Of a stretch of 64,000 nt of DNA, positions 1 through 64,000 are shown piece after piece (positions within the stretch are counted from its first letter, which is position 1; each line of letters opens with the position of its first letter). The translations under genes and the position numbers were made by a program. The DNA is from Umboniibacter marinipuniceus. GTDB lineage: Bacteria; Pseudomonadota; Gammaproteobacteria; Pseudomonadales; DSM-25080. Under the pieces are notes generated by a model. The model was not told the origin of the DNA. It saw nothing but the letters and a program-made list of their open reading frames with translations, and made no database searches. The stretch is taken from contig NZ_REFJ01000001.1 of assembly GCF_003688415.1 (NCBI RefSeq), forward strand, positions 354,645-418,644, written 5' to 3'.

Positions 1-621
1 CGCCGTGTCACTACTGTGTTGCCCCATCTTCTCCAGCTTTTTGCCCTTGGAGAATCCCGGCAAGGACGTATCCACAAGGAATAGCGAAATACCCTTGGCG
101 CCCGCGGCTGGGTCTGTTTTAGCGCAGACAATAACCATGTCGGCGTGGATGCCGTTGGTGATGAAGATTTTCGAACCGTTCAGTCGGTAGAATTCACCTT
201 CGCGAATTGCGGTGCTGCGCATACCTGCAACGTCACTGCCTGCACCCGGTTCAGTCATGCCAAGGGCGGTGACAATGTCACCACTCGCCATCCCTGGAAG
301 CCAGCGTGCTCGCTGGTCATCGTTACCGATATTCATCACATAAGGTGCAACGATATTGGCATGGATGTTATAACCCGTTGCTAAGCCGAAATAACCACAA
401 CGCGACAGCTCTTCCATAATCATCAGTGCAACATCAACACTGGTTTCAGAGCCGCCGAACTCTTCCGGCATATCAACTAACAGAAGGCCTGCTTCGCCCA
501 TGGTGCGCCAAAAGTCCCGTGGCATACAGTGGTCTTGTTCCCACTGTTCGTAGTTTGGTGCCACTTCCTGTTCGAAGAAGCGCAAGACCATATCTTTAAA
601 AAGTGTAATTTCTTCTGACAT
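1..621 (-). CDS. Acyl-CoA dehydrogenase, 5' part (cut by window edge)
   Basis: The minus strand opens at an ATG at 621 and stays open to the window edge, giving the first 207 residues of an FAD-dependent acyl-CoA dehydrogenase; the C-terminal half lies outside. Visible are the helical N-terminal domain (EVAPNYEQWEQD) and the FAD/substrate beta-domain with the signature ALGMTEPGAGSDVAGM at about residues 118-133, followed by GSKIFITNG. The family oxidises acyl-CoA to trans-2-enoyl-CoA and passes electrons to ETF. Chain length cannot be told because the catalytic Glu region is missing. An M20 amidohydrolase gene lies upstream on the same strand, separated by a hairpin, so the two may not share a transcript. 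Confidence 0.93.
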   Translation of the reverse strand, partial: MSEEITLFKDMVLRFFEQEVAPNYEQWEQDHCMPRDFWRTMGEAGLLLVDMPEEFGGSETSVDVALMIMEELSRCGYFGLATGYNIHANIVAPYVMNIGNDDQRARWLPGMASGDIVTALGMTEPGAGSDVAGMRSTAIREGEFYRLNGSKIFITNGIHADMVIVCAKTDPAAGAKGISLFLVDTSLPGFSKGKKLEKMGQHSSDTA

Positions 622-719
622 ATTGCCCCCGTGAATGCTTTCTTATACGCATAGATATGGGGCTTAGATTAGCCTAGGGAGTGGGTTTAGTCTGTAACGA
701 TTTGTGGCTGCTTAGTCAC

Positions 720-750
720 GTCCGCGACAGGACGGCTTCCTGTCGCGGAC
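720..750 (-). terminator. Perfect 13-bp hairpin between M20 gene and acyl-CoA dehydrogenase gene
   Basis: GTCCGCGACAGGA (720-732) and its exact reverse complement (738-750) flank a 5-nt loop. It starts 12 bases beyond the stop of the minus-strand M20 gene. No clear T-run follows on either strand, so it is terminator-like or an mRNA 3'-end stabiliser rather than a textbook intrinsic terminator. Confidence 0.55.
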
Positions 751-761
751 GCAAAGAGAGG

Positions 762-2045
762 CTATTGAGGGTATTCAGTAATCAAGCGATAGAACAACTC
801 AACGCCGGTCTTCATGGCGCCATCTTCAACAACGAAGTAGGGAGTGTGGTGAGCTGGCGCGTCTTCGGGAGCTGTATCGGGATTGCGGCCTCCAAGGAAG
901 AAGTAAACGCCAGGGACCTTTTCTTGGAAGAAACTAAAGTCCTCTGCGCCCGTGACCGCATTGCGCTCAAAAACCATGTCATCACCAGCGGTTCTTCTTG
1001 CTATGGGGAGCACGGCGCGTGTTAACGCTGGATCGTTGAAGGTAACTGGATAATTGCTACTGTATGGGAGGATTAGCTCAATATCAGTGCGGGTAGCCAT
1101 CGCGACGCCAGCCACTTTGCGATGCATAGCGGCCCAGATTTGATCGCGCATGTTGGGGTCCAAGGTTCGAATAGTACCCAGCATCTCAACTTCCTCGGGA
1201 ATGATATTGCTGCGAACACCGCCGTGAATCGCGCCCACGGTAACCACGGCGCCGGCGTTAATGAGTTCAGCCTCGCGGCTTACAATTGTTTGCAGTTGAT
1301 TGATAAGTTGCGCCGAGGCGACAATGGGATCAATCCCTCCCCAAGGGTACGCGCCATGTACTTGCTGACCTTTTACAATGATCTTAAAGTCTTGTACTGA
1401 AGCCATGATACCGCGTTCGCGATAACCTATTGCTCCCATCAGTTCGCCGGAACTAATGTGGATGCCGAACACGCTATCGATGTTGTGGCGCTCAAGCACG
1501 CCTTCTTTGACCATGAGTTCCGCACCCCCTTCCTCGCCTCGCGGCGCGCCTTCTTCTGCGGGCTGGAAAAGAAAGACTACTTTGCCACTAAAGGCATCGG
1601 TGTTGGCGGCGAGTAACTCAGCAGCGCCCATGAGCATAGCCACGTGCGTGTCGTGGCCACAGGCATGCATCACAGGGACCGCTTCGCCGTTATATTCGCC
1701 CATTGCGGTGGAGGCGAAGTCTAAGCCGGTTTGCTCTAAAACAGGTAGCGCGTCCATGTCAGCACGCAGTCCGATAGTTGGTCCCGGCTTTCCTGAATCG
1801 AGGATGCCTACTACACCCGTATGCGCCACACCGGTTTCCACTTCAATTCCAAGCGAGCTTAAGTGCTCAGCAATGTAGCTAGCCGTTTCAAACTCCCTAT
1901 TCGACAGTTCTGGGTTTTGGTGTAAATGATGCCGCCACTCAATAACCTGAGGTTCGATACTGGCAACTTGCTCTTTAATGGTATCAGCGGAACTAACGGT
2001 GCTCAGCGCTAAAATGCTAAGAGCGAGTGTCTGCATGGTCTTCAT
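762..2045 (-). CDS. Exported M20-family amidohydrolase/peptidase
   Basis: Predicted 427-residue member of the M20D amidohydrolases (hippurate hydrolase/IAA-amino-acid hydrolase type), dimetal enzymes that cleave amide bonds of N-acyl amino acids or small peptides. Seen: a signal peptide MKTMQTLALSILALSTVSSA; the entry motif WRHHLHQNPELSNREF; metal-site motifs HACGHDTHVAM and FQPAEEGAPRGEEGG; a dimerisation lid domain in the middle; and TGAEDFSFF with a C-terminal HHTPYF. The start at 2045 is preferred over an in-frame start 24 bases earlier, because AAGGA lies 8 bases before it and the signal peptide begins there. The signal peptide implies a periplasmic or outer location. Natural substrate unknown. 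Confidence 0.9.
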   Translation of the reverse strand: MKTMQTLALSILALSTVSSADTIKEQVASIEPQVIEWRHHLHQNPELSNREFETASYIAEHLSSLGIEVETGVAHTGVVGILDSGKPGPTIGLRADMDALPVLEQTGLDFASTAMGEYNGEAVPVMHACGHDTHVAMLMGAAELLAANTDAFSGKVVFLFQPAEEGAPRGEEGGAELMVKEGVLERHNIDSVFGIHISSGELMGAIGYRERGIMASVQDFKIIVKGQQVHGAYPWGGIDPIVASAQLINQLQTIVSREAELINAGAVVTVGAIHGGVRSNIIPEEVEMLGTIRTLDPNMRDQIWAAMHRKVAGVAMATRTDIELILPYSSNYPVTFNDPALTRAVLPIARRTAGDDMVFERNAVTGAEDFSFFQEKVPGVYFFLGGRNPDTAPEDAPAHHTPYFVVEDGAMKTGVELFYRLITEYPQ

Positions 2046-2373
2046 AAACACGTCCTTATCTATTATCAATTAGGGACCACATTACGTTCCCCGTGACTAA
2101 CTGTAAACCACACTCGAAGGGAATTATCCATCATTAGGAGTGGAGTCAACGTTCGTTAGTGGGTAAGGTAACGGGTATAGGTGCGTGTATGGCTAGCGGA
2201 ACAGAAATGGCCAGCACTTGGCTCGCGAGCACAGCATCTGAGTGGTTGAATACGTGATCTGATTCAAATTTAATCAATAAAATGGCTACCCACCGCACAA
2301 GCGCGCTAGAATGCTCTGGCGATCGCCCTGTGGGTAACGATAATAAGAAATAACAAACAAGAGTTTGAGTGAA
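2046..2373. other. Intergenic region between divergent M20 gene and pilin operon
   Basis: A 328-bp gap that must hold promoters for both the M20 gene (minus) and the pilus operon (plus). I see an AT-rich stretch near 2265-2285 (TTTAATCAATAAAATGG) but no clear -35/-10 pair, hairpin or repeat. Reading frames here show no coding signature. Confidence 0.4.
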
Positions 2374-2760
2374 ATGAAGAGACATGCGAAGGGTTTTACG
2401 CTCATTGAGTTAATGCTGGTGATTTTGATTATTGGCATTCTGGCGGCTATTGCCATGCCGCAGTATGATGACTATGTAACACGAACGAATCGCACTGCGG
2501 CCCAGCAGTATATGCTTGAGCTGGCCTCGGCTGAGCAGCAATACCTTCTCGATAGCCGAAGCTATACCTCAACGATTGCAAACTTGGGAGTCTCGGAACC
2601 TTCTGCCATAAGCGGAGTCTATACCGTCACCATCGCAGTAAGCGCTGGGCCGCCGAGATTTGTGATTACCGCTAAGCCCGTTGCGGGTACCACTCAGGCA
2701 AGTGATGGTGACCTCACAATCAATCAGCTTGGAGTTAAAACTCCGGCTGCGAAGTGGTAG
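2374..2760 (+). CDS. pilE: Type IV pilin PilE-like (minor pilin)
   Basis: Prepilin of about 128 residues. A short charged leader (MKRHAKG) is followed by [24 protein letters not shown]: prepilin peptidase PilD would cleave after the Gly, methylate the Phe and leave Glu5 in the hydrophobic helix. The C-terminal domain is short (no disulfide-loop pair is evident), as in PilE-type minor pilins of Pseudomonas and related groups. The ATG at 2374 is preferred over an in-frame TTG at 2365 because it gives the usual leader length. It is the first gene of a six-gene operon; the next pilin gene begins 8 bases downstream. Confidence 0.88.
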
Positions 2761-2768
2761 GGATAACG

Positions 2769-3293
2769 GTGAAACAACATCAGGGCTTCTCATTGGTTGA
2801 ACTGCTCATTATCTTAGTGATTTTGGGCATAACGGCGTCCATTGCCTTACCTCGCTTTCAGGCGTGGGCAGCGCAGTCGCAGCAGAGGGCGGTAGCGCTA
2901 CAACTGCAAAGCGGCATTTCCGTCGCTCGTCAGGAAGCTATCAAGCGAAGAGCTGAGGTATGGGTCAAGCCCAATGGCAGCACCAGTGCAGATTGGAGTA
3001 ACGGTTTTTTTGTGGCAACCAGTGATAGTACAAGCTTTGCCGATTGTACTGCCGCGTCTGCCGATACGAGCTGTCTATTTGTGAGTGAGGCGTTTTCAGA
3101 TGTCACCATCACAGCCGCCGTCAACGAGATTGTGTACGGGGCTAACGGCCGTAGTGATGTGGCCAGTGATGCAAGTAGCACCAACGATAGTTTTGAGGTC
3201 TGTGCTTCAACCGTTAGCGGCTTGAATTCGAGTGATGTAACTTTGAAGTTATCTGGCGGTACAGAGTTGAGTACGGGAGATGCCTGTTCATGA
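2769..3293 (+). CDS. fimT: Type IV minor pilin, FimT/GspH family
   Basis: Prepilin with leader MKQHQG and the processed N-terminus FSLVELLIILVILGITASIALPRF, followed by a GspH/FimT-type globular domain containing spaced Cys pairs (CTAASADTSC; final CS). It is expected to act in the inner membrane and pilus tip as part of the minor-pilin priming complex; FimT of some species binds DNA during natural transformation. The GTG start at 2769 is chosen because GGGA precedes it and it gives a normal 6-residue leader; a GTG at 2754 would overlap the pilE stop and give an unusually long leader. It overlaps pilV by 4 bases (ATGA). Confidence 0.85.
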   Translation: MKQHQGFSLVELLIILVILGITASIALPRFQAWAAQSQQRAVALQLQSGISVARQEAIKRRAEVWVKPNGSTSADWSNGFFVATSDSTSFADCTAASADTSCLFVSEAFSDVTITAAVNEIVYGANGRSDVASDASSTNDSFEVCASTVSGLNSSDVTLKLSGGTELSTGDACS

Positions 3294-3877
3294 TGCGCGC
3301 GCGCGGTTTTAGTTTAATTGAATTTCTCGTGGCACTCTTTGTTACGGCGGTCGCTATTTTAGGTTTCGTTGCGCTGCAAGGCCGAAGCCAGCTGGCCGCG
3401 TTAGAAGTTTTGCAGCGTGATGAAGCGCTGCGATTAGCACAGAATATGGCTGAATACATTCAAGGTAATGCCGGGGTTGCGGGTTGCTATGCTTTTTCAT
3501 CAAATGGCACAGCCTACGTTGGAACGGGTTATAGCGGGACAGTAAGTTGTGCGGCCTTTGGTACCATTGCAACACGAGTACAGCCAATGCGAGATATAGT
3601 GCGCTGGGACAACGCATTGAAGGGAAGAGGTGAGCTTGATGGCACCGATGCCGTAGGGAGTTTAGTGGATGCTCGGGGTTGTGTTTATGGGCCTACCGAC
3701 ACCTATGATGCTAGCGGCAATTTAGTGTCTTCTACCGATTTTTATGAAATTGTTGTGGCCTACCAAGGCGCCTCGTCCACGATTGTCCCCAGCGCAAGCT
3801 GTGGCAATGGTTTATATGGAACGGATACATTTCGCCGGGCAGTGCGCCTCTATGTACGTGTAGCGGAGTTGGACTGA
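3290..3877 (+). CDS. pilV: Type IV minor pilin PilV
   Basis: A 195-residue prepilin. MMRARG precedes FSLIEFLVALFVTAVAILGFVALQ, with Glu5 retained, and residues LRLAQNMAEYIQGN fit the PilV pattern. PilV joins FimT/FimU, PilW, PilX and PilE in the tip complex that primes pilus assembly and carries PilY1. Four Cys in the C-terminal half may form disulfides. Start and stop overlap both neighbours (ATGA at 3290, TGATG at 3875-3879), so translation is probably coupled. Confidence 0.88.
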   Translation: MMRARGFSLIEFLVALFVTAVAILGFVALQGRSQLAALEVLQRDEALRLAQNMAEYIQGNAGVAGCYAFSSNGTAYVGTGYSGTVSCAAFGTIATRVQPMRDIVRWDNALKGRGELDGTDAVGSLVDARGCVYGPTDTYDASGNLVSSTDFYEIVVAYQGASSTIVPSASCGNGLYGTDTFRRAVRLYVRVAELD

Positions 3878-4821
3878 TGACGTATCAAAGGGGTCTCACC
3901 TTAATTGAAGTTTTAGTTACCTTGGCCTTGGGTGCTGTGTTGATGACTACTGTGGTGTCGGTGTACATTTCAGGTTTGGGCACCAATGCTCAGCTAAGAG
4001 AAGGTGCTCGGTTGTTGGAGGATAGCGTCTTTGCTACTTCCCAATTTACCGAGGAATTCGAGATGGCTGGATACTTTGGGCGGCTAGATGACTACATGGC
4101 CGCTACGCCCGCGGCGGTGCCCGACGTATGTAATGCGGCATGGGTGGCCACGTCGGCCACACTCGCTGCGCAAATGGCGGTGCCGGTTACTGGCTATAAT
4201 GATGTCGCCAGTGGTTTTAGTTGTCAGGGTGTCACGGTCTTAGAGGGTACCGATGTGGTAGTGGTGGCGCGCCGCTCTTCTCAAGAGGTGGTAACCCTTA
4301 ATGCTAACACCTTTTACCTTCAGGCTAGCCCTGTTAATTATGTGATTGATACGGGTGCTAATGCGTCCAACTTCAATCTAAGCGAATACGCAACGGGCTT
4401 ATCGCTTGGTGTGGCGCCTTTCTTGATCAATGTTTATCTGGTGGATGCAGCGGATCTAACGCTCAAGCGGTTGACGCTCTCTGGTAGCGGTTTTGTGCTG
4501 GAGCCATTAGTTGAAAATATTGATGCCTTTGAGGTGGATTATGGTGTGGATCGCTCTAACGATGGCGCACCGAACGATACCAATGTAGGTGACGACGATG
4601 CGTATGTCTCATCACTTACTACCGTAGCAGATTGGCAGAACGTTACCGCCATTCAAACCTACCTGTTGATTCGTTCTGAGGATGCCGTGTCAAAGCAAAC
4701 GGATACGCGTACTTACTTCATGGGCGAGGCAGGCTATTTTGGTCCGTACTCCGATCAGTTTAAGCGCCGATTGGTGATTGGTAATGTGAAGCTCACAAAT
4801 ATTGGTATGAGGCGACAATGA
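3877..4821 (+). CDS. pilW: Type IV minor pilin PilW
   Basis: A 314-residue prepilin with a very short leader (MTYQRG) followed by LTLIEVLVTLALGAVLMTTVVSVYISG. Length and the motif FEMAGYFGR in the first hundred residues are typical of PilW. It is an inner-membrane/pilus-tip component of the minor-pilin complex. The start overlaps the pilV stop and the end overlaps the pilX start by 4 bases. Confidence 0.88.
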   Translation: MTYQRGLTLIEVLVTLALGAVLMTTVVSVYISGLGTNAQLREGARLLEDSVFATSQFTEEFEMAGYFGRLDDYMAATPAAVPDVCNAAWVATSATLAAQMAVPVTGYNDVASGFSCQGVTVLEGTDVVVVARRSSQEVVTLNANTFYLQASPVNYVIDTGANASNFNLSEYATGLSLGVAPFLINVYLVDAADLTLKRLTLSGSGFVLEPLVENIDAFEVDYGVDRSNDGAPNDTNVGDDDAYVSSLTTVADWQNVTAIQTYLLIRSEDAVSKQTDTRTYFMGEAGYFGPYSDQFKRRLVIGNVKLTNIGMRRQ

Positions 4822-5252
4822 AGAATCAACGTGGCGCAGTGTTAATTACCGCACTAGTAATTGTTGCACTGTTAGCATTCTTATCCGTATCGCTGTTATA
4901 TCGTACTACGACTTCAGCGCAATTAATGACTGCGCATCAGGACCGCCTGACTACCGAACAGGTGGGTCGTAATGTCATTGAGTACGTTCTTAGCGATGTT
5001 GATAATCTGGTGAATTCGGCCACCACAACATTAACCATTCCGGCGGAGTTAACCTCGGGTTATACGGTGACCGTAGGTACGCCAGTTTGCGTTCACGCTC
5101 AGGCAGCGGCCGGCTACTCGTTGACACAAAGTATTGTTCCAGAAACGGTTTACTGGGAAGTTGATGTTTCCGTAGTAGATACAATCACTTCCGCCGTAGC
5201 GGGTTACCGCCAAGTGGTCAAATTTAACTACACAGCGGGCAGTTGTGATTAG
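4818..5252 (+). CDS. pilX: Type IV minor pilin PilX
   Basis: A 144-residue protein beginning MKNQRGAVLITALVIVALLAFLSVSLLYRT. As in other PilX/GspK-like minor pilins the leader ends in Gly but the Glu5 of classical pilins is absent (GAVLIT), fitting a tip-capping position. The remainder is a short Thr/Val-rich domain with two Cys. It overlaps the pilW stop by 4 bases and is followed 9 bases later by pilY1. Confidence 0.85.
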   Translation: MKNQRGAVLITALVIVALLAFLSVSLLYRTTTSAQLMTAHQDRLTTEQVGRNVIEYVLSDVDNLVNSATTTLTIPAELTSGYTVTVGTPVCVHAQAAAGYSLTQSIVPETVYWEVDVSVVDTITSAVAGYRQVVKFNYTAGSCD

Positions 5253-5261
5253 GAGTTCCTT

Positions 5262-8200
5262 ATGAAGACTAAGCGACTATCAGCCAAAATTTCCACGCTT
5301 GCCGCCGCCGTTGGTTTTGCGGCAGCGAGTTCTGTGCCAGCGCACGATACCGACATCTTCCTAGCGGGAGCTGGGGCTGGTGGCGTCCCAAACATTCTCT
5401 TCGTTATTGATAACTCGGCCAACTGGAATGCTTCCATGGGCGACGAGACCAATGGCGTTGATACCCGAACCCCAACTAAAAATATGCTCATCCACGATGC
5501 CCTCTTTAACATGGTGTCCTGCTTAGCTGTTCCCGACACGGTGGTTGAAGTGGAGCAAGCCGATGGTAGCTTTGCTTCAACGGTTGTCGCAACGGGTGCG
5601 GTGACGGATCCTAGTTGTCCCGCGGATTCGAATAGTTCGACCTACGCCATGAATCTAGGGCTGATGTTGTACTCGGACTCAAACTCGCCACGTGGCGGCA
5701 AGATTATGCGTGCGGTAGAGGAATTTACCCCAGCATCGCGACTAGCTTGGCAGGATTATTTGGTCCGCAAAGAAGCTGAGAGTAAAACCGGTAGCGAGTT
5801 AGCGATCAGTGACTTGTTCTATTTGAATGCAAGTGGCAATGATAATGATTATTTGCTCGACAAGACCAACAACGCGCCTTACGGCATGTCTTTACATGAA
5901 GCGTACCGCTATTACATGGGGCTCTCAGCTTATTCTGGCTTAAATGATGGTAATTATGATCCCGCGGCAGTGGATGCCAGTGGTAACTATATTTCGCCCG
6001 TCACAGCTGGAGATTGCGGCAACAGTTACGTAGTGTTGATTGGTAATGGTTCGCCTGATTCCGGCGAAAACACCAGTGCAGAAGCCGCGTTGAGAGCTGC
6101 TGGAGGAGATGCGTCGGTTATTGACTTGGACGGAAATAAATATGAGTCGAGTTGGGCCGATGAATGGTCGCGTTTTTTAGAAAATACAGATACCGATGAT
6201 AGCCAAGATGGAAATCAAAACATCGTTACCTTCGTTGTCGATGTCTACAACCCTGATGCCAATGGGAAAGACCCTAGGACAGCTGACGAACGTGGATATT
6301 TAAGAAGTATCGCTCGCGGTGGCTATCATACTGCTGAGAATGCTAACGAGCTGACTCAGGCTATTAAGGACATTCTGAATGAAATTCTGGCCATCAATAC
6401 CGCGTTTGCGGCAACCGCATTGCCAGTATCGGTGAACGTTCGTGGGACTAACTTGAACCAAGTTTATATTGGCGTATTTAGACCTGATACCTACAATCGC
6501 CCGCTGTGGCCAGGTAACCTAAAAATGTACACATTAGGAGTGGACGCCAACACCAATGAAGTTCAGCTTGAGGATAAAAACGGCTTGGCCGCAGAGAATC
6601 GCGCATCAGGGTTTATCAATGCCACTGCAACGAGTTTCTGGAGTGTAGATTCGAATTACTGGGATTTTGACCCTAGAGGGACAATACCATCGGGTTCAGA
6701 TGCGCCCGACGGAGAGGTGGTTGAGAAAGGCGGTGTTGCACAGCGTATTCGAAGTGCTTCTGCGGCGGTTCGGGACCTGCTGACCTTTACCAGTGACACC
6801 AGTGGAACGCTCGGTACAACTATGAGCAGTGAGATTGATAGCTCACTCTACAGTTGGTTGTCGGGTAACGATGTCTACGATGAAAACGACGACGGCTCAA
6901 CGGCGGATATGCGACCTTATGTACACGGCGACGTCATTCACTCTCAGCCAGCCATCGTGAACTACAACACTTACGGTAATGATGACACGATTGTTGTCTT
7001 CTATGGCTCGAATGACGGTTTATTTCGTGCAGCACAAGGCGGCCCGGGTGACGACGCCGGAGATCATCGAGGCAATGAACTTTGGGGGCTTACACTTCCA
7101 GAGCATCTGGGTGAGCTGGAACAGCTTAACTATGACGCCAGCGACGCCGCCGCTGATGTGGCACACGTGACTTCTTCGTTTGGTAAAATAGGCGCGGATA
7201 AACCCTATTTTGTGGATGGCGGCATTGGCGTCTATACCAATGATGCACAAGTGAGTGGTGAGGCCGGCTACGGTTCGCTCGGCAACATTGGTGATACTGT
7301 CAACCTATACATGGGGATGCGCCGAGGTGGGCGCTTCCTGTATGCCTTAGATGTTAATAATCCAACGAGCCCCCGGCTACTTTGGAAGCGCTCCTATGAC
7401 GCCCGTTCAGCCCAGCTAGATGATGGCTTTAGCGAGCTTGGTGAGACTTGGTCGAAGCCTATTCCCGCTATCGTCACTAACCGTATTTCGGATGCTAGCG
7501 CACCAGATGAGTATCGCGAGGAAGACAAGGTGTTACTTTTCTTCGGAGCGGGTTATGAGTCGTCAATTGATGATAGTGGCACCAGTCGAAATGATGGAAC
7601 GCCTGGGTATTCTATGGGAAGAGGCATTTATGCGCTCGACGCGCTGACCGGAGATATTGTTGCCTTTATCGGATCGGAAGAACCGGCCGACTTTCCAGCT
7701 TCTGCCACGTTTATCCAAAATGGACATATGAAGTGGTCAATTCCTTCAGATCTTACGATAATCGACAGAGATAGAGATGGGTCAGCTGATCGAATCTACG
7801 TTGGTGATACCGGCGGCCACGTATGGCGCGTTAATTTAGCCGAGCTGAAAAATGGCAAAGTCGACATGTCAGACACAAGTACGACACCCTGGGAGGTCAG
7901 TTTACTCGCTTCAGTTGGGCACGAACAAAGATTTCTCTACCCGCCCGATGTGGTAGATGCGGTTGATGATCCAGAGGCCGCCAATCCGCTTCAAATGGGA
8001 TATGACTCGGTAATTATCGGCTCGGGTGATCGCGAAGATCCCTTTGATGAATCTGTCAATTACCGATTCTATATGTTCGAAGATAAGGATGTGTCACCAT
8101 CAAGTCCCGGCGGAGGCTCCGGTGGGGTGCCGAATGACCCTAGCTCATCGGTTAGCGGTTCAGACTGGATATCGAGGTCGGACCTATCTAATTTAACGAG

Positions 8201-8603
8201 TGCTGGCGCTACCGTCGATGAGTCTAAGGAAGGTTGGTATTTTACGCTAGTCAATGGAGAAAAGGTGGTAAGTAATGCGGTTACCTTATCTGGGGTAACC
8301 TATTTCAATACTCATCAACCAGCCGGTGCAGGATCCTGTGACTCACTTGGTATCGCTCGCTCCTATGCGGTGCGAATTTCTGATGGTGAAGGGGTGAGTA
8401 ACAACGACTATATTCCTGGTAATGATCGCTTCGAATATGTTCCTGGAGGCGGGCTACTGCCGTCACCGGTGCCTGGCATTGTGGAAATTGACGGTAACTT
8501 AGAACAGGTTGTCATTTCAGGTACTCACGTGACTACGCCAACGGCAACTGAGTTAAGTCGTCGCTACCGCGTGTCTCGGGGAAACCTCAATGCGTCCGAT
8601 TAA
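5262..8603 (+). CDS. pilY1: PilY1-like pilus tip adhesin / assembly factor
   Basis: A 1,113-residue secreted protein with an N-terminal signal-like segment (residues 1-27), an N-terminal von Willebrand A-like region and a C-terminal PilY1 beta-propeller. The propeller carries the calcium loop DRDRDGSAD at residues 835-843, directly followed by RIYVGDTGGHVWRVNL. The VWA metal motif is altered: D50-N-S-A-N54 where DxSxS is usual. A Gly/Ser/Pro-rich linker lies near residue 945. PilY1 sits at the pilus tip, and calcium binding tunes extension and retraction, adhesion and surface sensing. AGGAG precedes the ATG. Last gene of the operon; a terminator lies 75 bases downstream. Confidence 0.9.
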   Translation: MKTKRLSAKISTLAAAVGFAAASSVPAHDTDIFLAGAGAGGVPNILFVIDNSANWNASMGDETNGVDTRTPTKNMLIHDALFNMVSCLAVPDTVVEVEQADGSFASTVVATGAVTDPSCPADSNSSTYAMNLGLMLYSDSNSPRGGKIMRAVEEFTPASRLAWQDYLVRKEAESKTGSELAISDLFYLNASGNDNDYLLDKTNNAPYGMSLHEAYRYYMGLSAYSGLNDGNYDPAAVDASGNYISPVTAGDCGNSYVVLIGNGSPDSGENTSAEAALRAAGGDASVIDLDGNKYESSWADEWSRFLENTDTDDSQDGNQNIVTFVVDVYNPDANGKDPRTADERGYLRSIARGGYHTAENANELTQAIKDILNEILAINTAFAATALPVSVNVRGTNLNQVYIGVFRPDTYNRPLWPGNLKMYTLGVDANTNEVQLEDKNGLAAENRASGFINATATSFWSVDSNYWDFDPRGTIPSGSDAPDGEVVEKGGVAQRIRSASAAVRDLLTFTSDTSGTLGTTMSSEIDSSLYSWLSGNDVYDENDDGSTADMRPYVHGDVIHSQPAIVNYNTYGNDDTIVVFYGSNDGLFRAAQGGPGDDAGDHRGNELWGLTLPEHLGELEQLNYDASDAAADVAHVTSSFGKIGADKPYFVDGGIGVYTNDAQVSGEAGYGSLGNIGDTVNLYMGMRRGGRFLYALDVNNPTSPRLLWKRSYDARSAQLDDGFSELGETWSKPIPAIVTNRISDASAPDEYREEDKVLLFFGAGYESSIDDSGTSRNDGTPGYSMGRGIYALDALTGDIVAFIGSEEPADFPASATFIQNGHMKWSIPSDLTIIDRDRDGSADRIYVGDTGGHVWRVNLAELKNGKVDMSDTSTTPWEVSLLASVGHEQRFLYPPDVVDAVDDPEAANPLQMGYDSVIIGSGDREDPFDESVNYRFYMFEDKDVSPSSPGGGSGGVPNDPSSSVSGSDWISRSDLSNLTSAGATVDESKEGWYFTLVNGEKVVSNAVTLSGVTYFNTHQPAGAGSCDSLGIARSYAVRISDGEGVSNNDYIPGNDRFEYVPGGGLLPSPVPGIVEIDGNLEQVVISGTHVTTPTATELSRRYRVSRGNLNASD

Positions 8604-8678
8604 TGGTACTAATGCCTAGGGCAACGCGAGTTCTACGAATATGACTTGCAAGTCACGGTTATAAACGTAAAATGTGAC

Positions 8679-8704
8679 TGCCCAGTTTCGCTGGGCATTT
8701 TTTT
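8679..8704 (+). terminator. Intrinsic terminator of the pilus operon
   Basis: TGCCCAG (8679-8685), loop tttcg, CTGGGCA (8691-8697), then seven T. A classical rho-independent terminator; the next gene starts 27 bases further on. Confidence 0.92.
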
Positions 8705-8731
8705 GTGAATTGTATTTCTGAGAGTTGTTTT

Positions 8732-9442
8732 ATGTTGGTAACACCTTTTTTTCAGTCAGCGAATGGCCTATTGAGTTTCACTCGTGAACAGGGTTGCCGT
8801 TTCGCCAAAGAGATAGCGAATGACTTCAACCCTATTCATGATGTCGACGCCAAGCGCTTCTGTATTCCTGGCGACTTACTCTTTTCGGTGTTACTTTCAC
8901 AGGTAGGAATTTGCCGCGAGCTAGATGTCAACTTCGCCGGCATGGTGACAGATCAAACACGGCTCAAGGTTGTCACCGAGTGTGCGCGTAAGTCCTCGTT
9001 AGTGGATGAAAACGATAAGCCCTGTCTGAACATTGAACACTCTAATGACGGCCTGACTAGCCCCGAACTCATTGATCAGCTGACTGAAGCATATGTTGCT
9101 TTCTCGGGTGAAAGCTTTCCGCACATCCTCGTGCCGCTGATGGCGGAGCATCAGGTTATGATTAACCCTGATCGTCCCATTGTGATGTACACGGACATGA
9201 TGATTCGCTTTGAAGATCTAAACTTTAGTTCTCTGGCGCTGCGCATGAGTGGCTCGGAGCTTGAGGTGATGGGGAAGCGTGGCAATGTGATCTTGAAGTT
9301 TGAGTTCGTCGATGGCGACCGAGTAGTGGGGCGTGGCGAAAAGCACATGGTTTTGAGTGGTTTACGCGCCTATGACCAAGCTGGTATTGATCAGATGGTT
9401 GAAACCTACAGCGAGCGAAAGAATGGCCTCGTCGCGGCGTAA
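8732..9442 (+). CDS. DUF3581 family protein
   Basis: A 236-residue soluble protein matching DUF3581 by its N-terminal pattern (LSFTREQGCRFAKEIANDFNPIHDVDAKRFCIPGDLLF, split here at about residues 15-50), which is characteristic of gammaproteobacteria. The NPIHD motif recalls hotdog-fold/MaoC-like hydratase active sites, but function is not established and none is claimed. No signal peptide or membrane segment. The ATG at 8732 (GAGAG 7 bases upstream) is preferred over a GTG at 8705 that lies inside the terminator tail of the pilus operon. It stands alone between that terminator and a repeat-bearing gap. Confidence 0.78.
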   Translation: MLVTPFFQSANGLLSFTREQGCRFAKEIANDFNPIHDVDAKRFCIPGDLLFSVLLSQVGICRELDVNFAGMVTDQTRLKVVTECARKSSLVDENDKPCLNIEHSNDGLTSPELIDQLTEAYVAFSGESFPHILVPLMAEHQVMINPDRPIVMYTDMMIRFEDLNFSSLALRMSGSELEVMGKRGNVILKFEFVDGDRVVGRGEKHMVLSGLRAYDQAGIDQMVETYSERKNGLVAA

Positions 9443-9521
9443 CGCTGAGCTCAGACTAGTCACCCTCTAGGTTTAGTATTCATGATTGGATAATGACGAC
9501 CGCTAAGCCTAGAGTCTAAAT

Positions 9522-9605
9522 CGCTATCCGCTATCCGCTATCCGCTATCCGCTATCCGCTATCCGCTATCCGCTATCCGCTATCCGCTATCCGCTATCCG
9601 CTATC
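9522..9605. repeat. Twelve perfect tandem copies of a 7-bp repeat
   Basis: CGCTATC is repeated 12 times without a mismatch (84 bp), followed by a decayed copy (TGCTACC). It lies 79 bases after the DUF3581 stop and 286 bases before mmsA, outside any coding frame. Such perfect short repeats usually vary in copy number by slipped-strand mispairing. Confidence 0.97.
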
Positions 9606-9891
9606 TGCTACCCCAGTACCGGCAGATTTCTCTGCCTGTTGCATCAACGAGCCGTGCCACAATATTTCCATCCCTTCACTTCTAGGCGCCTCAATCGCTG
9701 CTTTGCCTTGCCCTATTAGCTACGATCATTCGATATCTGGTATATCTCAAGCTAAAACCTCGCAAAAATTTAAGTTTAATGGTTCAGTGTTAGCGATAAG
9801 CTAATAATTTAGAAATAAATATGCTTAAAATTCGCGCTATTCTATATTTAATATCTAAGTAAACGAAACTATAAGAATAAAGGAAGTTTTA
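9606..9891 (+). promoter_or_regulatory. Upstream region of the valine catabolism operon
   Basis: Gene-free and strongly AT-rich from 9760 onward. A small inverted repeat TTAGC-gataa-GCTAA lies at 9790-9804, and a -10-like TATATTTAAT lies near 9843-9852. A good ribosome site, AAGGAAG, precedes the mmsA ATG. The inverted repeat could be an operator but no known consensus is recognised. Confidence 0.4.
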
Positions 9892-11430
9892 ATGGCGATA
9901 TCTATACAAGAGCGTGTGTCTCAGGTTGCGGGCCTTATTCCCACTCAGGTCCCTCAGCTAATCAATGGTAGTTGGGTGAAATCCGCATCGCTGGTGTCTA
10001 TCCCCGTTACCAATCCAGCTACGCAAGCGGTACTGACAAACACTCCCTGCGCCACTCAAGATGAAATGGTAGCGGCGGTAGAATCGGCCCAGCGCGCCTT
10101 TGAGTCATGGAAAGATGTTCCCGTTCCACAACGCGCTCGTATGATGTTGAAGTACCAAGCGCTATTAAAGGAACACCACGATGAGCTTGCGACACTGCTT
10201 GCTATGGAGACTGGGAAAACCTTTGAAGATGCTAAGGGGGATGTTTGGCGAGGCATTGAAGTGGCTGAACACGCCTGTAATATTAGCTCGTTAATGATGG
10301 GCGAAACGGTAGGAAATGTTGCCCGTAACATTGACTGCTCGTCCTGGATCCAGCCGATGGGCGTTTTTGCTGGCATTACGCCATTTAATTTCCCCGCAAT
10401 GATTCCGCTGTGGATGTTTCCCATGGCAATCGCCTGCGGTAATACCTTCATTCTGAAGCCCTCGGAGCAGGACCCCTTAACACCAAATCGCCTCGCGGAG
10501 CTATTTCTAGAGGCCGGTTTCCCGAAGGATGTGCTGCAAGTCGTGCACGGCGCGAAAGAGCAGGTAGATTTTCTTCTTCATCACCCCGATATTGTTGGCG
10601 TTTCCTTTGTTGGTTCAGTTCCCGTGGGGCAGCATGTCTATCGCACTGCAACGGATAATCTGAAACGATGCCAGGCCTTTGCTGGGGCGAAGAATCATAT
10701 GGTGGTGATGCCCGATGCCGATAAACAGCAGGTCATTAATGCGTTGAAGGGGGCTGCCTGTGGTGCAGCTGGGCAGCGGTGTATGGCAATTTCGGTTGCG
10801 GTATTGGTTGGTGAAGCAGCGAATTGGGCCGACGAGATTGCAGCGGAATTGGCAACCCTGAAGCCGGGGCCGTTTACGGATGAGGAGGCCGACTTTGGGC
10901 CACTTATTTCACCGCAAGCGAGAGAACGAGTGACGGCTATTATTGAGCAGGCTAAAGAGGATGGTGCAAGCTGCCTAGTAGACGGCACTCAAGTTGAAGT
11001 GACGGATTATCCCAATGGGAATTGGGTTGGCGCTACCGTTTTCGCGAAGGTAACGCCGGAAATGGGGGTCTATCAGCAGGAGATATTTGGCCCAGTACTG
11101 TGCCTAGTTGAAGCGAACGATCTTAACGATGCGATAGCAATGATCAACCGCAACCCCTTCGGTAATGGTACCTCAATCTTTACCGGTAGTGGCTTTGCAG
11201 CACGAGACTTCCAGCATCGAATTAAAGTGGGTCAAGTGGGCGTAAACGTTCCAATTCCCGTGCCGTTGCCGTTCTTTTCGTTTACAGGCTGGCGCGGTTC
11301 GTTCTATGGTGATCAACATGCCTATGGAAAGCAGGCAGTTAGGTTCTATACGGAAACCAAGACGGTAACCTCGCGCTGGTTCGAGGCGGGTGAAAATGTT
11401 GATGCCAATATGACCATTGCACTGAAGTAA
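9892..11430 (+). CDS. mmsA: Methylmalonate-semialdehyde dehydrogenase (CoA-acylating)
   Basis: A 512-residue aldehyde dehydrogenase of the MmsA subfamily. It converts methylmalonate semialdehyde (valine) or malonate semialdehyde to propionyl-CoA or acetyl-CoA with NAD and CoA, releasing CO2. Seen: [23 protein letters not shown], the NAD-binding FVGSVPVG, the catalytic Cys in [14 protein letters not shown] and the family-typical [21 protein letters not shown]. The catalytic-site context GQRCMA separates this CoA-acylating group from ordinary ALDHs. AAGGAAG lies 7 bases before the ATG. First gene of the valine operon, 9 bases before an acyl-CoA dehydrogenase. Confidence 0.95.
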
Positions 11431-11439
11431 GGAGCGCTC

Positions 11440-12603
11440 ATGGATTTTAGCTTATCAGATGACCAGCGTGCTTTTATGGACTTAGCGAATGACTTCGCTA
11501 ACGACCAACTGGCACCGTACGCCGCTGAGTGGGATCGAGACGCTCATTTTCCGGTGGCGGCGATTCGTCAAGCCGCAGAGTTAGGCTTTTGCGGTCTCTA
11601 TGCCCCAGAAGATATCGGCGGGTTAGCCTTATCGCGGCTCGATTCGCATTTAATATTCGAACAGCTATCGAAAGGCTGTACCGCCACCACCGCCTACTTA
11701 ACCATTCACAACATGGCTACTTGGATGTTGGGAACGTGGGGTACGGAGCAGGTTAAGGAAACATACGGCGAAGCAATGACTCGGGGCGAGTTACTAGGCT
11801 CCTATTGTTTGACTGAGCCGGGGGCTGGGAGCGATGCCGCATCACTGCGCACAAAGGCGACTAAGGTAGCCGGTGGCTATCAGTTGTCTGGGGCTAAAGT
11901 CTTTATCTCCGGAGCGGGCAGTACCGATGTATTGATTGTTATGGCGCGAACCGGAGAAGCTGGTGCGAGCGGTGTTAGTGCCTTCGTGGTGCCTGCTAAG
12001 AGCGAGGGAATTAGCTACGGCAAAAAAGAGGAAAAGATGGGCTGGAATTGCCAGCCTACTCGAATGATCACCTTCGATCAGGTATTCGTTCCTGCCGATC
12101 ATCTGTTGGGGCAAGAGGGCGATGGTTTTAAGTTCGCCATGAAGGGTTTGGACGGAGGGCGCATTAATATTGCAACCTGCTCACTAGGCACCGCTCAGGC
12201 GGCACTTGAGATCAGCCAGAAATACCTTCAAGAGCGCGAACAGTTTGGCAAGCCGATTGCCGCCAACCAAGCGCTGCAGTTTCGTTTAGCCGACATGGCA
12301 ACGGAGCTACTCGCGGCTAGACAGTTAGTCCGTTACGCCGCCGCCAAACTTGATGGTGGAGATGCGAATGCCGCTATGCATTGTGCTATGGCAAAGCGCT
12401 TTGCAACGGATGTAGGTTTCGAGGTCTGTAATCAGGCGCTTCAGCTCCATGGTGGATACGGTTATATTAAAGAATACCCGCTAGAACGAATGGTTCGCGA
12501 TACGCGGGTGCATCAGATTTTAGAAGGCACCAATGAGGTGATGCGCGTCATTATTTCGCGGCGCCTCTTTATGGATCAAGTTTGTGAGGGACTTCAGCTA
12601 TGA
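11440..12603 (+). CDS. Acyl-CoA dehydrogenase, probably isobutyryl-CoA dehydrogenase
   Basis: A complete 387-residue FAD enzyme. Motifs in order: N-terminal MDFSLSDDQRAFMDLA, LTEPGAGSDAAS, KVFISGAGSTDVLIVMART, DGGRINIATCSLGTAQAAL, QLHGGYGYIKEYPLERMVRD and HQILEGTNEVMRVIISRRL with the catalytic Glu. Between mmsA and mmsB the most likely substrate is isobutyryl-CoA (the ACAD8/IvdA role), giving methacrylyl-CoA. It overlaps the downstream hydratase gene by 4 bases (ATGA), indicating coupled translation. Closely related short-branched-chain enzymes cannot be excluded. Confidence 0.9.
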   Translation: MDFSLSDDQRAFMDLANDFANDQLAPYAAEWDRDAHFPVAAIRQAAELGFCGLYAPEDIGGLALSRLDSHLIFEQLSKGCTATTAYLTIHNMATWMLGTWGTEQVKETYGEAMTRGELLGSYCLTEPGAGSDAASLRTKATKVAGGYQLSGAKVFISGAGSTDVLIVMARTGEAGASGVSAFVVPAKSEGISYGKKEEKMGWNCQPTRMITFDQVFVPADHLLGQEGDGFKFAMKGLDGGRINIATCSLGTAQAALEISQKYLQEREQFGKPIAANQALQFRLADMATELLAARQLVRYAAAKLDGGDANAAMHCAMAKRFATDVGFEVCNQALQLHGGYGYIKEYPLERMVRDTRVHQILEGTNEVMRVIISRRLFMDQVCEGLQL

Positions 12604-13373
12604 GTGGCATCACCCTAGAAAAGCGAGGCTCAACGGCCCTGCTAACAATCAGCAACCCACCTGCGAATACTTGGACAGAAGCAAGTTTAAACAGCCTCGC
12701 AGAGTTGGTTGAGACACTAAATCATGACAAAGATATCTATGCCCTCGTATTAACGGGAGAAGGTGAAAAGTTTTTTTCGGCAGGCGCCGATCTAAATATG
12801 TTTGCCTCGGGTGATAAGGGCATCGCGGCTACGCTCGCCCATTGCTTTGGCAAGGCGTTTACGGCCTTGGCAAACTTCCGTGGCGTATCGATCGCAGCGA
12901 TTAATGGTTATGCCATGGGCGGAGGTCTAGAGGCGGCGATGGCCTGTGATATTCGCATCGCTGAATCGCAGGCTCAGGTGGCCTTGCCTGAAGCTAAGGT
13001 AGGTCTGCTCCCGTGTGGTTTGGGTACTCAGACACTAACGCGTATCGTAGGAGAGGCCTGGGCAAAGCGTATGATTCTCTGTGGCGAGCGACTTAACGCT
13101 GAAAAAGCGTTGGCCATTGGTTTAGTGGAAGAGGTTGTGGCGAAAGGTGAAGCGTTGGCCGCCGCCTTAGCGTTAGCGGAGCAGGTATCGGCGCAGAGCC
13201 CAACTTCGGTGGCAGCAAGCAAAGCGCTGATTCAGGCAACTCGTCATACCTCAATGCGCGACGCCTTATATCAGGAGCGCGAAGCCTTTGTTGAGCTTTT
13301 CGATTCAGCGGATACCACTGAAGGCGTAAACGCCTTTCTTGAAAAACGCGCACCCGAGTGGACGAATAGCTAA
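12600..13373 (+). CDS. Enoyl-CoA hydratase/isomerase (valine pathway)
   Basis: A 257-residue crotonase-fold protein. The oxyanion-hole segments are EKFFSAGADLNMF and INGYAMGGGLEAAMACDIRIA; LPEAKVGLLPCGLGTQ carries the catalytic-Glu region. In context it would hydrate methacrylyl-CoA to 3-hydroxyisobutyryl-CoA. No separate 3-hydroxyisobutyryl-CoA hydrolase gene is found in this operon or window, so that step must be encoded elsewhere or be covered by a relaxed enzyme. The start overlaps the acyl-CoA dehydrogenase stop. Confidence 0.88.
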   Translation: MSGITLEKRGSTALLTISNPPANTWTEASLNSLAELVETLNHDKDIYALVLTGEGEKFFSAGADLNMFASGDKGIAATLAHCFGKAFTALANFRGVSIAAINGYAMGGGLEAAMACDIRIAESQAQVALPEAKVGLLPCGLGTQTLTRIVGEAWAKRMILCGERLNAEKALAIGLVEEVVAKGEALAAALALAEQVSAQSPTSVAASKALIQATRHTSMRDALYQEREAFVELFDSADTTEGVNAFLEKRAPEWTNS

Positions 13374-13391
13374 ACACAAGGTAATTGAACC

Positions 13392-14300
13392 ATGAAAGTA
13401 TTGTTTGTCGGTATTGGTAACATGGGCCTTCCTATGGCGATTAACCTGCACAAGTCAGGCCAGCAGGTTGTTGCGGTGGACATGAGTAAAGCGTTACTCG
13501 CCAAGGCGGCGGATCAGGGTTTGGAAACCGCCGCGTCGGCACTGTCGGCGTTGGATGGTTGTGATGCCATTATCACGATGTTGCCGAGTGATGCAGCGGT
13601 GCAGTCCGTGTACTTAGACTCTGGATTGCTGGAGTCACTAGCGAAGGATACGCTGGTGGTGGATTGCTCAACGATTAGTGCCGAGGCGGCTAAAAATCTC
13701 CATAGCGCGGGTGAGGCGCTTGGTGTGAGTGTTGTTGATGCGCCAGTATCCGGCGGTACCGCGGGCGCCAAAGCGGGCACGTTGAGCTTTATCTGTGGTG
13801 GGAGTGAAGACGCTATTAAGCGCGCTACACCATTGCTTCAGGTTATGGGGGCGAACGTTTTCCACGCGGGCGCGGCAGGAGCGGGTCAAATCGCAAAGAT
13901 CGTTAATAATATGTTGCTGGCCGTACTCATGACCGGGACCTCCGAAGCGCTAAGTTTTGGGGTGGATAATGGCTTAGACCCAGCCGTACTCTCCGACATT
14001 ATGAAGGCGAGTTCAGGTAATAATTGGGTCTTGGAGAAGTATAATCCTTGGCCTGGCGTGATGGACGGTGTGCCGGCAGCCAACGGCTATCAGGGTGGCT
14101 TCGGGACCGCACTCATGCAAAAGGACTTGGGCTTGGCATTAGCGTTGGCTGCGCAATCTGGTTCCGAGACGCCTATGGGAAGGTGTGCTAGCGAACAGTA
14201 TGCGGCATTGGTTGCTGCACAGGAGTCGGCGTTAGGCGATGATTTCTCGGGGATAGTCCGTCACTATAGCGGCGAGCTTGATCAGTCAGAGGATAGCTAG
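13392..14300 (+). CDS. mmsB: 3-hydroxyisobutyrate dehydrogenase
   Basis: A 302-residue beta-hydroxyacid dehydrogenase. The N-terminal Rossmann motif GIGNMGLPMAINLHKSG binds NAD; VVDAPVSGGTAGAKAGTLSFICGG is the substrate-binding signature; and GQIAKIVNNMLL carries the catalytic Lys. It oxidises 3-hydroxyisobutyrate to methylmalonate semialdehyde, the substrate of MmsA encoded at the start of the same operon. It lies 18 bases after the hydratase gene. Its last 15 bases overlap the end of the convergent kinase gene, and no terminator is visible between them. Confidence 0.94.
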   Translation: MKVLFVGIGNMGLPMAINLHKSGQQVVAVDMSKALLAKAADQGLETAASALSALDGCDAIITMLPSDAAVQSVYLDSGLLESLAKDTLVVDCSTISAEAAKNLHSAGEALGVSVVDAPVSGGTAGAKAGTLSFICGGSEDAIKRATPLLQVMGANVFHAGAAGAGQIAKIVNNMLLAVLMTGTSEALSFGVDNGLDPAVLSDIMKASSGNNWVLEKYNPWPGVMDGVPAANGYQGGFGTALMQKDLGLALALAAQSGSETPMGRCASEQYAALVAAQESALGDDFSGIVRHYSGELDQSEDS

Positions 14301-15140
14301 CTGCATGAGTGAATGTAGAAGCTGTTGAGTGACGGAATTATCAATCTCGCTCAGCGGCTTTCTATAATCTTCTTGCCAGCTTGGTTGCTTAGCTAAGGCC
14401 CACAACAATCCAACCCATAAACTGAGCTCGTGTGCTGCCGCTAAGGCAGCTTGCTCGGTGTCGTTAAATTCTTCACCAATCGCCACTAAATATCTCTGAG
14501 CAAACGCGTTGAGCGACTCGTCAGCGTTAATGAAGCTATTCCAACTGCTACAGAGATCGAAGTAGGGGTGGTTGATACCGCTGTATTCAAAGTCGATAAG
14601 CCATAGCTGGCTACCGTCTTTGATGATGTTCCCGGCCACTAAATCATTATGGCACAAGCTATGACTTAGCTGACTCAGCGCAAGAGCATTGAGAAGTCTT
14701 TGAAAATGATCAATGAAGGGCTTAATCGGAAGTGCTAATTCGTCCAGGTACAGCTTGCTTCCCATAAGTAAATCTATCTTGGGACAAGATGCTGGTATCG
14801 GACTAGTATGAAGCTTAACGAGAAGCTGAATAAGCTCATTCGCTAACGGCACGCCTGCCGAATCAATCCATTTGGCAATACAGAATTGATGGTTGCTATC
14901 CCAATGGAAGAGCTCGGGCGCGAGATCGCGGTGCTGAAGTGTTAGCCAGACTTCGTGCTCAGCCTTTCTCGGTGTAGCCGCATCGCGAACCACGGACATC
15001 ATTCTAACGGCGAGCAATTGTTCGCCTACGCGTGCTTTAAACACTTGGTTAGCGGTGCCAGAAAGGCTGAACTCTACGCGGCATTGAGCCAGCGTAGGGT
15101 GAAGTTCGCTAAGCCCCTGCTGGAGAAAGGTGTCTGTCAT
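14286..15140 (-). CDS. APH/choline-kinase-fold small-molecule kinase (possible thiamine kinase)
   Basis: A 284-residue protein of the aminoglycoside phosphotransferase/choline kinase fold. The catalytic loop SLCHNDLVAGNII (HxDxxxxN) and the metal-binding LIDFEYSGINHPYFDL are intact, so it should be an active kinase. The gene overlaps the end of a PnuC-family transporter gene by 32 bases, which suggests it phosphorylates the imported compound: thiamine (ThiK-like) or nicotinamide riboside are the obvious candidates. Choline or another substrate remains possible. ATG 15140 is preferred over a TTG at 15167. Confidence 0.75.
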   Translation of the reverse strand: MTDTFLQQGLSELHPTLAQCRVEFSLSGTANQVFKARVGEQLLAVRMMSVVRDAATPRKAEHEVWLTLQHRDLAPELFHWDSNHQFCIAKWIDSAGVPLANELIQLLVKLHTSPIPASCPKIDLLMGSKLYLDELALPIKPFIDHFQRLLNALALSQLSHSLCHNDLVAGNIIKDGSQLWLIDFEYSGINHPYFDLCSSWNSFINADESLNAFAQRYLVAIGEEFNDTEQAALAAAHELSLWVGLLWALAKQPSWQEDYRKPLSEIDNSVTQQLLHSLMQLAIL

Positions 15141-15714
15141 CGTCTCGTTTCCAACTGTACCAACCAACGATTGCCATCACTGTATAGATCATCATCAGTA
15201 GACTGGTGATATAGAGGCCTTTTGCCTGATAAAGAAGGATGCTAGCAAGGTTAATGACAATCCAATACAGCCAGTTAGCGCGAATTTTCTGGGTAAGCAT
15301 CCAAGTGGCAAAGATAGCGAAAGTTGTGGTGGCGGCATCAAAGTAAGCCAACTCAGCGCTCAGCCAGCGTTCTGCGGTGTAACCCCATGCTAACGCCGCA
15401 AGCGTGCATGCTAAGATAGCAATGCTGTGCCACTGAAGAGAACGTTGTTCAGAGATGAAACTGGTTGCCTCTTGGCTACGCCAATTCCACCATCCCCAGG
15501 CTGCCATGACAAGGTAGTAGCCATTGAGTAGTGACTCCGACACTAATGAAACGTGCCAGAATAAGGCGGTATAAATTGCCGTAGAGATCGCCGCAGCGGG
15601 CCAACACCACTGACTTTTTTTGGCTGCAAGTACTACGTACGCCACCGCCAAAAAGAGCGCGATAAGCTCTGCTCCTTGCATCACGCCAAACTGCTGGATG
15701 AGTTCTTCAAGCAA
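15109..15714 (-). CDS. pnuC: PnuC-family vitamin transporter (NR/NMN or thiamine)
   Basis: A roughly 200-residue integral membrane protein with about seven hydrophobic segments. The motifs WCWPAAAISTAIYTALFW, GYYLVMAAWGWWNWR and NWLYWIVINLASILLYQAKGLYITSLLMMIYTVMAIVGWYSW are typical of PnuC/PnuT facilitators, which import nicotinamide riboside or thiamine and rely on a cytoplasmic kinase for trapping. A TTG start at 15714 is chosen because GAGGA lies 7 bases upstream and it gives a normal N-terminus; a GTG at 15765 lies inside a hairpin and an ATG at 15681 is a further option. It sits between ppnN and the kinase gene. Confidence 0.85.
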   Translation of the reverse strand: MLEELIQQFGVMQGAELIALFLAVAYVVLAAKKSQWCWPAAAISTAIYTALFWHVSLVSESLLNGYYLVMAAWGWWNWRSQEATSFISEQRSLQWHSIAILACTLAALAWGYTAERWLSAELAYFDAATTTFAIFATWMLTQKIRANWLYWIVINLASILLYQAKGLYITSLLMMIYTVMAIVGWYSWKRDDDRHLSPAGA

Positions 15715-15737
15715 CTGCCTATCCTCAAGTTTTAATG

Positions 15738-15766
15738 AGTGCTGATTGTACGAGTCAATCAGCACT
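15738..15766 (-). terminator. 11-bp perfect hairpin between ppnN and pnuC
   Basis: AGTGCTGATTG (15738-15748) and CAATCAGCACT (15756-15766) are exact reverse complements around a 7-nt loop, 19 bases after the ppnN stop on the minus strand. No strong T-run follows, so it may be a partial terminator or processing site within the operon rather than a full stop. Confidence 0.5.
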
Positions 15767-15785
15767 GAGGTAAAGCCCCTGCCGT

Positions 15786-17156
15786 TTAACTGCGAATCTC
15801 ATAGCAGGGGATGTAGTCGCCCGCTATTTTCATGCGCCCTTCCGCGACCATGCTTTGGAGTAGCTGGTCGATAGTATCCATGAGTGCCTGATCGCCGCTG
15901 AGTTGGAATGGACCGTGGTCTCTAACGGCGCGTATGCCGGCTTCTTTAATGTTTCCTGACACAACGCCGGAGAAGACACGTCGCAACTCGACAGCGAGCT
16001 CGTAGGGTTCACGGCTCAGATGCAGGTCCAGTTCTGCCATGGAGTCATGGGTGGCGATGAATGGCGTCTGCAGTGCCTCGGGAATATGAAGTCCCCAGTT
16101 ATAGGAGAAACTGTCATTTTGTTCACATCGGTAATCCATCACATTCGTAACGGCCTCGCGCATCTCACGTGCAATGGCTTCAGGATTACCAACAATGAGT
16201 TGGTAATGTTGGGCAATATCATCACCAAGTGCCTTGCGAAGGAAAGTATCCATCGCATCAAAGTAACCGCGACTCGACTCGCCCGCTGCGAAGATGAGCG
16301 GAAGCTGTAAGTTGGCATTCTTGGGGTGGAGTTTGAGAGCCAGGGCATAAAGAATTTCCTCGGCGGTACCAGGCCCGCCCGGGAAGACAATCAATCCATG
16401 GCCAACTCGGACAAACGCTTCGAGGCGCTTCTCAATATCCGGCATGATGACGAGTTCATTAACAATTGCGTTAGGTGGTTCAGCCGCAATAATCGAGTTT
16501 TCGGTTAGGCCGATGTAACGACGTGGTTCATGCTGTTGTTTAGCATGCCCAATTGCCGCTCCTTTCATGGGGGCTTTCATTGCACCGGGGCCGCACCCAG
16601 TGATAATGCCTAGGTTTCGGAGCCCAAGTTGATAGCCTACTCTTTTACAAAATTTATATTCTTCTGTGCCAATAGAGTGGCCACCCCAGCAGACGACTAA
16701 TCCGTGTTGCATACCAGTTCGGAGTACGCCGGCGTTGCGTACAACCCTATAGACACCATCACTCAACAGCTCACCAATATTCGTAGCGTTTTCGTTGAGA
16801 TCAAACTGATGGCGGACGTACAAGACATCCCGTAATACCGAGAAGAGTAACTTTCGAACCCCATGAATCATCTTGCCGTCTACAAAGGCATCGCCAGGCG
16901 CATTAATGAGGTGGAGGCGAATGCCACGGTCTTGGCGGACGAAATGAATCTCAAAGTCGGCAAATTCAGCCATGAGATCTTCCACTGAATCGGTTTGAGC
17001 GCCAGCATTGAGCACCGCCAGAGCACATTGGCGAAACAGTGTATAAATGGGGTGGTCGAACTTTGTTCTGGTTAACTCATCTACTTCCATTGCAGAGAGG
17101 TGTTCCAGCGTGCCCTCAGGGCTGACAATGGTGGAGGGTATTTTTTTTGTGGTCAT
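15786..17156 (-). CDS. ppnN: Nucleotide 5'-monophosphate nucleosidase PpnN (LOG family)
   Basis: A 456-residue protein collinear with E. coli PpnN/YgdH: an N-terminal DUF4478-like domain, a central Rossmann LOG domain and a C-terminal DUF3412-like extension. The nucleotide site is visible as VVCWGGHSIGTEEY, GIITGCGPGAMKAPMKGA and LIVFPGGPGTAEEILYAL (PGGxGTxxE). It hydrolyses purine and pyrimidine monophosphates to base plus ribose-5-phosphate, and in E. coli is stimulated by (p)ppGpp. The start at 17156 is set by AGGAG 7 bases upstream; an ATG 21 bases earlier has no such site. First gene of a ppnN-pnuC-kinase unit, divergent from glyA. Confidence 0.93.
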   Translation of the reverse strand: MTTKKIPSTIVSPEGTLEHLSAMEVDELTRTKFDHPIYTLFRQCALAVLNAGAQTDSVEDLMAEFADFEIHFVRQDRGIRLHLINAPGDAFVDGKMIHGVRKLLFSVLRDVLYVRHQFDLNENATNIGELLSDGVYRVVRNAGVLRTGMQHGLVVCWGGHSIGTEEYKFCKRVGYQLGLRNLGIITGCGPGAMKAPMKGAAIGHAKQQHEPRRYIGLTENSIIAAEPPNAIVNELVIMPDIEKRLEAFVRVGHGLIVFPGGPGTAEEILYALALKLHPKNANLQLPLIFAAGESSRGYFDAMDTFLRKALGDDIAQHYQLIVGNPEAIAREMREAVTNVMDYRCEQNDSFSYNWGLHIPEALQTPFIATHDSMAELDLHLSREPYELAVELRRVFSGVVSGNIKEAGIRAVRDHGPFQLSGDQALMDTIDQLLQSMVAEGRMKIAGDYIPCYEIRS

Positions 17157-17266
17157 ATTCACTCCTACTTTGTTCATTTAATTTGTTCAGTTTAGACTAA
17201 CGCCAACCTTCACTATACGTAGACTATGTGATAGTTTGTTTACGATACGAAACACGAGGAAACATT

Positions 17267-18532
17267 ATGTTTAAAAAGTCCATGTCTATCGCCGACTTCG
17301 ACCCTGAGCTATTTGCATCAATGGAGTCAGAGCGTGAGCGTCAAGAACATCACATTGAATTGATTGCTTCGGAAAACTACACCAGTCCACGTGTCATGGA
17401 GGCGCAGGGTTCTGTGCTGACCAACAAGTATGCTGAAGGTTACCCTCACAAACGCTACTACGGTGGTTGTGAGTTTGTTGATATTGCTGAAGATCTTGCT
17501 ATTAATCGTGCCAAGGAGTTGTTTGGTGCTGATTACGCGAACGTTCAGCCACACTCGGGTTCACAGGCAAACTCAGCCGTATTTCAGGCGCTGCTTAACG
17601 CCGGTGACACTGTACTGGGTATGAGCCTAGCTCATGGCGGTCACTTAACACACGGTTCTAGCGTTAACTTTTCCGGTAAGATCTACAACGCCGTGCAATA
17701 TGGTTTAAGCGAGGCGACTGGAGAAATAGATTACGCTGAGGTTGAAGCTTTAGCAATTGAGCACAAACCGAAGATGATTATCGCGGGCTTCTCGGCCTAT
17801 TCCGGAGTGGTTGATTGGGCTAAGTTCCGAGAGATTGCTGATAAGGTAGGTGCTTATCTCTTCGTTGACATGGCGCATGTGGCAGGATTAATTGCTGCCG
17901 GCCTTTATCCGAACCCAGTGCCATTCGCTGATGTGGTGACTACCACTACTCACAAAACGCTTCGCGGTCCACGTGGTGGGCTTATTCTGGCGCGTGCCAA
18001 TGCTGAACTTGAAAAGAAATTTAATTCAGCGGTATTCCCAGGTGGTCAAGGTGGCCCTCTTATGCACGTTATTGCCGGTAAGGCAGTTTGCTTTAAAGAA
18101 GCTATGGGCGATGACTACAAGGCGTATCAAAAGCAAGTCATGATCAACGCTAACGTTATGGCAACAACCATTCAGGAGCGCGGTATCAAGATTGTTTCCG
18201 GCGGCACGCAGAACCATTTGTTGTTGGTTGATCTGATTGGTAAAGCTTACACGGGTAAGGATGCTGACGCGGCGTTGGGTGAAGCTTTCATTACGGTGAA
18301 TAAGAACTCCGTACCGAATGACCCACGTTCGCCATTCGTTACTTCAGGTCTTCGTCTTGGTACACCAGCCATCACTACTCGTGGCTTCAAAGAGCAGGAA
18401 ACCGCTCAATTGAGTCACTGGATTGTTGATGTCTTAGACTCGTTAGAGCAGGGTACGTCCGAGACAGTTATCCCAGAAGTTCGCGAAAAAGTGAAAGCGC
18501 TGTGCGCGCAGTTCCCAGTCTACGCGGACTAA
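17267..18532 (+). CDS. glyA: Serine hydroxymethyltransferase
   Basis: A 421-residue PLP enzyme interconverting serine and glycine with transfer of a one-carbon unit to tetrahydrofolate; cytosolic dimer. Seen: [38 protein letters not shown], the PLP-Lys motif [18 protein letters not shown] and the C-terminal [17 protein letters not shown]. The ATG at 17267 follows GAGGAAA and gives the normal N-terminus; an upstream in-frame ATG at 17228 would add 13 unrelated residues. It is followed by a terminator-like hairpin and then nrdR. Confidence 0.97.
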
Positions 18533-18585
18533 TAACTGCCGATTACTGGTCGTTAGCGCTGCAAGCGTAGCGCTTAGAAACTCAT

Positions 18586-18620
18586 CAAACCCTGTCAGAA
18601 ATGATGGGGTTTGTTGTTGC
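18586..18620 (+). terminator. Terminator-like hairpin after glyA
   Basis: CAAACCC (18586-18592) pairs with GGGTTTG (18607-18613) across a 14-nt loop, then TTGTTGC. The U-tract is weak, so termination may be partial. It lies 54 bases after the glyA stop. Confidence 0.55.
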
Positions 18621-18704
18621 TGGGGCCAGCTTTTACGGGGCTTTGCCTGATTAAAATCTGTGCTACAATGCGCGCTGTTCTTTATAAATCGTTAGGGTAC
18701 ACAC

Positions 18705-19169
18705 ATGCGTTGTCCATTTTGCAAAGCAGAAGAAACAAAAGTTGTTGATTCGCGCTTAGTTGCCGAAGGTGATCAGGTTCGCCGTCGCCGCGAATGTATG
18801 TCGTGCCACGATCGATTCACTTCCTATGAAACTGCTGAGCTGTTAATGCCCAGCGTTGTTAAGCAAGATGGTTCTCGTCAGCCCTTTGATGAACTGAAGC
18901 TTCGCGCAGGCATGATGCGGGCACTGGAAAAACGCCCCGTTGCTACCGAAGATATTGAAACCGCCATCAACAATATTAAACATTACCTTCAGGCCACCGG
19001 CGAGCGTGAACTTCAGTCTATTCGCATCGGCGAACGCGTTATGCTCGAGCTCAAGAAGTTGGATAAAGTCGCCTATATTCGCTATGCCTCGGTATACCTA
19101 AGCTTCCAAAATATTGACGAATTCCAAGCCGAGCTGGACGAGCTAAAACGAGCAGAACTGGCCAAGTAA
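18705..19169 (+). CDS. nrdR: Transcriptional repressor NrdR
   Basis: A 154-residue regulator: an N-terminal zinc ribbon (CPFC at residues 3-6, CMSC at 31-34, with the RRRREC segment) followed by an ATP-cone domain. It senses (d)ATP and represses ribonucleotide reductase operons by binding NrdR boxes. Its usual place directly upstream of ribD is conserved here, with only 2 bases between the genes. No NrdR box pair was noticed in its own upstream region. Confidence 0.97.
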
Positions 19170-19171
19170 TC

Positions 19172-20296
19172 ATGGATACCGCTGATCATAAATTTATGTC
19201 GCGTGCAATTCAGATAGCGCGCCAAGGACGCTTCATTACTCGCCCAAATCCCTCGGTAGGCTGTCTGTTAGTCGTTGACGGCGAAGTCGTTGGTGAAGGT
19301 CATACCCAGCCGGCAGGCGGTCTTCACGCCGAGCGTGTGGCGCTGGCCGCAGCCGCTAAGCTCGCAGCCGGCGCAACAGCATACGTGAGCTTAGAGCCTT
19401 GTAGTCATACTGGTCGCACATCGCCATGCGCCGACGCGTTGATTGAAGCGGGCGTGAGTAGAGTGGTCTTTGCCGGTATTGACCCTCACGAACAAGTTGC
19501 CGGGGCTGGGTTGGACAAACTTAGACTAGCTGGAATTCGAGTAGATGGTCCGCTGATGCAGCCGCAGGCCGAGGCGATCAATCCAGGCTTTCTTAAACGC
19601 GCTCGCTGCCAATTACCTTTCGTGGTGATGAAGTCGGCCTCTTCAGTAGATGGGCGAACCGCGATGGCCTCGGGGGAGTCCAAGTGGATTACCGGCCCCG
19701 CCGCCCGAGCTGATGTGCAAAAGCTGCGCGCATTAAGTTCGGCCATTATTACCGGTGTAGATTCGGTCCTTCAGGATGATTCTCGGCTGACACTTCGCCG
19801 CGAAGAGCTAACTATTGATGAGAACAGCTTAGATTGGTTAATGGCCAACCCGCCCTTGCGAGTTGTGCTAGATTCTCACGGTCGATTATCAGCGGACGCG
19901 GCTATCTGTAGGGGTGAGGCGCCAACACTTTGGATCACCGGCACCGAGGTAGATAGAGTGATCTCTGGTGTAGAGCGTGTGAGTCTTCCGCTTGAAAACG
20001 GGCGATTGCCGCTGTTGGCCGTACTAGAGCTATTGGCACAGAGGCAATGTAATCAGGTGCTTGTGGAAGCCGGTCCTACGCTATCAGGTGCTTTCCTGGC
20101 TGCCGGTTTAGTTGATTGTTGGTATCTGTATATGGCCCCCAAATTGCTGGGGTCTAGTGCTAATCCACTGTTGCGCTTGCCGTTCGAAAAGATGTCGGAG
20201 TCAGTAAATCTCGATATAGCAGAAGTTCGCACAATAGGGGATGATCTGCGCTTTGGAATCCAACTTGCTGAGGGGGCCGTATGTTTACCGGTCTAG
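19172..20296 (+). CDS. ribD: Bifunctional riboflavin deaminase/reductase RibD
   Basis: A 374-residue two-domain enzyme. The N-terminal deaminase has zinc motifs GGLHAERVAL and PCSHTGRTSPC. The C-terminal reductase begins near residue 148 (FVVMKSASSVDGRTAM) and contains ESKWITG and VEAGPTLSGAFL. It carries out the second and third steps of riboflavin synthesis, deaminating and then reducing the pyrimidine product of GTP cyclohydrolase II. Its 3' end overlaps ribE by 16 bases. Confidence 0.96.
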   Translation: MDTADHKFMSRAIQIARQGRFITRPNPSVGCLLVVDGEVVGEGHTQPAGGLHAERVALAAAAKLAAGATAYVSLEPCSHTGRTSPCADALIEAGVSRVVFAGIDPHEQVAGAGLDKLRLAGIRVDGPLMQPQAEAINPGFLKRARCQLPFVVMKSASSVDGRTAMASGESKWITGPAARADVQKLRALSSAIITGVDSVLQDDSRLTLRREELTIDENSLDWLMANPPLRVVLDSHGRLSADAAICRGEAPTLWITGTEVDRVISGVERVSLPLENGRLPLLAVLELLAQRQCNQVLVEAGPTLSGAFLAAGLVDCWYLYMAPKLLGSSANPLLRLPFEKMSESVNLDIAEVRTIGDDLRFGIQLAEGAVCLPV

Positions 20297-20940
20297 TAGA
20301 AGCCGACGGCGTAATTGAACAGCGTCAGAGTCGCGGCGGTGATGCCCGTCTTCGAATTCGTTCGAGTACACTTGATTTCGCTGATGTGAAGTTGGGCGAC
20401 AGTATTGCAACGAATGGTGTGTGCCTCACGGTTGTCGAATTTGGTACGGACTATTTTAGTGCCGATGTCTCGAATGAAACGCTTGCGCTGAGTACGCTTG
20501 CGAACTTGGCAATCGGTACTCGCGTGAACTTGGAAAAAGCGATGTTGCCAACTACCCGCTTCGGAGGCCACATGGTTTCAGGGCACGTTGACGGAACCGC
20601 CAAGATTATCGAGATAAATCGTGATGGTCGAGCTTGGGACTATCACCTGAGTTTGCCCATGGAGCTAGCGCGATACGTTGCTCACAAAGGTTCCATCTGT
20701 GTGGATGGTGTGAGTTTGACAGTGAATGATGTGTCCGAGCAGCAATGCCGACTTACCATTGTTCCGCATACGGCTGAGAAAACCCAGATCGCAAACTACC
20801 AAGTGGGTGATTTGGTGAATATTGAGGTAGATATGATAGCTCGCTATTTAGAGCGTCTATTATTAAGCCCAAAGGAACAAAATCGTAGCAGTGGGGTAAC
20901 GCTTGATAGCTTGCGCCACGCTGGCTTTATTAAAAATTGA
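20281..20940 (+). CDS. ribE: Riboflavin synthase alpha subunit
   Basis: A 219-residue protein made of two homologous lumazine-binding barrels: MFTGLVEADGVIEQ, NGVCLTV and GGHMVSGHVDGTA in the first half, VDGVSLTVNDV in the second. It dismutates two 6,7-dimethyl-8-ribityllumazine molecules to riboflavin. The ATG overlaps the end of ribD. The gene is followed by ribBA with a 13-base gap to the chosen start. Confidence 0.96.
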   Translation: MFTGLVEADGVIEQRQSRGGDARLRIRSSTLDFADVKLGDSIATNGVCLTVVEFGTDYFSADVSNETLALSTLANLAIGTRVNLEKAMLPTTRFGGHMVSGHVDGTAKIIEINRDGRAWDYHLSLPMELARYVAHKGSICVDGVSLTVNDVSEQQCRLTIVPHTAEKTQIANYQVGDLVNIEVDMIARYLERLLLSPKEQNRSSGVTLDSLRHAGFIKN

Positions 20941-20953
20941 GGTTGTGATTAAC

Positions 20954-22078
20954 ATGCCAATGAGCACTGTACCTGAACTGATTGAAGATATTCGTCAGGG
21001 TAAAATGGTTATTCTTATGGATGACGAAGATCGTGAGAATGAAGGCGATCTAATTATCGCGAGCGAGCAAGTTCGTCCTGAAGATATTAATTTCATGGCA
21101 ACCCATGCGCGCGGGTTAATTTGCATGACCTTAACGAACGAGCGCTGTGAGCTATTGAATCTGCCGTTAATGGTTTCTGACAACCGAGCTCAACATACCA
21201 CCAATTTTACGGTGTCTATTGAAGCTGCCGAGGGTGTTACAACGGGGATTTCAGCGGCTGACAGGGCGCATACGGTTCGCACTGCGGTTGCACGTAACGC
21301 AGTAGCGAAAGATATTGTCCAGCCAGGGCATATTTTCCCGTTACGCGCTCAGCCAGGCGGCGTTTTAAGTCGGGCTGGTCATACTGAAGCGGGGTCCGAT
21401 CTCGCGCGTTTGGCGGGCTACGAGCCGTCGTCAGTGATTGTCGAAATCATGAACGAAGACGGTACCATGGCCCGTCGCGATGATTTAGAGATCTTTGCCA
21501 AGGAACACAACATCAAAATGGGCACTATCGCCGATTTGATTCATTATCGTGCTTCAACTGAAAAAACAGTTGAGTGTGTTCAGTCACGTCGGGTGATGAC
21601 CCAGTACGGGGACTTCGAGCTTAAGACGTATCGTGACAGCGCGCGTGACGAAAACCACTTAGTCTTTATTAAAGGTGAAGTGAATGAAGACGAACCGAAT
21701 TTGGTTCGAGTGCACGTTACCACTCGTGTGCGTGACATGTTTGGCATTCAGCATGAGAGTGACCCTTATCGTCATTGGACGGTAAAGCGAGCAATGCGTC
21801 GTATCGCCAAAGAAGGTCAGGGTGTGCTAGTGGTGCTTTGTCACGATGAAGCGTTCAATGAGCTGGACCTGGATATCGATCTTGTTGCCGAGGGCAAAGC
21901 GCCGTCAGCACTTGCTGCTGATAATATTAAAGGCTATCGCGAAGTTGGGACTGGATCGCAAATCCTCAAGGATTTGGGCATTTCACAAATGCGCTTGATG
22001 AGCGCGCCAATCAAATTTAATGCATTGTCGGGATGGGGACTTGAAGTTACTGAGTACATTCCGTGTCAAGCCGACTAA
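20954..22078 (+). CDS. ribBA: 3,4-dihydroxy-2-butanone-4-phosphate synthase with degenerate GTP cyclohydrolase II domain
   Basis: About 374 residues. The N-terminal RibB domain is intact: acidic metal loop [34 protein letters not shown] and the closing DLIHYR. The C-terminal domain is RibA-like in outline ([14 protein letters not shown], then a C-terminal [13 protein letters not shown]), but it lacks the zinc-binding C-(x10)-CDC cluster and catalytic segment of true GTP cyclohydrolase II. It is therefore RibBX-type, probably only a DHBP synthase with a regulatory or structural tail; intact RibA is encoded at 25969. Start 20954 follows GAGG; ATG 20960 is possible. Confidence 0.93.
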
Positions 22079-22097
22079 ACTGAGGGAAGACAAGTCT

Positions 22098-22556
22098 ATG
22101 AAAACGATTGAAGGTAATTTGGTGAGCGGTGGTAAATTCGCGATCGTGGTTGCACGCTGGAACGAATTTGTTGTTGAGTCACTGCTAGAAGGCGCTATTG
22201 GTTGTCTCCGCCGTCACGGCGTCACTGAAAGTGACATTACCATTATCCGAGTTCCCGGTGCGTTTGAACTACCGGTAGTTGTAAAAAAGGTTGCAGCAGC
22301 AGGCGAGTACGATGCAATTATTGCACTGGGTGCGGTGATACGCGGCGGTACGCCTCACTTTGAGTATGTTTCAGGTGAGTGTGTTAAAGGCTTATCCACC
22401 GTTAGCCTCGATGCGACCTTGCCGGTGACTTTCGGTGTCCTCACAGTGGATACCATCGAACAGGCAATTGAACGAGCTGGCACTAAAGCTGGTAACAAAG
22501 GTGAAGAGGCGGCAGTAACGGCTCTTGAAATGGTTTCTCTACTTAAACAGTTGTAA
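22098..22556 (+). CDS. ribH: 6,7-dimethyl-8-ribityllumazine synthase
   Basis: A 152-residue protein. [31 protein letters not shown] and [19 protein letters not shown] contain the substrate site and catalytic His. It condenses the ribitylaminouracil product of the RibD branch with 3,4-dihydroxybutanone phosphate from RibBA, and assembles as pentamers or icosahedral shells. The ATG at 22098 follows GAGGGAAG and comes 19 bases after the ribBA stop. Confidence 0.96.
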
Positions 22557-22563
22557 AAATATT

Positions 22564-22998
22564 ATGCCAACAACTCCCTCAGCGCGTCGCAAGGCGCGCA
22601 AACTATTAGTTCAAGCGTTGTACCAGTGGCAACTTACCGGTACCCCTTCGACTGAAATCGAAGCGCAATTTCATGTTGATAATGACATGGCTCCCGTTGA
22701 TACCGAGTTTTTCTCGAAAGTACTCAACGGTGTTGCACGTGAAAAAGTAGCGTTGCAAGCGTCCATTGAACCTTATCTAGATCGCGCCTTTGCAGAGCTC
22801 GATCCCGTAGCAATTTCGGTGTTGCGCATGGGCTTCTTTGAATTACAGCATTGCATAGATGTGCCCTATAAAGTGGTCATTAATGAGTCTGTTAACTTAG
22901 CCAAGACCTTTGGCGCAACCGACTCGTTTAAATACGTTAACGGTGTTCTCGACAAAGCCGCCGCCAAGTTCCGTATGGCGGAGGTCCGAGCTAAATAA
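22564..22998 (+). CDS. nusB: Transcription antitermination factor NusB
   Basis: A 144-residue all-alpha RNA-binding protein. The N-terminal basic segment SARRKARKLLVQALYQWQLTG and the C-terminal VINESVNLAKTFGATDSFKYVNGVLDKAA are diagnostic. With NusE/S10 it binds boxA in rRNA leaders for antitermination. It starts 7 bases after ribH, the usual gammaproteobacterial order. Confidence 0.96.
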   Translation: MPTTPSARRKARKLLVQALYQWQLTGTPSTEIEAQFHVDNDMAPVDTEFFSKVLNGVAREKVALQASIEPYLDRAFAELDPVAISVLRMGFFELQHCIDVPYKVVINESVNLAKTFGATDSFKYVNGVLDKAAAKFRMAEVRAK

Positions 22999-23001
22999 TC
23001 G

Positions 23002-23955
23002 ATGAAAGAATTCTCTTTCATTAAAGAGTTTATGAAGCCGCTAAGTGTCAGCGACGAGCATGTTGTGCTCGGCATAGGCGATGATGCGGCGGTTATTCGT
23101 CTAGGTGAAAACGAAGAATTAGTGGTCTCCACCGACACCCAAGTTGAATCAAGACACTTTCCAGTAGGCGCGGATTATGCCTTGGTTGTAGCGCGAGCAA
23201 TTGGCTGTGCCGTCAGCGACCTCGCGGCAATGGGGGCTCAACCGCTTGGATTTACGCTTTCGCTGAGCTGTCCGAACCTGAATGTTGAGTTAGCTCGTCG
23301 GATTGCCGAAGGGGTGGCTATGGGAATAGAGCGCTATCAAACCCCAATTATTGGCGGTGATACCGTTCAGGGCCCTTTCACCATCTCGGTAACCGTTATG
23401 GGTCGTGTTGAAGCAGGTCAAGCCTTGCGAAGAACTGGTGCGCAAGACGATGATGACCTCTGGGTTACGGGCACGTTGGGTGGCAGTGCAGCCGCTTTGG
23501 AGGAGATCGATAACACTGACATCGGCAATCTCTCAGCCCTAGACCAAGCTTATTGGCAGCCGCCGTGCCGCCTTGAGTTTGGCCAAGGTCTTGCTCGTGG
23601 TATTGCGACGAGTTGTCTCGATTTGTCCGATGGTCTGGCGGGAGACGTCCGACATATTTTACAATCATCGGGATTGGGTGCAGAGATTGATCGTGGGCGA
23701 ATACCGATTAATCCGCTCGCCCTAGGACGCGTGGGAAGAGATGCCTCCTTCGAACTGGCGTTTCAAGGTGGCGATGACTACGAACTTTTGTTCACAGCTC
23801 CGGCCTCAAAACGGCAGGAGGTAGAGTCTTTGAGCCTGACGTCTAACACCCCGGTTACGCGAATAGGTCGGTTAAATCTAAATCGAGAAATTCTACTAAT
23901 CGTAGATGATGGTAACGCCACTATCTGTACGAACTCTGGATACGGTCACTTTTAA
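23002..23955 (+). CDS. thiL: Thiamine-monophosphate kinase
   Basis: A 317-residue member of the AIR synthase-like ATP-binding fold. Seen: GIGDDAAVI, STDTQVESRHF, GCAVSDLAAMGAQPLGFTLSL, GGDTVQGPF and CLDLSDGLAGDVRHI. It phosphorylates thiamine monophosphate to thiamine pyrophosphate. It starts 3 bases after the nusB stop. No TPP riboswitch was noticed upstream. Confidence 0.96.
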   Translation: MKEFSFIKEFMKPLSVSDEHVVLGIGDDAAVIRLGENEELVVSTDTQVESRHFPVGADYALVVARAIGCAVSDLAAMGAQPLGFTLSLSCPNLNVELARRIAEGVAMGIERYQTPIIGGDTVQGPFTISVTVMGRVEAGQALRRTGAQDDDDLWVTGTLGGSAAALEEIDNTDIGNLSALDQAYWQPPCRLEFGQGLARGIATSCLDLSDGLAGDVRHILQSSGLGAEIDRGRIPINPLALGRVGRDASFELAFQGGDDYELLFTAPASKRQEVESLSLTSNTPVTRIGRLNLNREILLIVDDGNATICTNSGYGHF

Positions 23956-23957
23956 TT

Positions 23958-24452
23958 ATGGCAACAGCACAACCCATCACAGCTAAGCAAGTCTTTACAG
24001 ATCTCGATCATTTTGTCGCCTTCGGGATGGGCTCAGGTTTAATTCGTCCCGCTCCCGGTACTTGGGGTACGATTTCTGGCCTGTTGGTGTTTGTGCTGCT
24101 GGTGAATTACCTGTCACCAGTGGTGGCTGCAGCGATCATGATTGTCCTAACAGTTTATGGTACCTGGTGTGCCCATCGTAGCGCCATTAAGATGAGGGTC
24201 CACGACTACGGCGGTATTGTCATAGATGAATGGGTAGGAATTTGGATTACGCTGGCCGTTGTTGAGCCTACTGCTTTGAACTTAGTGGTAGGATTCGTTT
24301 TATTCCGAATCTTTGATATTGCCAAGCCGTGGCCGATTGGCTGGATCGACCGACATGTGTCCGGCGGAATCGGTATCATGATTGACGACATGGTCGCCGG
24401 TATTTTCAGCGCTGCGGTACTCTTTTTCGCAGTGGACCTGGGTTGGTTATGA
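23958..24452 (+). CDS. pgpA: Phosphatidylglycerophosphatase A
   Basis: A 164-residue inner-membrane phosphatase with about four hydrophobic helices. The signatures GLIRPAPGTWGT, HDYGGIVIDEWVGIWITL and FRIFDIAKPWPIGWIDR are all present. It makes phosphatidylglycerol from its phosphate. Its stop overlaps the cls start (ATGA), so two consecutive steps of phospholipid synthesis are translationally coupled. Confidence 0.95.
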   Translation: MATAQPITAKQVFTDLDHFVAFGMGSGLIRPAPGTWGTISGLLVFVLLVNYLSPVVAAAIMIVLTVYGTWCAHRSAIKMRVHDYGGIVIDEWVGIWITLAVVEPTALNLVVGFVLFRIFDIAKPWPIGWIDRHVSGGIGIMIDDMVAGIFSAAVLFFAVDLGWL

Positions 24453-25903
24453 GTGACTTCACGGGGTGGTTAACCTCGGCGCTCATGCTAGGTTATTTCG
24501 TTACCGTTATTCTTATTCTCTTCCGGTTAATTCTTAAGCGAAGAAAAGTGGGCGTAACGCTTGCATGGATCGGCGTTATTTTTGCGGTCCCTATTATCGG
24601 CGTGTTTGCGTATTTGGTATTTGGTGAGTTAGAACTAGGCCGCTTTCGTGCGAAGCGAGCCAGACGGCTAAATACAAAATATCGAGTTTGGCTGGATTCT
24701 ATGGCGGCGCTTATCCCAGCCACTCAACAGGAGCTTAACGCTAAGCAGCAGGGTGTTGCCAAGCTTATCTTTAGCCGCGAAGGAATGCCTTTGCTCCCTG
24801 GTAATGCTACTAAACTCTTTACCGAAGCTGGACCGGTGTTCGAAGCTTTGATTGCTGATATTAATGACGCTGATCAGAGTGTTTGGATGGAGTTCTACAT
24901 CCTTGAAGAACGCGGACGGGTAGAGCCGGTCCTTCAGTCCTTAGAACAGGCAGCTTCCCGCGGTGTACAGGTTTTTATAGCGTTAGATTCAGCTGGCTCC
25001 TCTAAATTTATAGGCAGCGAGCGTCAGCTACAGCTAGAGCGTAACGGTGTGAAGGTATTGGAGTTACTCCCCGTCTTACCTTGGCGCCTGTGGTTGGAAC
25101 GCCAAGACCTCCGAGTGCACCGAAAAGCTGTAGTGGTTGACGGTAGAGTGGGTTGGACCGGCAGTATGAATCTGGTTGATCCAATATTATTTAATGAAGA
25201 TGCGGGAGTTGGTGAGTGGGTTGACACCATGATTCGTATCGAAGGGCCTGCGGCGCTGTTTCTTAAGAGTGTCATTGTTAACGATTGGCAACTTGAAACC
25301 GGGCGAAACTTACTCCCACGATTGCGAGAGTCAGAGCTCCCAAACCCTTCCGGCGGTGTGTTATGTCAGGTCGCGCCAAGCGGGCCAGCAAGCCCCAATG
25401 ATAGTATTGAAGAGGTGTTGTTAACGGCCATCTATTCAGCACAAAGTTGTGTCAGGATGACAACTCCTTACTTTGTGCCAGGTGAAGGCTTAGTGACTGC
25501 TCTCAAGGCAGCGGTTCACCGAGGGGTTGAGGTCACGCTCATTGTGCCCAAGCGTAATGATTCGCGGCTAGTTGGGCTTGCGAGCAGTTCCTATTACGAA
25601 GAGCTGTTGGCCGCTGGCGTCCGCATTGAAGTTTTCGATGGTGGCTTACTCCATGCCAAGCTGGTAGTGATTGACGACGATCTTGCACTTTACGGCTCGG
25701 TAAACTTGGATATGCGGAGCTTTTGGTTAAACTTTGAGTTAACCGTCGCGATCTACCACGATGATACCGTTCATCAGTTACATCAGATCATTGATCGCTA
25801 CCAGAGAGATACGCGTGCGCTTAGTTTAAGTCGTTGGCGTAGGCGTAGTTTATCAACTAAATTACTTCAGCAGCTGGCTTACCTCACTTCGCCACTGCTT
25901 TAA
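24449..25903 (+). CDS. cls: Cardiolipin synthase (phospholipase D family)
   Basis: A 484-residue protein: two N-terminal transmembrane helices (a PLDc_N-like segment ending VFGELELGRFRAKRARRL) followed by two PLD domains with HKD motifs, VHRKAVVVDGRVGWTGSMN and LHAKLVVIDDDLALYGSVNLD. It condenses phosphatidylglycerol molecules to cardiolipin at the inner membrane. The ATG at 24449 overlaps the pgpA stop; a TTG two codons upstream is less likely. Confidence 0.94.
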   Translation: MSDFTGWLTSALMLGYFVTVILILFRLILKRRKVGVTLAWIGVIFAVPIIGVFAYLVFGELELGRFRAKRARRLNTKYRVWLDSMAALIPATQQELNAKQQGVAKLIFSREGMPLLPGNATKLFTEAGPVFEALIADINDADQSVWMEFYILEERGRVEPVLQSLEQAASRGVQVFIALDSAGSSKFIGSERQLQLERNGVKVLELLPVLPWRLWLERQDLRVHRKAVVVDGRVGWTGSMNLVDPILFNEDAGVGEWVDTMIRIEGPAALFLKSVIVNDWQLETGRNLLPRLRESELPNPSGGVLCQVAPSGPASPNDSIEEVLLTAIYSAQSCVRMTTPYFVPGEGLVTALKAAVHRGVEVTLIVPKRNDSRLVGLASSSYYEELLAAGVRIEVFDGGLLHAKLVVIDDDLALYGSVNLDMRSFWLNFELTVAIYHDDTVHQLHQIIDRYQRDTRALSLSRWRRRSLSTKLLQQLAYLTSPLL

Positions 25904-25968
25904 TTACCTATTTATTCTGAGCGATTCCTCTGTGAAAATCGCTTGCCTATCATTTTGGAGATATCCCC

Positions 25969-26565
25969 TTGAGCGTCCAATTCGTTGATTCCTCGAAACT
26001 ACCCACTCAGTTTGGTGAGTTTTGCATTCATGGTTTTCAAGATCCTCAGACTTTGAAGGAGCATGTCGTCCTAACGTTTGGTGAACTGAACACCAAAGAG
26101 GCAGTTTTGGCTCGTGTACACTCTGAATGTTTGACGGGTGATGCGCTCTTCAGTGCACGCTGTGACTGCGGTCCGCAGCTGCAAGAGGCAATGCGTCGGA
26201 TATCCGAGCATGGTAGTGGCATGATTATGTACTTGCGTCAGGAAGGTCGAGGTATTGGCCTAATGAATAAAATTCGCGCTTACCACCTACAGGATGATGG
26301 GGCTGACACGGTAGAGGCGAATGAAGCACTGGGCTTCGGAGCAGATCAGCGCGAATACTCGATGTGTGTAGATATGCTGGCGCACTTTGGCGTAACCAAG
26401 CTTAAACTAATGACGAATAATCCTCGAAAGCTGGATGCGATGGCAAAATATGGCATCCAAGTTGAAGGTCGTGAAGAAATCAAAGTGGGTCATAACGTCC
26501 ACAATGAAGGCTACATCGCAACGAAAGGCGCCAAGCTTGGACACATGTTCAGTGATGATGCATAG
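25969..26565 (+). CDS. ribA: GTP cyclohydrolase II
   Basis: A 198-residue enzyme committing GTP to riboflavin. The zinc and catalytic segment [25 protein letters not shown] is complete, as are [16 protein letters not shown] and [16 protein letters not shown]. It supplies the activity that the C-terminal half of RibBA appears to have lost. The start is TTG at 25969 with GGAG 8 bases upstream. The last codons and stop lie inside the first copy of a 36-bp tandem duplication. Confidence 0.95.
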
Positions 26566-26612
26566 CCCCCGTTTGGACACATGTTCAGTGATGATGCATA
26601 GTCCCCGTTTGG
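26537..26612. repeat. 36-bp tandem duplication covering the ribA 3' end
   Basis: The segment starting TTGGACACATGTTCAGTGAT recurs with a period of exactly 36 bases (26537 and 26573). The copies differ at one base (CATAGC versus CATAGT), and a third copy is only begun (CCCCGTTTGG). Copy one encodes the RibA C-terminus LGHMFSDDA plus stop; copy two is untranslated. Confidence 0.95.
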
Positions 26613-26737
26613 GCTAAAGTCTTCGAAGCCGATTGATGACCGTGGCTCACGCTAAGGTAACTCGTTGGCTTCGGTAACGGGGTTTTCGCGCTGGGCTTTA
26701 GTTTTTGGCGTTAGCACTTGGCTTCTAGTCGCCGGAC

Positions 26738-26789
26738 TTGGTGCTTGGTTTTGGTGCTTGGTTTTGGTGCTTAGTTTTGGTGCTCGGCT
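26738..26789. repeat. Four tandem 13-bp repeats next to dxs
   Basis: TTGGTGCTTGGTT occurs twice exactly (26738, 26751), then TTGGTGCTTAGTT (26764) and TTGGTGCTCGGCT (26777), ending at the dxs stop codon. They lie in the 223-bp gap between convergent ribA and dxs, which otherwise shows only related TTGGC/TTGGT-rich sequence and no clear terminator. Confidence 0.9.
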
Positions 26790-28663
26790 TAGCGTTTCAG
26801 TCGGGCATCAATAGCGGCACGTATTCCCTGGCTATCTAAGCCCAGCTTCTGTAGCTGAACGGCTTGAGGTGCGTGGTCCTCATAGCGATCAGGAAGCCCC
26901 AGTTGTAACAGGTCAATGGGCATACCCTGTTGGTTCAGATGTTCGCTTACCGCGCTACCAGCCCCACCCGCTATGGCGTTAACCTCTACCGTCACTAACA
27001 ATTCGTGAGTACCAATAAGCGCCTCAATGGCGGCTGCGTCTAAAGGCTTCACCCAACGCATGTCAATGAGGGTTGCGTTGAGCGAATTCGCAACGTCTAA
27101 ACACTCAGCAAGCAAGGTGCCGAAACAGAGAATGGCAACATCACTTCCCTCTCTAACCGTTCTAGCTCTGCCCACCGGAACAATCTCGAGTTGCTCTCCT
27201 GGGCTAACGCCTGTGCCGGCACCTCGGGGGTAGCGAACTGCGGCAGGACCTTGGTACTGGTAGGCTGATTCAAGTAGAAGTCGCGTTTCAGCTTCGTCGC
27301 TTGGTACGGCAATTACCATATTAGGAATGCAGCGAAGATAACTGAGGTCGTAGGCGCCAGCATGGGTAGCACCGTCTTCACCAACTAAACCTGCGCGATC
27401 TATGGCGAAGGTAACATCGAGATCTTGGATTGCAACATCATGGATGAGTTGATCGTAGCCACGTTGTAAGAACGTTGAGTAGATGGCGACAACTGGCTTA
27501 AGTGACTCACACGCAAGCCCTGCTGCTAGCGTGACAGCATGCTGTTCAGCAATGGCTACATCGAAGAAGCGGTCGGGAAACTGATCAGCGAACTTCAGCA
27601 TGCCTGAGCCTTCAGACATAGCTGGTGTAATGGCCACGAGTTTTTGGTCCTGCGCGGCACTATCACAAAGCCACTGGCCAAAAATATCTTGGAACTTCAA
27701 TTTCTTGACTTTGGGCTCCGACAGAGTTCGCTTTGGCTCGATTTTCGTTAGTGCGTGATAGCCAATAGGATCGCGTTCTGCGGGACCAAAACCTTTGCCT
27801 TTTTTAGTGATGATGTGGAGCAGCTGAGGGCCTTCTAGATCACGCATATTTCGCATGGTGGAAATAAGACTAGGTAGATCATGGCCATCTAGCGGACCGA
27901 CGTAATTAAATCCTAACTCTTCAAACAGGGTTCCCGGGCTTATCATACCTTTGACGTGCTCTTCGGTCTTTCGTGCTAGCTCCCAGGCCTGTGGAATCTT
28001 AGACAAAACTTTACGAGAGCCCTCGCGCAGCGCAATATACGTTTTTGAACTCCAGACCTTGGCGAAGTAATTGGCTAAGCCACCAACATTCTTAGATATA
28101 GACATATTGTTGTCATTCAGGACAACCATCATGTTTTCTTTAGTGTGAGCAGCGTGAGCTAAGGCCTCAAAAGCCATTCCTGCCGTCATGGCGCCATCAC
28201 CAATCACTGCCACAGCTCGACGACATTCGCCTTTTAATCTAGCGGCCATTGCCATTCCCTGAGCTGCGCCAATAGATGTGGATGAGTGACCAACTCCGAA
28301 GGTGTCATACTCACTCTCAGAGCGTTTAGGGAACCCAGATAAACCACCCTCCTGACGCATGCTTAGCATAGCATCACGACGACCGGTGAGGATTTTATGA
28401 GGATAGGCTTGATGGCCAACATCCCATACCACTCGGTCATAAGGTGTATCGTAGAGAAAGTGTAAGGCGATAGTGAGTTCAACTACGCCAAGACCGGCAC
28501 CAAAATGACCGCCAGTTTGCCCAACACTGTAGAGTAGGTAATGACGAAGCTCATCAGCCAAAATAATCAATTGACGCTCATCTAACGCCCGCAAATCACT
28601 CGTTGACTCAATGGAGTCGAGTAGCGGGGTAGAGGGCCTATTTTGAGGGATTTCTTCGTACAT
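26789..28663 (-). CDS. dxs: 1-deoxy-D-xylulose-5-phosphate synthase
   Basis: A 624-residue thiamine-pyrophosphate enzyme making DXP from pyruvate and glyceraldehyde-3-phosphate, first step of the MEP isoprenoid pathway. Seen: [16 protein letters not shown], the TPP motif [19 protein letters not shown] ... [37 protein letters not shown] and [23 protein letters not shown] 28663 is preferred; a TTG three codons upstream is also in frame. It follows ispA with a 113-base gap in an xseB-ispA-dxs order common to gammaproteobacteria. Confidence 0.96.
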
Positions 28664-28776
28664 TAATAACAACTTCTATCGGGGGTATAAACCGCTATTG
28701 TAAGGCCATTTGCGTTGCTTTCCTAGCAATGAAATAGCCCCTGAGGTTGAACGTCGGCTTGCTGAGCACGAGTGGC

Positions 28777-29637
28777 CTAAAGGACGCGACTCACGATGTA
28801 GTCGGCGACGCCTCGAAGCGCTGCGGAGTCGCCCGTTAGTTCGTCGGCCGAGCTCATCGCCTCGGCATGCAGTTTAGTGAGCTCAGCGCGAGCACCTTCC
28901 AAGCCAAGTAAGCTGACATAGGTTGGCTTATCATTGCGGATATCGGATCCCTGCGGTTTGCCAAGGGTGTCGGTGTCTGAAGTGACGTCGAGAATATCGT
29001 CTTGAATCTGGAAGGCAAGGCCAATGGCATCGGCATAGCGCTGCAACGCGGCCAATTCTGCTGGCTCAACCTGAGCGACGATTGCGGGTAACAGGCAACT
29101 CGCAACAATCATTGCGCCTGTCTTGGCTCGGTGCATCGCTCTAAGTTGTTCATAGCTTAGTGCGGAGCCCGCCGATGCAACGTCCACAGCTTGACCCAGT
29201 ACCATACCATTGGGACCCGCTGCCTCACACAGTGTTTCGAGGGTGGCGCCAATGGTTGCGGCAGGAGTCAGGCTCAGTTGCTGGAAGCCCAAACTCTGAA
29301 GTCCATCGCCTACTAAGATAGCTGTCGCTTCGTCATACTTCTTGTGACAGGTAGGCAGGCCTCGACGAAGGTCGTCATCGTCCATGGCAGGTAAGTCATC
29401 GTGAACGAGTGAGTATGAATGAATCAATTCAATTGCTGCGGCAAGAGGATCGGCTGAGTCGAAGCTCAGTCCCACCGCTTGCGCCGTTGCGTAGACGAGC
29501 GCTGGACGAACACGTTTACCACCATTAAACACGCTGTAGCGGATAGCTTCGTCAAGTAGGGTAGCGTCCGCAAGCTGACGGTCAAGATAGGACTCAATAC
29601 GCGCTTGGCTATCTTGAGCGAAAGACTTAAAGGTCAC
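28777..29637 (-). CDS. ispA: Farnesyl diphosphate synthase (short-chain polyprenyl synthase)
   Basis: A 286-residue trans-prenyltransferase. GGKRVRPALVYATA, the first aspartate-rich motif DDLPAMDDDDLRRG and the second DDILD (in FQIQDDILDVTSD) bind the diphosphate-Mg sites. It condenses IPP with DMAPP and GPP to give FPP for ubiquinone and undecaprenyl synthesis. It lies 5 bases after xseB and upstream of dxs, which provides its precursors. Confidence 0.95.
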   Translation of the reverse strand: MTFKSFAQDSQARIESYLDRQLADATLLDEAIRYSVFNGGKRVRPALVYATAQAVGLSFDSADPLAAAIELIHSYSLVHDDLPAMDDDDLRRGLPTCHKKYDEATAILVGDGLQSLGFQQLSLTPAATIGATLETLCEAAGPNGMVLGQAVDVASAGSALSYEQLRAMHRAKTGAMIVASCLLPAIVAQVEPAELAALQRYADAIGLAFQIQDDILDVTSDTDTLGKPQGSDIRNDKPTYVSLLGLEGARAELTKLHAEAMSSADELTGDSAALRGVADYIVSRVL

Positions 29638-29642
29638 GATAA

Positions 29643-29873
29643 CTATTGCTCCGAGTTGAAAGGAGCCGTTTCGTCAACGGCATTCTGCGCGATAAGCTGT
29701 GACACTTTTTGCTCGGCCGCACTCAGCGATTGTTGGCATTCACGCGTAAGGACGATACCGCGTTCGAACTTAGTCATCGCCTCTTCAAGCGAAAGCTCGC
29801 CGGCTTCGAGTTCATTGACTAAGGTTTCTAGCTCAGTGAGTTTTTGTTCGAAGGCATCATTCTTCTGGGTCAT
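29643..29873 (-). CDS. xseB: Exodeoxyribonuclease VII small subunit
   Basis: A 76-residue helical protein, FEQKLTELETLVNELEAGELSLEEAMTKFERGI, matching the family exactly in length and heptad pattern. It binds the XseA large subunit (gene not in this window) to form the single-strand exonuclease. First gene of the xseB-ispA-dxs unit, divergent from yebG. Confidence 0.95.
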   Translation of the reverse strand: MTQKNDAFEQKLTELETLVNELEAGELSLEEAMTKFERGIVLTRECQQSLSAAEQKVSQLIAQNAVDETAPFNSEQ

Positions 29874-30004
29874 GTTAAGTGCTCATTCTGTTTTCTCTAT
29901 TGTCGTATTTTTTGTGAAATAGCGCAATCGAAGAGCGGGACCATTATGCTGCAAATACTGGTACACTCGATGCTTTGATGGGCGATGACAACGAGGAGAA
30001 ATTC

Positions 30005-30247
30005 ATGGCCGTAATAGCGATGTGGAAGTGCGACAGGGACGGGAAGATGTTTGAAGATAAAAAAGAAGCTGAGAAGCATGACAAAATGTTGGAGCTTGCC
30101 GCTGGCTTTACTGATCTCTTTGAAGCGCAAGCAAAAAGTTTGAATGACAAGGACGCTGAAAAGATTGGCCTACTATTAGCTCAGCATGCGGAAATCGTCA
30201 TTGCAGCATGTAAAGGAAAGCCTGAGCAGCTGACGGAAATAAAATAA
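30005..30247 (+). CDS. yebG: YebG family protein
   Basis: An 80-residue protein with the YebG layout: MAVIAMWKCDRDGKMFEDKKEAEKHDKMLELA followed by a helical C-terminus. It is shorter than the 96-residue E. coli protein, lacking the acidic tail. E. coli yebG is DNA-damage inducible through LexA; here I found no good LexA box upstream. The ATG at 30005 follows GAGGAG; an upstream ATG at 29975 would lie before that ribosome site. It is followed by a palindrome and a strong terminator. Confidence 0.88.
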   Translation: MAVIAMWKCDRDGKMFEDKKEAEKHDKMLELAAGFTDLFEAQAKSLNDKDAEKIGLLLAQHAEIVIAACKGKPEQLTEIK

Positions 30248-30248
30248 A

Positions 30249-30267
30249 CTGTACAAAAAGTGTACAG
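30249..30267. promoter_or_regulatory. Palindrome CTGTACA-N5-TGTACAG after yebG
   Basis: Perfect 7-bp arms around AAAAG, starting one base after the yebG stop. It resembles a LexA box but the spacing between CTGT and ACAG is 11 instead of 8. The core TGTACAG recurs at 30389-30395, and CTGTACAG at 30675-30682 in the same gap, so it may be the site of a different dimeric regulator. Confidence 0.5.
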
Positions 30268-30273
30268 ATCTGT

Positions 30274-30297
30274 AAAAACCCTTAGTAAAGGGTTTTT
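30274..30297 (+). terminator. Intrinsic terminator after yebG
   Basis: AAAAACCCTT (30274-30283) and AAGGGTTTTT (30288-30297) form a perfect 10-bp stem with a 4-nt loop, with the T-run inside the 3' arm. Confidence 0.85.
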
Positions 30298-30816
30298 GCG
30301 CCCCAACTTTTAAGTCTATCCACACTCTTATACACAAGTTTCATAGAATAACTTTTGCTGTATTGGTTACATTTCGGTTATGTATTTTTGTACAGTGTCT
30401 AATGTGGCTGATTTTGAATCAAATGGCGTCAAGCCCTTGTGTTTAAAGGCTTTCAGCGGGCTGTGTCTAAACTATTAACAGCCTTTTCCCCAGAAACTGT
30501 GTGTAATTAAGTTATTGATAAATATAGCTTTTTTCGCTAGATCTGCCGCATTGTGCGGATTAAATCCTTTTTGAACGGGCGGTACGGATCAGGGATTGAA
30601 ATGAGGCATCATTTTTTTCAAAAAAAGCTTGATTTCTTCGCAGGCTAGAAAAAACAAAGGCTTGAACTATATAGCTGTACAGTTTTTCGAAAAAAAACTT
30701 ATCCACAATAGGAGTCAGGTCTTATATATCGAGTGGTGAGGCGTGAATTACGGATGTTTTTCACAGTTATCCCATTTTAAGATACGATCAATTGATAGAG
30801 GCGTTCGGAGATGCAG
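30298..30816. other. AT-rich gene-free gap with DnaA-box-like sequences
   Basis: 519 bases without a coding signature, very AT-rich with A- and T-runs (for example 30610-30640 and 30684-30700). Contains TTATACACA at 30328-30336, TTATCCACA (perfect DnaA box) at 30699-30707, near matches CTATCCACA at 30316-30324 and TTTTTCACA at 30757-30765, and two TGTACAG elements. A weak inverted pair CCGCA-ttg-TGCGG lies near 30547. It must also hold the folM promoter. No RNA gene is recognised. Confidence 0.5.
30699..30707 (+). promoter_or_regulatory. DnaA-box match
   Basis: TTATCCACA fits the TTATNCACA consensus exactly, in an AT-rich setting about 110 bases upstream of folM. One perfect box plus one TTATACACA about 370 bases away is suggestive only. 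Confidence 0.45.
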
Positions 30817-31521
30817 ATGAATACACTAGTCGTGTCAGGTGCAAGCAGACGGTTTGGGTTGCTGGTAGCGGAACACTATTTAAAGCTTGGCTGGCAAGTC
30901 ATTGCATTATCTAGGCAATCTAGCCCCGAGCTGGATACATTGGTGGGGAAAGGCGTTTGTTGGCTAGCATGTGACTATGAAGATAAGGCATCGGTGTTGA
31001 CAGCACTCAAACAGATTGAGGAGCAAGTCAGCTCGGTGCAGCTACTCGTCCACAATGCGTCCTACTTCGCTGTAGACTCTGAAGAACTCGACGCTTGGGA
31101 TCAGCTCGAGCGATTTAATCGTGTCCACGTCCAAGCGCCAGCACTGATAAATTATAGGCTTCAACCACTATTAACCAACCTAGACCAACCCGGTTTGATT
31201 GTTCACCTCAGTGATATCTTCGCGGATCGCCCTCGAGCGGTTCATGCACGTTACTGTGCGAGCAAAGCAGCATTGGAGAATTTAACTAAGTCATTGGCAT
31301 TAAAATGGGCGCCAGGTGTGCGGGTAAATAGTATTCAGCCCGGACCGGTTAAGTTTTTGCCGTCGCATTCCGATGCGGACAGAGCGAGAGTGCTCGGAGA
31401 AACTCCTCTTGGCTATGAGGCGGGCTTTGAACCACTCTTGAAGGCGCTAGAATACTTGGTTGATAACCAGTTCGTTACTGGGTCCAGTTTGAAGGTTGAT
31501 GGTGGTAGATCCATCGCCTAA
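30817..31521 (+). CDS. folM: Dihydromonapterin/dihydrofolate reductase FolM (SDR family)
   Basis: A 234-residue short-chain dehydrogenase of the FolM type. Seen: SGASRRFGLLVAEH at the cofactor site (the RR after Gly-Ala-Ser is typical of pteridine reductases), LLVHNASYF, catalytic YCASKAALENLTKSLALKWAPGVRVNSIQPGPVKF and the closing VDGGRSIA. It reduces dihydromonapterin or dihydrofolate with NADPH. ATG 30817 is preferred over ATG 30811 because GGAG ends just before the latter. Its last 75 bases are antisense to a folK-like gene, which supports a pterin theme. Confidence 0.85.
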   Translation: MNTLVVSGASRRFGLLVAEHYLKLGWQVIALSRQSSPELDTLVGKGVCWLACDYEDKASVLTALKQIEEQVSSVQLLVHNASYFAVDSEELDAWDQLERFNRVHVQAPALINYRLQPLLTNLDQPGLIVHLSDIFADRPRAVHARYCASKAALENLTKSLALKWAPGVRVNSIQPGPVKFLPSHSDADRARVLGETPLGYEAGFEPLLKALEYLVDNQFVTGSSLKVDGGRSIA

Positions 31522-31926
31522 ATACAATTGCTCACACTGGATTGCGGCATGGCGATTAGAGGTGAAGACCGCTTTGACATAGCTTTCATCACTCGACAAA
31601 AAGCTGTCGGGTTGAGGGGAGTCTAGGACTTGAAATATATCGATGTCACAGCAGCGATTCTTTACGCTGCAAAGAGGGTCGTCACGATCTCTGCCTAATT
31701 CAACTTCGATGTCATTCAGAATAGCCTTCACTGCAGTGGGGCTCAGCGAGCTCTCAAAGATGGCCGCGGTATTTATGAATTCATTCACTTCGATCATTTC
31801 TACCGCATCAGTGCTGACTCGGGGAAAGAGTGTCAATTCGCCAAAAAGCTGAGTTAACTTTACGACGGCACAACCGATATTTTTATCGGGCTGGATGTTA
31901 CCGCCGATGCTCACATGATAGTACAT
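31447..31926 (-). CDS. FolK-like pterin pyrophosphokinase, divergent
   Basis: A 159-residue protein with the frame of hydroxymethyldihydropterin pyrophosphokinase: YHVSIGGNIQPDKNI at the start (family GSN is GGN here), VNEFINTAAIFESSL, and ILNDIEVELGRDRDD followed by NRCCDIDIF, where the family has RxxDlDiL. The Asp pair that binds Mg-ATP is kept, but the Trp-rich loop and C-terminal LPHPR motif are not evident. It may use a modified pterin or be a paralogue of housekeeping FolK. It follows the GMC oxidoreductase gene by 12 bases, and its 3' end overlaps folM by 75 bases on the other strand. Confidence 0.72.
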   Translation of the reverse strand: MYYHVSIGGNIQPDKNIGCAVVKLTQLFGELTLFPRVSTDAVEMIEVNEFINTAAIFESSLSPTAVKAILNDIEVELGRDRDDPLCSVKNRCCDIDIFQVLDSPQPDSFLSSDESYVKAVFTSNRHAAIQCEQLYLGDGSTTINLQTGPSNELVINQVF

Positions 31927-31938
31927 AGCGTTAGTCCG

Positions 31939-33549
31939 TTAGGTAGTCCATCCAAGTTTTATGTCGTGAGCGATTTTTTCAGCAATCATGATAGTGGGTG
32001 CATTAGTATTGCCACTCACAAGTGTCGGCATGATCGACGCATCAACCACACGCATTCCTGATACGCCGTAAACGCGACATTGGTTGTCAACAACAGCCAG
32101 TGGATCATTATTGGGTCCCATCCTACAAGTCCCTACGGGGTGATATTGTGTATCTGCGCGAGCACGAATATCGGACATCAATGCGGTATCGTCGTGGTAA
32201 TTAACGGGGTAAAGCAGAGCGCCTCGTCCTTCAGAGAGTGCTTCTGAGGCCAGAATTTCATGCATCTTTCTGGCTCCATCTAATATTGTCTGCTGATCAC
32301 GCGGATCAGCTAAAAACTGCGGGTCAATCAACGGTGCATCGCTTGGGTCTGAGCTTGCAAGGCTTACCGTGCCTCTGCTGTGAGGTCTTAGTACAGTGGC
32401 GTGGCAGCTGAAGCCATGTCCTAGATGAAGTTTTCGTGCGTGATCATCTACCATGCCGACCACGAAAATGAGCTGGATATCAGGGCGTTCACCATCATCT
32501 TTGGTGGTAAAAAATGCTCCAGATTCCGCGATTGAACTGGTAATTCTACCCTCGCGTTTGCGAATCCATTTGAAAGTGTCTCCTAACAGCTGAAACGATC
32601 CCTTTAGCGATATGCCAAAGCTTGAGTGAGTTTCCGTGCTACGATAATCCACCACATAGTCAATATGATCTTGAAGGTTCTTACCCACACCGGCTAGCTC
32701 AACTTGCGGACTAATACCATGGTGAGCTAACTCCTCGGCAGCACCAATCCCAGATAAATTTAGCAGTTGCGGCGAGCCAAATGCGCCTGCAGAAAGTAGC
32801 ACCTCGCGCTTAGCTTTGATAACACGCTCCTTCCCTTGACTGCTGACCACCACCCCAGTGGCTTTGCCGTCAACTAGGGTGACTCGGTGAGTTAAGGTGT
32901 TGGTCATAATCGTGAGGTTATTACGCTGTACGGCAGGAGTTAAATACGCTTTGGCAGAACTGCAGCGCTCGCCATTCCATATAGTTCTTTGAAGAATGTG
33001 TGCTCCGGCCTGCTCGTGACCATTGTAGTCATCATTTCGTGGGACACCATTTGCTTCACAGGCGCTAATAAAACGATTGTTCAGCTCACTCGCGTGAGTT
33101 GGATTACTGACACCTAAAGGCCCCTCAGTACCGTGTAGTTCATCGTCAAAGGTGTCATTGCACTCAGACTTTATGAAGAACGGGAGGACACTGTCATAAT
33201 CCCAGCCAACGTTACCTAACGCAGCCCACTGGTCATAATCCTCGGCCTGACCGCGAACATATAACATGGCGTTAATTGATGAAGACCCGCCTAACACCTT
33301 CCCGCGAGGTTGGTAGCCGCGGCGGGCATTTAGCTGAGGTTGCGGCGTAGTATTGTATTTCCAGTTCGCTTGTCCTAAGACAGCAAGGCCGGCTACACCT
33401 GTGGGGGCATGAATGAGTGGGTTGCTATCCTTCTTACCGGCCTCAACCAGCAAAACACTCACGTTGGGGTCTTCACTAAGGCGTGAAGCCAATACGCAGC
33501 CCGCTGACCCCGCACCGACAATGATGTAATCGAACGCTGATGAAGACAT
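31939..33549 (-). CDS. GMC-family FAD oxidoreductase (choline/alcohol dehydrogenase-like)
   Basis: A 536-residue flavoprotein. The N-terminal dinucleotide motif IIVGAGSAGCVLASRLSED, the GMC signatures ANWKYNTTPQPQLNARR and RGKVLGGSSSINAMLYVRG, GAFGSPQLLNLSGIG, and the C-terminal YHPVGTCRMG with VVDASIMPTLVSGNTNAPTIMIAEK carry the catalytic His and Asn. It oxidises an alcohol using FAD; choline and aliphatic alcohols are typical in this clade, but no betaine genes are nearby and the substrate is open. AGGGGA lies before the ATG. Upstream partner of the folK-like gene. Confidence 0.92.
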   Translation of the reverse strand: MSSSAFDYIIVGAGSAGCVLASRLSEDPNVSVLLVEAGKKDSNPLIHAPTGVAGLAVLGQANWKYNTTPQPQLNARRGYQPRGKVLGGSSSINAMLYVRGQAEDYDQWAALGNVGWDYDSVLPFFIKSECNDTFDDELHGTEGPLGVSNPTHASELNNRFISACEANGVPRNDDYNGHEQAGAHILQRTIWNGERCSSAKAYLTPAVQRNNLTIMTNTLTHRVTLVDGKATGVVVSSQGKERVIKAKREVLLSAGAFGSPQLLNLSGIGAAEELAHHGISPQVELAGVGKNLQDHIDYVVDYRSTETHSSFGISLKGSFQLLGDTFKWIRKREGRITSSIAESGAFFTTKDDGERPDIQLIFVVGMVDDHARKLHLGHGFSCHATVLRPHSRGTVSLASSDPSDAPLIDPQFLADPRDQQTILDGARKMHEILASEALSEGRGALLYPVNYHDDTALMSDIRARADTQYHPVGTCRMGPNNDPLAVVDNQCRVYGVSGMRVVDASIMPTLVSGNTNAPTIMIAEKIAHDIKLGWTT

Positions 33550-33602
33550 ATAGATCCCCTTTCTGTCAGGCGCCCCGATGAATTGAAGGTTTCACGGCTC
33601 GG

Positions 33603-34709
33603 TTAACGGAGTTTGGTGGCTCTCAGAATAACAAACTTCGCATTACTTGCGATGGTTTCACAGTTACCAAAGAGTTTCTTTAATTTGCCGTGATAGTTAA
33701 GGTGCCTGTTACCAACAATAACCAGTTGACCGTGAACTTTCAAACAGCGAAGTGAAGCAGTGAACATGTTCCATGCTAGAAAATCACCGATTACTTGCCC
33801 CTGATGAAAAGGAGGGTTGTTGATCACCAGGTCGAAATGATTTGCTGGCGTACTACCAAAGGTGTCTACCCAGTTGAACTGCGCTACACGTGATGAGCCA
33901 ACTAAATGATCCCAGTTGTACCGTGCGCTATCGATGGCCATAGACGACTCGTCAAAGAAGTGAATGTCGCTCTCTGGAGCACGCAGCGCGCACTCAACGC
34001 CAATAATTCCGTTACCACAGCCTAAGTCTGCGATCTGGCCCCGTTCAGGGAGGTGCGGGAGATGTTGCAGTAAAAATCGAGTCCCGATATCAATACTTTT
34101 ACTGGAGAAAACATTGGCGTGGGATTGATATTCACGCTCCTGATAACTGAACGCACTCTGGGGTAGCGATGAAGCGCTTAGCGAACTATCCAGATGGCTG
34201 AAAAGTAATCGAGCTTTCTTTTTTGCTAGTGACGTCGTGGTAGGACCAATGATTTGCTCGAATAATTCGAGCGCACGTTTTGGCAAGTGCTTCACCATTG
34301 CAGCGCCGACGATGACTTGACCATCCGCAAGTTGAGCTCGGAGTTTACGCAGCTGATACGCCAATAGCTCCATGGACTTGGGTATCTTTATAATGATGGG
34401 GCCTTCGGTTTTAGGCAGTGGTGTGAGCGCATCGAGGAGCTGTGGACAATTCACATCATTTTTGCGGGCGTTGAGTTCTGTAGCCATAGCGCTCAATTTC
34501 GAATCTGAGATGCTAATCAGACCGCCGCTTCCTAGCGCGATTGCGCCGAAGCTATCATTTAGTATCAACGCCGGAGGCTGTTCAGGCGAGTGTTCTTCCA
34601 ACCAAGATAGCACGAGCTCATCCGCCGCATCCCACGCTCTGAGAGAGGCGTCATGATTAGTGGGGAACCGGGCTAACTGGAAGTCTTTGATTGGGGATTT
34701 GATGAACAT
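33603..34709 (-). CDS. rlmG: 23S rRNA (guanine-N2) methyltransferase RlmG
   Basis: A 368-residue RlmG/RsmC-type enzyme with a degenerate N-terminal methyltransferase-like domain and a C-terminal catalytic one. The SAM motif is IADLGCGNGIIGVECAL; the base-flipping motif is VINNPPFHQGQVIGDFLAWNMF; the tail VGNRHLNYHGKLKKLFGNCETIASNAKFVILRA is characteristic of RlmG, which methylates G1835 (E. coli numbering). GAGAG precedes the ATG. Neighbours share strand but not function. Confidence 0.92.
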   Translation of the reverse strand: MFIKSPIKDFQLARFPTNHDASLRAWDAADELVLSWLEEHSPEQPPALILNDSFGAIALGSGGLISISDSKLSAMATELNARKNDVNCPQLLDALTPLPKTEGPIIIKIPKSMELLAYQLRKLRAQLADGQVIVGAAMVKHLPKRALELFEQIIGPTTTSLAKKKARLLFSHLDSSLSASSLPQSAFSYQEREYQSHANVFSSKSIDIGTRFLLQHLPHLPERGQIADLGCGNGIIGVECALRAPESDIHFFDESSMAIDSARYNWDHLVGSSRVAQFNWVDTFGSTPANHFDLVINNPPFHQGQVIGDFLAWNMFTASLRCLKVHGQLVIVGNRHLNYHGKLKKLFGNCETIASNAKFVILRATKLR

Positions 34710-34766
34710 GCTAACTCTCGCTCTCAGGTTTAGCTGGCTATTGTACCTTCTTGGGCCGGCGAGTCA

Positions 34767-37571
34767 TCAATGTTGCTCAAATCCGCGAATAAACTCCACC
34801 AGTTCCTCTTTATACAGCGGCTCTGAATAGAAGAAACCCTGCCCGCAGTGAACCGCTTCGCGAATGAGTAGGTCTAGCTCAGCCTGAGTCTCTACTCCCT
34901 CTGCAATAACACTAACGTCCATCTGGATGGCAATAGCCATGATAGCTCTGATGATAGCAAGGTCTGTTGGATCATTAGCGGCGTGTTGAACAAAGCTTTT
35001 ATCGATTTTTAGGGCGCTAATAGGGAAACGTTTGAGGTAACTCAAGCTGGAATAGCCGGTGCCGAAGTCGTCGATGGCAATGCGAATCCCTGCTTGCCTT
35101 AGCTCTCGAATCTGCCGGGTCGTGGCTGGCGCATGATCAAGTAATACGGATTCAGTGATTTCAATTTGAATGTGCTCTGGGCTCACATTGAATTGCAAGC
35201 GCGCGTGATTTAAATAATCGGAGAAGCTATCAGCACGAAACTGCTGTGGTGAAGCGTTAATGGATAGGTAAGCAGGCGATTTCAGCAACGCAGACCAGTC
35301 TGCAAAGTCCTTCATCGCTTGGTTCATGACCCAGCTACCCAATTCGTCAATCATGCCCATATCTTCAGCAATGGGGATGAACTCTTCGGGAGAAATGATA
35401 CCGAATTCTGAACACTCCCAGCGGCAGAGCGCTTCAACGCCAATAATTGAAGACGAAGTAAAGTCAATCAGCGGCTGATAGGCAATACGTAGGGCGTTGT
35501 TGGAAATGTCGCGACGCAGAGCTGTCTCCAGCTTAAGTCTTCGTCGGTTGATATCCAGCATCTGGTCTTCGAAGAAGGCGTAGCGACACTGATCCATTTC
35601 TTTGGCAATATACATCGCAGTATCCGCGTTGCGTGTTAACTCGCTAAACTCAGTGCCGTTTTCTGGGAAGAGTGTAATACCTATACTCGCGCTAACGTAT
35701 ATTTTTCGCGCGCCAATCTCGAAGACTACTTCTAGAGCATTTACTAGTCTATCCGCAGTCTTAGCAGCTAGGTCCCGAGCGCTGTTAACGGGTAGTTGTT
35801 TGAGAATAACTGTGAACTCGTCACCACCGAGTCGACAGATTGCGTCATGCGGGCGCAGTGTTTGTTTCAGGCGTGCCGCGACCAATTGGAGGAGCTCGTC
35901 GCCAACTTCGTGCCCGTAGTTATCATTGATCATTTTAAAACGGTCTAGATCAATGAACATCAATGCGACCACGGTATTTTCTCTAATGGCCTCGGTCATC
36001 GCTCGTTCCAGTCGGTCTTTGAATAGGAAGCGATTGGGTAAACTGGTTAGCGAATCAAGGTATGCCATTTGTTCGAGGCGTTCCTCAGCATTCTTCTTTT
36101 GGGTAATGTCCTGACTCAGCATAATGACATGCTCAATGTCACCGCTTGGCGAGTTGACGCAATACATGATCAGCTCGCTGGGGAATATATCACCATTGGC
36201 AGTTTCTTGAGTAACCTCACCGGACCACTCGCCGCTTTTAATAGTTTGTCGCCAAATGTAGTTGAAGAAAGCGCTAGAGTGCTCGCTACTTAGCCAGTTT
36301 CTTGCGGAGTGACCAACAGTTTCTGTGCGATTCACTTGAAAAATCTCTAAGAATCTAGCGTTACAATCTTCCACAAGTTGTTGCCGATTTACAATCAAGA
36401 TCGCTTGGCTTGAGTGGCTAAAAACGCTCGAAGATAAACGGAGCTGAAGCTCTTGTTCAACCTGTTCGGAGATGTTGTAGGCAATACAGACGAAACCACT
36501 ATGATGGCGATCTTGATCAAATAACGAAGAGAGCGCTAGCCTCACTGGTATCGTCCTACCGGACTTGCTGATAAACGTAGACTGAGCGAAAACTGCCTGG
36601 GTGTTAGTCTGCGAAGGAGAATGCCTTCGTCGGAGTAGAAATTCAGTGATCGTCTGGTGGTTTTCTTGGTTTAAGGGTTCGAATACAAGTGGCGAATGGC
36701 TGCCAACCAGCTCCTCACGCCGGTACTCAAGGAGTTCTTCCGCAGCGCTATTCATCGTTCTAATAATGCCATCTAAATCCAAGGTGATAATGGCATATTC
36801 TGCACTGGCAATGATCGCCTGGTTTAGCTGCTGGCTTTCAACTAGGGCCACTCTTTCGTCACTGAGTTGATTAACGATTTCGTCAACGGCATCACTTATG
36901 GTAGTCAACTCGTCATGACCATCAAGACCAATTCTCAGCTCAAGATCACCCATCTTCCATCGGGTGAGAACGCTAAGCGCACGAGCTAGACGGCGAGTGA
37001 AGCGAGCATGGATAGCGATGAGAAGTATACTCGCCCCGAGAAGGCCGAATAGTAGGTTAAACAGGGATTGTTGTGTAAGTTGTGCGTAGGCACTATCTAA
37101 ACGCTCGTTCAGGTTGATTTGATAGCTAATTCTGAAGCAGTTTACTTCATAATTTAAGCAAACCGGTTGTGTGCTAATTAAATAGTCGCCCAAATGACGG
37201 TCAATATATTCAACATGTCCACGAGGTAGCAGCTCAACCAACTCAATATGAAGTAGGTCTGCTAGCGTTGATGTTGCTGTGAGCGTTGCACTGTATTGAT
37301 TTAGTTGGTCTTCCGCTAAGAGAGAAAATGACGCGTAATCATCCTCCAGTAAAACGTTATTAATTAGCTGAAGAGAAAAGGAGTCATCGAGTTGGTTAGC
37401 CGCTTCCTCCAAAAAACGCTTTGCCTGCTGAGTTTCGCGATACACCTCTTGGTGTATTGCTTGCTCGATCGACGCTTCGAGTTTGAGCCAGCCATAGATA
37501 TGATTTGCCACCGTCACTGCGGCGGTAATCACGAACAGGGAAATGGCCAGAAAACTGCGGAGCGACCTCAT
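34767..37571 (-). CDS. Membrane PAS-PAS-GGDEF-EAL cyclic-di-GMP protein
   Basis: 934 residues: TM1 about 8-27, periplasmic sensor region to 165, TM2 about 171-188, HAMP-like linker 190-245, PAS 250-370, PAS 380-490, GGDEF domain about 500-660 with intact LGGDEF (581-586), and EAL domain 690-930 with EAL (713-715), DDFGTGYSS (834-842), KIDKSF (855-860) and EGVET (891-895). Both catalytic sites look competent, so it may make or degrade c-di-GMP depending on the signal. No product-inhibition RxxD is obvious five residues before GGDEF. Its start overlaps the MscS gene stop (TAATG), placing it third in a three-gene unit. Confidence 0.93.
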   Translation of the reverse strand: MRSLRSFLAISLFVITAAVTVANHIYGWLKLEASIEQAIHQEVYRETQQAKRFLEEAANQLDDSFSLQLINNVLLEDDYASFSLLAEDQLNQYSATLTATSTLADLLHIELVELLPRGHVEYIDRHLGDYLISTQPVCLNYEVNCFRISYQINLNERLDSAYAQLTQQSLFNLLFGLLGASILLIAIHARFTRRLARALSVLTRWKMGDLELRIGLDGHDELTTISDAVDEIVNQLSDERVALVESQQLNQAIIASAEYAIITLDLDGIIRTMNSAAEELLEYRREELVGSHSPLVFEPLNQENHQTITEFLLRRRHSPSQTNTQAVFAQSTFISKSGRTIPVRLALSSLFDQDRHHSGFVCIAYNISEQVEQELQLRLSSSVFSHSSQAILIVNRQQLVEDCNARFLEIFQVNRTETVGHSARNWLSSEHSSAFFNYIWRQTIKSGEWSGEVTQETANGDIFPSELIMYCVNSPSGDIEHVIMLSQDITQKKNAEERLEQMAYLDSLTSLPNRFLFKDRLERAMTEAIRENTVVALMFIDLDRFKMINDNYGHEVGDELLQLVAARLKQTLRPHDAICRLGGDEFTVILKQLPVNSARDLAAKTADRLVNALEVVFEIGARKIYVSASIGITLFPENGTEFSELTRNADTAMYIAKEMDQCRYAFFEDQMLDINRRRLKLETALRRDISNNALRIAYQPLIDFTSSSIIGVEALCRWECSEFGIISPEEFIPIAEDMGMIDELGSWVMNQAMKDFADWSALLKSPAYLSINASPQQFRADSFSDYLNHARLQFNVSPEHIQIEITESVLLDHAPATTRQIRELRQAGIRIAIDDFGTGYSSLSYLKRFPISALKIDKSFVQHAANDPTDLAIIRAIMAIAIQMDVSVIAEGVETQAELDLLIREAVHCGQGFFYSEPLYKEELVEFIRGFEQH

Positions 37572-38536
37572 TAGCTGTTAGTTCCTTTGGCGCTGTTCTC
37601 TAGCGGGGGTTGGGCTGGCTCACTCTCTGGGTGCTGAAGGTGTCGATGCAGAATCGCAGCGGGTTTAATATCCTTCTTTCTGAAGGCTTCAATGACCCGT
37701 AGATTGACATCAGTTTCGAATAGCTTTTCGTAGCGGGTATCTAGCACGTAGGCTTTTAGGCGGAGTTTAATCGCGACATAATTATCGAGCACGGTTTGTT
37801 CTACCAAGACAACAATAGGTCGGGGTAGATGAATATAGCGACTACTCGCAGCCGCTTCTTCGATGATAGCGCGAGCCGTCGAGACATCTTGATCGTAGCC
37901 AATAAAAAAATCCATGCCCACATGCATGTCGAGTTCGCCAAAGTTTCCACTGACAGTGGTATCTGAGAGAAATTTATTATTGGGTATCGTGACAATATCA
38001 TCGTTGAGGGTTTTTAAACGAACTGAGCGGAGGCCGATACTAACAACGTCCCCGTATTGCTCATCGAAGCTTAGCCGATCACCGACCTGGAAGGGGCGAT
38101 CGATCATAATGATCAAGCCCGCAATGAACGACGCAACAAGATCTTTTAGCCCGAAACCTACTGCGACAGCGAGCGTGCCGCCAATCAGGGCCAGTACGCG
38201 CTCATCAACGCGGAGAGAGAGGTTGAACACCACGATGGTAGTGGTGATATAGACTGCAAATTGCAGGATAGTTTCTAGTTTATGCAGTAGCAAGCGACGT
38301 TGAACGAATTGCTCGCTAATTTGTTGAACAATATTGTGGATAAATCGCATGCCCACAACCACCGCTAGAACGAGCACTACAGAGCTGAGCACACCAGACC
38401 AACGAATAAGCTCACTTAGTTGCCCCAAGGCAATCTCGGGAGTGTCACTCAGCTCCTGCCCCATACTGCTTGAAGCTGAAACGATGGCGGTTAATACAAT
38501 AACTAAATTAGTTGAGACTTTGACGTAAGGACTCAT
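37571..38536 (-). CDS. MscS-family mechanosensitive channel
   Basis: About 321 residues: N-terminal helices near 10-30 and 48-70, another near 90-110, and the pore helix with the MscS Gly/Ala pattern LALIGGTLAVAVGFGLKDLVASFIAGLIIMIDRPFQVGDRL. The cytoplasmic beta domain follows (IGLRSVRLKTLNDDIVTIPNNKFLSD) and then the mixed alpha/beta end. A tension-gated channel for osmotic downshock or a small signalling conductance. ATG 38536 overlaps the stop of the upstream ATPase gene (ATGA); a longer start inside that gene is less likely. Fixed between an ATPase and a GGDEF-EAL gene. Confidence 0.9.
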   Translation of the reverse strand: MSPYVKVSTNLVIVLTAIVSASSSMGQELSDTPEIALGQLSELIRWSGVLSSVVLVLAVVVGMRFIHNIVQQISEQFVQRRLLLHKLETILQFAVYITTTIVVFNLSLRVDERVLALIGGTLAVAVGFGLKDLVASFIAGLIIMIDRPFQVGDRLSFDEQYGDVVSIGLRSVRLKTLNDDIVTIPNNKFLSDTTVSGNFGELDMHVGMDFFIGYDQDVSTARAIIEEAAASSRYIHLPRPIVVLVEQTVLDNYVAIKLRLKAYVLDTRYEKLFETDVNLRVIEAFRKKDIKPAAILHRHLQHPESEPAQPPLENSAKGTNS

Positions 38537-41004
38537 TTTTTTAGTTCCCCCATCACTAGGAGGTGTTTGCGCTGCATCAGCGAGCACACTTCTCGATACC
38601 ATAGCCAAGTTACCCGATAGAAGCCTTGATCCGTTCGCTCCACGACACCAAGATTGCCTAGCAGTCGAAGGGCGTCGATCACCTCCTCGGAGCTACATTT
38701 CGTGGCATTTTCAATGTCCGAGCGGATCGCTAGCTCAAGCTGTAATATGGAACGTAAGACCAAGTGTAGGCTTACAGAGAGGTTGTCAATGGTCCCGTCG
38801 CGAGAGATATCGAAAACTTGAACCAGATACGTAGAGGGTATTGATGGGTCAATAAAAAGTGATTGAGACCATAGTTGTAAGGCGATTCCTGGGTTTCCTC
38901 CGCAGTAATCGCTGAGAATACGCCGAAAGCGAATGGTTGCCAGCTCTTCGTCGCTGGGTTGAACCAGTTCGTCAAATTGCCGAGGTAAATTAAGGCGATC
39001 AAAACTGAGTTTTAGGGAAAGCGATGCATTAGTACTATCAATCAACTGTTGGATATCAGCTGAGGCCCAGATTGGCATGCGATCCTCAAGATCGAATTTA
39101 AAGCGTTCGCCACGAGCTCGTTGAATGAACCGCCAGGCAGCTGTGTCAATCGTTAGAATCCAAGATATTGAGTCCGACGATCGCCGGATCAAACGAATCA
39201 AGCGTTCGAATTCACCTAATCCTCCTATGGTTGGCGTCACCAGTCGATGCGCATTATCGATACAGATTACCTGCTCTTCGCCATCTCGTAAGTAGCTGAT
39301 GACTTCACTGGCACTCTGCGCATCGTTAAAGGATTGCGCTTGCATCGCTTCGAGAAGATGCTCGAAATCTCCTCGTGGACAGTCGACGATCCGAACGCTA
39401 ATGGATTCCTCGTGTTGTTGTGATGTGAGCTGCTTCGCCAAGCCACGAAGAAGAGCCGTTTTACCGGATGCTCGAGCGCCGTGAATCAGGCTAATTGTTG
39501 ACCTATTTAGATTTACCAGCGCAGTAATCCGCCGGCTAAGCGCTTCATCTACGGGTATGTGCTCGCCCGGGCCGCGCACGATTTCGTCTTTCTGTGATTG
39601 GCTGATGGGCAGTAGCTTGGGCTCTTCGCCTTCAGATTTGGCCACTTGCTTAGCTACCTCAGCCTGAAAAAGATAGGAGAGTAAGATTCGAAAGGTGGGG
39701 TTTTCTGCTAGGACAGCGAGTACAGACCTGCTCAGCCATTGCCAGCTTAGATAGATCGCCGCTACTGGCACAACATACCAAGCGCTAAATCCCGACTGGT
39801 GTCGTAAGCACCATTTTGCGATGCCAACCGATTGATAGTCGACTCGGGCTAAGGTTTCAAAAATGTGTTCGCGCCAGACAGCACAGTGGAATACTACGAG
39901 AGGAAGGGAAAGCGGTATTAACGCCAGTAAATACCACGTTTCTAGCGTCATCTTGGCAAGGTTTAAGTCATGAGCAGCGTCGTAGCCAAAGCCAATAAGC
40001 GCACCGATGGTGGCTGCGGTGAATATCACCTGCCAGCGTTTTCTCGCGTTGCGGTCTAGGGTATGGTTTCGACGGTACTCCGTTGCGCCAATGGTGTAAA
40101 TGAGCCGCGCTAGGAGGAAAGAGCCGACGGCCCAGAAGAGCGCGTCATGTAAAATACTGAAGTCCAGGCGGGGTAGTTCGCTTGAAATGATCTCCATAAC
40201 GGCCCAAAGCAGCACGAGAAACTCGAGTGGCCGTCGCATGGACAATAATAGCCAGCTCAGTGTGGAACGCCATCGAGAAACGCTATACTCGCGGTTAACT
40301 GCCGCGACTTGGAGCTGAGGAACGATACGGAAACGCCATACCACAAAGCCAATGAGCAGCAGAGTGAGCTGTCCAGCTAGCCGAGCTTCAATCATTGCCG
40401 ACAACTGCCAACCTGACTCAGCACTGTAGATAGTTTGCTGAATCTCGAAGCGATGAGCGTGCGTCGCAATGTCGACAATGGCAAATTCAGTTTTTGCTGA
40501 CAGTACGCCTAACTCACCGAAACCATAGACTTCTCTGCGCAGAGCGGGCGGCGCTTGGGCAAAAATACGACGCCGGAGGTCGATGAGGCCAGCAAGTAAG
40601 CGGCGATTGGCTCCGACATCACTGAGTGTTGTTTGCGGGGACTGAAGTAGTAGTTTGAATTGATTAATGGAGTGATTGAGGTCACTGTCAAATTGGCGGA
40701 ATTCACGTTCAGATGCTACCGAATTCTGGGCCAGTCGCTCGGTCCAATAATCTAGCGTACTCTCACTACGATCGGCGGGTATGCCTCGATTCAACGGCAC
40801 GGCTGCGTGAGACAGCTGCGTAGAAAGGCCCATATAAAGTAGGGCAAGCAAAAGCGCTAACCCTACGCGGAGGTATAGGGAGGAGCGCTCTAATTGGATT
40901 CGTTGAGTCATAGAAAATGGTGCCATAAATTGCAGTATAGACACGATGTGAGTTGTTGCTCTGTCAGTTACTTGATACCGCAAGGATATATCTTTTATCG
41001 CCAT
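38533..41004 (-). CDS. Polytopic membrane protein with C-terminal P-loop ATPase domain
   Basis: Up to 823 residues; family not recognised by name. Residues 45-67 look like a signal or first helix (LYLRVGLALLLALLYMGLS), 80-200 are probably periplasmic and helical, and about six further membrane segments lie between 208 and 435. The cytoplasmic part has Walker A GARASGKT (509-516), Walker B VICIDNAH (579-586) and CGGNPGIALQLW (701-712), a pattern of AAA/STAND NTPases, then a winged-helix-like tail. It overlaps mscS by 4 bases. Start uncertain: no good ribosome site; ATGs at 40926 and 40911 are alternatives and would place the signal segment nearer the N-terminus. Confidence 0.8.
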   Translation of the reverse strand: MAIKDISLRYQVTDRATTHIVSILQFMAPFSMTQRIQLERSSLYLRVGLALLLALLYMGLSTQLSHAAVPLNRGIPADRSESTLDYWTERLAQNSVASEREFRQFDSDLNHSINQFKLLLQSPQTTLSDVGANRRLLAGLIDLRRRIFAQAPPALRREVYGFGELGVLSAKTEFAIVDIATHAHRFEIQQTIYSAESGWQLSAMIEARLAGQLTLLLIGFVVWRFRIVPQLQVAAVNREYSVSRWRSTLSWLLLSMRRPLEFLVLLWAVMEIISSELPRLDFSILHDALFWAVGSFLLARLIYTIGATEYRRNHTLDRNARKRWQVIFTAATIGALIGFGYDAAHDLNLAKMTLETWYLLALIPLSLPLVVFHCAVWREHIFETLARVDYQSVGIAKWCLRHQSGFSAWYVVPVAAIYLSWQWLSRSVLAVLAENPTFRILLSYLFQAEVAKQVAKSEGEEPKLLPISQSQKDEIVRGPGEHIPVDEALSRRITALVNLNRSTISLIHGARASGKTALLRGLAKQLTSQQHEESISVRIVDCPRGDFEHLLEAMQAQSFNDAQSASEVISYLRDGEEQVICIDNAHRLVTPTIGGLGEFERLIRLIRRSSDSISWILTIDTAAWRFIQRARGERFKFDLEDRMPIWASADIQQLIDSTNASLSLKLSFDRLNLPRQFDELVQPSDEELATIRFRRILSDYCGGNPGIALQLWSQSLFIDPSIPSTYLVQVFDISRDGTIDNLSVSLHLVLRSILQLELAIRSDIENATKCSSEEVIDALRLLGNLGVVERTDQGFYRVTWLWYREVCSLMQRKHLLVMGELKK

Positions 41005-41084
41005 GGGCGATGATGCGTATTGGACTGGCAGTCACATATTCGGATCACGCGATAGCCTCGGAGAATAGGTTCAATCCCGCAGCC

Positions 41085-41438
41085 CTATAAAGTCGGCACG
41101 CCATAAAAAATTGATGTCGCCCAAAGAAATAAGAAGTTGGCCAAAATATGCACCGCTAAAGGGAGCGTTAGGGTATGGTGACGCTCATAGAGCCAACCAA
41201 ACAGCAACGATGCGGGAAACACCAGGAGAGCGGTGACCGAGTCTCGAAATAGCCAGTGTGTGAGTGAAAAAATAACGGAGGTGACCAAGTTGGCAAAGCT
41301 AATATTTAACTGGCGTCCCTTGTCCTTGGGTAATATTCGATAGAGTTGTTCCTGTAATATTCCTCTAAATAACAATTCCTCGACAACGGGCATCAGGATG
41401 ACAAAGATACCGATGTGGAGGGCTGAAAGCTCGGTCAT
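41085..41438 (-). CDS. Minimal CPBP-family glutamic intramembrane protease (possible CTERM-sorting enzyme)
   Basis: A 117-residue membrane protein that is little more than the CPBP/Rce1 catalytic core: motif 1 VVEELLFRG (EExxxR), motif 2 FSLTHWLF and motif 3 HILANFLFLW, on about four helices. Typical family members are 200-300 residues, so it is unusually short. It begins 5 bases after the stop of an M4 metallopeptidase gene, suggesting translational re-initiation. That peptidase ends in a Cys-containing CTERM-like tail, and related glutamic proteases (myxosortase/JDVT types) are thought to process such tails. A TTG at 41450 inside the peptidase gene is an alternative start. Confidence 0.82.
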   Translation of the reverse strand: MTELSALHIGIFVILMPVVEELLFRGILQEQLYRILPKDKGRQLNISFANLVTSVIFSLTHWLFRDSVTALLVFPASLLFGWLYERHHTLTLPLAVHILANFLFLWATSIFYGVPTL

Positions 41439-41443
41439 ATCTG

Positions 41444-43069
41444 CTAACAAAGTGGCGTTGAATTCAAGCGTCTACGCAGCCACCAGGCAAGGGCAGCTAA
41501 CGCCAACCAGCCTAGACCGTTATTAGATCCGGGTTCCGACAGACTGCAGCCACCGGAGCTTGACGACTCGCCACTATCCGTTGTAACCGAATTTTCATTT
41601 GATTCAGAACCGTTTAGCTCGGAATTGGTTAGCACCCCAACCGCCCTCCATGCCTTGGCCACCTGCTCCGCGGCGCCGGCGCTATAGCCCAGAGCCGCAT
41701 CTTCCATACCTAGTCTCGCGCCGAGGAAGGTCTCATCGGAGGTCCAGTAGTAACGAATCGCATCGTAGGAAATTTGCATCGCAAGATCCAAGCCAATCCC
41801 ATCAACGGTTTCGCCATTAAACGTTCCGCCGTTTGCAAGCAGATAAAACATCTTGTTCGCCACGCCGCTATTACGATGCACACCGCAGTAATCATTCTCG
41901 CAGATGTCTGGATTGGGACAGGCTGCAACACTGGTGTCAGTCCATCGATCACCTTGATATATTTCGGGTTGTCCATAATTAAGCGGATCCTTAATGTCGC
42001 GAATAGTGACCACACCTTCTCCCATGGTCCAGTTGTCCTCACCCGAATAGAACTCCACGGCAATCCCCATCCAGTCTGAAAAGGCTTCATTGAGCGCGCC
42101 TGACTCACGTTGATAGCGGAGATCGACCGCTCTATCGGAAACGGCATGGCCCCACTCATGGGCGGCGACATCTAGCGCTGCAACCAGGCTTATTGGCCAT
42201 ATTTTGCCGTTTCTATCTGCTTGGTTTCGGGGGGTGAAAACAATGGTTTCACCATTCCAAAATGCGTTAAAAAGCGACCCCCTTGGAATAATTTCGTCAC
42301 AGAACTGAGTAGGGCGTGCAGGGTAGGACACATTCACCAATGCCAACATCGTGGCGCCCTGATCATCAAATGAATTGATGCCAAGTACTTCGCGCCAGTA
42401 ATCGTAGACGATGCCCGAATGGTGGTTGGCGTCTGTAAGTTCTTCCTGGATTTCACTATCCCAAATGTTATTGCTATCAGCCGATTGCTCGCTGAGGGCT
42501 CGGCGAATCGGATGATAATAACCAAACGCTGCTTCAGCTAAAATCTTTGCACCGATTGGCTGATCGCCATCGGCATCAGTCTGGCGACTTAAATCTTGCA
42601 GGAGATAGTCAGTGGTGCCAACTTGAAGGGTGTTTAAGCTAACCCTATTTCCTAGTTGGCCAGTACCCGCGCCGGTGGTAGCCATAGCATTGCTTGGACC
42701 AAGATCGGTAATCCTCGGAGGGTCGAAAGTACATGCGTTCACTGCGTAAACAGCAACCGACGCTACCCCATCAGTGGCTCGTTCCAGGATGATGCTTGCA
42801 GGCGGATTGTCAGGGTTATTCCCGTTAGTCGCGGCGATGGCCTCGAAGAAATCGATGGCCGGGCGCTGTGCGAACTGATTTGCGAGCAGGACACAACAAG
42901 TCCCTTCTTCGGTATTGGCACATGCCCCGGCGTTGCTTGAAAGGCTGATCTCGTAGCTGTTACCCGCCGATAGGGTGAAAGAGTAATGTTTTATTTGGTT
43001 GGTATTGAGTGAATCACCAAAGGCCGAAACGGATAAAGCGGCGAGCACTAACACGCTGAAAAGTTTCAT
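41444..43069 (-). CDS. Secreted M4-family metallopeptidase with C-terminal sorting signal, no propeptide
   Basis: 541 residues. Signal peptide MKLFSVLVLAALSVSAFGDS, a beta-rich N-terminal region (about 25-115), then a thermolysin-like domain with zinc motif HEWGH (304-308), third ligand and GALNEAFSDWMG (Glu328), and catalytic-His region GVHRNSGVANKMFYLL (His398). The FTP/PepSY propeptide usual in M4 precursors is absent and is encoded by the overlapping upstream gene. The end shows a Ser/Asn-rich linker, GGCS (506-509), a hydrophobic stretch LGWLALAALAWWL and RRR (532-534): the tripartite form of Cys-containing CTERM sorting tails. Several Cys pairs suggest periplasmic oxidation. Confidence 0.92.
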   Translation of the reverse strand: MKLFSVLVLAALSVSAFGDSLNTNQIKHYSFTLSAGNSYEISLSSNAGACANTEEGTCCVLLANQFAQRPAIDFFEAIAATNGNNPDNPPASIILERATDGVASVAVYAVNACTFDPPRITDLGPSNAMATTGAGTGQLGNRVSLNTLQVGTTDYLLQDLSRQTDADGDQPIGAKILAEAAFGYYHPIRRALSEQSADSNNIWDSEIQEELTDANHHSGIVYDYWREVLGINSFDDQGATMLALVNVSYPARPTQFCDEIIPRGSLFNAFWNGETIVFTPRNQADRNGKIWPISLVAALDVAAHEWGHAVSDRAVDLRYQRESGALNEAFSDWMGIAVEFYSGEDNWTMGEGVVTIRDIKDPLNYGQPEIYQGDRWTDTSVAACPNPDICENDYCGVHRNSGVANKMFYLLANGGTFNGETVDGIGLDLAMQISYDAIRYYWTSDETFLGARLGMEDAALGYSAGAAEQVAKAWRAVGVLTNSELNGSESNENSVTTDSGESSSSGGCSLSEPGSNNGLGWLALAALAWWLRRRLNSTPLC

Positions 43070-43794
43070 TGGTAGCCCACCATCTTATCAACCGGTTGAT
43101 GTAAATGGATGCGGTTATCAACCTTCAGCAGATCGCCGGTGATGGCGTCGAATTCGAGTAGCACGCGCATATTGTTACCGCCAACGGTCACGTCGAATGT
43201 CTGGCGAAGGTTAGGCGCTTCATTTACCCATTCAGTTTGGCTGCGGGTTACCGTCATGAAACGGCTTGGGATATCGAGTTCAGCGGCCGCGTATGAAAGC
43301 AACTGCGGAGCCGATACTCGGCTCTGGTCGAGTTCCGCTTCGCTGCCCCACTGGCTGGCGAAGCCTGCTAAGCGAGGACTGATGGCGACACTTTGTCCAT
43401 TAATGCTGCCAAGCCGACCTGAACTATCGCGATGAATTCGGATATCGCTACCGCGCACTGGTATGCTCAGATGGGTGGTTGCGTACTGCTGGTGAATTCG
43501 GTCCTGGTGGTGAGTTGTCGAGAGTTCCGATAATTGGAATAGCGGTGTTTCTTGACTTAGTGAGGGGAACTGGCGGAGAAAATCTACCCCGCTAAAATCA
43601 GCTTGGTCGCTGAGCGCTCGAGGCTGAATGCCTCGGAGGTTAAATCGAGTAAGCTGGTATTGTTCCCGTACATCCAAGAAATCGAAGCGGTAAGCTTCGC
43701 TCAGTTGCTGCTGTATAGTTTTGAAATCGTTAGCTAGCCCACCTTGACTCATGGTGAGGATGAGGAGCATGACGCTGATGTGGAAGAACTTCAT
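43066..43794 (-). CDS. Stand-alone FTP/PepSY propeptide-like protein for the M4 peptidase
   Basis: 242 residues with a signal peptide (MKFFHISVMLLILTMSQGGLA). The middle matches the fungalysin/thermolysin propeptide pattern, HQQYATTHLSIPVRGSDI followed by SSGRLGSINGQSVAI, and the C-terminal part resembles PepSY (QTFDVTVGGNNMRVLLEFDAITGDLLKVDNRIH). No catalytic motif is present. It should fold and inhibit the M4 enzyme in trans. The start at 43794 follows GGAGAAG; the frame is open further upstream but without a signal peptide at its N-terminus. It overlaps the peptidase gene by 4 bases (ATGA). Confidence 0.88.
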   Translation of the reverse strand: MKFFHISVMLLILTMSQGGLANDFKTIQQQLSEAYRFDFLDVREQYQLTRFNLRGIQPRALSDQADFSGVDFLRQFPSLSQETPLFQLSELSTTHHQDRIHQQYATTHLSIPVRGSDIRIHRDSSGRLGSINGQSVAISPRLAGFASQWGSEAELDQSRVSAPQLLSYAAAELDIPSRFMTVTRSQTEWVNEAPNLRQTFDVTVGGNNMRVLLEFDAITGDLLKVDNRIHLHQPVDKMVGYQ

Positions 43795-43907
43795 GAAACG
43801 CTTCTCCAAGATAGCGGTTGTACCGCTTTTCGAGATAGACATTGTCTCGGCTAGAGACAACTGTGATAATCTCAGAAGTTGCACTAAGGGACAATAGGCT
43901 TAACGGT

Positions 43908-45581
43908 ATGTTAGATACTCAGTATTTCGATCAGTTACTCATAATTTTAGCAGCAGCTTTAGCCTCAGCAGTAATTTTTCGTCGGCTTTACGTGCCCAGC
44001 ATCGTAGCATATTTAGTTGCTGGCGCTGTAATTGGTCCCAGTGTAATGGGGTGGATAGACGAGCCGCAGCAATTTAGCTTTCTCGCCGAGTTCGGTGTGG
44101 TCTTTTTGCTGTTTGCCCTGGGTCTTGAGTTCTCAGTCCCTAAACTACTACGTCTAAAGGGCCCTGTGTTTGGCGTGGGCAGTGCGCAGGTACTACTCTG
44201 CATGCTCATTTTCGGGTCTGCAACCTATCTTTGGGGAGCCTCAGTAGAGTCCGCATTTGTTATTGCTGGGGCTCTGGCGCTGTCATCTACCGCTATCGTC
44301 ACGAAAGAGCTCTCCACCTTAGGTGAGGTCCATACCGACCACGGCCGACTCTCCATAGGTGTGTTGCTATTTCAAGATCTTGTCGCCGTTGTGCTATTGA
44401 TCGTTATACCGGTGCTTGGCGCGTCATCGGGAGCTGATTTAGGCACTGCGCTGGGTGTGGCACTGGTGAAAGGTTTGCTACTTGCGGCAATACTCTTGGC
44501 AGTGGGGCGCTGGGTACTACCCATTGTCTACCGTGAAGTCGCCAAGTCACAGTCTAGCGAAATCTTTGTGCTGAGTACCCTTGTTATTGTGATGGTTGCT
44601 GCTTGGGTTACCCATGCGGCGGGGCTGTCAATGGCTTTGGGCGCCTTCGTAACCGGCATGATGTTAGGCGAATGTCACTATAAACATCAGATCGAAAGCG
44701 ATATCCGTGGATTTCGAGATATTCTTCTAGGGTTATTCTTTGTAACCGTTGGGATGAATGTCGATGCCTCAATGTTGGTGGAGTATGCCCCGCGGATTAT
44801 CCTCTTTACGTTGGCGTTAGTGGCGTTGAAAGCGTTAATTATTGCCGTTTTAATCCGTCTGTTGGGCTATCCCGCCAAACCTGCTGCTCAGTCAGGGTTA
44901 ATTCTGTCCGAAGCGGGAGAGTTCGGCTTGGCGCTGCTTACTATTGCCGTGAGCTATGGGTTACTGCCTAATGAACAAGCATCATTCATCATGATTGTTG
45001 CCGTCCTAAGTATGGCTTTGAGCCCATTTCTTATTCGCTATGGACATCATGTTGTTGCGCGCTGGCTGAAGCCGAGCAAGCTAGATACCGATGACGGGAC
45101 CACAGCGAATGATCAAGAAAAGTTAGTGCTGGTGGGTGGTTATGGTCGAGTTGGCAAAGCGGTGGTTCGATTACTGGCGCTGCAGGAAGTTCCCTACTTG
45201 GTTATAGAACGAGACCCTGAAGTTGTTGCCGCGGCACGCAAGCAAGGTATTCGCATTACTTATGGTGATTGTACCGAGATGAGCATTCTGTCGACCTGTG
45301 GGATTGGCTCCGCTCGGCTAGCATTGCTTAGCTTCGATACGCTTGATCACGCTACGGAAGTGATTGAACACATTCGTAGTGCCGATGTGACTACGCCTCT
45401 CATGATTCGGCTCCCAGACTCGGCAGGGGTGGATGAATTGATAGCACTCGGTGCGAATCACCTCTTCCCTGAAATGGTGGAAGCGACCATCAGCGCGGTA
45501 ACTAATGTCTCAACACTGCTTTCGCTGGATGATACGCTCACACAGCAACTTGAAAATGAACTTCGCAGTGAAGGGTTATGA
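43908..45581 (+). CDS. CPA2-family monovalent cation:proton antiporter (Kef type)
   Basis: 557 residues: about 12-13 transmembrane helices (residues 8-390) of a Na+/H+ exchanger domain with GPSVMGW, FLLFALGLEFSVPKL, ALSSTAIVTKEL and LSIGVLLFQDLVAVVLL, then a cytoplasmic RCK/TrkA-N domain (VLVGGYGRVGKAVVRLLA ... GDCTEMSIL) that binds nucleotide. This is the layout of KefB/KefC/YbaL. It exchanges K+ or Na+ for H+. ATG 43908 is chosen over an upstream start because the preceding residues do not resemble the family N-terminus. It overlaps the aldo/keto reductase gene by 4 bases. Confidence 0.9.
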   Translation: MLDTQYFDQLLIILAAALASAVIFRRLYVPSIVAYLVAGAVIGPSVMGWIDEPQQFSFLAEFGVVFLLFALGLEFSVPKLLRLKGPVFGVGSAQVLLCMLIFGSATYLWGASVESAFVIAGALALSSTAIVTKELSTLGEVHTDHGRLSIGVLLFQDLVAVVLLIVIPVLGASSGADLGTALGVALVKGLLLAAILLAVGRWVLPIVYREVAKSQSSEIFVLSTLVIVMVAAWVTHAAGLSMALGAFVTGMMLGECHYKHQIESDIRGFRDILLGLFFVTVGMNVDASMLVEYAPRIILFTLALVALKALIIAVLIRLLGYPAKPAAQSGLILSEAGEFGLALLTIAVSYGLLPNEQASFIMIVAVLSMALSPFLIRYGHHVVARWLKPSKLDTDDGTTANDQEKLVLVGGYGRVGKAVVRLLALQEVPYLVIERDPEVVAAARKQGIRITYGDCTEMSILSTCGIGSARLALLSFDTLDHATEVIEHIRSADVTTPLMIRLPDSAGVDELIALGANHLFPEMVEATISAVTNVSTLLSLDDTLTQQLENELRSEGL

Positions 45582-46480
45582 CGGTGGCCTCTGATTCGCC
45601 CTTTCAGTTTGTTGGTAACGAAACCTGGGCTCAAGGCTATTGGCGGTTAGCAGATTGGCAATTTAGCGCACAGCAAACGTTGAGCTTTCTAAAGGCCCAT
45701 TTGGACCTTGGTGTATCGATCGGAGATCACGCCGATATCTACGGCGATTATCGTTGTGAGCAACTATTTGGTAACGCCTTGATCCTCGACCCATCGGTTC
45801 GCCACCAATTTCACGTTGTCACTAAATGCGATATCCAGCTGGTTTCGAGCTCAAACAGCGTGTCGATCAATCACTATGATACCAGCGCTAAGCACATCGT
45901 TAGCTCGGTTGAGCGCTCGCTGGAGCGGCTGCAGATTGAGCACATTGATACTCTGCTATTACATCGTCCTGACTTGCTCATGGATGTTGATGAGGTGATA
46001 GCCTGCTTCACTAGGCTCCGTGCAGAAGGTAAGGTAGGGGCGTTTGGTGTGTCCAATTTCAGCGCTAGCCAATTCGAGCTGCTAAACCATCGATTTGACG
46101 GTCAACTGGTCACCAACCAGGTGGAACTGAACCCACTTAACTTCGACGCCTTCGAGAATGGTATAACGGATCGGTTGCAGATGGCAGCGGTTAGGCCCAT
46201 GGCGTGGTCTTGTTTAGCTGGTGGCTCACTATTCAACGCGCAAACAGAGCAAGCGCAGCGTGTGGTAGGCTGTTTGCGCGAGCTCGCGATAAAGTATGAG
46301 ACTAGCCTTGAGGGTGTGGCTTATGCATGGGTAATACGCCATCCGAGTAAGCCGCTAGTCATTAATGGCAGCGGTAAGCTTAATCGACTAGCGAGCGCGA
46401 TGGAGCAGAGTAAGATTAGCCTTAGTCGCGAAGACTGGTATCGAGTCTGGGTGGCGTCTAAAGGGCACGGAGTGCCCTAG
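45578..46480 (+). CDS. Aldo/keto reductase (YdhF-like)
   Basis: A 300-residue TIM-barrel oxidoreductase. The catalytic tetrad can be placed as Asp/Tyr in GDHADIYGDYRCEQLFG, Lys in VVTKCDI and His in LLLHRPD; GVSNFSASQFELL and NQVELNPL follow the AKR pattern. It uses NADPH to reduce a carbonyl compound of unknown identity. The start overlaps the antiporter stop (ATGA). It ends 7 bases from the convergent SDR gene without a visible terminator. Confidence 0.88.
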   Translation: MTVASDSPFQFVGNETWAQGYWRLADWQFSAQQTLSFLKAHLDLGVSIGDHADIYGDYRCEQLFGNALILDPSVRHQFHVVTKCDIQLVSSSNSVSINHYDTSAKHIVSSVERSLERLQIEHIDTLLLHRPDLLMDVDEVIACFTRLRAEGKVGAFGVSNFSASQFELLNHRFDGQLVTNQVELNPLNFDAFENGITDRLQMAAVRPMAWSCLAGGSLFNAQTEQAQRVVGCLRELAIKYETSLEGVAYAWVIRHPSKPLVINGSGKLNRLASAMEQSKISLSREDWYRVWVASKGHGVP

Positions 46481-46487
46481 CTGGAAA

Positions 46488-47249
46488 TTACTGTGCGGTC
46501 CAGCCACCATCTACTTTGACGCATGATCCTGTCGTTAGCGATGAGGCGGACGATGCCAGGAAGGTCACGGCATTGGCAACCTCGCACACTTGCCCCACAC
46601 GACCGAGTGGGATCCGTTCCATCACAAACTCCTGAAAGTCGGGGTCCGCAAACATCGGCGCAGTCATTGGCGTTTCAATGAAGGTAGGTGCCACACTATT
46701 TACCCGAATATTGTGCTCCGCTAGCTCCACAGCCAATGCCTTAGTTAGCCCCTCTACCGCGTGCTTGGTGGCACAGTAAACGGAACGTTTCGGCGAGCCC
46801 ACGTGACCCATCTGCGAGCCGATATTGATAATAGAACCGCCCTGACCATTCGCTATCATTTCGCGAACTACCGAACGGGTGATGCGAAAGAGCGAACGCA
46901 CATTCATATCGAGCATTTGATCCAGTACCTCATCGTCAAGCTCGCTGATAAGCTGAGGCGTGTTGGTGCCTAAATTATTGACAAGGATATCGATGCCCTG
47001 GTACTCGCTGATTCGGGTTAATAGTTCGTCGCTGGTGGCGTCTAGGCACCAAGCAACAACCCGATCTCCATGCTCCAGGACTAACTGATCAAGGTCTGCT
47101 TCTGTTCTGGCAACAGCGATAACCGTGGCGCCTGCGGCGACGAGTGATTCTACGCAGGCTTTGCCAATGCCTTTCCCTGCACCGGTTACCAGTGCCGTTC
47201 GACCCGAAAGCAGGGAGTTACTATAGGGTGATTTTGAATTCGAAGTCAT
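46488..47249 (-). CDS. Short-chain dehydrogenase/reductase of the LacI-type regulon
   Basis: A 253-residue classical SDR: NAD(P) motif TALVTGAGKGIGKACV, VNNLGTN, IINIGSQMGHVG, catalytic YCATKHAVEGLTKALAVELAEHNIRVNSVAPTF, C-terminal TTGSCVKVDGGW. It probably oxidises a hydroxyl group of the catabolised compound. It is divergent from the HisD-like gene, and its start codon lies just inside a TGnnTTCGAAnnCA palindrome, so its expression should follow the LacI regulator. Substrate not deducible. Confidence 0.9.
   Translation of the reverse strand: MTSNSKSPYSNSLLSGRTALVTGAGKGIGKACVESLVAAGATVIAVARTEADLDQLVLEHGDRVVAWCLDATSDELLTRISEYQGIDILVNNLGTNTPQLISELDDEVLDQMLDMNVRSLFRITRSVVREMIANGQGGSIINIGSQMGHVGSPKRSVYCATKHAVEGLTKALAVELAEHNIRVNSVAPTFIETPMTAPMFADPDFQEFVMERIPLGRVGQVCEVANAVTFLASSASSLTTGSCVKVDGGWTAQ
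47235..47248. promoter_or_regulatory. Predicted LacI-family operator overlapping the SDR start
   Basis: TGAATTCGAAGTCA fits the palindrome TGnnTTCGAAnnCA, with the central CG expected of LacI-family operators. It covers the first codons of the SDR gene, 90 bases from a second copy, a spacing that could allow looping. Confidence 0.65.
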
Positions 47250-47324
47250 TATGGCGGCTCGCTCTAGAATATGTCTAATAGGTGAGATTATCTTTTACCT
47301 GATTAGAAATTAAAAGACAAATAT

Positions 47325-47338
47325 TGCATTCGAAGTCA
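47325..47338. promoter_or_regulatory. Predicted LacI-family operator between SDR and HisD-like genes
   Basis: TGCATTCGAAGTCA, same palindrome; the flanks (TTGCATTCGAAGTCAAAAAT) are nearly identical to the reverse complement of the site at 57171. It lies 56 bases upstream of the HisD-like ATG. Confidence 0.75.
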
Positions 47339-47393
47339 AAAATAACTAACCTGCCTGTATTGAACAATAAAATTCGTACTTATAGGTGCTCCA

Positions 47394-48683
47394 ATGATTA
47401 GAAAATTAAAAGACGGTATTGACGTAGAAGTCGCTAAAAATAATGATCGCATGGTCCGCGAAACGGTAGAAGGTGTGCTCGCCGATATCGAGCAGAATGG
47501 CGATGCGGCAGTGCATGCTTACGCCGAAAAATTTGATGGCTGGCCAAGCGATAAGCCGTTCCGTCTAACCGCCGAAGAAATTAAAGCGGCTTACGATGAG
47601 CTGCCAGAGCAAGTGATCGAAGATATCCGCTTCGCGCAGACTCAAGTGCGCAACTTCGCTCAAATTCAGCGCAACTCAATGAAGGACGTTGAAGAAGAGA
47701 CATTGCCGGGCGTTATTCTTGGTCACAAGAATATTCCGATGAACAGCGTGGGTTGCTACATTCCTGGTGGTAAGTACCCGCTAGTTGCGTCCGCACATAT
47801 GAGTGTTGTGACCGCAAAGGTTGCTGGGGTTAAGCGAGTTATTGCCTGTGCGCCGCCCTTCAATGGCGTACCGCACCCAGCTATTGTGGTCGCAATGGAC
47901 ATGGCTGGTGCTGACGAAATTTATTGTTTCGGGGGTATTCAAGCTGTTGGCGCAATGGCGATTGGCACCGAAACTATCGCACCGGTTGATATGTTAGTGG
48001 GTCCAGGTAACGCCTTCGTTGCTGAGGCAAAGCGTCAGTTGTTTGGCCGAGTGGGAATTGATCTATTTGCCGGCCCAACGGAGACCTTAGTCATTGCCGA
48101 CGAAACTGTCGACGGTGAATTGTGTGCAACGGATCTACTTGGTCAGGCAGAGCATGGGCCTAATTCACCAGCTGTGTTGCTAACTAATTCGGAGCAGTTA
48201 GCGAATGATACTTTAGCGGCTATTGAGCGCCAGTTGAAAGTATTGCCTACCGCTGATATTGCGGGTAAGGCTTGGGCAGACTACGGTCAGATCGTTCTGT
48301 GTGACACCTACGAAGAAATGCTGCAAGTTGCCGACGAACTTGCCTATGAGCACGTTCAGGTGATGACTGAAGATCCTGACTATTTCCTCGATAACATGAC
48401 GAACTTCGGAGCAATGTTCGTTGGACCCGAGACCAACGTCTCATATGGTGATAAGGTAGTGGGCACGAACCACACCCTACCAACCAACAAAGCAGCGCGT
48501 TATACTGGTGGATTATGGGTTGGTAAATTCATCAAGACCTGTACCTATCAGCGCCTTACGGAAGAAGCTTCGCACCACATTGGTGAATACTGTTCACGTC
48601 TTTGTGCAGTAGAGGGTTTCGCGGGGCACAAGGCGCAGGCCGATATCCGCGTGGAACGATATGGAAAAAAGCTCGGTAAATAA
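47394..48683 (+). CDS. HisD-family dehydrogenase, HpsN-like (not histidine biosynthesis)
   Basis: 429 residues of the histidinol dehydrogenase fold: [71 protein letters not shown], and the metal/catalytic regions [10 protein letters not shown] and [17 protein letters not shown]. The pattern [19 protein letters not shown] is that of the catabolic paralogues typified by sulfopropanediol 3-dehydrogenase HpsN, which oxidise a primary alcohol in two NAD-dependent steps to a carboxylate. No other his genes are near. No sulfolactate-degrading genes (suyAB, comC) are in the window, so sulfopropanediol itself is doubtful as substrate. Confidence 0.88.
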
Positions 48684-49695
48684 TAATCAAAAAGTAGCCA
48701 AGCCCGCTAACCATCGCGCAACGTCATATGACGTTGCGCGCCTAGCAGGCGTTTCGCAATCTGCAGTATCTCGCTGCTTCAAAGCCGGGGCGAGTGTCTC
48801 GGCGAAGACGCGAGCGAAAGTGATGAAGGCTGCGGATGAACTTGGGTATCAGCCGAACGCAATTGCGAGAGGGCTAATTACTCGCCGCTCAAACATTGTG
48901 GCGGTGATCACAACCGAGTTCACTAATTTGAATTATCCCGAGATGATGTCGCATCTCAATGCAAAATTATCTGAGCACGGGGTGCATATTCTGCTCTTTA
49001 CGGTGGGCGCAGCCAGCGATATGCGCGCTGTGCTTGATCAAATATGGCAATACCAGGTAGATGGCATCATCGCAGCGTCGCAGTTCTCCGATGACCAGAT
49101 AGCGCAGTGCCGTAAACGCGGGATACCGTTAGTTTTCTACAATCGAGTGTTCTCTGACTCAAGTATCTCTTCCGTTGGTTGTGATCATTTCGAGGGTGCT
49201 AAGCTTCTTGTTGAGCATCTACTCTCGCGAGGCCATAAGCGTTTTGCCGTCTATAGCGGTCCGAATGACTCAGCGGTTGCGCAAGAGCGCTTACAGGGAG
49301 CCGTAACCCAATTGAAGCAAGCTGGCGCGCATTTCGATGTCTACCAAGGTGACTATACCTATGACAGTGCGGCAGCAAGTACCGTAGAGATGATGTCTTC
49401 AGCGCGTGAGCTGCCGCAGGCGGTGATTTGCGCTAACGATATTATGGCTATTGGCTGCATCGATACGTTGAGGGCGAAATTCGGGTTACGAATTCCCGAA
49501 GACTTATCGGTGGTTGGCTTTGATGGGATCGCTGCATCAAAGTGGCAGGCCTACGATCTGACAACCATTGTTCAACCGCTTGAACGAATGGTTGAGGCAA
49601 CGGTAAGCATGTTGATGGAACGAATTGAAGATTCGTCAATCCCCGCAGAAAAACGACAGTTTGGCGGGAAATTAAATATCGGGCTGAGCGCATAA
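48661..49695 (+). CDS. LacI-family transcriptional regulator
   Basis: 344 residues: N-terminal [24 protein letters not shown] with hinge helix [17 protein letters not shown], then a periplasmic-binding-protein-like effector domain ([62 protein letters not shown]). It begins inside the last codons of the HisD-like gene (23-base overlap). It is the only LacI member seen and sits centrally among genes preceded by LacI-like palindromes, so it is probably the local repressor, with the pathway substrate or an intermediate as inducer. Confidence 0.92.
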
Positions 49696-49718
49696 GTTCA
49701 GCCCCACTGGCTGGATTT

Positions 49719-50438
49719 ATGACACGCGAAAATATTCTTTTTATCCCCGGCTCACTGTGTGATGAGCGCTTATTCGCGCCGCAGTTAGCCGCATTTCAAG
49801 ACCGTTACCACTGTACGGTAGCGGAACACTCCCCCGAAGACATTTCAATTTCTGCTATGGCGCAGCGCGCACTTAGAAGCGTGACGGGTGATTTTCACCT
49901 CGTTGGCTTATCGATGGGCGCGATTATTAGCTTTGAAATTCTGCGGGTAGCGCCGGAGCGCGTAAGATCATTAGTGATTATGGATGGTAATCCTCAGGCA
50001 GAAAAACCAGAGCGAATGGGCTTGAGGGCTCAGCAACGTCAGCTCGCGATACAAGGCGGCGAGGAATTTCTCGAGGCGTTTTTGCTGAATGAATTATTTC
50101 CACTCTACGTAGCCCGTGATAACGTGATGAATTCAACGATTAAAGCCTGTGTGCTTGCCATGGCAATGGACTCGGGCGTTGAAGCCTTCGATGCGCAATG
50201 GCAAGCATTAGAAACGCGACCGGACAGTTTAGCATCGTTGCCGCAAATCCGTGTTCCAACGCTGGTACTATGCGGTGCTGAAGATGCACTGTGTAGCCCA
50301 GCTTTACACCAACAGATGGCGACGGTTATACCTAATTCAACGCTAGGGGTGGTGCCTTCCGCCGGTCATTTAGTGACTTTAGAAGCACCGTTGATAGTGA
50401 ATAAATATCTTGAAGAACTATGGAAGCAAAAATCATGA
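49719..50438 (+). CDS. Alpha/beta hydrolase
   Basis: 239 residues. Oxyanion HG position replaced by PGSLCDERLF, nucleophile elbow VGLSMGAI (Ser), acid region LCGAEDALCSP and His in SAGHLVTLEAP: a complete catalytic triad. It resembles 3-oxoadipate enol-lactonase and MhpC-type carbon-carbon or ester hydrolases, but cannot be assigned. Its stop overlaps the aldolase start (TCATGA), so hydrolase and aldolase are coupled and likely act in sequence. Confidence 0.88.
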   Translation: MTRENILFIPGSLCDERLFAPQLAAFQDRYHCTVAEHSPEDISISAMAQRALRSVTGDFHLVGLSMGAIISFEILRVAPERVRSLVIMDGNPQAEKPERMGLRAQQRQLAIQGGEEFLEAFLLNELFPLYVARDNVMNSTIKACVLAMAMDSGVEAFDAQWQALETRPDSLASLPQIRVPTLVLCGAEDALCSPALHQQMATVIPNSTLGVVPSAGHLVTLEAPLIVNKYLEELWKQKS

Positions 50439-51196
50439 CGCAGACACTCAAGCAACGCTTGGCCAATAAAGAGGCGCTAGTAGGGACCTTTGTAAAAACG
50501 CCTTCAATGATGTTGGCGGAGGTCCTATCTCGAACCAACATGGATTTAGTGTGCCTTGATGCGGAACACTCGCCGTTCGATAGAAAGGACATTGATGCCA
50601 ATATCTTCGCGTATCGAGCTGGAAACATGCCGGTGCTCGTCCGAGTTCCGTCGGCAGCTCCTTCGCAATTACTCAATGCGCTGGACTGCGGTGCAACGGG
50701 CGTAGTGGTCCCACACGTTGATAGTTTAGCGAAAGCCGTCGATATCGCTAAAGTCTGCCAATATGGTGACGGGGGAAGAGGCTACGCGGGCTCCACACGT
50801 GCCGCCAACTATGCGGGTAATACTGTTGCCGAAAACTTACAACACGCTGCCAATAACACGGTAGTCATTGCACAGATTGAAGACTTAGCCGCGTTTGATG
50901 AAATTGAAGAGATTGCTGCGGTAGATGGTATAGATTGTTTGTTTATTGGCATGATGGATTTGACGGTAGCGCTGGGTGAGACATCACCTCGAGCACCGGC
51001 AGTTGTGGAGCTGGCAGAACGTGTTTGCGGTGCGGCGAAAAAGACCGGTAAGGCTGTGGGAATCTTTGTACCCTCCGCAGATGATGTGTCCTTCTGGGTG
51101 GAACGCGGGGTCCGTCTATTCTTGATGTCATCGGATCATTCGTTTATCAAGCAGGGCGCAAATTCGCTCGTCGAGGATGTGTCTAAGCACTTCTAG
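50435..51196 (+). CDS. HpcH/HpaI-family aldolase
   Basis: 253 residues of the class II (metal-dependent) pyruvate-aldolase group: GTFVKTPSMMLAEVLSRTNMDLVCLDAEHSPFD, ALDCGATGVVVPHVDSLAKA, GGRGYAGSTRAANYA, VIAQIEDLAAFDEIEEIAAVDGIDCLFIGMMDLTVALG. The family splits 2-keto-3-deoxy acids or 4-hydroxy-2-oxo acids into pyruvate and an aldehyde, pointing to a pathway ending in central metabolites. ATG 50435 overlaps the hydrolase stop; ATG 50420 is an alternative. Last gene of the plus-strand unit, closed by a terminator. Confidence 0.9.
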   Translation: MTQTLKQRLANKEALVGTFVKTPSMMLAEVLSRTNMDLVCLDAEHSPFDRKDIDANIFAYRAGNMPVLVRVPSAAPSQLLNALDCGATGVVVPHVDSLAKAVDIAKVCQYGDGGRGYAGSTRAANYAGNTVAENLQHAANNTVVIAQIEDLAAFDEIEEIAAVDGIDCLFIGMMDLTVALGETSPRAPAVVELAERVCGAAKKTGKAVGIFVPSADDVSFWVERGVRLFLMSSDHSFIKQGANSLVEDVSKHF

Positions 51197-51213
51197 CAAG
51201 CAACGATAACGTC

Positions 51214-51261
51214 AAGGCTTCGCACAAATCCCCACCAGAGGACTAGAGCGAAGCCTTTTTT
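51214..51261 (+). terminator. Terminator of the HisD-like to aldolase unit
   Basis: AAGGCTTCGC (51214-51223) pairs with GCGAAGCCTT (51248-51257) across a 24-nt loop, and the T-run continues to 51261. It lies 17 bases after the aldolase stop. Confidence 0.8.
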
Positions 51262-51271
51262 GTAGGCATAA

Positions 51272-51295
51272 AAAAGCTGGGACGGCCCAGCTTTT
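51272..51295 (-). terminator. Terminator of the symporter unit
   Basis: AAAAGCTGGG (51272-51281), loop ACGG, CCCAGCTTTT (51286-51295). Read on the minus strand it ends in six T, 16 bases after the symporter stop; it could also act on the plus strand. Confidence 0.88.
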
Positions 51296-51311
51296 AAAAG
51301 GTTTTAACTCG

Positions 51312-52919
51312 CTAGATAAAGGCGTTAAATGCCCAAAGCGCGATAATAGAAACGAAGAAGAAGCCAAGTAAGTAGAGACTGGCTCTATCCAATTTACCGG
51401 GCAGTAGTGACCAGCCGTTCTCGGTGGTAGGCGTACCGGTTTCCGCGAACCATTTGCGTTGACCAACGATGGTATACTGCGAGTGTTCCTTCGCCTTGCC
51501 GTCAAGAATAAGACTCGCCGCCAGTGCGACAAGGGTGTTGGTGATGGCGCCAATAGCACAAAACCATGGCCAGGCGATGTCGGTGTAACTAGCAACGTAC
51601 CAAACCGAAGCGAAGCCAAAAAGCACGCCAATGAGCACGCCACGCTCAGTGGTATGCTTTGAGAAGATACCTAAGCCGAACAAACTTAGCTTAGCCCCTA
51701 CAAAGAAAGAACCAACCTTCGAGAGCGTTTCAAGAATTGAGCCTTCGCTGCTTGCATAGAGGATGGCTGGACCAATAATCATTGCCGCCCAAAATACTGT
51801 GAACCACCGTGACGCCTTGAGGTAATGCTCATCGGATGCGTCAGGTTTGAAGAACTTCTGATAGATGTCGATGGTGGTGACCGTTGACATCGAGTTCAAT
51901 GCTGAGTCCAAACTCGACATTGAGGCCGCTACTACAGCTGCCGCAATGAGCCCCATTAGACCGGGAATTGCGAGGGTAGAGGCGAAGTCCAAGATGATCG
52001 TATTGCCGTTTTCGAAGGTCTTGCCATCATAGTAGCTGTGGAAGAGCACCCCTAAAAGCAAAAATAGGAAGTAGATGAAGATCGCGCCATAGCCCATCAT
52101 CATATAAGACTTTTTGGCGTCACCGATATTTTTCGACGTTAGGGTTCGCTGAACCATCATCTGGTTCGCGCCATATACGGTGATATGGAACAGTGTCATA
52201 GCAATAACGCCACTCCAAACCGTAGACACCTCGGCCAGCGAGAACTTGGTGACTAAGGCATTGGTCATTCCCTGATCTTTCAGCGACTCCAGCGTGGTCA
52301 TTAGCCCCTCTGGTAGTGCATCGAGTAGTGCTGCGAAGATAATCAACGCACCAACTAGCAGGATACCGGCCTGAACAACATCAGTCCAAATTACGGCCGC
52401 AATACCGCCCATCATGGTGTAGAGCAGGGCAATGATGGTGACAATAACAATTGCCTCGGTTACACCGAAGCCCGTGATGAAATTAATGACCAGTGCGGTG
52501 GCATAGACTGCAGCCGCGGTAGTTAGTCCTTGAGATGTCAGGAAGATGGCACTCATAACCGTTCGCGCTTTAACGCCAAAACGCTTCTCAAGGTAGTCGT
52601 GAATGGATGCCACACCGCTATTGTAGAAGAAGGGTAGTAAGAAGGTGATAACAAACACAATCACCAAGGGATAATTGAGGTGAATCGCAATAACCGCTAG
52701 CCCTTCGCTATAGGACCAGGCTGGCCCGCCAAGGAAAGAAAGCGCACTGACGTAGGTTGCTACAACGGAGATACCAATTGCCCACCACGGAATACTTTTG
52801 TCACCCAAGAAGAAGTCGTTGGTTGATTGAACTTTGGTGCTTAAGAATACACCCAGGCCAATATTGGCAATCAAATAGACTGCTAATACGCCCCAGTTAA
52901 GAGCCCCAAATTCGTACAT
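51312..52919 (-). CDS. Sodium:solute symporter (SSS family)
   Basis: 535 residues with about 13-14 transmembrane helices. The N-terminal DFFLGDKSIPWWAIGISVVATYVSALSFLGGPAWSY is a hallmark of SSS importers, with ALLYTMMGGIAAVIWTDVVQAGILLVGALI and MSSLDSALNSMSTVTTIDIYQKFF further on. It takes up an organic solute with sodium, as expected in marine bacteria. It ends the minus-strand arm of the LacI-type regulon and is the only transporter in it, so it is the likely entry point for the substrate. Confidence 0.93.
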   Translation of the reverse strand: MYEFGALNWGVLAVYLIANIGLGVFLSTKVQSTNDFFLGDKSIPWWAIGISVVATYVSALSFLGGPAWSYSEGLAVIAIHLNYPLVIVFVITFLLPFFYNSGVASIHDYLEKRFGVKARTVMSAIFLTSQGLTTAAAVYATALVINFITGFGVTEAIVIVTIIALLYTMMGGIAAVIWTDVVQAGILLVGALIIFAALLDALPEGLMTTLESLKDQGMTNALVTKFSLAEVSTVWSGVIAMTLFHITVYGANQMMVQRTLTSKNIGDAKKSYMMMGYGAIFIYFLFLLLGVLFHSYYDGKTFENGNTIILDFASTLAIPGLMGLIAAAVVAASMSSLDSALNSMSTVTTIDIYQKFFKPDASDEHYLKASRWFTVFWAAMIIGPAILYASSEGSILETLSKVGSFFVGAKLSLFGLGIFSKHTTERGVLIGVLFGFASVWYVASYTDIAWPWFCAIGAITNTLVALAASLILDGKAKEHSQYTIVGQRKWFAETGTPTTENGWSLLPGKLDRASLYLLGFFFVSIIALWAFNAFI

Positions 52920-52956
52920 AGATTTACCCCATCATTATTATTGTGTTAACTCGGAA

Positions 52957-53850
52957 TTAGCGAGTCAAACGATAGAACGCTGCCGCATTGTCATGGAAGA
53001 TAGCGTCTAGATTAACTTTTCCTAATTCGTTGATGCATTGAATATATGCATCAACGAGTTGCTCGTAACCCGTATGAAGTCCATCCACTGGGAAATTAGA
53101 ACCAAACATCACACGCCCTTCACCGAAACTCTCGAGTACATGTTCGATATACGGTTTGAAGTCTTCGGGACGCCAGCCATGATTGAACATCACTAAGCCG
53201 GAAAGCTTGCAGTGGATATTTGGATTTTTGGCCAACTCCTGAATACCGGCCTTCCACGTTGCTAGACCGGCGCCGCTCTGATACCACGGAGACCCCATAT
53301 GACATAGAGAGACCGATAGTGAGGGGTAACCTTCCAACAAACAGGCCATGCGCAGCATTTGCTCGGGTATTAGCTGCAGATCAAAACTCAGCTTACGGGC
53401 TTGAAGCAAGCTCAAACCGTTGCCGAACGCCGGTGAGGCAATAAGACCGTCTGTACCAGTTTGTGCGTCCTCACTTGGTGAGCGACCCACAATCTGGCGA
53501 ATGCCCCGGAGCGAAGTTAGCATGCTAAGTTGATCCAGCTGCTCGGTCGCGTCCAAGGCCGTGAGGTCACAGAAGCTAACCTGAGCGGAAGGTAGTGAGT
53601 TGCTGCGTGTTTGCGCGTCAACCCACTGAGCTTCATTCAGGCCATTTTCAGCACCCACTTGAATGTGCACGCTATTCACAACTTTTAGCTTACCATGGTC
53701 GGATTTAAAATCCGCGCTTAGGTAATTACGTTGGATTGGCGTAGGATCGCCGAAAAAACGTTTGACACCGCGCTGCATCAACCAAGGGTAATGAACCTTG
53801 CTTAGATCCCATAAATGGTGGTGGGAATCGATGATACGGGCCGGTGTCAT
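52957..53850 (-). CDS. Amidohydrolase-2 family lactonase/hydrolase
   Basis: 297 residues, TIM-barrel metal hydrolase: N-terminal IIDSHHHLWDLSKVHYPWL (HxH metal motif), LRGIRQIV, FDLQLIPEQM, SVSLCHMG, HCKLSGLV and RVMFGSNFPVDGL with the metal Asp region. The pattern matches L-rhamnono-/L-fucono-lactonase-like and 2-pyrone-4,6-dicarboxylate hydrolase-like enzymes, so lactone opening is the best guess. ATG 53850 follows AGAGG and lies 11 bases after the upstream gene stop; a longer frame overlapping that gene is not favoured. Confidence 0.88.
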   Translation of the reverse strand: MTPARIIDSHHHLWDLSKVHYPWLMQRGVKRFFGDPTPIQRNYLSADFKSDHGKLKVVNSVHIQVGAENGLNEAQWVDAQTRSNSLPSAQVSFCDLTALDATEQLDQLSMLTSLRGIRQIVGRSPSEDAQTGTDGLIASPAFGNGLSLLQARKLSFDLQLIPEQMLRMACLLEGYPSLSVSLCHMGSPWYQSGAGLATWKAGIQELAKNPNIHCKLSGLVMFNHGWRPEDFKPYIEHVLESFGEGRVMFGSNFPVDGLHTGYEQLVDAYIQCINELGKVNLDAIFHDNAAAFYRLTR

Positions 53851-53861
53851 AAGCGCCTCTC

Positions 53862-54917
53862 TTATTCGCCTGCTGCTAGGGCGTTTTTCGCACGGAATAC
53901 CTGTACCCATACTGACAGCTCGTCAAAAATATTCCACTCTTCGGTGATCTCACCGTCAATGATGCGGAAATGACTTTCGCCCAGGATGAAGATTGGTGCA
54001 CCGGTAGGCTTGCCGTAAAGTACGGTGCCCAAGTGATCTCCCTTTAGCGTCCAGCGCACGGCAACGTCAGAGCCGCCGTCCTTGTGTTCGTTAGAGCAAA
54101 CGTAATCGGCGCTAAAACGGATGCCGCTGAGTGAACCCAATAGCTGCAGGTAGAACTGCATGATTTCTTGATGACCGTTGAGTTGGCGCTTATTCACACC
54201 GTAGAAGCGTGCATTCTCAGCATAGTATTTGTGGACATCGCCCACCATTCGGGCATTCCAGATGTTGTTGAGTGCAGTCACGGCAAGTTCTTCATCACTG
54301 CTGGCCGGAGTAGCGATTCGTGTGGGCTCAATCGCATCAAGACGAGCCACCTCACTATCAATGTAATCTTTTAGACGATCAGACAAGGGAAGGGCCGCTT
54401 TTTCCTTTGCCACGGCGATTGGGTCAAATCCAAGCTGCTCGGCGAGGCTAAAGTTGTCTCGAACTAACCATTCTTCAACAATCTTGTTGTCCTTACATAC
54501 GCAGTGGGCAATGACCGGAATCACCGCGTGCTTGCCGCTAGCTGGTCCTAGGTCACTGGGACCCAGGTTGGTCATATGGGTACGAATACGGTGCGAAGAG
54601 TGATAGCCATTCTGAGCATCACCGCCCCAAATAATATCTTCGGCATGAAGTGTTCTATCTGGAAACGCTGCCATGGTGTTTAGGGTGTTCTGAGTGACTT
54701 CTTCCGCGCCAATACTAACGCCAGCAATGGTATAAACCGGGCAGTCATCCGAGTAGTAGTCATAGCAAAGACCAACTTGCTTACCTTCCCAAATACGGTA
54801 AGTGATGCGGAGAATATAATCCACAATGTCAGTAAACTCGCTATCAAAGCCGGTCATATTGCCTGTTTCATTGCTATCAGCCGGGGCTGAGTCGAAGTGA
54901 TTTTCAAGGCGATTCAT
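53862..54917 (-). CDS. Double SnoaL-like (NTF2-fold) protein, copy A
   Basis: 351 residues made of two NTF2/SnoaL-like domains, roughly 25-170 (ITYRIWEGKQVGLCYDYYSDDCPVYTIAG ... IVEEWLVRDNFSLAEQLGFD) and 210-345 (ALNNIWNARMVGDVHKYYAENARFYG ... EWNIFDELSVWVQVF). Both carry the WxxxD-type features of SnoaL polyketide cyclase-like folds. No signal peptide. Function unknown; a second double-SnoaL gene lies two genes upstream. These domains can be isomerases, hydrolases, cyclases or binding proteins. Confidence 0.8.
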   Translation of the reverse strand: MNRLENHFDSAPADSNETGNMTGFDSEFTDIVDYILRITYRIWEGKQVGLCYDYYSDDCPVYTIAGVSIGAEEVTQNTLNTMAAFPDRTLHAEDIIWGGDAQNGYHSSHRIRTHMTNLGPSDLGPASGKHAVIPVIAHCVCKDNKIVEEWLVRDNFSLAEQLGFDPIAVAKEKAALPLSDRLKDYIDSEVARLDAIEPTRIATPASSDEELAVTALNNIWNARMVGDVHKYYAENARFYGVNKRQLNGHQEIMQFYLQLLGSLSGIRFSADYVCSNEHKDGGSDVAVRWTLKGDHLGTVLYGKPTGAPIFILGESHFRIIDGEITEEWNIFDELSVWVQVFRAKNALAAGE

Positions 54918-54968
54918 AATTTTTCTCCGGTCAGGCTAGTTGGCACTGACTCACAGTATAAATAAATA

Positions 54969-54999
54969 GGGCGTGAATCAGTGTTAACTGATCACGCCC
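54969..54999 (-). terminator. Intercistronic hairpin after the cupin gene
   Basis: GGGCGTGA (54969-54976) pairs with TCACGCCC (54992-54999), and TCAGT (54978-54982) with ACTGA (54987-54991), with a single-base bulge and 4-nt loop. On the minus strand it lies 10 bases after the cupin stop and is followed by TATTTATTT. It probably attenuates transcription or stabilises mRNA ends within the unit. Confidence 0.6.
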
Positions 55000-55009
55000 C
55001 GAAATTGGC

Positions 55010-56029
55010 TTAATTAAAGCTGGCAGCGTTTGGAACGTCAGCGCCGCGGACTACGATTGCATCACATAGCTCTTCTGCCGCGTTATGGAAGCTACGCGTT
55101 GCGCCCACAGGAATGGTGATCAGGTCACCTTCGTTTAGCTGCCAGTCTTCGCCGTCAACGGTCAAAGACAGTGAGCCTTTGTGGATAAACAGAACTTCTT
55201 CTTCGGCTCGGGTGTGCACGCTGGTGCTTGCCTTAGGCTCAAGTTGAAGGCGACGCGATGAGAAGCCGTGCCCCCAGGCCATTTTCGCAGCAGGGATAGC
55301 TTCTTCATTGCTAGCTGCCCCGACAATAGCGATTTCCTTTACGCCGGAGCTGGTTAGACCGCCAACGGGTTGATCGGCAAGTTGCTCATGGGTGATAACA
55401 CAACGAAGCATCTGCTCAACGGTCATGGAGTCAAAGTTGGGCACGTCCGCAGCGGTAGTTGGTGTGCATAGTACCGCGTCATCGGGAACGACATCGCCGG
55501 CAAGCGTGTCTAGCAAACGTCCATCCTCAAGCAGAACAAGACCGTGTTTTGTGGCCTGCTCATAAACGTATGGCGCCCAGTGGACGTGACCAGCTGTTTG
55601 ATCGTTATTGAGACCTAAGATGCAGAACAGGAATCCCTCATCGTCACCCACGTTTTCGAAGCCGCGGAATACATTAGTTGGGATAGAGATTGTGTCGCCT
55701 TCCTCTAGAATGGCCTCACCATCCGTACCGTGCTCGCCCCAAGTAAATTTCCAACTACCTTTGTGAACCACAAAGACTTCAGCGGTATCATGGCTGTGAT
55801 GCGAGTTCTTGCAACCATTTGGTTGTTTCGCGGCACCGATATCGAATGGATGTGGGAATTTAATGTGCACAACTTGTCCAGGGTTTTCCGCAACGCCTTG
55901 GCCGATCAAGCAGTAATTTTGCTTCTTGTCGCTACCCGGGGTTCGAGCGTCAATAAACGCCGTGGTGCAGGGAACAAGTTCGTCATATCGGAGAACGCGC
56001 TGAGCGATGGAAAGGTTTTCTTGGGACAT
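55010..56029 (-). CDS. Double-cupin protein
   Basis: 339 residues with two cupin barrels. The first metal motif is HHSHDTAEVFVVHKGSWKFTW with EEGDTISIPTNVFRGFEN; the second is VHTRAEEEVLFIHKGSLSL with NEGDLITIPVGATRSFHN. Both barrels keep His and Glu ligands, fitting a bicupin dioxygenase or isomerase (quercetinase/gentisate dioxygenase-like architecture). Substrate unknown. A weaker copy of the LacI-type palindrome lies 65 bases upstream of the ATG, so it may have its own regulated promoter. Confidence 0.85.
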   Translation of the reverse strand: MSQENLSIAQRVLRYDELVPCTTAFIDARTPGSDKKQNYCLIGQGVAENPGQVVHIKFPHPFDIGAAKQPNGCKNSHHSHDTAEVFVVHKGSWKFTWGEHGTDGEAILEEGDTISIPTNVFRGFENVGDDEGFLFCILGLNNDQTAGHVHWAPYVYEQATKHGLVLLEDGRLLDTLAGDVVPDDAVLCTPTTAADVPNFDSMTVEQMLRCVITHEQLADQPVGGLTSSGVKEIAIVGAASNEEAIPAAKMAWGHGFSSRRLQLEPKASTSVHTRAEEEVLFIHKGSLSLTVDGEDWQLNEGDLITIPVGATRSFHNAAEELCDAIVVRGADVPNAASFN

Positions 56030-56094
56030 GATGTGCCTCTAATAATAATTATTACACCCGTTAGTTAAGGTGTTTGAGTGAAAAAGATAATAAT

Positions 56095-56108
56095 GTACTT
56101 CGAATGCA
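56095..56108. promoter_or_regulatory. Probable weaker LacI-family operator upstream of the cupin gene
   Basis: GTACTTCGAATGCA: the half-site TTCGAATGCA is identical to the site at 57171, while the other half is degenerate. It lies in the 164-base gap between the second SnoaL gene and the cupin gene. Confidence 0.5.
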
Positions 56109-56193
56109 AAAAGCAAGTTGCTGGCAGCCCCCAGTGATGATCAGCCTGGATTTGACCTACTATCACTCGGGGCTTGCAGAGCTATCTTGGCGG

Positions 56194-57150
56194 CTATGCT
56201 TTACGGCAGAAGCGCTCGTCCATCAATTCGAAAACGTCCAGTCCAAGCTGGAGGAGAATGTGGATGATGTCGATACCTACCCAGTTCTCTTTGAGTTTAT
56301 CGCCGTCTCGTCGCCAGATATCCATCACTCGAAGCGTAATGGATTGACCTGTAGCAGCGAGACCTAGCCAATGTGGTCCAGTATGGGTTGCCGACATATG
56401 AGGCCAACCACCGGTAGCCGCGAAATCGCCTTCTCCCACGTAGCAGGTAGAGACGTCGACACTTCGGTCAGGGAAGCCACGCAGGAATGGCCCCTGATGG
56501 AGTCGGCGGAAGCCATCTATGCCGCGAGTAGTGCCAATGCCGGCAGGGCCATACCACATGAAATCGTCATGCCAGTAGTCTGCTAGCTTCATTGATTCTA
56601 ATGACTGGCCGTCATATCGCCCGAGTTCCGCCAACATATCTTTAATAAGCTGGACTGTGCTTAGGCTGCTATCCTGCACGCTGCTTGAGGCGCGGGTAGG
56701 AGCCATAATCAAACCGTCAAAGCCTAAGGACGGACGGATGGGGTTCACGCCAACTTGATTCATGGCATCGAGGAAATCCAGAATCACTTCGCCACGATTA
56801 ACAAGCCCGTCTTTAACACCAATAATCTCGGTAAAACGCAAATGAAGTGCTCGGCCTGTGGTGGGAATGCCAAATAGTGGCGCTACCAAATTGCCAATAA
56901 AATAACCGCTGGCCATTACCCATTGCTGACCGTTGTCATCACCTTCTACATCCACCAATACTTTGCGCTCAACATCTGGCATGGCAGTGGCAATGGGACG
57001 CCAGAACTTTTCGATACAATCATCGAGGCTCTCGAGGTCATTGATTGGGTGAGCGGCCGCCCAACTGAAATCATCGCTCACCAGCGATGATAATTGCTCT
57101 GGAGAGTGAGTAAGTGCTTGGTAAAAAGCTTCAACAATTTGTCGACTCAT
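56194..57150 (-). CDS. Double SnoaL-like (NTF2-fold) protein, copy B
   Basis: 318 residues with two SnoaL-like domains: about 3-135 (IVEAFYQALTHSPEQLSSLVSDDFSWAAAHP ... LHLRFTEIIGVKDGLVNRGEVILDFLDAMNQVG) and 165-305 (MKLADYWHDDFMWYGPAGIGTTRGIDGFRRLHQGPFLRGFPD ... GQSITLRVMDIWRRDGDKLKENWVGIDIIHILLQLG). The second resembles ester-cyclase/SnoaL proteins more closely. First gene of the minus-strand arm; a LacI-type palindrome sits 21 bases before its ATG. Function unknown. Confidence 0.82.
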   Translation of the reverse strand: MSRQIVEAFYQALTHSPEQLSSLVSDDFSWAAAHPINDLESLDDCIEKFWRPIATAMPDVERKVLVDVEGDDNGQQWVMASGYFIGNLVAPLFGIPTTGRALHLRFTEIIGVKDGLVNRGEVILDFLDAMNQVGVNPIRPSLGFDGLIMAPTRASSSVQDSSLSTVQLIKDMLAELGRYDGQSLESMKLADYWHDDFMWYGPAGIGTTRGIDGFRRLHQGPFLRGFPDRSVDVSTCYVGEGDFAATGGWPHMSATHTGPHWLGLAATGQSITLRVMDIWRRDGDKLKENWVGIDIIHILLQLGLDVFELMDERFCRKA

Positions 57151-57170
57151 GGGAATCCTTGGGATATTTT

Positions 57171-57184
57171 TGACTTCGAATGCA
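57171..57184. promoter_or_regulatory. Predicted LacI-family operator upstream of double-SnoaL gene B
   Basis: TGACTTCGAATGCA, a full match to TGnnTTCGAAnnCA. Its reverse complement with flanks (TTGCATTCGAAGTCAAAAAT) is almost the same as the 47325 site some 10 kb away, too long to be chance and marking the outer limit of the regulon. Confidence 0.75.
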
Positions 57185-57228
57185 AAATTAGCTCAAGAGA
57201 CCGAATCTTGCAACTAATTTGTCGCAAA

Positions 57229-58155
57229 TTATTGCGTATTAGTGGCTTGGTAGGCCTCAGTAATTAGCTTGGCGAGGGTTTGAGTAGCTTTCCCGGCATG
57301 ATTAAGCTGCCAGGCAACATAGTTCATTAAATTGGTGCTGAGCGGTCTCGCTAATTCTACTAGCGCTCCCGTCGAGAGTTCATGGGTGATCTCGTGTCGA
57401 GGTAAATGACCGATACCTAATCCACTCAGTATTGCCGCCTTTTTCTGCGAGCGAGTTTGTACATAAAGATCATAACGTCTATCGGCCAACCCCGCTTGAC
57501 GAGCCAGATCTTGCTGGACTGTATCACGAAGAATCACTCGCTTTACGCCATCAAGATGACCGAGCTCCGTTAAGTCAGCGGGCATTTGATGCGGAGTTTG
57601 CACGGGAGTTGGCAAATTCTTAGCGGCGCAGACCAAGGCCATGTCCAGCGAGTTGAGCTTCACACAGCGGAAGTTACACTGCGGGGGGATGGGTCCAGGA
57701 ACACCTACTAGCAGATCAATACTACTGGCTGATAGCGCCTCCCAGCCACCATTGAGCACCGTTTCGATAAGCTCTATTTCAATATTGGGATGACTACGAC
57801 AAAACACGCTTAGTGCTTGGTAGAACGGAATGTCGTTAACCGTGGCTTCTAAACCAATGCGAATTCTTGGCTCCCAGCCCTGAGCGCGCTCGAAGGCGCG
57901 ATCTTGAAGACCACTCAAGTGCTGCAAGATCTCTCTACCGTCATGGAGGATTAGTTCGCCAGCAGCGGTGAGCACGGAGCGACGCCCCTGGCGCTGAAAA
58001 AGGGTCAAACCAAGTTGCTCTTCTGCTTTGCTAATGCTGTACGAGAGGGCTGCGGTGGTCCGTTCCAACTCCTCGGCGGCGCGAGCAAAGCTGCCTCGCC
58101 GATCAATCGCGTCGAGGATCATTAGGAGTTGGGTGTCCAAAAGTTGCTTCTTCAT
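57229..58155 (-). CDS. LysR-family transcriptional regulator (YhaJ-like)
   Basis: 308 residues. HTH LLMILDAIDRRGSFARAAEELERTTAALSYSISKAEEQLGLTLFQRQGRR, followed by a LysR substrate domain. It is divergent from a glutathionyl-hydroquinone reductase and a pirin gene, a neighbourhood reminiscent of E. coli yhaJ beside yhaK and yqjG, which supports control of quinone or aromatic stress functions. A perfect inverted repeat lies in the shared promoter region. It is not obviously part of the LacI-type regulon, though it ends 45 bases from the outermost operator. Confidence 0.9.
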   Translation of the reverse strand: MKKQLLDTQLLMILDAIDRRGSFARAAEELERTTAALSYSISKAEEQLGLTLFQRQGRRSVLTAAGELILHDGREILQHLSGLQDRAFERAQGWEPRIRIGLEATVNDIPFYQALSVFCRSHPNIEIELIETVLNGGWEALSASSIDLLVGVPGPIPPQCNFRCVKLNSLDMALVCAAKNLPTPVQTPHQMPADLTELGHLDGVKRVILRDTVQQDLARQAGLADRRYDLYVQTRSQKKAAILSGLGIGHLPRHEITHELSTGALVELARPLSTNLMNYVAWQLNHAGKATQTLAKLITEAYQATNTQ

Positions 58156-58167
58156 ATTGTTAAGTTC

Positions 58168-58189
58168 AATTTAACTAATTGATTAAATT
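58168..58189. promoter_or_regulatory. Inverted repeat in LysR/yqjG divergent promoter
   Basis: AATTTAA (58168-58174), 8-base spacer, TTAAATT (58183-58189), perfect arms. It lies 13 bases before the LysR ATG and 65 before the yqjG ATG. Position and symmetry suit autoregulation by the LysR protein. Confidence 0.55.
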
Positions 58190-58253
58190 ATGGTTATTTT
58201 TTTAATGGTTCGCCAGCGTTATAGTCATATCATCAAAATTAAGGAGAAAAATC

Positions 58254-59204
58254 ATGGGACTATTACAGAACGGTGAGTGGGTTGATAAATGGTACGATAC
58301 CAAATCATCGAACGGCGAATTTGAACGCCAAGACAGTGCCTTCCGAAATTGGGTGACGGAGACTGGTGAAGCAGGACCTTCAGGGAATTCTGGCTTCAAG
58401 GCAGAATCTGGGCGCTATCACCTCTATGTGAGCTTGGCGTGTCCCTGGGCGCACCGAACGCTAATCTTCAGAGTATTAAAGTCGCTGACGGAACATATCG
58501 ATGTCACTGTGGTTGATTACCTGATGCTGGAAAACGGCTGGACGCTAGATGATCCGCTGTATCAAAAGTCATTTCTCTATGAACTGTATCTGAAATCGAA
58601 ACCCGAGTACGAAGGCCGAGTAACAGTTCCTGTGCTTTGGGACAAAAAGACACAGCAAATAGTCAGTAACGAATCGGCTGAAATTATTCGCATGATGAAC
58701 TCGGCATTTAATCGTTTAACCGGTAATACCGAGGATTTTTACCCCGAAGCTTTGCGTGGCGAAATCGACGAATTAAACGCGTTGATCTACAAAACGATTA
58801 ACAATGGCGTTTACGCCAGCGGTTTCGCCACTGACCAAGCTGTTTACGAGCGCCATGTGAAAAAGCTATTCGAAAGTCTCGACCTGCTTGAGACGCGTTT
58901 GGGTCAACAGCGTTATTTGGTAGGTGAGCAAATTACGGAAGCGGACTGGCGCTTGTTTACCACACTGATTCGCTTTGACAGCGTCTACGTTGGCCATTTC
59001 AAGTGTAACCTTCGTAGTATTGAGAGCTATCCAAATCTGTCGGCCTATTTGCGGGAGTTGTATCAAGTTGAAGGTGTCGCTGAGACCGTGGACTTTGAGC
59101 ATATCAAGGGGCACTACTACGAGTCGCATCGAATGATCAACCCCACAGCAATCGTTCCAGCGGGCCCAATGCTAGATTTTTCGAGCCCGCATGGGCGCGG
59201 TTAA
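58254..59204 (+). CDS. yqjG: Glutathionyl-hydroquinone reductase (YqjG family, Xi-class GST)
   Basis: 316 residues. MGLLQNGEWVDKWYDT at the start, catalytic Cys motif YVSLACPWAHRTLIFR, VPVLWDKKTQQIVSNESAEIIRMMN and the C-terminal helical domain with EQITEADWRLFTTLIRFDSVYVGHFKCN, all standard for YqjG/PcpF. It reduces glutathionyl-hydroquinones to free hydroquinones with glutathione. AAGGAG precedes the ATG. Followed 12 bases later by a pirin gene. Confidence 0.94.
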   Translation: MGLLQNGEWVDKWYDTKSSNGEFERQDSAFRNWVTETGEAGPSGNSGFKAESGRYHLYVSLACPWAHRTLIFRVLKSLTEHIDVTVVDYLMLENGWTLDDPLYQKSFLYELYLKSKPEYEGRVTVPVLWDKKTQQIVSNESAEIIRMMNSAFNRLTGNTEDFYPEALRGEIDELNALIYKTINNGVYASGFATDQAVYERHVKKLFESLDLLETRLGQQRYLVGEQITEADWRLFTTLIRFDSVYVGHFKCNLRSIESYPNLSAYLRELYQVEGVAETVDFEHIKGHYYESHRMINPTAIVPAGPMLDFSSPHGRG

Positions 59205-59216
59205 GGAGTAACCACG

Positions 59217-60071
59217 ATGACCACTGAACGCAAGCTTGAACAGAAAGTCCGATCCATTGAGACCGCAGATGGCGATGGTGTAAAAATCCGCCGCATTGGT
59301 GGGCAAGCAATGCAGCAGAGAATGGACCCATTTCTGATGCTAGATGAATTTAACAGTGATAAATCAGCTGACTATATGGGAGGTTTTCCCAGTCACCCTC
59401 ACCGGGGCTTTGAAACCATCACCTACATGAAAGCGGGCAAAATGCGCCATCGCGATCATATGGGTAATGAGGGCGTCATCGGTCCCGGTGACGTCCAGTG
59501 GATGACTGCCGCTCGCGGTGTCATTCATTCGGAAACGCCAGAGCAATTAGACGGCTTAATGCAGGGGTTTCAAATCTGGCTAAATCTGCCTAGCACCGAG
59601 AAAATGAAGCCTGCAGCCTATCATGATTTTAAGGCTGAGCAGTTAGCTCGGGCAGAATTTGGTGCGGGCTCGGAGATTGCAGTGATTGCCGGAAAGGTAG
59701 CGCTACACAGCGGCTCGGATGAAGCGCTGCAATTAACGGGGCCCTTACCAGCTATGACCACTAAGCCACACTTGATTGAGCTTGAGTTGGCGGCCGAAGA
59801 GGAGGTCGAGTTGCGGTTTAACGCCGAAGAACCGGCGTTTGTTTACGTCTTCGAGGGCGCAACAACCGGTCTGAAACAGTGGGAGATGGGGCTCTATTCG
59901 GCTGGTGACACGCTTACTCTTGCCGCTACCAATGAAGGCGCGACGCTGTTGGTGTTAAGTGGAAAGCCAATTCAAGAGCCAATCGCTCAGTATGGCCCGT
60001 TTGTGATGAACACAAGAGCCGAGCTTGAACAGGCGATGAGTGATTATCGCTTGGGGACATTAACCCACTAA
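59217..60071 (+). CDS. Pirin family protein
   Basis: 284 residues: N-terminal cupin with metal ligands in GGFPSHPHRGFETITYMKAGKMRHRDHMGNEGVIGPGDVQWMTAARGVIHSE, and a C-terminal pirin domain (PAFVYVFEGAT). Some bacterial pirins, such as E. coli YhaK and YhhW, show quercetinase activity or respond to redox stress. Pairing with yqjG and a LysR regulator suggests a quinone/flavonoid or nitrosative-stress role. Its last 12 bases overlap the end of the convergent phr gene. Confidence 0.92.
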   Translation: MTTERKLEQKVRSIETADGDGVKIRRIGGQAMQQRMDPFLMLDEFNSDKSADYMGGFPSHPHRGFETITYMKAGKMRHRDHMGNEGVIGPGDVQWMTAARGVIHSETPEQLDGLMQGFQIWLNLPSTEKMKPAAYHDFKAEQLARAEFGAGSEIAVIAGKVALHSGSDEALQLTGPLPAMTTKPHLIELELAAEEEVELRFNAEEPAFVYVFEGATTGLKQWEMGLYSAGDTLTLAATNEGATLLVLSGKPIQEPIAQYGPFVMNTRAELEQAMSDYRLGTLTH

Positions 60072-61457
60072 TTGTTCCTTCGCAGCCGCAAAGGCCGTCA
60101 TTACACGGTCTTTGCTTTTCGAGCGATCAATAATGGCTGAGCAGTAAGCGGTTGTTAGTTGGTGTTTATCACACCAGCCATGGGGATCGTGAATTGCCTT
60201 GTCAGGGAGGTCTTTGAGCTCGGGAATCCACGCACGAATAAACGCTCCCTGCTCATCAAATCTCTGACTTTGTCGAATAGGGTTGAAGATTCTAAAGTAA
60301 GGTGCCGCGTCGGCCCCCGCACTGGCGGCCCATTGCCATCCGCCGTTATTGCTGGCGAAGTCACCGTCGATTAGCACGGACATGAAGTACTGTTCACCCC
60401 ACCGCCAGTCAATCATCAAGTCTTTGCAGAGAAAGCTAGCGACTACCATGCGCAGTCGATTATGCATCCATCCGGTAGTGTTGAGACACCGCATGGCAGC
60501 GTCCACGATAGGAAAACCCGTTTTGCCCTCACACCAGGCCTCGAAATTCCGCTGGTTATTATCCCATTGAATCAGATCAGTGTACGGCTGAAAGGCTTTG
60601 TCTTTGGATATGTCGGGGTAGGCGAACATCAAGTGGCGGTAGAAATCTCGCCAAATTAGTTCGCTCAGCCACACTGACTCGCCGTTGTTAAGCTCGCCAA
60701 TACTTCGTCCCCGCAACAATGACCTCACGCAGGATTGAATCGAAATGGCGCCGATGGCTAGATGAGGAGAAAGCTTGCTGGTGCCGTCAATTGCGGGGAA
60801 GTCACGTAATTCGTCATATTCACGCGCCGCATCTTGAACAAAGCGTTGCAGTGTATTCTTTGGATGTAGCCAGTGGGAGACATCGGGAAGTGTAGCAATC
60901 CGCCGAGAAGTGTAGGCGTCAACTTCGGTGGAGGGTTCAACGGCCGGTAATTGACTTGATACCTTGATAGGGCTGACTAACGCCTCATTCCAGCGGCTTA
61001 ACCAAGCGCGTTTAAAGGGTGTGAAGACTTTAAACATCGTACCTTGGCCGGTGGTGATGGTGCCTAAGGGTTGAACGGTATCTATACCGTAAAAACTGAC
61101 CCTTCCATGAAAGTGATTACTTACAAACTGGTCGCGCTCAAGTTCATGGATGCCACTTTCTCGATTGGCGTAGATGCCGTTACACCGCAATGCGGTGGCA
61201 AGATCAACAACGGCCCCAGCGGCCTGATGAAAATTCTCGGCTGTTAAGATCCTCAGTACTACACCACGCTTTGCTAACTCACCGTTGACGGCGCGAAGTT
61301 GATGCATTCTCAACGCGTTTTGATGCGCTGAGCCTGCGTGTTGTTTGCTGATTTCAACATAGACAGCGAAGACCGGAGTGTTGGTCTCAAGTGCAGCAGC
61401 CAGTGCTGGATTGTCATCGATTCGAAGGTCATTTCGAAACCATACCAGTTGTGACAT
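60060..61457 (-). CDS. phr: Deoxyribodipyrimidine photolyase (class I CPD)
   Basis: 465 residues: N-terminal Rossmann-like antenna domain (LVWFRNDLRIDDNPALAAALE) and C-terminal FAD domain. FAD and DNA motifs: TSKLSPHLAIGAIS, WLSELIWRDFYRHLMF, GKTGFPIVDAAMRCLNTTGWMHNRLRMVVASFLCKDLMIDWRWGE and LIDGDFASNNGGWQWAASAG, including the Trp electron-transfer positions. It repairs UV-made cyclobutane pyrimidine dimers with light. Last gene of a five-gene minus-strand unit. Confidence 0.95.
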   Translation of the reverse strand: MSQLVWFRNDLRIDDNPALAAALETNTPVFAVYVEISKQHAGSAHQNALRMHQLRAVNGELAKRGVVLRILTAENFHQAAGAVVDLATALRCNGIYANRESGIHELERDQFVSNHFHGRVSFYGIDTVQPLGTITTGQGTMFKVFTPFKRAWLSRWNEALVSPIKVSSQLPAVEPSTEVDAYTSRRIATLPDVSHWLHPKNTLQRFVQDAAREYDELRDFPAIDGTSKLSPHLAIGAISIQSCVRSLLRGRSIGELNNGESVWLSELIWRDFYRHLMFAYPDISKDKAFQPYTDLIQWDNNQRNFEAWCEGKTGFPIVDAAMRCLNTTGWMHNRLRMVVASFLCKDLMIDWRWGEQYFMSVLIDGDFASNNGGWQWAASAGADAAPYFRIFNPIRQSQRFDEQGAFIRAWIPELKDLPDKAIHDPHGWCDKHQLTTAYCSAIIDRSKSKDRVMTAFAAAKEQLVG

Positions 61458-61479
61458 GACTCGATTCTATCCTAGGTAG

Positions 61480-62442
61480 TTAAAGGGCATAACGGAGGTT
61501 TAGCTCATCGGGATACGGATGCAGGTAGCGTTGCTTGGCAACGTACTCATCGGGATAGGCAGCCAAGAAATGACGAATCAGGGTAAGTGGTGCGAGTAGT
61601 GGGAGATGACCGTTGCGATAGTCAGTGATGACCTTGGCGAACTCTTGACGCTGAGCCGAGGTGAGGTGATTTTTAAAGTAACCTTGAAGGTGCTGCAACA
61701 CATTGGTGTGGGCCTTTCGGCTCACCGGCTTACTGATTGAACGCATAAATTCCACAATGTAGCATTCACTCAAACTTTGAAGGTCGCCGCTGAGGTCGGA
61801 CAGTAGCTGTCCCAAGGTCTTGTAGGCAGCAAGGCTATGCGCCATTAAGAGATACTTGTACTGACTATGAAACTCTATGAGCTTACCGGCCGTCAAACCT
61901 TCGGCTATGACATGCTGCCAGTGGCTGTAGGCGTAAACTCTAGTGATGAAATTTTCTCGCAATAGCGCGTCGTTCAGGCGACCATTTTCTTCAACGGGCA
62001 AGATGGGGTTGTGTTGCATGATTTCATTTGAAAAAAGCCCTATGCCATCACTGGTACTCATTTTCGAATCGCCTTGGTATAGCTTGACTCGCTCCATCCC
62101 ACAGCTTGGCGACTTAGCGCAAAAAATATAGCCGCTAATCTTTTGGTCTAGCGCCACAGCCTGCTCTTTCCCGTAAGCAACGAGCGCTTCGGTGACATCG
62201 TTACCTTTGGCCGATGTGGCGATGATCTGGTCGTCGTGTTGCTCCAGACGAATGGTTGGTCTAGGGACGCCTAGTCCGATTGCAGCCTCTGGGCAAAGCG
62301 GTACGTATTCAACAAAATCACTGAGCGCATCGGTGCAGAAAGCGGAGCGCTTGTGACCACCATCGAAGCGAACGGGCTCGCCTAACAGGCAGGCGCTAAT
62401 ACCGAGTCTAATTTTTGTTTTTGGAATGAAGTCGCGATACAT
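61480..62442 (-). CDS. DUF523-DUF1722 fusion protein (YbgA-related)
   Basis: 320 residues. The N-terminal DUF523 domain has Cys motifs ISACLLGEPVRFDGGHKR, VPLCPEAAIGLG and AKSPSCGMERVKLY, the cluster ligands known from the thiouracil desulfurase TudS group. The C-terminal DUF1722 (FHSQYKYLLMAHSLAAYKTLGQLL) equals E. coli YbgA, whose gene precedes phrB. A tRNA or nucleobase thiol-related role is possible but unproven. GAGGAAC precedes the ATG. It ends 22 bases before phr. Confidence 0.9.
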   Translation of the reverse strand: MYRDFIPKTKIRLGISACLLGEPVRFDGGHKRSAFCTDALSDFVEYVPLCPEAAIGLGVPRPTIRLEQHDDQIIATSAKGNDVTEALVAYGKEQAVALDQKISGYIFCAKSPSCGMERVKLYQGDSKMSTSDGIGLFSNEIMQHNPILPVEENGRLNDALLRENFITRVYAYSHWQHVIAEGLTAGKLIEFHSQYKYLLMAHSLAAYKTLGQLLSDLSGDLQSLSECYIVEFMRSISKPVSRKAHTNVLQHLQGYFKNHLTSAQRQEFAKVITDYRNGHLPLLAPLTLIRHFLAAYPDEYVAKQRYLHPYPDELNLRYAL

Positions 62443-62454
62443 AATGTTCCTCGT

Positions 62455-63150
62455 TTACCAAGCAATGGCTTCATGTTGCCAATCTGTGAACAGGGCTCTG
62501 TCCGCGGATACTGGCTGGCTACATAATGAATATAGGCGTGATGCGACAAATTGGGGAGAAAATAACCGTTCTGCGCTCACGTTCTTTTGAAATGGCTTCG
62601 ATAATTCAGTGTCGGTGGTTCCGGGGTGAAATGCAATCACCGTGGTGCTCGGGCTACGGTGGCGTAACTCCGCAGCTAGGCATTGCAACATCTGGTTCAG
62701 GGCACTTTTTGACGCCCGATAGCTGTACCAGCCGCCGAGGTGGTTGTCATCAATACTGCCAACTCTGGCACTGAGCACACTAATCAAGCCTCGAGTTTTC
62801 GGCTTGAAAAGAGGCAGCAGGTACTTCAGAAACAACATGGGGACGATGGTATTACTGTGAATGAGGCGCTGAAAGTAGTCGCTATCAAAGGCCTTCAAGC
62901 TCTTCTCGGGAAAACTCCCTTCGCTAACTAACTGCCCGTTGAAAATATGAACACTTAATTCGTCTGCCGTGCTGAGGTTCTGGCAAACCTCTCTAATACT
63001 GGTTTCGCTGTAATCACAGTGAATGGCGTCCGTAATGTCTTGCGACGAAATACGCGTGATGAGCGTTTCTGGCTCCAGCTCCAGTATCTGCTGGTAAAAG
63101 GCTTTGGCGATACCGCCGCCAGCACCGATTATGATCCGATGTACACTCAT
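62455..63150 (-). CDS. SDR-family protein in the photolyase operon
   Basis: 231 residues. The N-terminal nucleotide loop is short (IIIGAGGGIAKAFYQQIL); the centre has LISVLSARVGSI and the catalytic YSYRASKSALNQMLQCLAAELRHRSPSTTVIAFHPGTTDTELSKPF. This is the CsgA/C-factor-like SDR subgroup that frequently sits in marine photolyase operons. Cofactor and substrate unknown. The start overlaps the upstream gene stop (ATGA). Confidence 0.85.
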   Translation of the reverse strand: MSVHRIIIGAGGGIAKAFYQQILELEPETLITRISSQDITDAIHCDYSETSIREVCQNLSTADELSVHIFNGQLVSEGSFPEKSLKAFDSDYFQRLIHSNTIVPMLFLKYLLPLFKPKTRGLISVLSARVGSIDDNHLGGWYSYRASKSALNQMLQCLAAELRHRSPSTTVIAFHPGTTDTELSKPFQKNVSAERLFSPQFVASRLYSLCSQPVSADRALFTDWQHEAIAW

Positions 63151-63542
63151 GACTTCGAACCGTTGGCCTCACAATGGCCGTCGCAACGTTTTTTACCCGT
63201 TAGTAAAAGGCTAAAATATTCTCGGTGTTTGGCGAAGATTCGATAGCCAAGGTTGGCGAAGCTTCGAATGATCGGCCAGCGTAAAACACGCAACCAGGGT
63301 TTCTTGCCTACCGTTTCCCAGAGTAGTACATTCGCGTCCACAGCGGTTCGCAGCTGTCCTTGAAAGTCGATGACATGCAGTGTTGCTACCGCATCAGAGT
63401 GTGTTATCCCCAATGGCAGAGACAGTTCGTCATTGAGATCCACGAAATGGATGCGTGAATGGATGTCGAATCGAGCGAGGGCATCCATCTCCCTAGCACA
63501 GAGCGGGCAGGAACCATCGAAAAAAACGGTTAGTCGAGTCAT
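63147..63542 (-). CDS. DCC-family thiol-disulfide oxidoreductase-like protein (DUF393)
   Basis: 131 residues. The N-terminal FFDGSCPLCAREMDALARFD is the defining DxxCxxC motif, in a thioredoxin-like fold. The C-terminal RWPIIRSFANLGYRIFAKHREYFSLLLTG is typical, with further Cys after it (KKRCDGHC). Presumed redox protein; partner unknown. It overlaps both neighbours by 4 bases. Confidence 0.88.
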   Translation of the reverse strand: MTRLTVFFDGSCPLCAREMDALARFDIHSRIHFVDLNDELSLPLGITHSDAVATLHVIDFQGQLRTAVDANVLLWETVGKKPWLRVLRWPIIRSFANLGYRIFAKHREYFSLLLTGKKRCDGHCEANGSKS

Positions 63543-63955
63543 AGTAGTATCACCATAGTTAAGTGCATGAGTGCCACCAGAGTGGTCACAACGCGGCGTA
63601 GGCGCAGATAGCTGTCGTCGGTTTCCTGTTGAGCCTCTAGCCGGTAAAGCAGGATAAAGAGAAAGCTATTCACGATAAGCACGAACAGCACTGAGGACTG
63701 AAGCAGCGCGAACCAACTCGCTAAGGTCAGCAAATTCGTGGCTACAAACGGCGCTTTCATTTCCTGCGGCCGATACCGCGAAGCGCCCCATATAGAGCCA
63801 GCTAGAAAGCTTATGATGACCGTCCCATAGCTAGTAAAAATCTCTGCTGGCAAATATCCGAAAAGCGAGATGCCCACAAATTGCGCAATGGCGGCGCCAA
63901 TAAATGGCACCATGCCAAGGGTGGTAAGGAGACGAATGCGATGTTCATGCTTCAT
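63539..63955 (-). CDS. DUF3429 membrane protein
   Basis: 138 residues with four hydrophobic helices and motifs typical of DUF3429 (LGMVPFIGAAIAQFV, YGTVIISFLAGSIWGASRY). Function unknown. It is the first gene of the photolyase unit visible here; about 45 bases remain to the window edge, so an upstream partner cannot be excluded. The stop overlaps the DCC gene start (TATGA). Confidence 0.82.
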   Translation of the reverse strand: MKHEHRIRLLTTLGMVPFIGAAIAQFVGISLFGYLPAEIFTSYGTVIISFLAGSIWGASRYRPQEMKAPFVATNLLTLASWFALLQSSVLFVLIVNSFLFILLYRLEAQQETDDSYLRLRRVVTTLVALMHLTMVILL

Positions 63956-64000
63956 AGGAAGTGCCTAAAGTTGAGTGCCTCTAGACCTTTTTTCGACGTC

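Follow-up and report, generated by a model that had tools for sequence, protein, structure and literature searches.

In the window, i.e., the whole analysed stretch of 64,000 nucleotides of Umboniibacter marinipuniceus DNA, three intact and coupled genes are located on the reverse strand (43794–41085) in the order propeptide, M4 peptidase, CPBP protease. The features of the locus are as follows:

43066–43794, reverse strand: propeptide protein of FTP/PepSY type from a standalone gene, 242 aa, carrying a signal peptide of its own (Pfam, hhalign and model matches)
41444–43069, reverse strand: M4 metallopeptidase of thermolysin type, 541 aa, with a separate signal peptide, a C-terminal sorting tail and no cis propeptide
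41468–41557, reverse strand: C-terminal sorting tail of MYXO/JDVT type, with a GGC motif, a hydrophobic helix and RRR (above the TIGR03901 cut-off; helix at residues 518–534 in the model)
41085–41438, reverse strand: MrtJ-type glutamic intramembrane protease, 117 aa (NF033192; signature residues), with an N-terminus much shorter than those of its relatives
40983–43823, no strand: segment of exactly these three genes, in place of which the congener G002 has 97 bp (alignment)

According to the ORF reading, the propeptide gene extends from ATG 43794 to TGA 43066 and shares an ATGA overlap with the M4 gene (ATG 43069 to TAG 41444). The CPBP gene (ATG 41438 to TAG 41085) begins 5 bases past the M4 stop; an alternative upstream start, TTG 41450, would give a protein of 121 aa. 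Sec-type signal peptides were recognized by eye at the N-termini of both secreted proteins, namely MKFFHISVMLLILTMSQGGLA and MKLFSVLVLAALSVSAFG. The initial annotation, which had described the overlapping propeptide and M4 frames, each with a signal peptide, and the 117-residue protease directly behind them, was confirmed in these points. Promoter and terminator scans at the locus gave results about equal to those for shuffled sequences.

The peptidase was attributed to the M4 family, as it contains the M4 and M4_C domains (67.6 and 123.4 bits with Pfam), the HExxH motif, the third ligand E and the catalytic H. Residues H304, E305, H308, E328 and H398 were invariant in an alignment of 40 sequences, and thermolysin was found as a match of the protein model (Foldseek 6.3e-26). 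No match to a cis-propeptide profile (A2) was found in the M4 ORF at E up to 0.01. Between the signal peptide and the catalytic domain there are about 100 residues that were absent from the earlier description of the protein. Most of this stretch was modeled with pLDDT <50, and Pfam returned only PPC for it, at 14.1 bits (cut-off 25.9). A scan of the contigs of the named genomes with the M4 protein sequence alone did not confirm any relative.

Pfam FTP scored 16.3 bits on the propeptide protein, under the cut-off of 21, and PepSY gave no match, so the FTP/PepSY assignment rests on profile and structure comparison. Alignment of the single propeptide sequence with 11 cis propeptides using hhalign gave an E value of 7.7e-5 and a probability of 61.7 over residues 99–233, while a profile of cis propeptides only gave 12.8 bits, i.e., the protein is divergent. 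The AlphaFold2 model (pLDDT 68.9 overall, mean 78 over residues 91–230) had its best matches in the propeptide chains of vibriolysin MCP-02, 3nqz_A and 3nqy_A (Foldseek 3.0e-6 and 5.2e-6; Z 10.6 each); the fungalysin propeptide 4k90_B had Z 9.8 and the next row 7.3. The model supports a predicted propeptide fold of vibriolysin type, the match being not fully independent because cis propeptides formed the alignment behind the model. A sequence search of the PDB with the propeptide returned chance-level matches only (antibody light chains, best E 0.14). The last residue matched in 3nqz_A, 204, is paired with model residue 231, and the protein ends at residue 242; the propeptide gene thus appears to end close to the self-cleavage point of cis precursors. 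The proposal of a propeptide encoded in a separate gene was borne out.

In precursors of M4 peptidases such as thermolysin, LasB and ProA, the FTP and PepSY domains are located in cis. The window contains the same domains in the same order, but distributed over two proteins, each with a signal peptide. The autoprocessed complex of vibriolysin MCP-02 (3NQY, 3NQZ) is alike in propeptide fold and enzyme fold, those of the window being models; its two chains derive, according to the entry titles, from one precursor by self-cleavage, whereas the window has two genes.

A second M4 protein was found in the same genome (G000:C5; L222, 2038–3777), with scores of 122.6 bits for M4_C and 49.2 bits for FHA and, as judged by eye, with a signal peptide, a proline-rich stalk and a TM helix. 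The search for a cis propeptide in this protein gave no match, and a standalone FTP/PepSY gene of 245 aa lies directly before it (31.7 bits with the cis-only profile). The same split pair is present in the congeners G001 (propeptide 36.0 bits) and G002 (30.0 bits). A split M4 pair was also found in G430, which belongs to another family (27.3 bits with the A1 profile; Pfam FTP 23.6 bits, above the cut-off of 21); FHA scored 19.5 bits there, under the cut-off of 20.7. A MotA/ExbB-like gene is located beside the FHA-type M4 pair, and G430 has FHA and PP2C genes there too.

To judge how rare such a split is, propeptides were searched for in samples drawn from larger groups, with at most 8 candidates per genome scored. 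In the order sample (390 genomes), at least 64 propeptide matches were listed, 55 of the 64 in frames of at least 507 aa, as is expected of cis precursors; frame length was the criterion here. Five of the listed matches were intact standalone propeptide genes (two in the window genome, one each in G001, G002 and G430). The class sample (369 genomes) gave at least 49 listed matches, seven of them in frames of <300 aa. Two of these seven belong to the window genome and three are lipoprotein-like and precede an M4 gene with a cis propeptide (L253, L254 and L255); the 4 kb fetched for L256 contain no M4 gene, and L257 is cut by a contig end. A search with alignment A3 yielded 84 M4 ORFs in the best 80 of 586 loci, and 80 of the 84 carry FTP/PepSY in cis. 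The other four are L159, L194 and L207, with at least 238 residues before the M4 match, and one ORF of L203 truncated at the edge of its locus. None of the 84 ORFs from these best 80 loci is directly preceded by a standalone propeptide gene. The additional matches in L161 and L203 belong to other M4 genes; in L201, another matching ORF lies downstream and is cut by the locus end. In the literature searched, no report of M4 propeptides naturally encoded apart was found. A separate gene for the probable folding helper is unusual for an M4 peptidase, whereas the tail-trimming pair is of a known kind.

The M4 protein ends in the tail SSGGCSLSEPGSNNGLGWLALAALAWWLRRRLNSTPLC, which contains GGC, a hydrophobic stretch and RRR, as had been read initially. 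Alignment of the peptidase tails with CTERM models, a check proposed with the initial annotation, placed the window tail within MYXO-CTERM and the tail of G001 just under the JDVT-CTERM cut-off. With TIGR03901 (MYXO-CTERM, cut-off 20), the window protein scored 22.4 bits as a whole and 27.5 bits for the tail alone. In the genome-wide listing up to E 10, it was the sole MYXO-CTERM match (E 3.2e-5). The JDVT-CTERM model (NF033191, cut-off 27) did not list the window tail at E up to 10, and our own JDVT tail profile gave it 13.1 bits. The suggested assignment to Cys-containing tails of the MYXO or JDVT types therefore held for the cysteine and for the MYXO model, but not for the JDVT model. The tail of G001 (GGGC) scored 25.6 bits with JDVT-CTERM and 14.9 bits with MYXO-CTERM, below both cut-offs; it went unreported by our own profile at E up to 1. 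Six MrtJ partners in other genomes scored 33.6 to 54.2 bits with JDVT-CTERM. The GGC cysteine is common to the tails of both genus members, while the remaining tail differs. Because orthologous tails of congeners fall under different models, these scores would fit the idea that the MYXO and JDVT classes grade into each other. A pattern of GC, a hydrophobic stretch and a basic end, written with the M4 tail in view, occurred in 1 of the 164 window ORFs of at least 60 aa.

The CPBP protein was identified as MrtJ, the JDVT-CTERM sorting protease (NF033192; 92.5 bits, cut-off 75), and covers model positions 3–97 of 98. A cognate MrtX, MrtC or MrtP for the MYXO-type tail was not found in it, its scores being far under the respective cut-offs (MrtP 69 of 250, MrtC 54 of 195 and MrtX 35.3 of 180 bits). 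No other PF02517 match was found in the genome (2.69 Mb, 99% complete) at E up to 0.001. Residues E24, E25, R29, F61, H65, H101 and N105 (121-aa numbering) were identical in 57 of 57 aligned sequences, the window included; one relative (L106), with an ORF lacking the EE motif, was omitted. The CPBP catalytic motifs EExxxR, FxxxH and HxxxN are all kept. In a simple hydropathy scan, 5 of 5 relatives showed a hydrophobic segment ahead of the EExxxR helix or of the place corresponding to it, and the window MrtJ showed none.

MrtJ scored above its cut-off in 53 of the 369 sampled class genomes and in 5 of 56 relatives, the window genome being counted in both. For comparison, 57 MrtJ neighbourhoods were analyzed (53 stretches from the class search, with the window genome excluded and one genome present twice, and four from relatives), several of which end at contig ends. 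A JDVT-like tail was found within the fetched stretch in 22 neighbourhoods and in none of the other 35; 20 of the 22 had themselves supplied sequences for the tail profile. The partners included VWA, subtilisin-like, reprolysin-like and other HExxH proteins. No relatives of the window M4 protein or propeptide were detected among ORFs of at least 80 aa in the 57 neighbourhoods (phmmer, E up to 1); the one known M4 relative beside MrtJ, the 77-aa M4 end in G001, is under this length. The single CTERM-tailed target is adjacent to MrtJ both in the window and at the same locus in G001. The type II secretin GspD is encoded in the genome as well (532.9 bits, cut-off 351.35).

The conserved pair of MrtJ with one JDVT-CTERM protein is described for beta- and gammaproteobacteria in PMC11980579, so the sorting half of the locus, a one-enzyme, one-substrate pair, is not new. 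The window is alike in that MrtJ exceeds its cut-off, one adjacent target carries GGC, a helix and a basic end, and the genome has one such pair. It differs by its thermolysin-type M4 target, a tail that passes the MYXO model, a shortened MrtJ N-terminus and the third gene, the propeptide. Judged from sequence, the protease makes the pair a member of MrtJ/JDVT-CTERM, its target being unusual and its tail divergent; new relative to the known pair are the separate propeptide gene and the shortened protease. The dedicated export system proposed earlier stands as a single enzyme–substrate pair, its PF02517 and MYXO-CTERM matches being the only ones in the genome, but as one already known.

In the rhombosortase/GlyGly-CTERM system, a C-terminal tail is also cut by an intramembrane protease, with type II export; rhombosortase is a rhomboid serine protease, whereas the window enzyme is a CPBP glutamic protease. 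The MYXO-CTERM systems with MrtX, MrtC or MrtP share with the window a tail passing TIGR03901 and a related protease core. However, the window protease is far under their cut-offs and has one target, whereas dozens of targets are typical for the MYXO-CTERM systems of Myxococcota (PMC11980579).

The genus provides a further comparison. G002 aligns to both flanks of the locus (71% over 34003–40982 and 76% over 43824–47993), and in place of the 2,841 bp of the window (40983..43823) it has 97 bp, so that exactly the three genes are absent. In G001, MrtJ (75.0 bits, cut-off 75) overlaps the M4 C-terminus at the same locus, flanked by homologues of five neighbouring window proteins in conserved order. 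MrtJ and the tail thus co-occur within the genus, both being present in the window genome (G000) and G001 and neither being found in G002, as was expected from the initial annotation. The genome search for the whole trio gave a partial answer: it was seen complete in the window genome only, and G001, the contig of which ends inside the M4 gene, shows MrtJ and the M4 end. No propeptide relative for the M4 of this locus was found elsewhere in the G001 draft (87% complete). Insertion as a mobile element was rejected, as no repeats were found at the edges of the segment and its GC content (0.51) is near that of the flanks (0.49 and 0.50). As the MrtJ/M4 pair occupies the same position in G001, loss in G002 is likelier than gain; the block is probably ancient, its three genes having disappeared together from G002.

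All these characteristics (gene content, protein families, catalytic residues, the one-to-one relation in the genome, GspD, the absence of the block in G002 and the second split pair), which are sequence-level evidence, allow us to assume, with good probability, that the locus is a sorting pair of the MrtJ/JDVT-CTERM type with a sole target, a peptidase of thermolysin type that is produced as a split zymogen. As suggested by the signal peptides, the propeptide and the peptidase would be exported separately by Sec. In the periplasm, the FTP/PepSY protein would fold the peptidase in trans and keep it inactive in a non-covalent complex like that of autoprocessed vibriolysin, with no propeptide–enzyme bond to cut. 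The tail helix would meanwhile hold the peptidase in the inner membrane. Cleavage by MrtJ would follow, at the tail cysteine or next to it and probably once that residue carries a lipid. Type II secretion would then bring the peptidase to the cell surface, to be activated there by losing its propeptide. The route from tail to surface is carried over by analogy from the model for MrtX of M. xanthus, in which lipidation is hypothetical (PMC11980579). If so, a 117-residue protease with a single assayable enzyme substrate could offer a compact system for studying the cut and a lipid step, if there is one.

MrtJ may instead do no more than cut the tail, without a lipid, so that the peptidase is released from the inner membrane and ends up unattached outside the cell. 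This is a less probable course, though one with some weight: in PMC11980579, the acyltransferase for myxosortase-type tails is given as not yet identified and lipidation is treated as a hypothesis. Against this course, the two members of the genus share the GGC cysteine despite their differing tails, and the conserved cysteines of TraA are needed for its cleavage by MrtX (same source).

The FTP/PepSY protein could also be mainly a dedicated inhibitor or timer of a peptidase that folds unaided, since propeptides of this type inhibit as well. In G246, G110 and G199, a standalone FTP/PepSY protein, lipobox-like by eye, precedes an M4 protein with its own cis propeptide, so a standalone copy can serve other than as a cis replacement. 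We consider this rather unlikely for the window, as no other propeptide was found in its M4 protein or in the FHA-tailed one, and the propeptide gene ends close to where the autoprocessed vibriolysin propeptide ends. The folding and inhibitory roles may be combined.

From comparative genomics, the split-zymogen reading can be extended, with a slight preference over its denial, to a habit of this lineage: its M4 peptidases would be two-gene zymogens, each with a dedicated secreted FTP/PepSY partner for trans folding and restraint, and with different destinations, namely the MrtJ-sorted surface enzyme and the membrane-anchored FHA peptidase. If this is true, activation would be timed by the supply of the partner instead of by self-cleavage, and a natural split M4 zymogen would allow propeptide folding and inhibition to be studied as a separate protein.

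It is improbable that the short CPBP gene has decayed to a remnant and that the tail now serves as a membrane anchor only. The window MrtJ does have only 23 residues before EExxxR; in 56 relatives, this part has a median length of 61.5 residues and is never shorter than 32 (at least 48 in 54 of the 56; lengths counted from the first possible start codon). Against decay, nearly the whole MrtJ model is matched, 7 of 7 signature residues are kept and the genome has no other PF02517 match.

Finally, splitting of a single ancestral prepropeptidase gene by a frameshift or sequencing error was rejected as highly improbable, despite the part order of a normal M4 precursor, because both frames possess a start and a signal peptide of their own, with the break falling between propeptide and enzyme, the block is cleanly absent from G002, and the split recurs at a second locus in four genomes. 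Broken M4 genes do exist in the order, 4 of the 64 listed matches being pieces of two broken loci, G435 (examined) and G491 (by table rows only), but the broken gene of G435 looks different, being interrupted within the propeptide and again within the catalytic domain.

In the window, the FTP/PepSY propeptide and the M4 peptidase are split cleanly between two genes, to which a broken gene from the order sample provides a useful contrast:

L270:2101-3644 (genome G435), cis-type M4 gene, broken up over several frames

A second split pair, namely a standalone FTP/PepSY gene and an M4-TM-FHA peptidase with an adjoining MotA/ExbB-like gene, was found at four loci:

L222:1298-5580 (G000:C5, the window's own genome)
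L061 and L063
L269:161-8003 (G430, another family of the order)

An FHA gene and two PP2C phosphatases were additionally found at L269, where a Ser/Thr kinase was also recognized by eye. Loci of this type give the impression of a phospho-signalling cluster that includes a protease anchored in the membrane.

Standalone FTP/PepSY proteins with a lipobox-like start (by eye) were also encoded directly before large M4 peptidases that retained the cis propeptide and ended in Gly-rich hydrophobic tails:

L253:5465-6064
L254:5499-6080
L255:5279-5896

A JDVT-like tail was not found within the fetched stretch in 35 of the 57 MrtJ neighbourhoods (L023-L026, L072-L124), some of them being cut by contig ends; many MrtJ genes may therefore have targets encoded far off.

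Two further features were noted in the window:

42676-43009, a stretch of roughly 100 residues that contains several cysteines and separates the M4 signal peptide from the catalytic domain
37571-41004, AAA-domain protein, then an MscS-type channel gene (Pfam)

The sole Pfam match of the former was PPC (sub-threshold, 14.1 bits), and its structure model was of low confidence. The latter genes also adjoin the trio site in both congeners (G001, G002).
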